From: Bacteroidales bacterium
Lineage (GTDB): Bacteria; Bacteroidota; Bacteroidia; Bacteroidales; S143-33
Reading direction: 5' to 3'
Assembly: GCA_015489395.1 (NCBI GenBank)
Contig: WFZV01000105.1
Location: 1-32,994 of the forward strand
Length of the DNA: 32,994 nucleotides
Below, one piece after another: positions 1-32,994 of this stretch. The notes beneath the pieces are model-generated. The model was not told the DNA's origin and did no database searches. It worked only from the letters and a program-made list of their open reading frames with translations. The first letter of the stretch is position 1. Each line of letters starts with the position of its first letter. A program made the translations under genes and the position numbers.

Positions 1-1
1 G

Positions 2-226
2 CTCGAAATGATTGCACAGGCTACAAAAAACGCACGGCTTAGAGCTGAAAATATAGCAAAAAATACAGGAGCCAAATTAGGAAAACTTAAACAAGCAAAC
101 CTCGGAGTATTCCAAATTACCGGTCAATGCAGCGATGAAGACTTTACCTGGGGCGGGACTTTCAACACTTCTTCAAAATACAAAACCGCTACAGTTACAC
201 TCACTGCTGATTTTGAGATAAAATAA
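2..226 (+). CDS. SIMPL (DUF541) domain protein, C-terminal fragment, truncated by window start
   Basis: Frame is open from the window edge; translation ...ATKNARLRAENIAKNTGAKLGKLKQANLGVFQITG...NTSSKYKTATVTLTADFEIK resembles the C-terminus of SIMPL-domain proteins. Confidence 0.65.
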   Translation, partial: LEMIAQATKNARLRAENIAKNTGAKLGKLKQANLGVFQITGQCSDEDFTWGGTFNTSSKYKTATVTLTADFEIK

Positions 227-374
227 CATTAAAATCTTTCTATAGGTAAAAGTCTATTTACTTATCATAAAAATCTTTTATTTCTCACTGGATGAAAAGT
301 ATATTTCTTTTTCTGTTGTCAATAGCATTTTAGCCCAAAATTTGTTTTCTTTGCTTAAGAAAAAATTATTTTTT

Positions 375-1295
375 ATGATGTTAGCAAAGCCTTTCGTAAA
401 ATGGGCTGGCGGTAAAAGTCAATTACTTACGCAAATCGATGCAGCTATTCCAGGTGAGTTAAAAACGACAGAATTCACTTATATTGAGCCATTTGTAGGT
501 GGAGGAGCTGTTTTGTTTTGGATACTGCAGAAATATTCAAATGTTAAAAAAGCTGTTATCAACGATATAAATTCAGACTTAATCAACACATACAAAGTTA
601 TCCGTGACAGAGTGGAAGATTTGATTACGATTTTGAGCCAGTGGGAACAAGAATATCATTCTTTTGAGGAACAAATCGAAGAAAAAAAGAAGTATTATTA
701 CAGAAAACGGAAACTGTTTAATGCACGAAATTCTGATAAGGTAACTCAGGCTGCTTTGTTTATTTTTCTCAATAAAACTGGTTATAATGGACTTTACCGG
801 GTAAATCGTAAAAATGAATTCAACGTACCAATAGGGAGTTATAAAAAACCACTGATTTGTGATCGGGAAAACTTGCGGGCTGTAAATCGTTTATTACAAA
901 AAGTTGTCATTTTAAATGGTGATTTTGAACAAACATTAAAGTATGCCAGTGGGAAAACTCTTTTTTATTGCGATCCTCCTTACCGACCTTTAAGCAAAAC
1001 TTCTAATTTTACTTCATACTCAAAAAATGAGTTTGACGACAAAGAGCAATTACGCCTGGCAAAATTTTGCAGAAGGGTAGATGAACAAGGCTATTATTGG
1101 ATTTTAAGTAATTCAGACCCGAAAAATATTAATGCTGACGACGAATTTTTTGAGCATTTATACAAAGATTATAATATAAAACGTGTTTTAGCAAAGAGAT
1201 TTATAAATTCTAAAGCCAGTGGCCGTGGTGCGATATACGAACTTTTAATAACAAACCATCATTACAGTTATGAGCAAGTTAAGCAAAATACTTAA
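375..1295 (+). CDS. dpnM: DNA adenine methylase, D12 class (DpnM/Dam-like, predicted GATC)
   Basis: FVKWAGGKSQLL (SAM-binding motif), FVGGGAVLFW, FLNKTGYNGLYRVN and the DPPY catalytic motif (YCDPPYRPLS). ATG at 375 preferred over the upstream TTG at 342. Confidence 0.93.
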   Translation: MMLAKPFVKWAGGKSQLLTQIDAAIPGELKTTEFTYIEPFVGGGAVLFWILQKYSNVKKAVINDINSDLINTYKVIRDRVEDLITILSQWEQEYHSFEEQIEEKKKYYYRKRKLFNARNSDKVTQAALFIFLNKTGYNGLYRVNRKNEFNVPIGSYKKPLICDRENLRAVNRLLQKVVILNGDFEQTLKYASGKTLFYCDPPYRPLSKTSNFTSYSKNEFDDKEQLRLAKFCRRVDEQGYYWILSNSDPKNINADDEFFEHLYKDYNIKRVLAKRFINSKASGRGAIYELLITNHHYSYEQVKQNT

Positions 1296-2175
1296 TAAAA
1301 CAGATGACGAAATCTTTAATTTTATTGTCTCTACCTTTAAAGATAAGATTACTACCTGGGACTATTTTGTGGATTGGCAGAAAGTTTTAGCCAACATTGA
1401 AAAGATTGAAACCGAATTAAACATTCTAAACACTTTAATTGGAAAAACTGATATACGTAATAAGTGCATAGATTTATGTTTTCGATATCCCGAAGTAATA
1501 AAGATACTACCTTCATTGTTAGCTTTACGTGATTATTCGTTGGATGTTTTAGTTGATATTCAAAATTTTGAATATAAAAGTTTTGATTTTAACAAGCCTG
1601 TTTATTCTTTAGAAGAAATTGAACAGCTCACTGATTTTTTTATGGACAGTGGATTAGGTCAACTTTTTAATGATAAGAGAATTAAAAATTTAGTTGATTA
1701 TGTAACAGGCGTGGAAGTTGGGCTTGACTCAAACGCAAGAAAAAATCGTGGTGGTAAACTAATGGAGAAAATAACAGAAAAGTTTATTCAGGAAGTTTGT
1801 AATGAGCTGCAATTAGATTATATGGCACAAGCTACAGCAAAAAAGATAAAACAAGCGTGGAATATTAACATCAAGGTCGATAAATCCTCTCGAAGGATAG
1901 ATTTCGCTATCAACAAAGGAGGTAAATTATTTTTTATAGAAGTCAATTTTTATGGTGGCGGTGGCTCAAAATTAAAATCAACAGCTGGTGAATACATTGA
2001 AATGCACCGCTTCTGGACTCAGCAAGGAATAGAGTTTATCTGGATAACTGATGGTGCTGGGTGGCGTAACACCTTAAATCCTTTAAGAGAATATTTTGAT
2101 AAAACTGACTATTTACTTAATTTAGAGCTATTAAAAGAAAAAATTTTAAATAAGATACTGATTTTTAATGATTAA
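1270..2175 (+). CDS. Type II restriction endonuclease, DpnII/MboI family (predicted GATC)
   Basis: Lies between two MTase genes with overlapping ends; KITTWDYFVDWQKV...LNTLIGK, VTGVEVGLDSNARKNRGGKLME and FFIEVNFYGGGGSKLKSTAGEY resemble DpnII-family REases. Confidence 0.9.
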   Translation: MSKLSKILNKTDDEIFNFIVSTFKDKITTWDYFVDWQKVLANIEKIETELNILNTLIGKTDIRNKCIDLCFRYPEVIKILPSLLALRDYSLDVLVDIQNFEYKSFDFNKPVYSLEEIEQLTDFFMDSGLGQLFNDKRIKNLVDYVTGVEVGLDSNARKNRGGKLMEKITEKFIQEVCNELQLDYMAQATAKKIKQAWNINIKVDKSSRRIDFAINKGGKLFFIEVNFYGGGGSKLKSTAGEYIEMHRFWTQQGIEFIWITDGAGWRNTLNPLREYFDKTDYLLNLELLKEKILNKILIFND

Positions 2176-2989
2176 CAGAATTTTCGAACCTTACTATAAA
2201 TCTACTTTAAACGATTATACATTATATCTCGGTGATGTTTTTCAGGTTTTGCCTGCCTTAGATTACGAATTTGATATGATTTTTGCTGATCCGCCTTATT
2301 TTCTTTCAAATGACGGTTTAACTTTTAATAATGGTAAAGTTACCAGTGTTAATAAAGGCGAATGGGACAGGGCTAAAAGCTTTGATTATGTAAATCAATT
2401 TAATCGTAAATGGCTTTCTTTAGTCAAAGACAAAATGAAAAATAACGCAACGATATGGATAAGTGGCACAATGCACAATATTTTTAGTATAGGTTTGATA
2501 TTGCAGCAGTTAGGTTTTAAAATCATAAATGTAATAACCTGGCAGAAGACCAACCCACCGCCTAATTTTTCTCACCGTTCTTTTACCCATTCTACTGAAT
2601 TTATTATTTGGGCTAAAAAAACAAAATCTTCTCGACATTATTTTGATTATGAGCTTATGGTTAAAATGAATCAGGGTAAACAGATGCGAGACGTATGGTT
2701 ATTGCCTGCAATTTCAAAGTGGGAAAAAGATTGCGGCAAGCATCCCACCCAAAAGCCTTTGCCGCTATTGTCAAGAATAATTTTAGCTTCTACCAAGCAA
2801 GGCGATTTAGTTTTAGATCCTTTTGCTGGGAGTTGTACTACTGGAATTGCAGCAAATTTGTACAATAGAAAGTTCGTGGGGATTGATATTAACGAAAAAT
2901 ATTTGCAAATTGGCAAATGCAGACGGCAGATGCTAAATAAGAAACGAACTTTTTGGCAGGAGAAAGTGGAAAAATTACTTTACCGTTAA
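2168..2989 (+). CDS. dpnA: Site-specific DNA methyltransferase, DpnA-like second MTase of the DpnII system
   Basis: FADPPYFLSNDGLTFNNGKVTSVNKGEWD (DPPY), HPTQKPLPLLSRII and DPFAGSCTTGIAA (SAM-binding) motifs; overlaps the REase gene by 8 bp. Confidence 0.9.
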   Translation: MINRIFEPYYKSTLNDYTLYLGDVFQVLPALDYEFDMIFADPPYFLSNDGLTFNNGKVTSVNKGEWDRAKSFDYVNQFNRKWLSLVKDKMKNNATIWISGTMHNIFSIGLILQQLGFKIINVITWQKTNPPPNFSHRSFTHSTEFIIWAKKTKSSRHYFDYELMVKMNQGKQMRDVWLLPAISKWEKDCGKHPTQKPLPLLSRIILASTKQGDLVLDPFAGSCTTGIAANLYNRKFVGIDINEKYLQIGKCRRQMLNKKRTFWQEKVEKLLYR

Positions 2990-3004
2990 TCGTACAAAAA
3001 CAAA

Positions 3005-3037
3005 AGCCCGCAGGCAAAAAGTCTTTGCCTGCGGGCT
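3005..3037. terminator. Strong intrinsic, probably bidirectional terminator between convergent dpnA-like gene and ppdK
   Basis: Perfect 14-bp inverted repeat AGCCCGCAGGCAAA / TTTGCCTGCGGGCT with a 5-nt loop; A-run on the left, T-rich on the right. Confidence 0.85.
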
Positions 3038-3061
3038 AATTATTTACGAAAGGTCATGAGG

Positions 3062-5800
3062 CTATTTCTCACCTCCGTATGGGTAACGCAAAGCTGCTTG
3101 TGCTGCTGCCAGACGGGCGATTGGTACGCGGAATGGTGAGCAGCTTACGTAATCCAGTCCGACGATATGGCAGAATTCGATCGAGCTTGGCTCTCCGCCA
3201 TGTTCGCCGCAGATACCTAACTTAAGTTTTGGATTAACGCTGCGACCTTTTTCTTTAGCTATTTTTATTAATTGTCCAACCCCGTCACGGTCGAGTACCT
3301 GGTATGGGTCATGTTCTAATATGCCTTTTTCGAGGTAAATTGGTAAGAATTTACCTACATCGTCGCGGCTATAGCCAAATGTCATCTGTGTCAGGTCGTT
3401 AGTACCGAATGAGAAGAAATCGGCAACTTTAGCAATTTGGTCAGCTGTTAAAGCAGCACGAGGTACTTCGATCATTGTACCGATTTTGTAGTCAATGCTA
3501 TCGCCGTATTGTTCGAAAATCTTTTGAGCTGTTTTTTCGATAATTTCACGTTGCATCTGAAGCTCTTTATCGACACCAACTAATGGCACCATGATTTCAG
3601 GATGTACGTCAATGCCTTTTTTCTTTAAGTTCAAAGCAGCTTCTAAGATAGCGCGTACTTGCATCTCGGTAATTTCCGGGTAAGTATTTCCTAAGCGGCA
3701 TCCACGGTGGCCAAGCATTGGGTTAAATTCGTGTAGAGCCTCGACTTTTTCTTTGATTTTTTCAACGGGTACGCCTAATTCTTCTGCTACTTCTTTTTGC
3801 GATTCTTCGTCTTGAGGTAAGAATTCGTGCAATGGCGGGTCGAGCAAACGAACGGTTACTGGCAGACCTTGCATGATTTCAAAGAGAGCTTCGAAGTCTG
3901 CCCGCTGGTAAGGCAATAGTTTATCTAAAGCTTTACGGCGGTCTTCTTCGGTTTCAGCCAAAATCATTTCGCGCATGTGCTTGATACGTTCGCCTTCGAA
4001 GAACATGTGTTCTGTACGTGCCAGGCCAATGCCTTCAGCACCGAATTTACGAGCATTTTGAGCATCGCGAGGAGTTTCGGCATTTGTACGTACTCCTAAT
4101 TTGCGATATTTATCAGCCAATTCCATCAGACGGCCGAAGTAACCGCCAATTTCAGGGTCAATAGTCGGTAGTTTGCCTAAGTAAACTTCGCCGGTAGTAC
4201 CGTTCAGAGAAATCCAATCGCCTTCTTTAACGACAATATCGCGTACAGTGAACTGACGTTTTTCGTAATCGACTTCAATTTCTCCAGCACCAACGACAGC
4301 GCATTTACCCATACCGCGAGCGACGACAGCAGCGTGTGAGGTCATACCGCCACGGCTGGTGAGGATACCCTGGGCAGCGTTCATACCTTCGATGTCTTCA
4401 GGCGAGGTTTCGATACGTACCAGGATAACTTTTTCGCCTTTTTTGCCTAATTCCACAGCTTCGTCGGCAAAGAAAACAACTTTACCAGTTGCTGCGCCTG
4501 GAGATGCTGGTAAGCCTTTGGTCAGGACTTTAGCTTCTTTCAGAGCTTTAGGATCAAAAATAGGGTGGAGAAGTTCGTTCAATTTATTAGGTTCGATGCG
4601 TAAAATAGCTTCTTTTTCGTCGATCAGTCCTTCGTCAACCATATCCAGAGCAATACGTACCATTGCAAGGCCAGTACGTTTGCCGTTACGTGTCTGCAAG
4701 AGCCACAGTTTTCCTTCTTCGATAGTAAATTCGATATCTTGCATGTCGCGGTAATGCTTCTCTAATTTTTCCTGTACTTCGTAAAGTTCTTTGTAAACGT
4801 CTGGCATGTATTCTTCCAGAGAAGGATATTTTGTGCGACGTTCTTCTTCGCTAATGCCGTTGGCTTTAGCCCATGCTATAGAATCGGCTTTTGTGATTTT
4901 CAAAGGAGTACGAATACCAGCGACAACGTCTTCGCCTTGAGCGTTAACCAGGTATTCGCCGTTGAAACGTTTTTCGCCTGTGACAGCGTCACGTGTAAAT
5001 GCAACACCTGTAGCAGAGTGGTCACCCATATTTCCGAATACCATAGCAACGACGTTAACAGCAGTACCCCAGTCGTCGGGTATTTCGTGGATACGGCGGT
5101 AAGCAATAGCGCGTTCGTTGTTCCAGCTGTCAAAGACAGCCATAATAGCGCCCCAGAGCTGTTCCCATGGGTCTTGTGGGAATTCGCGTCCGGTGTATTC
5201 TTTGACGATTTGTTTGAATTTTTCGACTAATTCTTTAAGGTCATCTGCCGTCAGGTCAGTATCTTGTTCAACGCCTTTAGCTTTTTTCATTTCTTCGATG
5301 GCTTTCTCGAATGGGTCGATTTCGCCTTTACGTGGCTTAACGCCCATAACTACATCGCCGTACATCTGAATAAAACGACGGTAAGAATCCCATGCAAAAC
5401 GTTCATTATTGGTTTGTTTAGCCAGGCCCTGTACAGCATCGTCATTTATACCAAGGTTTAAAACAGTGTCCATCATACCAGGCATAGAAACCTTAGCACC
5501 TGAGCGAACAGAAACCAAAAGCGGATTGTTGATATCGCCGAAAGTTTTGCCTGTATGTTTTTCGATAAAATGGATAGCATTAACAACATCTTGCTCTAAT
5601 TCCTGGCGGATTTTATCAGCACCAAGTTTATAGTAATCGATGCAGGTTTCAGTGGTTATTGTAAAACCTGGTGGAACAGGAACTCCAATACGGGCCATTT
5701 CGGCAAGGTTAGCGCCTTTACCACCTAATAAATCTTTCATTTTTGCGCTTCCTTCGGCAGAACCGCCGCCGAAAAGATAAACTCTTTTTTTGTTTGCCAT
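3062..5800 (-). CDS. ppdK: Pyruvate, phosphate dikinase
   Basis: 912 aa; [38 protein letters not shown], phospho-His motif [22 protein letters not shown]-terminal [18 protein letters not shown]. Confidence 0.98.
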
Positions 5801-5944
5801 AATCGTTTGATTTTTAGTTTATTTGTCGAATATTTAGCCAAATTTTAGCCAAAATAAAAATAACAATGTTTAGCGATTTTAAAAAGTAAAAAAATCTGTT
5901 TTACAGAAACAAATTTTAGCAAGAATTTAGACACCAGTCCAATT

Positions 5945-6355
5945 CTATTCATTTTTAAAAATTTCGTCTAACCATGCGATTATCTGGTCTCTAACTTTTC
6001 GATAAGTTTTAAGTTTTTCTTGCTCTGTGCCAGTGCTAAGCGCAGGGTCTTCAAATCCACGGTGTAACCGGTGTTTGACAGGTCCTGTAAATGTGGGACA
6101 AACTTCCCGTGCATGATCGCAAACAGTTAGAACAAAATCAAATTCCATGTCAATGAATTGATCAACGTGCTTGGGGTATTGGTTGCTAATATCAATGCCT
6201 ATTTCTCTCATGGCTTTAACCGCCAATGGATTAACTTCTATGCCTGGTTCTGTGCCAGCTGAGTAAATTTGCCAATTGGGAAATCGATACTTTAAATAGC
6301 CTTCAGCCATCTGACTACGACAGGTGTTGCCTGTACAAATTATTAGAATTTTCAT
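5945..6355 (-). CDS. arsC: Arsenate reductase, thioredoxin-coupled ArsC / low-MW protein tyrosine phosphatase family
   Basis: CX5R loop CTGNTCRS at the N-terminus; TVCDHAREVCPTF carries the two extra Cys typical of Trx-coupled ArsC. Confidence 0.85.
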   Translation of the reverse strand: MKILIICTGNTCRSQMAEGYLKYRFPNWQIYSAGTEPGIEVNPLAVKAMREIGIDISNQYPKHVDQFIDMEFDFVLTVCDHAREVCPTFTGPVKHRLHRGFEDPALSTGTEQEKLKTYRKVRDQIIAWLDEIFKNE

Positions 6356-6451
6356 AGAAAAAGTTTAGAATTTCAACGTAAAGATAAGATTTACACTTAT
6401 TAACCGAAAAATTGCGTTAAATTTAATATCACAATTTTTAAAAAGTTCACG

Positions 6452-7288
6452 ATGAAAAAAATATTACTTTTAAGCTTTAATGTGCTTATTTTCTTATCTT
6501 TAGACTTTGCACAAACTAATTACCAGAAAAATTTTTGGGTAAAATACAAAACCAAAAAGCGAGCTGGCAAATACATTGTGACTTATACTTTTAAAGATTT
6601 TCAAGGCAACTTATGCACTTTTGAGTTTACCATGGATAGGCAACAGGCAGACAGGGATATTCAAAAATTCGGCATACCTGGATCGATGTTAGGACGGTAC
6701 CAGGTTACGCCAGCGGTTTTAGAATATCGCAGGAAAATGCTCAAACAAGGACTTTTTACCGAGGATGGAAAATACTTAAGACCAGACTATAACGCAATGA
6801 TAAATTATTACTCACCTTACACAAAGCCCATTGCTCGGTGGATTGTGGAGTACTTAAAACAGCATTATGAAGATACGCGTCTAAATCGTATAAAGTTTGC
6901 CCTAACTTTTGTTCAGGACATTCCTTATGCTGTTCCGGGTGATTACACACGAGACGGCAAATATACAGGTGGTGTTGCTCCAGCTCCGAAGATTTTGCGA
7001 GATGGTTATGGCGATTGCGATTCAAAGTCGATTTTTTTCGCAGGGATAATGTGTTATTTAGTTTCACCTGGAGATATTGTTTTAGCTAAAGAGCCGAATC
7101 ACATGTATGTTTTGATTCGAAATGACGATTTAAATGTACGGGAAAATGGAGAAGTGACGTATTTTAATTACAATGGTGGAACGTATATCGTAGCAGAGCC
7201 AGCAGGACCAGGTCATTTTGAGTTTGGGCAAAAAATGCGGAAGCGATATTTGTCAGCTAATTTATTTCCGGTAAAATGTGAGCAATAA
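6452..7288 (+). CDS. Secreted transglutaminase-like cysteine peptidase-fold protein
   Basis: N-terminal signal peptide (MKKILLLSFNVLIFLSLDFAQ); DGYGDCDSKSIFFAGIM (Cys nucleophile context) and downstream EPNHMYVLI (His). Confidence 0.6.
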   Translation: MKKILLLSFNVLIFLSLDFAQTNYQKNFWVKYKTKKRAGKYIVTYTFKDFQGNLCTFEFTMDRQQADRDIQKFGIPGSMLGRYQVTPAVLEYRRKMLKQGLFTEDGKYLRPDYNAMINYYSPYTKPIARWIVEYLKQHYEDTRLNRIKFALTFVQDIPYAVPGDYTRDGKYTGGVAPAPKILRDGYGDCDSKSIFFAGIMCYLVSPGDIVLAKEPNHMYVLIRNDDLNVRENGEVTYFNYNGGTYIVAEPAGPGHFEFGQKMRKRYLSANLFPVKCEQ

Positions 7289-7294
7289 TTTAGT

Positions 7295-9091
7295 TTATTG
7301 AAATTGTCCTGCCAGGCGGCGGTAGTGTAGTCTTGCTGGACTTGTGTAAATGCTGCCGCGGTAATTGAATAGGATTTTTTTGTAATATTCTTTGGCTTTT
7401 TCAGGGTTATGGAGTTTGTCTTCGTAGAGCAATCCCAGTAGGTAAGTGGCTTTGTCGATGATTAGACTGCTGGTAAAGTTGTTTATGAGTTGCTGTAAGT
7501 CTTTGGCTGCCAGATTGTATTGTCCTGAGTTGTAATGGATTTTGTATTTTTCAATAAGAGCAAAGTCGGCTAAAAAGTAAGCGTTTTTTATGATTGAGTC
7601 CAGAAGAGCGATGGCAGAGTCAGGTTGTAAAATGAATTCGTAATATTGAGCTTTAGCAAAGTCGCGCAATATAGGTAGTTTGGTAGAGTCGTCCAGTGCT
7701 TGTTGGATTATTTCTGAATACAGGATTGCGTCGTTTGAATAAAGTTTGTCGGTTTGGCCTTTGAGGATATCTAATTGTGTTTTTGCCCATTTGAAGTTGC
7801 CCAGGAAAAAGTAGGTCATGGCTTGCATGAAAGTAGCTTTGTCGCTCAGTTCATTATTTGAGTTTAAGTCCGCAGCTTTAGCGAATTTTAGTATTGCGGA
7901 GTAAAATTTATGCTGTTTAAGCAAGATTTTTCCCTGTTCGATAAGTAGCTGGCCTTTTGCTTTATTGTCAAGATAAGTGTTGTCTAAGTATTTTTGTAGC
8001 AGGTTGTAAGCTGAGTCTGGTTTGTTGAGGTAAAATGCCTGTAAATCTGCTAATTGCTCAATTAAGTTTATTTTGTCTTTTTCTGGCAGGTAGCTCTGGT
8101 TGATGATTTGTTTGTATTGTTTTTCGAGGTCTAAGAGTTTTTTGTGATCGATTGAGTATTTATTTTGTGTGATTTGTTTAAACATAACTCTGGTAAGTCC
8201 TGCTTGTGCTTTGAAGTAATAAGGATTTCTTACGCCTTGTTTGATTAAATAGTTAAATGCTTTGGTTGCTGTATTGAGGCTGTCGCTTTCCAGAGCTTTT
8301 ATCCCAACGTTGTAAATTTCAGAGCCAAAACCATGTATCCGGCGGTTATATGCAATTGCTTGAATAAGAGCTAAATCGAATTGTTGTTTTTGTATCAGGT
8401 ACCAGATTAGCAGTCGGTAGTAAACAGGTAAATGCGTCTTTTGTATTCGGAGCATAAGTTTTTTGAATAGCAGGTCAGACAGTTCGTCGTTAATGTCGTG
8501 CTTGAGATATGAGTAAAATATTTTTTGAATGTTGTTGAATTGCTGTGGTTTTGAACCAAGCCATGATAGTAGCACGTCAAATAGTTTGTCGTAGTTTCTT
8601 TGTATTGCGTAAAGAGTGAATTTGGTCTGGAAAAATTCTCGCCCTGTTAGTTTAGTTCCCTTGTCCAGTACTTTTTCAGTAGCGGAGTAATCTTTGTATT
8701 TGAGAAAATAGTTTGCGATTTGTTTGATTGTATTTGGTTCTGCTGGTAAGCGTTTGAGAATTGTTTTGATTATTTTATTGGCTTGTTGTTCGTCTCCTGT
8801 AAGTTTGAGAATTTCGGCTTTATCGACCAAAAAGGACAGTTCGTAAGGTTGTTTTTTGATTTGCCGGTCAACTTCTCTGAGGGCTTTGTTGAATTGTCCT
8901 GTTTTAATTAGGCAACTGAGGTAGTAATCAAAGTAGAATTTAGTTTTTCGTTTCTGGTATAGCTTTTTGAAGATGGTTGCAGCTTTTTCGTATTGGTTTT
9001 GGTTGTAGTAGCTGATTGCCAGTTGCAGTTTGTCCTGTGCAAAAATTGTTAAACTAAAGCTCAGGATTATTATTGTCAGCAGGTTTTTCAT
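7295..9091 (-). CDS. Secreted/periplasmic tetratricopeptide-repeat protein
   Basis: Signal peptide MKNLLTIIILSFSLTIFAQ followed by TPR-like helical repeats (AISYYNQNQYEKAATIFKKL, AILKFAKAADLNSNNELSDKATFMQAMTYFFLGNFKWAKTQLD). Confidence 0.8.
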   Translation of the reverse strand: MKNLLTIIILSFSLTIFAQDKLQLAISYYNQNQYEKAATIFKKLYQKRKTKFYFDYYLSCLIKTGQFNKALREVDRQIKKQPYELSFLVDKAEILKLTGDEQQANKIIKTILKRLPAEPNTIKQIANYFLKYKDYSATEKVLDKGTKLTGREFFQTKFTLYAIQRNYDKLFDVLLSWLGSKPQQFNNIQKIFYSYLKHDINDELSDLLFKKLMLRIQKTHLPVYYRLLIWYLIQKQQFDLALIQAIAYNRRIHGFGSEIYNVGIKALESDSLNTATKAFNYLIKQGVRNPYYFKAQAGLTRVMFKQITQNKYSIDHKKLLDLEKQYKQIINQSYLPEKDKINLIEQLADLQAFYLNKPDSAYNLLQKYLDNTYLDNKAKGQLLIEQGKILLKQHKFYSAILKFAKAADLNSNNELSDKATFMQAMTYFFLGNFKWAKTQLDILKGQTDKLYSNDAILYSEIIQQALDDSTKLPILRDFAKAQYYEFILQPDSAIALLDSIIKNAYFLADFALIEKYKIHYNSGQYNLAAKDLQQLINNFTSSLIIDKATYLLGLLYEDKLHNPEKAKEYYKKILFNYRGSIYTSPARLHYRRLAGQFQ

Positions 9092-9133
9092 ATTTTAGTC
9101 AGTGATAATTTTTCGCATAAAATTAGGCAAAAT

Positions 9134-9829
9134 ATGAGTAAAATTTTAGTAATCTTACTGGTAAAATACACGGTGCTGTTTGTTTTTGTTTTTTTAGCGT
9201 TTTTGGGGATAAAGTATTTTGTTCAAAGCTTAAATAAAGTCCCGTCTAAGGATAAGCAAGTTTTGTTGTATTTGCTTTATGGTGCCATGGTAGTTGCACT
9301 TGGATTTTTGATTTACGTAGGATTAATGGCTTTTGACTATGATTTGTTGAAATTTACGGTTGTTTTTCTTGTGTCGATTTTTTTAGCTGTTTGGCTGTAT
9401 GTCGCGTGGTTAAAGCCTTATGTTGCGAGGTATGTTATAATTTTCGATAATCGTGTGGATGTTGGCGATGTGATTGAAATTAATGGTGAATTTTTCAGGA
9501 TTTTATCGTTTAAAGCTGATAAAATTGTCGTTGAATCGCTTGAAGGCCAGACGGTTAAGCGTCGAGTCATGGACTTGTTGGATGGCCGGATTTCAGCGGT
9601 TAAAGAAAAAGTCTGGTTTTATCTGGATAAAACAGATGTGGATTTAGTCAAAGTGCAGGATTTGATTAACAAAAATCCGTATATTGAGCCGCAAACCATT
9701 GCATTGATTGAAGAAGAAGATTTAGCCACACGTGAACAACGGATAAAAATTTGTGTAAAGCTTCCTGTAGAGTTCGAAGCACTGCAGAAGCTACGCATGT
9801 ATTTGAATTCAGCTTTAGAGCAGGGATAA
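9134..9829 (+). CDS. Small membrane protein with MscS-like beta domain (putative)
   Basis: About 3 predicted N-terminal TM segments, then NRVDVGDVIEINGEFFRILSFKADKIVVESLEGQTVKRRVMDLLDG, resembling the MscS beta domain. Confidence 0.45.
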   Translation: MSKILVILLVKYTVLFVFVFLAFLGIKYFVQSLNKVPSKDKQVLLYLLYGAMVVALGFLIYVGLMAFDYDLLKFTVVFLVSIFLAVWLYVAWLKPYVARYVIIFDNRVDVGDVIEINGEFFRILSFKADKIVVESLEGQTVKRRVMDLLDGRISAVKEKVWFYLDKTDVDLVKVQDLINKNPYIEPQTIALIEEEDLATREQRIKICVKLPVEFEALQKLRMYLNSALEQG

Positions 9830-9950
9830 GATTTTCGATATTGTTAAGGCTAAAGATTTAACCATAACTAAAAATCATTTACGGATTGTTATCTGGTCAA
9901 AATCAGATAAAAACAGTATTTTATTATTAGACTTTGTCGAAAAAACATAG

Positions 9951-9958
9951 TATATTTG
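9951..9958 (+). promoter_or_regulatory. Bacteroidota-type -7 promoter box upstream of the Rpn-family gene
   Basis: TATATTTG exactly matches TAnnTTTG, 16 nt upstream of the ATG at 9974; a -33 element at canonical spacing is not clear. Confidence 0.5.
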
Positions 9959-9973
9959 TATGGTAAATAAGCT

Positions 9974-10918
9974 ATGATGGACAAAAATTTAATAAATTCA
10001 CACGATAGATTTTTTAAAGAATTATTTTCAAAGAGGGAAGAAGTCAAGGAGTTTATTTCTAAGACTTTACCTGATGAAATTACTCGAAAATTGAATTTCG
10101 ATACCTTAGAAATTGATACGACAGAATATATTAACAGACGCTTACGGACCAATTTTTCAGATATTGTGTATAATTGCGTTTACGGAGAAAGCACACAAAT
10201 TAAAATTTCGTTGTTATTCGAACATAAAAGTTATCCAGAAACTTATCCGCATTTTCAAATTTTAGAATACATGTTAGGTATTTGGCAGAAGCAGTTGGAT
10301 CAAGGCGAACAATTAACTCCGATTATACCAATATTATTTTATCATGGTCAGAAACTATGGAATAAACGTCCATTTGAAAAATATTTCGAAAGTATTGATG
10401 AGACTTTACAAAAATTTGTTCCAAGGTTTGACTATCATTTTATTGATCTTTCTGCATTTTCAGACCAACAAATTAAGGATTTATTCAAAAGCATAGAATT
10501 GCAGATAGGATTGTTATTGTTGAAAAACATATACAATGAGCAAAAAATTTTACAGAAGTTAAAAGAGATTTTTGCAGGGATTCAAGAAATTTTACAAAAT
10601 GAGCAAGGAGAGCAGTTTTTTGAGTCTATCGTAGCTTATTTATTTTATTCAACAAATTTAGAAACAACTAAAATCGTAGAAAAAATGAGAGAAATATCAC
10701 CAAAAGCAGGGGAAAAATTCATTTCTACAGCAATGCGCCTTAAAATGCAAGGCAAATTAGAAGGTATAGAAGCAGGCATAAAAAAAGTTGCTTTTACGAT
10801 GCTAAAAAAAGGTTATACTGACCAGGAAATTATCGAAGTTACAGGTTTAACTGCAGAGCAACTGGAGCTTTTAAAGTCTCTGGACGAATATCGTATTGAT
10901 TTAGACGATGTTTTGTAG
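9974..10918 (+). CDS. Rpn family recombination-promoting nuclease / PD-(D/E)XK nuclease family putative transposase
   Basis: HDRFFKELFSKREEVKEFISKTLP, NFSDIVY, LLFEHKSYPETYPHFQILEYMLGIWQKQL (D...ExK core), IPILFYHGQKLW. Confidence 0.9.
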   Translation: MMDKNLINSHDRFFKELFSKREEVKEFISKTLPDEITRKLNFDTLEIDTTEYINRRLRTNFSDIVYNCVYGESTQIKISLLFEHKSYPETYPHFQILEYMLGIWQKQLDQGEQLTPIIPILFYHGQKLWNKRPFEKYFESIDETLQKFVPRFDYHFIDLSAFSDQQIKDLFKSIELQIGLLLLKNIYNEQKILQKLKEIFAGIQEILQNEQGEQFFESIVAYLFYSTNLETTKIVEKMREISPKAGEKFISTAMRLKMQGKLEGIEAGIKKVAFTMLKKGYTDQEIIEVTGLTAEQLELLKSLDEYRIDLDDVL

Positions 10919-11090
10919 CTTTTATTTACGAAAATTCAGATTTTGACTTTGAGTAATATCATTGACGTAAATTAGTTTTTGACAAAAAATTTAGTTTGAA
11001 TCGACTGGGTTTTTATCTTTTGTAAATCTACGAATAATCGTAACTATCTGATTTACGTTGTAAAATATGCTTTTAGAGAACAAAAAAGCA

Positions 11091-11123
11091 GAACGGGCTG
11101 GCTGCCTGGCAGCCAGCCCGTTC
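11091..11123. terminator. Strong intrinsic, probably bidirectional terminator between convergent Rpn gene and PLP enzyme gene
   Basis: Near-perfect inverted repeat GAACGGGCTGGCTGCC / GGCAGCCAGCCCGTTC flanked by A-run (left) and T-run (ATTTTTT, right). Confidence 0.88.
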
Positions 11124-11183
11124 ATTTTTTCGAAAATGCCTGGTTTTAAACGTTATGCTGTTTATGAAACTTATTGCAGATTT

Positions 11184-12473
11184 TTACCAGTAAGTCTGCT
11201 CAGGCTGGATGTTGTATTTACGTAAAAGTTCCATAGGATCAGACACTTTGTAATAGCCTTTTTCTAATTTTTCACGTACTTCTTTGAACGCTTGAAGGGT
11301 TTTTTCAACATGTTCTAATTCGTGTGCAGCTGTAGGGATAAGACGATAAAGCAGAACACCTTTAGGCACAGCAGGATAAATTACGCCTGAGCAAAAGATG
11401 TTATAATTTTCGCGAAGGTCCAGGATAATGTGTGCTGCTTCGTAAGCATCACCGTGCATAAATACCGGAGTAACAGGCGAATTAGTATTGCCGAGGTCAA
11501 AGCCTAATTTTTTCAAGCCACCTTGCAGGGCATTTACGATAGTCCAGAGTTTTTCGCGCAATTCAGGTTTTGTTTTGAGTAATTCCAAACGCTTCATAGC
11601 ACCAATAACCATTGGCATAGGCAGAGATTTGGCAAAGAATTGCGAACGCATGTTGTAAGCTAAATGACGGATAATTTTGGGTTCATTAGAGGCAACGAAT
11701 GCACCAATACCTGCCATAGATTTAGCAAAAGTAGCAAAGTATAAATCTACACCGTCCTGTACACCAAAATGTTCTGGAGTTCCTGCGCCAGTAGGTCCCA
11801 TAGTTCCGAACCCGTGAGCATCATCGACCAGCAAACGGAAATTGTATTTTTCTTTAAGCTTGACAATTTCGTCCAATTTGCCTAAATCACCAGACATACC
11901 AAAAACGCCTTCAGTAACAACTAAAATGCCTCCGCCTGTGCGATTTGCCACTTCTGTAGCTCTTTGCAGTTGTTTTTCGAGGCTTTCCATGTTGTTGTGT
12001 TCGTATGTAAAGCGTTTGCCCATGTGCAAGCGTGTGCCGTCATAAATACAAGCGTGTGATTCATAGTCAATTACAACAACATCGTGACGGTCTAACATTG
12101 CGTCAATAATAGACAACATGCCCATATAGCCGTAGTTGAGCAGGTAAGCTGCTTTTTTACCAACAAATTCAGCCAATTGATGCTCTAACTCGTAATGATA
12201 CTTTGTGGTACCTGTCATAACACGTGAACCCATTGGATATGCGAGTCCCCATTGTGCAGCAGCTTCTGCGTCTGTTTTGCGGACTTCTGGATGGTTAGCC
12301 AGACCTAAGTAATTATTGATACTCCAGACAATTACTTTTTTACCGCGAAAATACATCTCAGGTCCAATCTCGCCTTCTAAAATTGGAAAGCTGAAATAAC
12401 CATGAGCAAAATCCTGATAAGGACTGAGGGGAGTTTTACGGTTAAGGGCTTTTTCGAATAAATCAGCAACCAT
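11184..12473 (-). CDS. Alpha-oxoamine synthase family PLP enzyme (KBL/SPT/AONS-like)
   Basis: SINNYLGLANHPEV, GSRVMTGTTKYHYELEHQLAEFVGK, LLVDDAHGFGTMGPTGAG and TFAKSMAGIGAFVAS (PLP lysine). Exact substrate cannot be assigned from sequence reading. Confidence 0.85.
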   Translation of the reverse strand: MVADLFEKALNRKTPLSPYQDFAHGYFSFPILEGEIGPEMYFRGKKVIVWSINNYLGLANHPEVRKTDAEAAAQWGLAYPMGSRVMTGTTKYHYELEHQLAEFVGKKAAYLLNYGYMGMLSIIDAMLDRHDVVVIDYESHACIYDGTRLHMGKRFTYEHNNMESLEKQLQRATEVANRTGGGILVVTEGVFGMSGDLGKLDEIVKLKEKYNFRLLVDDAHGFGTMGPTGAGTPEHFGVQDGVDLYFATFAKSMAGIGAFVASNEPKIIRHLAYNMRSQFFAKSLPMPMVIGAMKRLELLKTKPELREKLWTIVNALQGGLKKLGFDLGNTNSPVTPVFMHGDAYEAAHIILDLRENYNIFCSGVIYPAVPKGVLLYRLIPTAAHELEHVEKTLQAFKEVREKLEKGYYKVSDPMELLRKYNIQPEQTYW

Positions 12474-12646
12474 ATTGAAAAAGTTTTATGATTTAGTTTT
12501 TAGTGCGCAAGTTAAAAAATAAATTTTTGAGTCTAAAATTAGTACTATTGTTTTGAATAGCAAGTTAAATTTTAACCTTTTTTCGAATATTTGAATTTTG
12601 CAGTATTATTTATTAATTTGCGTATGTACAAAGCGCAAAATTACCA

Positions 12647-14476
12647 TTGAACATGAAAAAATCATTTTTTTTGTTGCTTATATTCTTGAGCTTCAGTTTT
12701 TTTCTTAAAGCACAAAATTATTCTACGCAAATACAGTTGCTGAAAAAACAAATTTCTTCGACAAATGCTCCTTCCCTTAAAGCACAATATTATATAAAAT
12801 TAGGCAACCTTTATCAAAATACCGATTCCATTGACCAGGCTATTAATGCTTATTCAAAAGCCTTAAGCTATCTTAAAAATTCGCATAATTACCAGGCTTT
12901 GTACCAGTTAAATACTTTTTTAGGCATACTATATTCAGAAAAATCGCAATATCAAGAGGCTAATCAGTATTTTTCGAAAAGTGTTTTTTATGCCCGAAAA
13001 TTAGGAGACAAACGCAAATTGAGTCAAGCGATTTTTAACCAGGGTAATACTTTGATGCAATTAAAAAATTATAAAGATGCAATAACTAAATTCGAAGAAG
13101 CTTTGAGTATAGCTTTTGACCTTGATAATCTTGCGCTTGTCAAAAAAGCATATACAAATATTGCTCTGTGCTACAAAGCATTAGGCAATCAAAAGCGTTA
13201 TATGCAATATTTCAACCTTTCTGTGGCAATTGATCGAAAAATCAAAGAACAAATTATTAAACAAAAAGAATTAGAAGCCCGCAAACAGGCCCAAATTGCA
13301 CGACAGAAAGAACTTTTACTACAAATCCAACAATACAAAACTAAAACAGTTGAAGACTCATTGAATTATGCCAAAGAACTTAATGAGAAAAACAAAATGC
13401 GAATCGCTCTTCTGGAAAAAGAGAAAAAACTTAAGGAATTAGAAATCCAGCGACGGGAAGCTGAGCTTAAAAAGAAAGCCGCTGAATTGCGACAACGTCA
13501 AATAATCATTGTTTCGCTATTAGTTCTTTTGTTCGTAATTGTCGTTGCATCTGCATTAGTTTATAAGCTTTATCGAGACAAAAAAGAGGCTTATCGTCAA
13601 TTAGAAAGTCTTTACAAGGAACTCGAAGTTAAAAACCGTCAAATCCGCGAAAGTATTGAATATGCAAGTAGAATCCAGAAAGCTATTTTACCTTCAGAAA
13701 TAGCAATTCGAAGTAATTTCCCTGCCGGAAGTTTTATTTTTTATCAGGCTCGTGATGTCGTTTCTGGCGATTTTTATTGGTTTAGCGATCATGGAAAATA
13801 CAAGTTTTTGGCGCTGGTTGACTGTACCGGTCACAGTGTGCCAGGAGCATTTATGTCATTGATTGGCAATACTTTGCTTAACGAAATAGTCAATTCTAAA
13901 CGTATTTTCGACCCTGCTCAAGTACTTACGGAGTTGCATAATGAAGTCGTTAAGTTACTCAATCAAGAAAGTGCTGATTTTGATACAGTTCAGGATGGGA
14001 TGGACATTGTTTTATGTAGATTTAACATCGACGACAACACCCTGACTTTTGCAAGTGCGAATCAACCTTTATTCGTATTTTATCCCGATGGTGAGTATCA
14101 TATGCACAAAGGCGATATTTATTCTATCGGCGGATTTGCTGCATTTCAAAAGGTGGAATTTGAAAATAAAACCATTTCGCTAACCAATGGTACAAATATC
14201 TACCTTTCGAGTGATGGATATTTTGATCAATTTAATGGAAAAACAAACGAAAAATTTACACGTCGTCGTTTCATTGAGCTTTTGAAGGAAATTTACAAAC
14301 TTCCAATGGACGAGCAGTACAAAATCATCCGTAAGACTTTTGAAGAGTGGAAGGATGGCATGATTCAGCTTGATGACGTACTGGTCATAGGTGTACGTTA
14401 TCTGGATAAGCAAAACGCAGAAAAATTACGGAAGCAGTTGCAGGACATTATTTCTAAAGCTGCCTCAGGTTCATGA
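12647..14476 (+). CDS. TPR - coiled-coil - TM - SpoIIE/PP2C-type serine phosphatase
   Basis: Signal peptide, TPR-like repeats, coiled coil, TM (IIIVSLLVLLFVIVVASALVY), then SIEYASRIQKAILPS, DVVSGDFYWF, LVDCTGHSVPGAFMSLIGNTLL and IYLSSDGYFDQFNG. Confidence 0.92.
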   Translation: MNMKKSFFLLLIFLSFSFFLKAQNYSTQIQLLKKQISSTNAPSLKAQYYIKLGNLYQNTDSIDQAINAYSKALSYLKNSHNYQALYQLNTFLGILYSEKSQYQEANQYFSKSVFYARKLGDKRKLSQAIFNQGNTLMQLKNYKDAITKFEEALSIAFDLDNLALVKKAYTNIALCYKALGNQKRYMQYFNLSVAIDRKIKEQIIKQKELEARKQAQIARQKELLLQIQQYKTKTVEDSLNYAKELNEKNKMRIALLEKEKKLKELEIQRREAELKKKAAELRQRQIIIVSLLVLLFVIVVASALVYKLYRDKKEAYRQLESLYKELEVKNRQIRESIEYASRIQKAILPSEIAIRSNFPAGSFIFYQARDVVSGDFYWFSDHGKYKFLALVDCTGHSVPGAFMSLIGNTLLNEIVNSKRIFDPAQVLTELHNEVVKLLNQESADFDTVQDGMDIVLCRFNIDDNTLTFASANQPLFVFYPDGEYHMHKGDIYSIGGFAAFQKVEFENKTISLTNGTNIYLSSDGYFDQFNGKTNEKFTRRRFIELLKEIYKLPMDEQYKIIRKTFEEWKDGMIQLDDVLVIGVRYLDKQNAEKLRKQLQDIISKAASGS

Positions 14477-15568
14477 CAAATATTTCAAAGCTATTTTGAC
14501 ATACACTGGCACATCCACTGGCATGTAATATCTTTCTTTTACGCGTTTGTATCCAAGTCGTACGATAACAGCGTTTTTCTCAGGTAAAATGATAATATAC
14601 TGTCCGTACATGCCGCGAAGGTAAGGAAATTCCATTCGCCCGTACCTGCCAATCCAGATATGTAGTCCGTAAGGCACTGGACTGCCTAATTTGTTGATTT
14701 TGCCAGCTTTGCGAGTCATCAGTGTCAGGTAGTCAGTGGAAATGATTTGTCGTCCATTGAAAAATCCATTGTTCAAAATCATAAGTCCAATACGTAGCCA
14801 ATCCATAGGAGTGGCGTAGAAACAGCAAAAGGTTTTTGTGATATCGTTTTTGTCTTTTATCCACAGGGCTTGATGTTCTGTTCCTAAGGGTTGCCATAGG
14901 TGTTTTGTAGCAAATTGGTGTATTTTTTGACCAGTAGCTTTTTCTAAAATCAGTCCAAGTAGAAGGGTATTAGCGCATTGGTATGACCAGATTTTGCCAG
15001 GTTCCTGTATGATTTTCAAATTTTTTATGAGTTTGTTTAAATCATTTGAGTAAAATGCACGAATAACATGCGAAAACGGGTTGAAAAACTGTTCGTTCCA
15101 ATTAAGGCCTGAGGTCATTGTTAAAAGATGTTCGATGGTCAGTGGGCTATTGGCAAATTGAGGCAGGAATTGCCCCACAGGTTGGTCAATGCTATTGATA
15201 TAGCCTTTGTCTAAAGCTATACCTATGAGCAAACTTGTGATAGATTTAGCGGCAGAAAACGAGTTAAGCGGTGTGTCGGCTGTTGTGTTCCAGTATTTTT
15301 CGAAGATAACGGATTGGTTTTGCGCAATAATAAAAGCCAGGGTGCGGTAGTCTTGCAGGGTTTGCAAGTCTGCTGTGTCTAATTTTTCTTGAATTTTTTT
15401 GTTAATTGCGCTTGATTGTTTGGCAGGTTGGATTGTCCAGGTTTTAAAGCAGATTTGCCATGGTTTTGGCGCCCCGCAACGAATCAGGTTTAGTAAATGC
15501 GGATATAGTGCAAACGTAATTATTATTGCAAAAGCTATGAAAAACAGTAAAATAGCTGCGATGTCCAT
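14471..15568 (-). CDS. Serine hydrolase, beta-lactamase class C / penicillin-binding-like family
   Basis: N-terminal TM; SxxK motif (SFSAAKSITSLLIG), LLTMTSGLNW, YxN (YQCANTLLLGLILEK). Confidence 0.88.
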   Translation of the reverse strand: MDIAAILLFFIAFAIIITFALYPHLLNLIRCGAPKPWQICFKTWTIQPAKQSSAINKKIQEKLDTADLQTLQDYRTLAFIIAQNQSVIFEKYWNTTADTPLNSFSAAKSITSLLIGIALDKGYINSIDQPVGQFLPQFANSPLTIEHLLTMTSGLNWNEQFFNPFSHVIRAFYSNDLNKLIKNLKIIQEPGKIWSYQCANTLLLGLILEKATGQKIHQFATKHLWQPLGTEHQALWIKDKNDITKTFCCFYATPMDWLRIGLMILNNGFFNGRQIISTDYLTLMTRKAGKINKLGSPVPYGLHIWIGRYGRMEFPYLRGMYGQYIIILPEKNAVIVRLGYKRVKERYYMPVDVPVYVKIALKYLS

Positions 15569-15576
15569 GTTTTTAG

Positions 15577-16737
15577 CTATTTGCTCAAGTCTGACGTAAG
15601 ATAAATTATAAGGCTTTTTGCGAAAAGTTTACCTAATTTTCGCCAGTATCGAGTAGGTTGTTGATGTCCTGTGTTCCAGGGAACTTCAAGGGTGACAGAG
15701 AAATCCAGATATGGATAAGTTGTTTTCATGTATAAATCAGCGAATGGTTTTTGCGTTTGGTCATGAATTTCATTTGGCGTTAAGTCGCTCAGCTGCGAGA
15801 AAATGCCAAAAAGCTGGCTTAAGTTTTTACTTTGTTCGCTATTTTCCGGGTAAATATTGAAAAAAGTCAGGGTTGAATCGTAAAAGTCAGGGAAAACTGA
15901 ATGAATATCAATGAAAATGCGAAAGTTGTTAATGTCTGCTGTTGAACTTATTAAATTTTGCGTTTCCTGTATGGCCGCCCAGTGCGCAGAGTCCCGCCAA
16001 TCGCGGTTAAAATCCACAGGTAATTGGCTGCGGCCGGATTTTCCTTCTGCTACATTGTCAACGTCCATCATTGGAACGATGTAAGCAATGTATTGTTTTC
16101 TGAAAAAATTAGCTAAGCTGTCGTTAGACAAAAAATATTCGATTAGTCCTTCGGTAAAGTAATTTGCTGGTACTTCAAAAGCATGCTGACGGGCAATTAT
16201 CCAGAGCATGTCTTTGGGAACAGTGTCGGCTGTTGTGTCTGAAATAATTAGCAATGGAATCCTGCGGTGGTGTTCGCTGTAAGTCAATGTCGTCGTATCG
16301 ATGTTATAATTTTTTGCTAAAGAGTCGATAAAATCCATTAGCATTGAGTAAGTGTAGGGATAAGTCAAAGCAATAAAAATGGTGTCTGCGTCATCTGTGG
16401 GCAGTTTGAAAACATTAAGAGAGTTATTCGGTTGTATTGCGTTGGTACTGTGCCAATTACGATTGTCGTAGCTATAAATCAATTTTTGGTTTGTGTAAGG
16501 AACAAAGTCGATAATCTGGTACAATGAGAGCGAACTGTCTTTAGGAAAATCCCATAGTTTAAAGTAAAACCAGATATTTGACTTTTGATTGGTTTTGTAT
16601 GCAGCTTTGAAAAAAATTTTTGTCCCGTCGATTTGTAAGATTTTAACATTACCACCTTCAAAATCTGCGCAAACCTTGATTTGCGAAAAACCCTGTAAAT
16701 AAAACAGTAACAGCAGTATGAAAATAAGCCGTTTCAC
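15577..16737 (-). CDS. M14-family zinc carboxypeptidase-like protein, secreted
   Basis: Signal peptide; HxxE zinc motif in WIIARQHAFEVPANYFTEGLIEYF, VPMMDVDNVAEGKSGRSQLPVDFNRDW, downstream FRIFIDIHS. Confidence 0.82.
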   Translation of the reverse strand: MKRLIFILLLLFYLQGFSQIKVCADFEGGNVKILQIDGTKIFFKAAYKTNQKSNIWFYFKLWDFPKDSSLSLYQIIDFVPYTNQKLIYSYDNRNWHSTNAIQPNNSLNVFKLPTDDADTIFIALTYPYTYSMLMDFIDSLAKNYNIDTTTLTYSEHHRRIPLLIISDTTADTVPKDMLWIIARQHAFEVPANYFTEGLIEYFLSNDSLANFFRKQYIAYIVPMMDVDNVAEGKSGRSQLPVDFNRDWRDSAHWAAIQETQNLISSTADINNFRIFIDIHSVFPDFYDSTLTFFNIYPENSEQSKNLSQLFGIFSQLSDLTPNEIHDQTQKPFADLYMKTTYPYLDFSVTLEVPWNTGHQQPTRYWRKLGKLFAKSLIIYLTSDLSK

Positions 16738-16748
16738 CTACGACGATT

Positions 16749-17159
16749 TTATAAATCTTTGAAAACTCTCGCCAGAGACCTGCCTGGCCAGTCCATTGAA
16801 ATATCCAGGAAATAACCAAAAGGCGATTGATAAGCTTCGTAGCTGGCATTTTTTAACCTAATTTCTGCACGGTCTAAAAGCTCTTTTGTAAATTCTGGTG
16901 TAGCCTTGCTTTCTGAGAGATGGGCAAAAGAATGCAATAAAATCCTGCGAGTATTATTTTTGCGCGCACCCCATTTAACGTTTTTAACCAACTTAGTTTC
17001 AGCAGCTTTTATGTCTTCCATATCTTTTTCTTCTGCCTGGATGAAAGCTATTAAAATGTCGCTGTATTCTTCGGGTTCGCTTTTATCTTCAGCCCATTCG
17101 ATTGTCTTAATAGTCGGCTTGTACCAGATTTTATTGGCATATACCATTAGCAGTTTCAT
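16749..17159 (-). CDS. Stand-alone archaeal-type threonyl-tRNA synthetase editing domain protein (DTD-like fold)
   Basis: MKLLMVYANKIWYKPTIKTIEWAE...RILLHSFAHLSESKATPEFTKELLDRAEIRLKNASYEAYQSPFGYFLDISM...: AHLS and PFGYF match the archaeal ThrRS N-terminal editing domain pattern. Start at the internal Met (17159) preferred to 17183. Confidence 0.65.
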   Translation of the reverse strand: MKLLMVYANKIWYKPTIKTIEWAEDKSEPEEYSDILIAFIQAEEKDMEDIKAAETKLVKNVKWGARKNNTRRILLHSFAHLSESKATPEFTKELLDRAEIRLKNASYEAYQSPFGYFLDISMDWPGRSLARVFKDL

Positions 17160-17206
17160 CACGCAAAGTTTTAGATTTTGCACAAAGATAAAATATTTAT
17201 CGACAA

Positions 17207-17848
17207 TTATTGTTTTTGGGCTTTAATATACAGCATTGCGCCTATGGTCTGGGCTGAAATGATTTGAAAATTAGCTGTTTTAACCAGATCAATATAAAAT
17301 GACGAGCGTCGGGGCTTGCCGATTTGGCCAACAATATGCAAAAACTTTTGAAAGATGAGCGAAACGCGCCTGTCTGAGACTAAAATTTGCAAATAAAGTC
17401 TGCCATCTGGCTTGAGAATCCTGCGAAATTCGCCTAAGACTTTGATTATTTGCTCTTTATCCGAAAAAATGTGCAAAAATCCCAGGCTTAAAACTGCATC
17501 GATGCTATTATCCGCAAAATTTAACGAAAAAGCATCTGCTTGCTGGATAGTTATTTTGTCAGACGCACCCAGTTTTTTCAGACGCTTCTGCGCTAATTTT
17601 AAGGCAGGTTTTGAAATGTCTAAAAGGTAGATTTTGTGCGCATTATCAGCAGCATAAATTTTTGCGCTAAAAGTTAGCGGCCCGCAGGGAACATCTACGA
17701 CCGTGCTTCCTGCGGGTAAGCTGTCTAAAGCTTGTTTGATGAAATTGGTATAATTGGCTTTGGAGTTACCCCAAACGATTCGGTTAAAAAGTTCGTTGCT
17801 AACAATCAGGTCGTAAAATCTAACGTGCAAAGCGTGCAATAAACTCAT
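17207..17848 (-). CDS. Class I SAM-dependent methyltransferase
   Basis: VVDVPCGPLTFSAKIYA (motif I variant), IYLLDISKPALKLAQKRL, DNSIDAVLSLGFLHIFSD, EFRRILKPDGRLYLQI. Confidence 0.88.
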   Translation of the reverse strand: MSLLHALHVRFYDLIVSNELFNRIVWGNSKANYTNFIKQALDSLPAGSTVVDVPCGPLTFSAKIYAADNAHKIYLLDISKPALKLAQKRLKKLGASDKITIQQADAFSLNFADNSIDAVLSLGFLHIFSDKEQIIKVLGEFRRILKPDGRLYLQILVSDRRVSLIFQKFLHIVGQIGKPRRSSFYIDLVKTANFQIISAQTIGAMLYIKAQKQ

Positions 17849-17850
17849 AT

Positions 17851-18591
17851 TTACTGCGGTAGTTCTTTGGTTTCGTTTTGTGGAGGTAATTTGCCAGAAA
17901 TTTGTGCTTTAAGTGCTTCCAGTTCTTGCGAAATGCTGGCATCTGAGGTGCTGCCCAGAGCTTGGTTAATTTCTTCGTCAACGTCTTTTTCAGGCATAGA
18001 AAGTTCTGCGTAAGATTGAGCGAGAGCTTCGTCTTTAGCTACTTTTTCTTTCATTCGTTCCAGCATGCTGACTGTGCTTGAATAGTCGATATTTGCCAGT
18101 TCTTGATTGACTTTCTTTGTGGCTTTAGCGACGCTGGCGCGGGCTTTGAGCATGCGGACTTCGTTTTCCCATTTCTGGATGTTTTGCTTTAAGTTACGCA
18201 CTGTAGCTTCTAATTTTTCGACCTGTGCCTGGTATTGTTGATAATTGTTCCATGCGACCTGGTATTGCTGCAGCATTTCGTTTTTCTTTTTCAAAGCTTC
18301 GCCAGCCAGGCGTTCTGCCTCTGTAGGGTTAAGCTGTCCTTGTTGTGCGCGCTGAAGAAGAGCTACAGCTTTTTGCTGGTAAGATTCAGCCTGGGCTTTG
18401 TAATTTGCAGCTTCGTTTTTTGAACGGATAGCCATTGCTTTGACTTCAGCCAGAGCTTCGATGCTTTTTTTCAAGTTTTCGCGTAAGTCTCTAAGTCCCT
18501 GCTCTGCCATTTTAACAGGGTCTTCCATGTTATCAATGGCAGCATTGGCTTCTGCCTGGAAGATTTTGCCCAAACGGCCTAAAATTCCCAT
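17851..18591 (-). CDS. PspA/IM30 family protein
   Basis: MGILGRLGKIFQAEANAAIDNMEDPVKMAEQGLRDLRENLKKS followed by an extended coiled coil, typical of PspA/Vipp1. Confidence 0.93.
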   Translation of the reverse strand: MGILGRLGKIFQAEANAAIDNMEDPVKMAEQGLRDLRENLKKSIEALAEVKAMAIRSKNEAANYKAQAESYQQKAVALLQRAQQGQLNPTEAERLAGEALKKKNEMLQQYQVAWNNYQQYQAQVEKLEATVRNLKQNIQKWENEVRMLKARASVAKATKKVNQELANIDYSSTVSMLERMKEKVAKDEALAQSYAELSMPEKDVDEEINQALGSTSDASISQELEALKAQISGKLPPQNETKELPQ

Positions 18592-18651
18592 GATTTTAAG
18601 TTTTTTAGTTTATCTAAAAATGCTAAAAAAAATAGTAAAAAGCAAATTTTG

Positions 18652-19329
18652 CTAATTTTTTTTGCGGTTTAAGTAACGCAAAGCTTCTCTACGGCTCAAT
18701 GCAGGTAGGTCGTGGTTTTCGACATAATTTGTCACGTATTGAGGATTAAATTTTGAAATTTCTCGTAATGCCCAGCCTATTGCCTTTTGAATGAAGAATT
18801 CCTGGCTGTTTTTTAGCTGTTCGATAGCTTTTTCTAAATTTTTGTAATTGACTGAGTCTTTGCGTTTAAGTTGGTAAATAAGCGTTGTGCGTTGAAGCCA
18901 TAAATTATTGCTATTTAGCCATTTATCGAAATATTTTTGTTCGAGTTCCGGGTATTTTTCGAAAAGGTTAAAGACGATTTTGGCAGCTAAGAGGTCAACA
19001 GTGTCCCACCAGGGTTTTGTGGTGATAAGTTTTTCGACAGTTGTGATAAAATCCTGCGGGAGTTTTGTTTTGAATTTATCTAAAAGGTCTAAGGCAGTGT
19101 ATTGAGGTTCGCGCTTTGGATGGTTCCAGAGTTCTAAAATAGTGTCATTTAATTCGTTGATTTGAGGATAGCCATGGTTTTGCCAGAATTGTTTTTGCAG
19201 TTTTTGTCGTAAAGGTTTTTGAATACCGAAAAATTCAAAGTTAAAGCCCATGTATTTAGCCATTTTATAAGCTAAATCCGGGTTTGCGTGTTGTTCGAAA
19301 AGATTGAAAAGTCCTTGTAAATCAGCCAT
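18652..19329 (-). CDS. DNA alkylation repair protein (AlkD-like HEAT-repeat glycosylase family)
   Basis: NPDLAYKMAKYMGFNFEFFGIQKPLRQKLQKQFW, REPQYTALDLLDKF, WWDTVDLLAAKIV, FIQKAIGWALREISKFNPQYV. Confidence 0.9.
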   Translation of the reverse strand: MADLQGLFNLFEQHANPDLAYKMAKYMGFNFEFFGIQKPLRQKLQKQFWQNHGYPQINELNDTILELWNHPKREPQYTALDLLDKFKTKLPQDFITTVEKLITTKPWWDTVDLLAAKIVFNLFEKYPELEQKYFDKWLNSNNLWLQRTTLIYQLKRKDSVNYKNLEKAIEQLKNSQEFFIQKAIGWALREISKFNPQYVTNYVENHDLPALSRREALRYLNRKKN

Positions 19330-19527
19330 AGTGCTACAATTTAGTAAATTGCCTTTAAATTTACGTACTTTGCTTGTTCTTTATCAGTTTTATCCAATAA
19401 ACTATTCCAGATTTTGTCTAAAGGTCATACGATTTAGAGGCAGAATAGACGCTATTTTCGAAAATAAGAAAAAAATACGTAGATGATTAAAAACCAAAGC
19501 GATATAAAATAGCAGAGATAAGCGTTT

Positions 19528-19710
19528 TTAGCTGATTTCGTATATTTTTTTAACAATGTCCTGTATGACTTTTCGATCCGGTTCGACTCGAATGTTATTT
19601 AGCAATTTTTTCCAGAACAGGTCTATTTGTTTAATCTCCTTAAAATCAATAAGTTCGAAGCGTTTGCTTTTGTGGTTAAAGACGAGAAGAAACTTGTAAA
19701 CTTGCTTCAT
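19528..19710 (-). CDS. Small hypothetical protein (60 aa)
   Basis: ORF in otherwise unassigned sequence, no competing ORF; no recognised family. Confidence 0.35.
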   Translation of the reverse strand: MKQVYKFLLVFNHKSKRFELIDFKEIKQIDLFWKKLLNNIRVEPDRKVIQDIVKKIYEIS

Positions 19711-19776
19711 AAGTTCGTTTTTTAGTGTTTAATAATGAAACGAGGTAAAAGCGATATTATTTTTGTAAGCTTATAA

Positions 19777-20034
19777 TTAATTATTTTTTTCGACAATAAC
19801 AGCAGTTCCGTACACAACGACAGCTGACACGTCGCCGGAATTGTTAAGAGAATTGATTTTCAGAGCAATGATAGCGTTTGCGCCTTTGTTTTTTGCCTGT
19901 TCAACTATTTCTGTAATAGCCTGGTAAACAGCTTTTCGTGGGCGTGCCAGTTTGAATTCCTGTATAGCCATTACCAGACCGAGTGTTTTGACAATCCTGT
20001 AACCACTAATTGATTGGGCAGTTACGACCAGCAT
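19777..20034 (-). CDS. YbjQ/UPF0145 family protein, short paralogue
   Basis: GYRIVKTLGLVMA...QAKNKGANAIIALKINS...VVVYGTAVIVE parallels the adjacent longer YbjQ protein. Confidence 0.75.
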   Translation of the reverse strand: MLVVTAQSISGYRIVKTLGLVMAIQEFKLARPRKAVYQAITEIVEQAKNKGANAIIALKINSLNNSGDVSAVVVYGTAVIVEKNN

Positions 20035-20041
20035 TTAAGAA

Positions 20042-20362
20042 TTATTTTGGAGAAATTTTCACAGCTGTACCATAAGCCAACATTTCAGACATGCCTTGCA
20101 TAACCGACGAAGTTGTGAATCGTATATTTATTACAGCATCGGCTCCTAAGTTTTCAGCTTGTTTTATCATACGGGCTAAAGCCTGTTCGCGGGCTTCAGA
20201 GAGCAGCCTTGTATATTGGTCAATTTCGCCGCCGACCAGGTTTTTAAGTCCAGCGATGAAGTCACTGGCAAAGTTTTTGGCGCGGACAGTGTTACCGCGC
20301 ACAACGCCTAAAACCTGCGTAATTTCGTATCCTGGTATGTAATCGGTTGTCGTGATAATCAT
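20042..20362 (-). CDS. YbjQ/UPF0145 family protein (heavy-metal-binding-like domain)
   Basis: IPGYEITQVLGVVRGNTVRAKNFASDFIAGLKNLVGGEIDQYTRLLSEAREQALARMIKQAENLGADAVINIRF...EMLAYGTAVKI is typical of the family. Confidence 0.93.
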   Translation of the reverse strand: MIITTTDYIPGYEITQVLGVVRGNTVRAKNFASDFIAGLKNLVGGEIDQYTRLLSEAREQALARMIKQAENLGADAVINIRFTTSSVMQGMSEMLAYGTAVKISPK

Positions 20363-20365
20363 AGT

Positions 20366-20818
20366 TTATTGATTTAGAAGTTTTTTGACAGTATCAGCAA
20401 TGAGTTTGTTGTCAGCACGTCCAGCAAATTGTTTTGTAGCAACTGCCATGACTTTACCCATGTCTCGGATGGATTTAGCGCCAACTTGTTCGATGATTTT
20501 TTTAAGTTCATTTTCCAGCTGTTGTGGAGAAAGCTGTTCAGGCAGGTATTCTTCGATGACTTTGGCCTGCATAAGTTCCTGTTCTGCCAGGTTGTCGCGG
20601 CCTTTGGATTTGTAAAGTTCAGCAGCTTCTTTGCGTTGTTTTACCATTTTTTGTAGTACTTTAAGTGCTTGTGCTTCTGTTATTTGTCCCTGGCTGCCTT
20701 CGGCTGTTTTTAAAAGTAAAAGTTCGGATTTAATTGCTCGTAATGCTTCGAGACGGTATTGGTCTTTTTGTTTCATAGCAGCCTTTAAGTCCTGATTTAT
20801 GCGTTCTAACAAGTCCAT
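20366..20818 (-). CDS. GatB/YqeY domain-containing protein
   Basis: MDLLERINQDLKAAMKQKDQYRLEALRAIKSELLLLKT...AELYKSKGRDNLAEQELMQAKVIEEYLPEQLS...DMGKVMAVATKQFAGRADNKLIADTVKKLL. Confidence 0.96.
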   Translation of the reverse strand: MDLLERINQDLKAAMKQKDQYRLEALRAIKSELLLLKTAEGSQGQITEAQALKVLQKMVKQRKEAAELYKSKGRDNLAEQELMQAKVIEEYLPEQLSPQQLENELKKIIEQVGAKSIRDMGKVMAVATKQFAGRADNKLIADTVKKLLNQ

Positions 20819-20849
20819 TTTTATAGATTTTTATGTTTTTTATGCTTAG

Positions 20850-20880
20850 TAAATTTAAAAAAATAACCGGTTTTGTCAAA
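20850..20880 (-). promoter_or_regulatory. Putative Bacteroidota-type promoter for the yqeY-ybjQ genes
   Basis: On the minus strand: TTTG - 19 nt - TAAATTTA, close to TTTG-N19-21-TAnnTTTG, just upstream of the yqeY start. Confidence 0.45.
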
Positions 20881-20897
20881 TCTCATGTTAAAAAAGC

Positions 20898-20906
20898 TGT
20901 GGATAA
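20898..20906. promoter_or_regulatory. Perfect DnaA-box 9-mer (TGTGGATAA = reverse complement of TTATCCACA)
   Basis: Exact match to the consensus DnaA box, in the intergenic region between divergent yqeY and mraZ. Confidence 0.6.
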
Positions 20907-21083
20907 CTTTTTGCGGCAAAGTACTAATTTTTTATCGATAATTAAACCAAATAATCACTTAAAGTTTAGGAAGTTAACCTATTGGTCAAATTTTCGGTTT
21001 ATGTAAAAAAATATCTGGTTTATCAAAAAAATAAAATCGTAAGTGTCTGAAAATCAAAAGTAAACGTATATTTCTTAATAACT

Positions 21084-21092
21084 TGTGGATAA
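21084..21092. promoter_or_regulatory. Second perfect DnaA-box 9-mer (TGTGGATAA), overlapping the first MraZ repeat
   Basis: Exact match in the same orientation as the box at 20898, 186 bp away. Confidence 0.55.
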
Positions 21093-21120
21093 AAGTGGTG
21101 TAAAGTGGGAGAAAGTGGGA
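21085..21120 (+). promoter_or_regulatory. MraZ-binding repeat array in the mraZ/dcw promoter
   Basis: Four GTGG cores at exact 10-bp spacing (21085, 21095, 21105, 21115): cttGTGGat aaaaGTGGtg taaaGTGGGa gaaaGTGGGa, fitting reported MraZ operators (TGGG/AAAGTG repeats). Confidence 0.8.
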
Positions 21121-21130
21121 AATTTTTTAA

Positions 21131-21138
21131 TATCTTTA
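21131..21138 (+). promoter_or_regulatory. Putative -7 element of the mraZ promoter
   Basis: TATCTTTA is close to TAnnTTTG and sits just downstream of the MraZ repeats. Confidence 0.4.
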
Positions 21139-21192
21139 CAATTAAAAGAAAACGATTAGTTTCGGTTAAAAGTCGTTGTATATTAGCTTGTT

Positions 21193-21657
21193 ATGCAAAA
21201 TTTTATTGGACATATTACTGTAAAATTAGATAGCAAGGGGCGTTTTACGTTTCCTGCGACATTTAAAAAGCAATTGGATACGGATTTTGACAACGAATTT
21301 ATTGTAAAAAAAGATATTTACGAAACATGCTTAATTCTTTACACAAAACAAAGCTGGCAACAGATTGTAAATGAATTGCAAAAAAAATTAAATCCTTACA
21401 ATCGCCAGCATAATATGTTTTTGCGAAAATTTTTCATGGAAACAGCGCAATTGTCACTGGACAACAATAACCGTTTGCTTTTACCAAAGCAAATGCTTGA
21501 TTTAGCCCAAATAGATAAAGAAATCCTGCTTATTGGCGCTGGAAATAAAATAGAGCTTTGGAACCCAGCAGTATTCGAGCAGAACATTATCAGCGACGAG
21601 CAGTTTACACAAATCGCCCAAACCATACTTGGAACGCAAAATCTTGAAAATGACTAA
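21193..21657 (+). CDS. mraZ: Division/cell wall cluster transcriptional regulator MraZ
   Basis: FIGHITVKLDSKGRFTFPATFKKQL; first gene of dcw cluster, followed by rsmH. Confidence 0.96.
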   Translation: MQNFIGHITVKLDSKGRFTFPATFKKQLDTDFDNEFIVKKDIYETCLILYTKQSWQQIVNELQKKLNPYNRQHNMFLRKFFMETAQLSLDNNNRLLLPKQMLDLAQIDKEILLIGAGNKIELWNPAVFEQNIISDEQFTQIAQTILGTQNLEND

Positions 21658-22558
21658 GCAAGCTATACATACACCTGTTTTACTCAAAGAGGCTGTTGAT
21701 GGACTGAATATCAAGTCAGATGGCATTTATATCGACGCTACGTTTGGCCAGGGAGGCCATAGCCGTGAAATTTTGAACAGACTGAAAAATAAAGGTCGTT
21801 TAATTGCATTTGACCAGGATAAATACGCTCAGAATTTTGCCATTGATGCTAAAAATTTCCTTTTGATACACAGTAATTTCGTCTATATACCGAATTTTTT
21901 GAGACTTTTAAACATCGAAAAAGTCGATGGGATTTTAGCAGATTTAGGCATAAGTTCGGCACATCTGGATATGCCCGAACGGGGGTTTAGTTACCGTTTT
22001 GATGCACCTTTGGACATGCGTATGAATCAAGAGCAACAGCTCACTGCCCAGCAGGTTATAAACGAATATTCTTTAGACGAATTAACAGAGATAATCAAAA
22101 ATTATGGAGAATTGCGAAATGCCAGGCAAATCGCACAGGCTATTGTAGAACGCCGTAAAAATAGCAAAATAAAAACTACTTTCGACCTTGTCGAAACTGT
22201 GCGGCATCTGTTTCCACAGCGCTTTTTGAACAAAAATCTTTCTAAACTGTTCCAGGCAATTAGAATTGAGGTCAATAGCGAACTTGAAAACTTGAAAAAA
22301 CTTTTACTCATAGGCAAAGAGCATATTAAACCAGGCGGACGGTTTGTCATCATTAGCTTTCATTCTCTGGAGGACAGGTTGGTTAAAAATTTCTTCAAAA
22401 CTGGGAGCTTTGACGGAATCATTGAAAAAGACATTTACGGAAATTTTCAAACTCCGTTTAAGCTTGTAAATAAGAAAGTTATAACACCTGACTGGCAAGA
22501 ACAACAAAAAAATCCACGGGCAAGAAGCGCAAAACTTAGAATCGCCGAAAAATTATAA
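21650..22558 (+). CDS. rsmH: 16S rRNA (cytosine1402-N4)-methyltransferase RsmH
   Basis: HTPVLLKEAVDGL, YIDATFGQGGHSREIL, GILADLGISSAHLDMPERGFSYRFDAPLDMRM, ISFHSLEDRLVKNFF. ATG at 21650 overlaps the mraZ stop. Confidence 0.97.
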   Translation: MTKQAIHTPVLLKEAVDGLNIKSDGIYIDATFGQGGHSREILNRLKNKGRLIAFDQDKYAQNFAIDAKNFLLIHSNFVYIPNFLRLLNIEKVDGILADLGISSAHLDMPERGFSYRFDAPLDMRMNQEQQLTAQQVINEYSLDELTEIIKNYGELRNARQIAQAIVERRKNSKIKTTFDLVETVRHLFPQRFLNKNLSKLFQAIRIEVNSELENLKKLLLIGKEHIKPGGRFVIISFHSLEDRLVKNFFKTGSFDGIIEKDIYGNFQTPFKLVNKKVITPDWQEQQKNPRARSAKLRIAEKL

Positions 22559-22567
22559 ATCACAGGC

Positions 22568-22858
22568 ATGAGCAAAAAAGGGTTTTTAAATAGCCGCAAG
22601 CAAAGATTAACGTTGTTGGTGATTTTTATAATTCTGGTTTTATACACTATGTACCAGGGCGTTGTCAACAAATATCTCAAATATAAGGACGATTTGCTAA
22701 AACAGACGAAAATCTTGAGAGCCAAACACATAGAGATTTCACAAAAGCTACTTTACATCGAGCTGGAAGGAAATATCGAAAAAGAAATAAAAAGACGTCA
22801 TCTCAACCTTGTTAAAGACCAGTATCCCAAAATAATTTATGTCGAACCGTCAAAATAA
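22568..22858 (+). CDS. ftsL: FtsL-like small bitopic division protein
   Basis: 96 aa, single N-terminal TM then coiled coil, between rsmH and ftsI. Confidence 0.8.
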   Translation: MSKKGFLNSRKQRLTLLVIFIILVLYTMYQGVVNKYLKYKDDLLKQTKILRAKHIEISQKLLYIELEGNIEKEIKRRHLNLVKDQYPKIIYVEPSK

Positions 22859-22866
22859 AAACACAG

Positions 22867-25020
22867 GTGACGAGCAAAAAGAATTTACATAAAAACGAGA
22901 GTCTGAAAAACATACACAAACGATATGCTCTTATTTTTTACATTTTTCTGATACTCAGTTTGTTAGTGGTGTTGAAGATTTTTTACATACAAACGTTTCG
23001 TAAAAAGCTGTTGTTGAAGTACGACTATTCCATAACCACAGACAAGGTTTATGGTTTGCGCGGGGATATTTTATCCCGTAATGGTAAGCTTTTGGCAACA
23101 ACTTCGATAACTTATGATATCTACTACGACCCAAATACCGAATATCTTAAGGCTCATGATTCGCTGTTTTACTCGAATTTAGATACAATCAGCCGTGGAC
23201 TTTCGCAGATTCTTGGCGATAAAACTCCACAGCAGTACAAAGACTATTTACTCAGGGCAAAGCAGCAGGGAGTAGAATATTTACCAATCAAGAAAAACGT
23301 AACTATCGAACAGTACAAACAGTTGAAAAAGCTGCCAGTATTTCGTTTGGGTCGTTACAAAGGCGGACTTATAGCACAAGAACACTACCAACGTATAAAA
23401 CCGTTTGGTAAGCTTGCGTCGCGTACTATTGGCGATTTTTATTACAATTCCACCAGGAGAATAGTCGGTGTGGAACGGGCTTATAACGAGCAACTCAGTG
23501 GCGTCCCTGGCATAGCTAAATACAAAGCTATTTCTGGCTCAAAAAGAGTGGTTTATAAAGTTTTGATACCACCAGAAGATGGAGCCAGTGTTTTGACGTC
23601 TTTAGACATGAACTTACAAAATTTTGTGGAAAATACTTTAGAACAGCAACTCAGGGATTTAGACGCACAATGGGGTTGTGCTGTAGTGATGGATGTAAAA
23701 TCCGGGGAAGTTTTAGCAATGGCAAATCTCCAGCAAAGTAAGTCAGATAGCACAAAATATTATGAAAGCTATAACTATGCTATCGCTCATTTGTACGAAG
23801 TTGGCTCTGTGATGAAACCTTTTTCCATGCTTGCTTTGTTTGAATTTCGTCCACAAGTGTCTTTAAATGAGCCGGTTAATGTTAATACGATTCATCTTCA
23901 TTTAGATAAGAATGTTGTTGTGAGCGATGATTTTAAACATCCTCTTGGATATACGACTTTGCTTAATGTTGTTGCGCATTCTTCGAATATTGGTGTGATT
24001 AAAGTCATTCAAAAATATTTTTACAACCACCAATATGATTTTGTCAATAGGCTTGTGGATTTGGGGTTGTCGAAATATACTGGTTTTGACATTCCTGGCG
24101 AGCAACCAGAGGAACTCAAAGACCCTGAGCAAAAACGTTGGTGGAAGCTGGTTTCGCTCAGTATGTTGGCTATTGGTTACGAGTACCAGATGACACCAAT
24201 TGAAGTGTTGAGCATTTACAACGCTATAGCTAATAATGGTTTGTACGTTACGCCGCATGTCGGAAAAGCTATTATTAAAAATGGAGAAGTTAAAAAACTT
24301 GTTTATGGCAATTCGCATTATATTGCTTCGCGTCAATCTATTAAAAAAGTGCAGAAGATGCTTGAAGCTGTTGTCGAATTTGGTACAGCTTCACACACAG
24401 TTAAAAGTAATATTGTTAAAATAGCAGGTAAAACTGGAACTGCAAAAATTTTAGACCGGAAGACAAGACATTACATCGAACAGTACAACACTACGTTTGT
24501 GGGCTATTTCCCGGCAGATAAACCTAAATATTCGATGATTGTCGTTATCCATAAACCACAGAAATACGGCCATCGTACTGGCGCTACGGCTTCTGGACCG
24601 GTTTTTAAGAAAGTCGCTGAATATTTGTACAAAAACGATCCGTCTATGCACGAGAAACAGAGTTACGACGTACAGCTTTTTGACAAAAAGAACGATTTAC
24701 CAAGTATCAAATTTGGACGAAAAGATTATATAATCGACGTTTTGAATCATTTTGACATTTTTGTGAAGAAACAATACCGAAAAAACGCATATTTTGTGCG
24801 GGGATTCCCTGAAAATAAGGCTATTGCATTGTACAAAGTCCGGATACAGCGCGGTTATGTACCGGACGTAAGAGGCATGAGTGCCGAAGATGCAACGTAC
24901 ATCTTAGAGAATTTAGGCCTTAAAGTCAAAATCAAAGGACGGGGGAAAGTTTTTAAACAATCAATTTTACCAAACACAAAATTTAAAAAAGGTCAAACTA
25001 TAACACTATCACTCAGGTGA
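22867..25020 (+). CDS. ftsI: Penicillin-binding protein FtsI with C-terminal PASTA domain
   Basis: GTG start; TM; SVMK (SxxK), HSSN (SxN), AGKTGTAKI (KTG); C-terminal VPDVRGMSAEDATYILENLGLKVKIKG (PASTA). Confidence 0.96.
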   Translation: MTSKKNLHKNESLKNIHKRYALIFYIFLILSLLVVLKIFYIQTFRKKLLLKYDYSITTDKVYGLRGDILSRNGKLLATTSITYDIYYDPNTEYLKAHDSLFYSNLDTISRGLSQILGDKTPQQYKDYLLRAKQQGVEYLPIKKNVTIEQYKQLKKLPVFRLGRYKGGLIAQEHYQRIKPFGKLASRTIGDFYYNSTRRIVGVERAYNEQLSGVPGIAKYKAISGSKRVVYKVLIPPEDGASVLTSLDMNLQNFVENTLEQQLRDLDAQWGCAVVMDVKSGEVLAMANLQQSKSDSTKYYESYNYAIAHLYEVGSVMKPFSMLALFEFRPQVSLNEPVNVNTIHLHLDKNVVVSDDFKHPLGYTTLLNVVAHSSNIGVIKVIQKYFYNHQYDFVNRLVDLGLSKYTGFDIPGEQPEELKDPEQKRWWKLVSLSMLAIGYEYQMTPIEVLSIYNAIANNGLYVTPHVGKAIIKNGEVKKLVYGNSHYIASRQSIKKVQKMLEAVVEFGTASHTVKSNIVKIAGKTGTAKILDRKTRHYIEQYNTTFVGYFPADKPKYSMIVVIHKPQKYGHRTGATASGPVFKKVAEYLYKNDPSMHEKQSYDVQLFDKKNDLPSIKFGRKDYIIDVLNHFDIFVKKQYRKNAYFVRGFPENKAIALYKVRIQRGYVPDVRGMSAEDATYILENLGLKVKIKGRGKVFKQSILPNTKFKKGQTITLSLR

Positions 25021-26480
25021 TTATGACCAGAAAATTAGACGACATATTACAAGGAGTGCAGATTCTCAAGGTAAAAGGCAGCACAGACAAACAAATTAGT
25101 TCGTTGAGCATAGACTCACGACGTGTCGAACCGGGTGCTTTATTCATTGCTCTAACAGGCACAAAAACTGACGGACATAAATTTATCCCAAAAGCCATTG
25201 AGAAAGGCGCAATAGCCATTGTTTGCGAAATTTGCACGGATTTAGACAACGTAACCACAATACAGGTCGAAAATTCACACGTTGCTTTAGCCAGAATAGC
25301 TGCAAACTTTTACAATAATCCGAGTTATGACTTAAAATTAGTTGGCGTAACAGGCACAAATGGAAAAACCACTATCGCTACAACGCTTTACAACTTTTTC
25401 GAGATTTTGGGACATAAAGCCGGTTTGATTTCTACGATAAGATATTTAGCTCACAAAGTCGAAGAACCTGCTACGCACACTACACCCGACGCTATTACCG
25501 TTAATCGGCTGCTCAGAAAAATGGTCGATAATGACTGCATTTACGCTTTTATGGAGGTCAGTTCGCACGCTCTGGACCAGCATCGCACAGATTTTCTGGA
25601 TTTTGACGGTGCGATTTTCACTAATCTTACGCACGATCACCTTGACTATCACAAAACTTTAAAAGACTACTTATTTGCCAAAAAGCGGCTCTTTGACAAC
25701 CTGAAACCCGAAGCTTTTGCATTGGTCAATGCCGACGACAAACACTCAAACATCATTGTGCAGAATACCAAAGCCACTGTTTATACATTCGGACTGAAAA
25801 ATTTAGCTGATTTTAAAGCTAAAATCCTTGAAAAACACATCAATGGCACGCTTGTACTGATCGAAGGTTCTGAGGTTTGGCTGCAGTTGGTTGGGCAATA
25901 TAACATTTCGAACATGTTGGCTGTGTATGCCACAGCCCGGCTTCTGGGCATTGATAAAATTACGGCTCTGACTGCGCTTAGCAGAATTAAGCCGGTCGAA
26001 GGACGGTTCGAGACAATTACGGCAAACGGCATAACAGCAATTGTCGATTATGCCCATACACCAGACGCATTGGAAAATATTTTAAACGAACTTAAGTCTC
26101 TTGTACAGCCCGGGCAGCGAATTATTACTGTGTTCGGTGCTGGTGGAAACCGCGATAAGGAAAAACGGCCTAAAATGGGACATATTGCTTCAAAACTGTC
26201 TGATTTGGTGGTTATTACGTCTGACAATCCACGCGATGAAGACCCGGAGGAGATTATCGAACATATAAAGCAAGGTGTTGATAATCAGCAGTCTGTCAGG
26301 GTGCTGGTTAATCCAGACCGCCGCGAAGCTATACGAACAGCACTTAGCCTGGCAAATGAGGGGGATATAGTTTTAGTTGCTGGAAAAGGTCATGAGACTT
26401 ATCAGGAAATACAGGGTAAAAAATATCATTTTGACGATCGTGAGGTTATAAAGGAATTTTTTGGTCTAATTCAACTTTAA
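25017..26480 (+). CDS. murE: UDP-MurNAc-tripeptide synthetase MurE (probably meso-DAP-adding)
   Basis: VTGTNGKTTIATTLYNF, TNLTHDHLDYHKTL, ITSDNPRDEDPEEII (DNPR motif, associated with meso-DAP ligases). GTG 25017 or ATG 25023 start. Confidence 0.97.
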   Translation: MIMTRKLDDILQGVQILKVKGSTDKQISSLSIDSRRVEPGALFIALTGTKTDGHKFIPKAIEKGAIAIVCEICTDLDNVTTIQVENSHVALARIAANFYNNPSYDLKLVGVTGTNGKTTIATTLYNFFEILGHKAGLISTIRYLAHKVEEPATHTTPDAITVNRLLRKMVDNDCIYAFMEVSSHALDQHRTDFLDFDGAIFTNLTHDHLDYHKTLKDYLFAKKRLFDNLKPEAFALVNADDKHSNIIVQNTKATVYTFGLKNLADFKAKILEKHINGTLVLIEGSEVWLQLVGQYNISNMLAVYATARLLGIDKITALTALSRIKPVEGRFETITANGITAIVDYAHTPDALENILNELKSLVQPGQRIITVFGAGGNRDKEKRPKMGHIASKLSDLVVITSDNPRDEDPEEIIEHIKQGVDNQQSVRVLVNPDRREAIRTALSLANEGDIVLVAGKGHETYQEIQGKKYHFDDREVIKEFFGLIQL

Positions 26481-26501
26481 CACAAAATAAATAGCGCTCA
26501 A

Positions 26502-27713
26502 ATGTTGTACTACTTGTTTAAATATCTCAACGACATAGATGTTCCTGGTGCAGGTTTGTTCAATTTTATTTCATTTCGCGCAGGTTTGACGTTGCTAACG
26601 TCTTTGATTATAGCGATTTGGGGCGGAAAAAAGCTTATTGAGCTTTTACAACGGTTACAAATCGGTGAAGTAGTCAGAGACCTGGGATTAGAAGGGCAAT
26701 ATAGTAAGCAGGGAACACCGACAATGGGCGGGATAATTATTATTTTATCGATAATAGTTCCTGTGCTTTTGTTTGCAAAGTTAGACAATATTTACATACA
26801 GCTGATGCTGCTGGCAACTATTTGGCTGGGAATCATTGGATTTATCGACGATTATATAAAGGTTTTCAAGAAAAATAAGGCTGGACTGCATGGTAAGTTT
26901 AAAATTTTAGGACAGGTTGTGCTTGGCATAGTGGTTTCTGCTGCAATTATTTTTAGCAAGCAAATCGTTATACGTCCAAATCCTGAGCAGCATCAAAACG
27001 TACCAAATGAACAGATTATCAAGTCAGATGTTAAGTCGATGAAAACTACAATCCCATTTGTAAAGTCGCACGAATTGGATTATGAAGCTTTGTTGAAAGA
27101 CATTGGGATAAAAAACAAGTGGCTGATTTATTTGATTTTTACGTTTTGGGTAATTTTCATAATCGCTGGAGTGTCCAATGGAGCGAATTTGACTGATGGA
27201 TTAGATGGTTTGGCTGCAGGGACAACGGCTGTGGCTTTGTCGTCCCTGGCGGTGTTTGTGTATGTTTCGGGTAATGTGATTTTAGCAGAATATTTGAAAA
27301 TTATGTATATCCCGCGGATTGGGGAGATGACAGTTTTTATCGCAGCTTTTATTGGTGCTTTAGTGGGGTTTTTGTGGTATAATGCTTATCCTGCGCAGAT
27401 TTTCATGGGTGATACAGGTAGTTTGACAATTGGAGGTATTATTGCAATAATAGCGATTTTAGCGCGGAAAGAATTGCTTTTGCCTATAATTGCAGGGATT
27501 TATCTTGCTGAGACTCTGTCGGTTATAATTCAGGTAAGCTATTTTAAGTACACAAAACGTAAGTATGGGGAAGGTCGCAGAATCTTTTTGATGTCGCCAT
27601 TGCATCATCATTTTCAGCTCAAGAATATCCCTGAGCCTAAGATAGTTGCACGATTTATTATCGTGGCTATTTTTCTTGGGGTTTTGTCGGTTATAACCTT
27701 AAAAATCAGGTAA
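26502..27713 (+). CDS. mraY: Phospho-MurNAc-pentapeptide transferase MraY
   Basis: QGTPTMGGIIII, GFIDDYIKV, NLTDGLDGLAAG, AQIFMGDTGSLTIGG, MSPLHHHFQL. Confidence 0.98.
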   Translation: MLYYLFKYLNDIDVPGAGLFNFISFRAGLTLLTSLIIAIWGGKKLIELLQRLQIGEVVRDLGLEGQYSKQGTPTMGGIIIILSIIVPVLLFAKLDNIYIQLMLLATIWLGIIGFIDDYIKVFKKNKAGLHGKFKILGQVVLGIVVSAAIIFSKQIVIRPNPEQHQNVPNEQIIKSDVKSMKTTIPFVKSHELDYEALLKDIGIKNKWLIYLIFTFWVIFIIAGVSNGANLTDGLDGLAAGTTAVALSSLAVFVYVSGNVILAEYLKIMYIPRIGEMTVFIAAFIGALVGFLWYNAYPAQIFMGDTGSLTIGGIIAIIAILARKELLLPIIAGIYLAETLSVIIQVSYFKYTKRKYGEGRRIFLMSPLHHHFQLKNIPEPKIVARFIIVAIFLGVLSVITLKIR

Positions 27714-29039
27714 ATGGTCGTAGTGTTGGGTGCTGGTGAAAGCGGCATAGGAGCAGCTTTACTGGCAAAATCGAAAAATATCGATGTTTTTGTTTCAGAT
27801 TTAGGTCGTATAAAGCCTAATTATCTTTCGGAGTTGCAGCAAAATAACATTGATTTTGAGCAAGGTAAGCATAGTGAAGATAAAATTTTAAGTGCTGATG
27901 TTATTGTTAAAAGTCCAGGTATTCCCGACAATGCGCCTATTGTTCAGAAGGCTAAGGCAAAAGGCATTAAGGTTATTTCTGAAATCGAATTTGCATGGCA
28001 GTTTACAAACGGAACGTTCATTGGCATTACTGGCAGCAATGGCAAAACTACAACTACTTTGCTGACATACGAGATACTCAAAAACGCTGGATATGACGTG
28101 GCTTTGACTGGCAATGTGGGCGTTAGCCTGGCAAGGCTTCTGGCAAAACGTGATTACCAGTATTTCGTCGTTGAATTGAGCAGTTTTCAGCTTGATGGGT
28201 GCTTTGATTTTAACCCGCATGTGGCTGTTTTGCTGAATATTACGCCTGACCATTTAGACCGTTACGAAAATAAATTTGAAAATTACATAAACTCTAAATT
28301 CCGGATCGCACAGAACCATGGACCAGAGGACTATTTCATTTATTGGCTTGATGACCCGAACATAAAAAAATATTTGACAAGGCATAAAATCGTTTCCAGA
28401 CATATACCATTTAGCTATAAAAAACAAGACCGTGCGTCTGCTTACATTCAAGACAGTACAATGTACGTAAAAGTAAATCAAAAACTTTTCACTATGGACG
28501 TAAAACAAATTAGTCTTCAGGGACGGCACAATTTATATAATTCGATGGCGGCAGCAGCTGCTGCTTTAGCCGTAAATGTTAAAAACGAGTACATCAAGCG
28601 CACTTTGCAGACTTTCAAAGGGGTCGAACATCGCCTTGAAAAATTCTTGAGTATTCGCGGTATTACGTTTATCAACGATTCCAAGGCTACAAACGTAAAT
28701 TCTGTTTGGTACGCATTGGAGACAATGCAGCGGCCTGTGGTGTTGATTATGGGCGGCGTTGACAAAGGCAATGATTATAGTTTGCTTTTTGACCTGGTAA
28801 AGAAAAAAGTAAAAGCTATCGTAGCGCTTGGCAAGGATAACAGTAAGATTATCAGGACTTTTAGCCGCCTGGTGCCGGTTTACGACACTCATTCCATGGA
28901 GCAAGCAGTGCGTCAGGCTTATTTGCTTGCAGAAAAGGGTGATGTAGTGCTACTTTCGCCGGCATGTGCGAGCTTTGATTTGTTTGAAAATTATATAGAC
29001 CGCGGTAATAAATTCAAAGAAGCTGTACGTAATCTCTAA
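27714..29039 (+). CDS. murD: UDP-MurNAc-L-Ala-D-Glu ligase MurD
   Basis: VVLGAGESGIGAALLA, SPGIP, GITGSNGKTTTTLL, NITPDHLDRY, FINDSKATNVNSV, LLSPACASFDLFENYIDRGNKF. Confidence 0.97.
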   Translation: MVVVLGAGESGIGAALLAKSKNIDVFVSDLGRIKPNYLSELQQNNIDFEQGKHSEDKILSADVIVKSPGIPDNAPIVQKAKAKGIKVISEIEFAWQFTNGTFIGITGSNGKTTTTLLTYEILKNAGYDVALTGNVGVSLARLLAKRDYQYFVVELSSFQLDGCFDFNPHVAVLLNITPDHLDRYENKFENYINSKFRIAQNHGPEDYFIYWLDDPNIKKYLTRHKIVSRHIPFSYKKQDRASAYIQDSTMYVKVNQKLFTMDVKQISLQGRHNLYNSMAAAAAALAVNVKNEYIKRTLQTFKGVEHRLEKFLSIRGITFINDSKATNVNSVWYALETMQRPVVLIMGGVDKGNDYSLLFDLVKKKVKAIVALGKDNSKIIRTFSRLVPVYDTHSMEQAVRQAYLLAEKGDVVLLSPACASFDLFENYIDRGNKFKEAVRNL

Positions 29040-29052
29040 TTTTCAAAAAGTT

Positions 29053-30249
29053 ATGGCAACAGATTTATCGAAAATAATCGCAAAGGGTGACCGTAGGTTG
29101 TGGACATGGTATTTAGCAACGTTAGCATTTTCGATTTTAATTACAGCGTCAAGTACCACGACTCTGAGTATTCTCAGCCGTGGCAGTGTGTTTTTTTACT
29201 GGTTTAAGCACTTAATTTTTATCCTGAGTGGAGCGGTCCTGGTGTATTTTGTAAGTCGTATGCCCAGAGAGTATTTGAATTTGATGTACAATTTAGCAGA
29301 TGCTCTTTTGTATGTTTCTGGTTTTCTGTTGATTATAACTTTGTTTTTTGGTGTGGAAAAAGCGGAGGCAAAGCGTTGGCTGACTGTATTTGGATTTCAG
29401 TTTCAACCATCGGAGTTTGCCAAATTTTCCATGATTTTATATGCAGCAAAGCAGTTGACAATAGCTGCTCGTCATAAAAAGCAGGCTAAAAAAGCTCTGG
29501 ATAATTTGTTCTGGACATCGCTGGTAATTGCCGGGCTAATTGCTACAAACAACCTTTCGACTGCTGTTATAATTTTAACTATTGTTATTGGTTTGATTTT
29601 TATCGCAGAAATTAGCGAAGAGCAACGCAAAAGATTGATAAAAAATTACGCTATTATAGCTGCTTTTGGGCTATTACTAATCTTGTTGATGCCCGGACAT
29701 GTTTTTCGATCAAGTACCTGGAGAAATCGAATTAAACAGATGATTTATCCGCATTATTCGTATGCTGACCAGAGTACACAGGCAAAAATCGCAATAGCAA
29801 AAGGCGGTTTGGTTAATTTAAAGTTGGGGAAAGGTGAGCAAAAAGCGCTTATTCCGCAGGAGTATTCAGATTATTTGTTTTCAGTAATTGTCGAAGAATT
29901 GGGACTTTTTGGTGGTGTGCTAACTATTATTCTGTATTTATGGTTGTTGTCGTTAATTGCGCGTATGGTTTCGCGGTTAAAGCGAACGTTTTTGGTTTAC
30001 GTAATTGCGGGTTTTGGTTTAAGTATAGAAATTCAAGCTTTCGTGCATATTATGGTAAATGTTGGGCTAATACCAGTGACAGGGCAGCCATTGCCGTTTA
30101 TGAGTTTGGGCGGAACATCGATTTTATTTAATTCGTTGATGATCGGCATAATAATAAGTATTTCACGGTATGTCAAGAAAAATCCTAAACCGGTTTACAA
30201 CGAACCAGTTGATTTTACTTTAGAAAAAAATAAAATAATTCTCAACTAA
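29053..30249 (+). CDS. ftsW: Lipid II polymerase/division protein FtsW
   Basis: Multi-TM SEDS protein; FQFQPSEFAKFSMILY, AIAKGGLVNLKLGKGEQKALIPQEYSDYLFSVIVEELG, GLIPVTGQPLPFMSLGGTSILFN. Confidence 0.97.
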   Translation: MATDLSKIIAKGDRRLWTWYLATLAFSILITASSTTTLSILSRGSVFFYWFKHLIFILSGAVLVYFVSRMPREYLNLMYNLADALLYVSGFLLIITLFFGVEKAEAKRWLTVFGFQFQPSEFAKFSMILYAAKQLTIAARHKKQAKKALDNLFWTSLVIAGLIATNNLSTAVIILTIVIGLIFIAEISEEQRKRLIKNYAIIAAFGLLLILLMPGHVFRSSTWRNRIKQMIYPHYSYADQSTQAKIAIAKGGLVNLKLGKGEQKALIPQEYSDYLFSVIVEELGLFGGVLTIILYLWLLSLIARMVSRLKRTFLVYVIAGFGLSIEIQAFVHIMVNVGLIPVTGQPLPFMSLGGTSILFNSLMIGIIISISRYVKKNPKPVYNEPVDFTLEKNKIILN

Positions 30250-31352
30250 TGAGCGAACAGCCAAAAATAATAATTACTGGCGGAGGTACAGGTGGACATG
30301 TTTTCCCTGCGATAGCCATTGCAGATGCAATAAAAGAGCTTAATCCTGATGCTCAAATATTATTCATTGGAGCAGAGGATAGGTTTGAGATGAAGGCTGT
30401 ACCAAAAGCAGGTTATGAGATAATCGGATTGCCTGTTCGAGGTTTGAAACGAAAACTGAGTTTTGAAAATCTCAAGACTATTTTCCTTTTGTTTAAATCA
30501 ATCAGCAGGACTAAAAAGATTTTCAGAAGTTTCAAACCATGTGCGGTTGTGGGCGTAGGAGGATACGCCAGTGCGCCGGCTTTGCGGGTTGCCAGTTTAA
30601 GGCGAATACCGATTATTTTGCAAGAGCAAAACTCGTTTCCGGGCATTACGAATAAAGTTTTTGCCAAATATGCTTATCGAATTTGTGTGGCTTACGAGCA
30701 GGCGTTTAAGTATTTCCCTGAAGGGCGAACGGTTTTGACTGGTAATCCTGTCAGACATGAGGTTTTAAACGTCAAAGTTACTAAAGACCAGGCTTTGAAA
30801 GAGTTTGGTTTAAGTACAGACAAAAAAACTCTGTTGATAACCGGTGGCAGTCTGGGAGCGCGTACGTTGAACCAGTCGGTTTTAGAGCATTTAGAGAAGT
30901 TGTCGCAGGCAAATATTCAGGTCATCTGGCAAACAGGAAAATATTATTACGATGAAATTATATCCACAGTCCAGGAGCAAGATTGGTTAAAAATAATGCC
31001 ATTTATCGAAAACATGGTTAATGCTTACATTGCTGCGGATCTTGTAATTGCCCGTGCTGGTGCTATAACTATTTCAGAGTTAAGCGTTTTGGGAAAACCA
31101 GCTATTTTTGTTCCATCGCCTAATGTTGCCGAGGACCATCAGACGAAAAATGCTCAGGCTTTGGTCGAGAAAAAAGCAGCTTTAATGATCAAAGATTCTC
31201 AGGCGCGGGAAAAACTTATTCCATTGGCATTGAAGACTTTAAGCAATGATGAGCTTTTACAAGAACTCAGCCAGAATATTAAGTCGTTTGCAAAGCCAGA
31301 TGCAGCCAGGGATATAGCAAAAATAGTTTTAGACGCTTGTCGAAAAAATTGA
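30249..31352 (+). CDS. murG: Undecaprenyldiphospho-muramoylpentapeptide beta-N-acetylglucosaminyltransferase MurG
   Basis: IIITGGGTGGHVFPAIAIA, GVGGYASAPAL, LQEQNSFPGITNK, ITGGSLGARTLN, PSPNVAEDHQTKNA; start overlaps ftsW stop (TAATG). Confidence 0.98.
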   Translation: MSEQPKIIITGGGTGGHVFPAIAIADAIKELNPDAQILFIGAEDRFEMKAVPKAGYEIIGLPVRGLKRKLSFENLKTIFLLFKSISRTKKIFRSFKPCAVVGVGGYASAPALRVASLRRIPIILQEQNSFPGITNKVFAKYAYRICVAYEQAFKYFPEGRTVLTGNPVRHEVLNVKVTKDQALKEFGLSTDKKTLLITGGSLGARTLNQSVLEHLEKLSQANIQVIWQTGKYYYDEIISTVQEQDWLKIMPFIENMVNAYIAADLVIARAGAITISELSVLGKPAIFVPSPNVAEDHQTKNAQALVEKKAALMIKDSQAREKLIPLALKTLSNDELLQELSQNIKSFAKPDAARDIAKIVLDACRKN

Positions 31353-31380
31353 AAAAATTATGCAAAAATTTTATGTAAAG

Positions 31381-31413
31381 TTTGCTTTACTAAGATAATT
31401 TTTTATAAATTCG
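31381..31413 (+). promoter_or_regulatory. Putative internal promoter for murC-ftsQ
   Basis: TTTG - 21 nt - TAAATTCG in the 113-bp murG-murC gap, the largest gap inside the dcw run. Confidence 0.35.
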
Positions 31414-31465
31414 CAGAATAAACTCTTTAAAAAGTTAAAAATCAGTAAATTAAACAAATTCAATA

Positions 31466-32833
31466 GTGAACGAAAGCCAGGTAAAATATTACTTTTTCTT
31501 AGGAATTGGCGGAATCGGAATGAGCGCCTTAGCGAGATATTTGAATTTACAGGGCTATAGGATTTTGGGATATGATATGCAAAAAACTAATTTGACTCAA
31601 ACGCTGGAGACTCAGGGAATTAAAGTCTTTTATCAGGACGATGAGAATAATATACCCGATGATTTAAACAAAGACAATACAATCGTTGTGCTTACGCCAG
31701 CTATACGGACAGGTAACCTGCTAAATTTTTTCAAAAACCATGGATTTACGATACTCAAACGGGCTGAGCTTTTGGCCAGTATTGTTAATGATAGCAGATT
31801 AATCGCAATCAGCGGAACACATGGAAAAACAACCACTACAGCAATTACGGCTCATATTTTTAAATTAGCCGGTAAATTAAATGTTGGATTTGTCGGTGGC
31901 ATAACAAAAAATTATAAATCTAACTTTATCCGTGGCAATGGTCAGTTTTCTGTTGTTGAAGCTGACGAATACGACAGGGCGTTTTTACTGCTAAAACCTG
32001 ATTTTGCTATTATTACTTCAATCGAACCAGACCATTTAGATATTTACCAGAACTACGAAAACTTAAAACAGGCTTTTGTTCAGTTCGTAAAAGGTTCTAA
32101 GCAGAATGCAAAGATTTTAATAAATAAAAACATACAACTGCAAGGCTTAAACCGTGAAGTTTACTATTACAGCGTTTCGGACAAAGCAGATTTCTATGTT
32201 TCGAATATTCATCATTGCAACCACAGGCAATATTTTGTCTTACACTTAAATGATACAGACATAAGCACTTATATACGTTTTCCTGGTAAAGCTTATTTAG
32301 AAAATGCTTTAGCTGCTGCTGCAATCGCTTATTTGTCGGGCATTGAACCTAAAATTATTAAGCAAGCTCTGGAGACTTATCTGGGAACTGATAGACGTTT
32401 TGACCTGAAATACAGTGACTCAGTGCATTATATTTACGATGATTATGCACATCATCCAACTGAAATTCAAGCTCTTTATCAAAGCGTTAGTTTGTTTCAT
32501 CCAGACAAGCATTTGACAATCGCCTTTCAACCGCATCTTTATTCGCGGACAAGGGATTTTGCAGAGCAGTTTGGATTGGCATTGAGCAAATTTGATAAAG
32601 TAATTGTAACCGACATTTATCCTGCACGGGAAAAGCCAATTCCTGGCGTGAACCCGCAATTAATTTTGAAATACGTAAAACATCAAAACAAACAATACGT
32701 TCCATTTAAAAATCTGGTCGATTTTCTTCAGAAGCAGGATTTTGAAGTGCTTTTAATCACAGGGGCTGGAAATATCAACACAATTATTCCTGAACTTGTA
32801 AAACAACTCAAAAATATTTATGAGAATAAGTAA
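31466..32833 (+). CDS. murC: UDP-N-acetylmuramate-L-alanine ligase MurC
   Basis: GTG start; FLGIGGIGMSALARYL, ISGTHGKTTTTAITAHIF, EADEYDRAFL, DDYAHHPTEIQA, FQPHLYSRT. Confidence 0.97.
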   Translation: MNESQVKYYFFLGIGGIGMSALARYLNLQGYRILGYDMQKTNLTQTLETQGIKVFYQDDENNIPDDLNKDNTIVVLTPAIRTGNLLNFFKNHGFTILKRAELLASIVNDSRLIAISGTHGKTTTTAITAHIFKLAGKLNVGFVGGITKNYKSNFIRGNGQFSVVEADEYDRAFLLLKPDFAIITSIEPDHLDIYQNYENLKQAFVQFVKGSKQNAKILINKNIQLQGLNREVYYYSVSDKADFYVSNIHHCNHRQYFVLHLNDTDISTYIRFPGKAYLENALAAAAIAYLSGIEPKIIKQALETYLGTDRRFDLKYSDSVHYIYDDYAHHPTEIQALYQSVSLFHPDKHLTIAFQPHLYSRTRDFAEQFGLALSKFDKVIVTDIYPAREKPIPGVNPQLILKYVKHQNKQYVPFKNLVDFLQKQDFEVLLITGAGNINTIIPELVKQLKNIYENK

Positions 32834-32994
32834 AAAGAAAATATTTACTTTGCTGGTTGTAACTATCGCAATATCAATCGTTTTAATTGGCAAGATTACT
32901 GCCGACAGACGTCTTTGTCAGCAGACGAATATTAGTATTTTGTCTGAAAATACACCTGAGTTTTTGAACGAAAGTCAATTACAATACATTATAC
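32820..32994 (+). CDS. ftsQ: FtsQ/DivIB-like division protein, 5' part, truncated by window end
   Basis: ATG at 32820 overlaps murC stop; MRISKKKIFTLLVVTIAISIVLIGKITADRR... (short cytoplasmic tail + TM), canonical position after murC. Confidence 0.75.
   Translation, partial: MRISKKKIFTLLVVTIAISIVLIGKITADRRLCQQTNISILSENTPEFLNESQLQYII

Follow-up and report, generated by a model that had tools for sequence, protein, structure and literature searches.

Results

Architecture of the yqeY-mraZ gap

We analysed a window of 32,994 bp (contig WFZV01000105.1) from a fragmented Bacteroidales MAG, which carries mraZ followed by a run of dcw genes. Between mraZ and its divergent neighbour yqeY lies a gap of 374 bp with a G+C content of 25%, within which the following elements were found.

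20366..20818, minus strand: yqeY, the divergent neighbour (Pfam PF09424, E 3.1e-43)
20819..21192: AT-rich divergent gap between yqeY and mraZ with the regulatory elements inside (from ORFs and composition)
20886..20894, minus strand: TTTTTAACA, next to the upstream box and weakly similar to a DnaA box, possibly a chance match
20898..20906, minus strand: upstream exact DnaA box TTATCCACA, a consensus match 80 bp upstream of the yqeY start
21073..21081, minus strand: TTATTAAGA, a box with one mismatch, at the usual Bacteroidales box site (-42 from the last GTGG)
21084..21092, minus strand: exact DnaA box TTATCCACA containing MraZ unit 1, with a class-wide counterpart
21085..21118, plus strand: MraZ operator of four GTGG units, an array kept in relatives
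21131..21137, plus strand: -7 element TAnnTTT, read as TATCTTT; the last GTGG starts 16 bp before it
21193..21657, plus strand: mraZ (Pfam PF02381, E 1.8e-21)
21629..32833, plus strand: downstream dcw genes, namely rsmH, a penicillin-binding protein gene and murE-, mraY-, murD-, ftsW-, murG- and murC-type genes (Pfam)

The GTGG units start at 21085, 21095, 21105 and 21115, an exact 10-bp spacing, and thus form an MraZ operator under the definition of at least three direct GTGG repeats spaced 10 bp apart before mraZ. The TATCTTT at 21131 is presumably a -7 promoter element of the Bacteroidota type. Both copies of TTATCCACA match the DnaA-box consensus TTWTNCACA, and the imperfect TTTTTAACA and TTATTAAGA lie 12 and 11 bp, respectively, from an exact box. 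We verified the coordinates that the initial annotation had given for two exact TGTGGATAA 9-mers (TTATCCACA on the minus strand), 20898-20906 and 21084-21092, in one orientation and 186 bp apart, together with its observations that the first GTGG unit shares bases with the second 9-mer (21085 falls within 21084-21092) and that a third exact copy, at 14857-14865, sits in a CDS.

Within about 210 bp the gap holds four box-like 9-mers, two of them exact and two imperfect, and it has a G+C content of 25% and divergent genes on either side. On these grounds it could be taken for all or part of a replication origin, which was the alternative initially put forward. However, the GC skew has the same sign to the left (+0.09) and to the right (+0.10) of the gap, as measured at the scale of this window on a MAG contig, and the dense box clusters of relatives are located elsewhere. 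Given that the skew does not change across the gap, we consider an origin at this site very improbable.

A box beside the MraZ array throughout Bacteroidia

We found TTWTYAACA on the plus strand in 81 of 105 distinct Bacteroidales mraZ upstream regions, compared with 1.6 (maximum 4) in dinucleotide shuffles, and its start is mostly 41-45 bp 5′ of the last GTGG. For a class-wide count, TTWTNMACA was searched on either strand between -75 and -20 relative to the last GTGG, with another interval of the same regions serving as the control. Such a box is present beside the array at 94 of the 105 Bacteroidales mraZ promoters (control 7/97) and at 78 of 89 from the other orders of Bacteroidia (control 15/89), and in one family it was found in 20 of 20. 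The commonest form at mraZ is TTWTYAACA. In the other classes of the phylum the box is mostly missing (4/20, off position), with the GTGG units still there.

At mraZ of a set from the same phylum outside Bacteroidia (L397-L416), in which a DnaA-type box is mostly lacking, we also observed a -35-like CTTGAC preceding the GTGG units.

Furthermore, the box, the array and the -7 element keep constant spacings, with lineages differing by about one helical turn. The last GTGG is 14-16 bp from the -7 element in most of the relatives that have this element, and the box lies about 45-57 bp upstream of it. The distance from the box to MraZ unit 1 is 2-3 bp in many or most relatives, so that the two abut; in the window they overlap. 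A convergence of DnaA sites on the MraZ operator at the dcw promoter, as proposed in the initial annotation, is thus supported by the class-wide counts, as well as by the way the box co-varies with the recognition helix of DnaA (see below), but it does not hold for these exact 9-mers, which are not kept in the two congeners G001 and G002.

Boxes of the same type at replication loci

Three observations speak for a motif that only resembles a DnaA box and is bound by another transcription factor or forms part of the MraZ operator, a reading that we regard as unlikely. Its commonest forms carry an A at position 6 (A6) and so do not fit TTWTNCACA, the E. coli consensus; TTATTAAC is close to a palindrome; and the box accompanies MraZ units. 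The tolerated letters (W at position 3, a variable position 5 and M at position 6) fit DnaA boxes and not a palindrome, the C6 and A6 forms swap at one position together with DnaA residue 435, and identical 9-mers cluster at dnaA, dnaN and parA.

Close inverted pairs of TTATYAACA were found in 79 of 149 Bacteroidales genomes, far over the reversed control. Most of the inverted-pair loci (n = 30) are intergenic; some precede parA or adjoin dnaN, and others are in origin-like multi-box gaps next to rpiB and nadA. TTWTYAACA is also enriched upstream of dnaA in both DnaA classes as defined by residue 435 (26 compared with 7.4, and 22 compared with 3.6, in shuffled sequences), and in one genome (G021) three boxes lie within the gyrB-dnaA gap. 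Genome-wide, TTATYMACA showed no excess over the reversed control in G018, indicating that it is clustering and position, and not plain counts, that identify boxes. In the relatives, no dense general clusters of boxes were found next to dnaA; oriC in Bacteroidetes is often distant from dnaA (PMC4755523).

The A6 type of 9-mer is common to Bacteroidia boxes and to two described cases, the proposed Mollicute DnaA-box motif TT(T/A)TCAACA (PMC3322544) and the box TTATCAACA of the Cyanothece linear-chromosome oriC (PMC4674748). In both of these cases the reported sites are origins and not mraZ.

Co-variation of box position 6 with DnaA residue 435

Residue T435 of E. coli DnaA is listed among the DNA-contacting residues (PMC7561715). 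We found that residue 435 is Ala in most of the Bacteroidia examined (KDHATV or RDHATV). In the genus of the window, DnaA is canonical, RDH(T/S)TV, with Thr or Ser at 435 (RDHTT and RDHST in the congeners), and the boxes of the window are canonical too. We found no dnaA gene in the MAG to which the window belongs (93% complete), and residue 435 of its own DnaA is deduced from the congeners.

Among 88 genomes, those with Ala435 have 55 A6 and 5 C6 boxes, and those with Ser/Thr435 have 5 A6 and 23 C6 boxes (Fisher test, p value = 7e-12, uncorrected), which leaves 10 of the 88 rows as exceptions to the rule. The enrichment of A6 boxes before dnaA in both DnaA classes likewise counts against it. 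With the recognition motif masked, a DnaA tree shows about five changes at residue 435; of three independent pairs on supported branches, two to three agree and practically none disagree, which is not significant. Because the tree permits only 3-5 independent changes, we do not take the Fisher value as proof.

Individual lineages provide more direct comparisons. For two rumen lineages with TTATCCACA at mraZ (L085 and L131), Ser/Thr435 was predicted before dnaA was retrieved, and was then found. In family f156, the Ala genomes (RDHATV) have TTATYAACA and the single Ser genome, G323 (RDHSTV), has TTATCCACA at the identical position. Furthermore, three boxes occupy matching positions in L131 and L127; every one of them is of the C type in L131, and in L127 all three are of the A type. 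This concerted change is evidence that the two 9-mer types are equivalent; the DnaA of L127 has Ser and is an exception to the residue 435 rule. Collectively, these comparisons give strong support, short of proof, to the view that the letter at box position 6 tracks residue 435 of DnaA, A going with Ala and C with Ser/Thr. Residue 432 (K/R) was rejected as the specificity switch, as G345 and family f156 have R432 together with A435 and A6 boxes.

We judge it somewhat more probable than an even chance that Bacteroidia possess a composite DnaA/MraZ operator tying the whole dcw cluster to the initiator, with boxes that have co-evolved with DnaA (TTWTYAACA with Ala435, TTWTCCACA with Ser/Thr), such that a lineage-wide change of the box code carried the operator along. 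The literature searched contained no report of a link between A6 boxes and residue 435 of DnaA. If this link is true, searches with the E. coli box can miss DnaA sites and origins of Bacteroidia; the E. coli DnaA box has been used in the search for a Prevotella oriC (PMC4755523).

The exact boxes of the window, compared with its congeners

Two congeners with a readable gap, G001 and G002, were compared with the window; one congener is the Bacteroidales MAG A3_metabat2_scaf2bin.202. In both G001 and G002, yqeY also adjoins the MraZ array, MraZ unit 1 reads TGTGGGCAA in G001 and TGTGGGTAA in G002, and the upstream 9-mer (20898) has no counterpart. The two exact 9-mers are therefore absent from these close relatives while the GTGG units stay, an outcome that the initial annotation had named as contradicting its reading and that does so for the letters of this species. 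The upstream box at 20898..20906 is, as judged from these sequences, lineage-specific or due to chance.

Accordingly, for the window only, TGTGGATAA might be nothing more than the way MraZ unit 1 happens to read, with the upstream 9-mer arising by chance and DnaA exerting no control in this species, irrespective of what applies to the class. In line with this, both congeners are without the exact boxes though the GTGG units persist, and in its own 2.49-Mb genome the exact TTATCCACA occurs 45 times, three-fold over the reversed control (15), mostly in coding DNA. We nevertheless think this reading less likely than control by DnaA, though it deserves serious weight. A reading of TGTGGATAA was found in only 1 of 521 MraZ units counted, that one being the unit of the window, and the two gap copies are the only ones that do not overlap a reading frame among the 30 genomic sites viewed in context. 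Two exact intergenic boxes within one 374-bp gap also stand against a genomic density of 1 per 55 kb, and a box is there in about 90% of the relatives.

A proposed composite DnaA/MraZ operator at the dcw promoter

We interpret the arrangement at mraZ and its conservation, together with the occurrence of such boxes at dnaA and further replication loci and their co-variation with residue 435, as a composite operator for DnaA and MraZ that serves the dcw cluster across the class, a reading to which we give a probability of roughly 70%. From the sequences we infer the binding of DnaA to the mraZ box as well as its regulatory sign and timing, as follows. MraZ would bind the four GTGG units, at their 10-bp spacing, over the -33 region of the mraZ/dcw promoter, and DnaA would bind the 9-bp box abutting or overlapping the upstream end of the array in nearly all Bacteroidia. 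The version of the window would consist of TTATCCACA over unit 1 and a weak second box 11 bp farther out. DnaA occupancy varies with the replication cycle, and the dcw promoter would read it out. DnaA would most likely hinder or help MraZ at the first units, and we favour a role in lifting or tuning MraZ repression over DnaA acting alone. By tuning how far MraZ occupies the array at its upstream end, DnaA may thus couple dcw transcription to the replication cycle.

In the window, the box and MraZ unit 1 share bases and simultaneous binding is therefore unlikely, which makes competition between DnaA and MraZ geometrically likely there. For most relatives, where only 2-3 nt separate the box from the array, cooperation or anti-repression is as possible as competition.

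DnaA control of division genes is known from other phyla, as for ftsL of B. subtilis. In Caulobacter, the division genes ftsZ and mipZ are controlled by DnaA, and the ftsZ promoter has two DnaA boxes (PMC3193534). These systems share with Bacteroidia the DnaA boxes in a division-gene promoter, but they have no MraZ array, whereas the Bacteroidia box keeps register with the MraZ operator. Conversely, MraZ represses dcw in E. coli and Mycoplasma, with autoregulation (PMC8475190), and direct repeats with GTG(G/T) likewise precede mraZ there; no DnaA box has been described at those operators, whereas the box of Bacteroidia abuts or overlaps unit 1. The closest precedent is the E. coli mioC promoter (Eraso et al. 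2014, as cited in PMC4446571), where a DnaA box and an overlapping MraZ site share bases in a single promoter. That case comes from one species and does not concern the dcw promoter, whereas in Bacteroidia the two sites are paired at the mraZ/dcw promoter and the pairing is repeated across the class.

How replication initiation is coupled to division genes is open in most bacteria. In the open-access literature searched, we found no paper that joins DnaA boxes with the mraZ operator in Bacteroidota, nor anything like the present arrangement for this phylum. A box in register with the MraZ operator throughout a class represents directly testable wiring.

Further loci with paired or clustered boxes

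Paired TTATTAACA/TTATCAACA boxes lie directly upstream of parA (soj) in three genomes (L181, L204 and L205). Intergenic clusters of 3-7 TTATYAACA-type boxes were found by rpiB, nadA, a coaX-like gene and others (L199, L201, L198, L197 and L193), and these clusters are candidate replication origins of Bacteroidales. On contig C145, two paired exact boxes resembled an origin but were rejected as one, as they are within a 3-kb CDS.

We also found paired boxes beside a BatD-like gene in four genomes (L178, L206, L208 and L209), with a LOG/TIGR00730-like gene on the far side in three of them, and predict that this gap is another conserved DnaA-box locus. Finally, on several contigs of G087 and G077 an identical inverted pair occurs many times per genome, often within 70 bp of a contig end; this recurrent pair probably marks the boundary of a repeat or of a mobile element.
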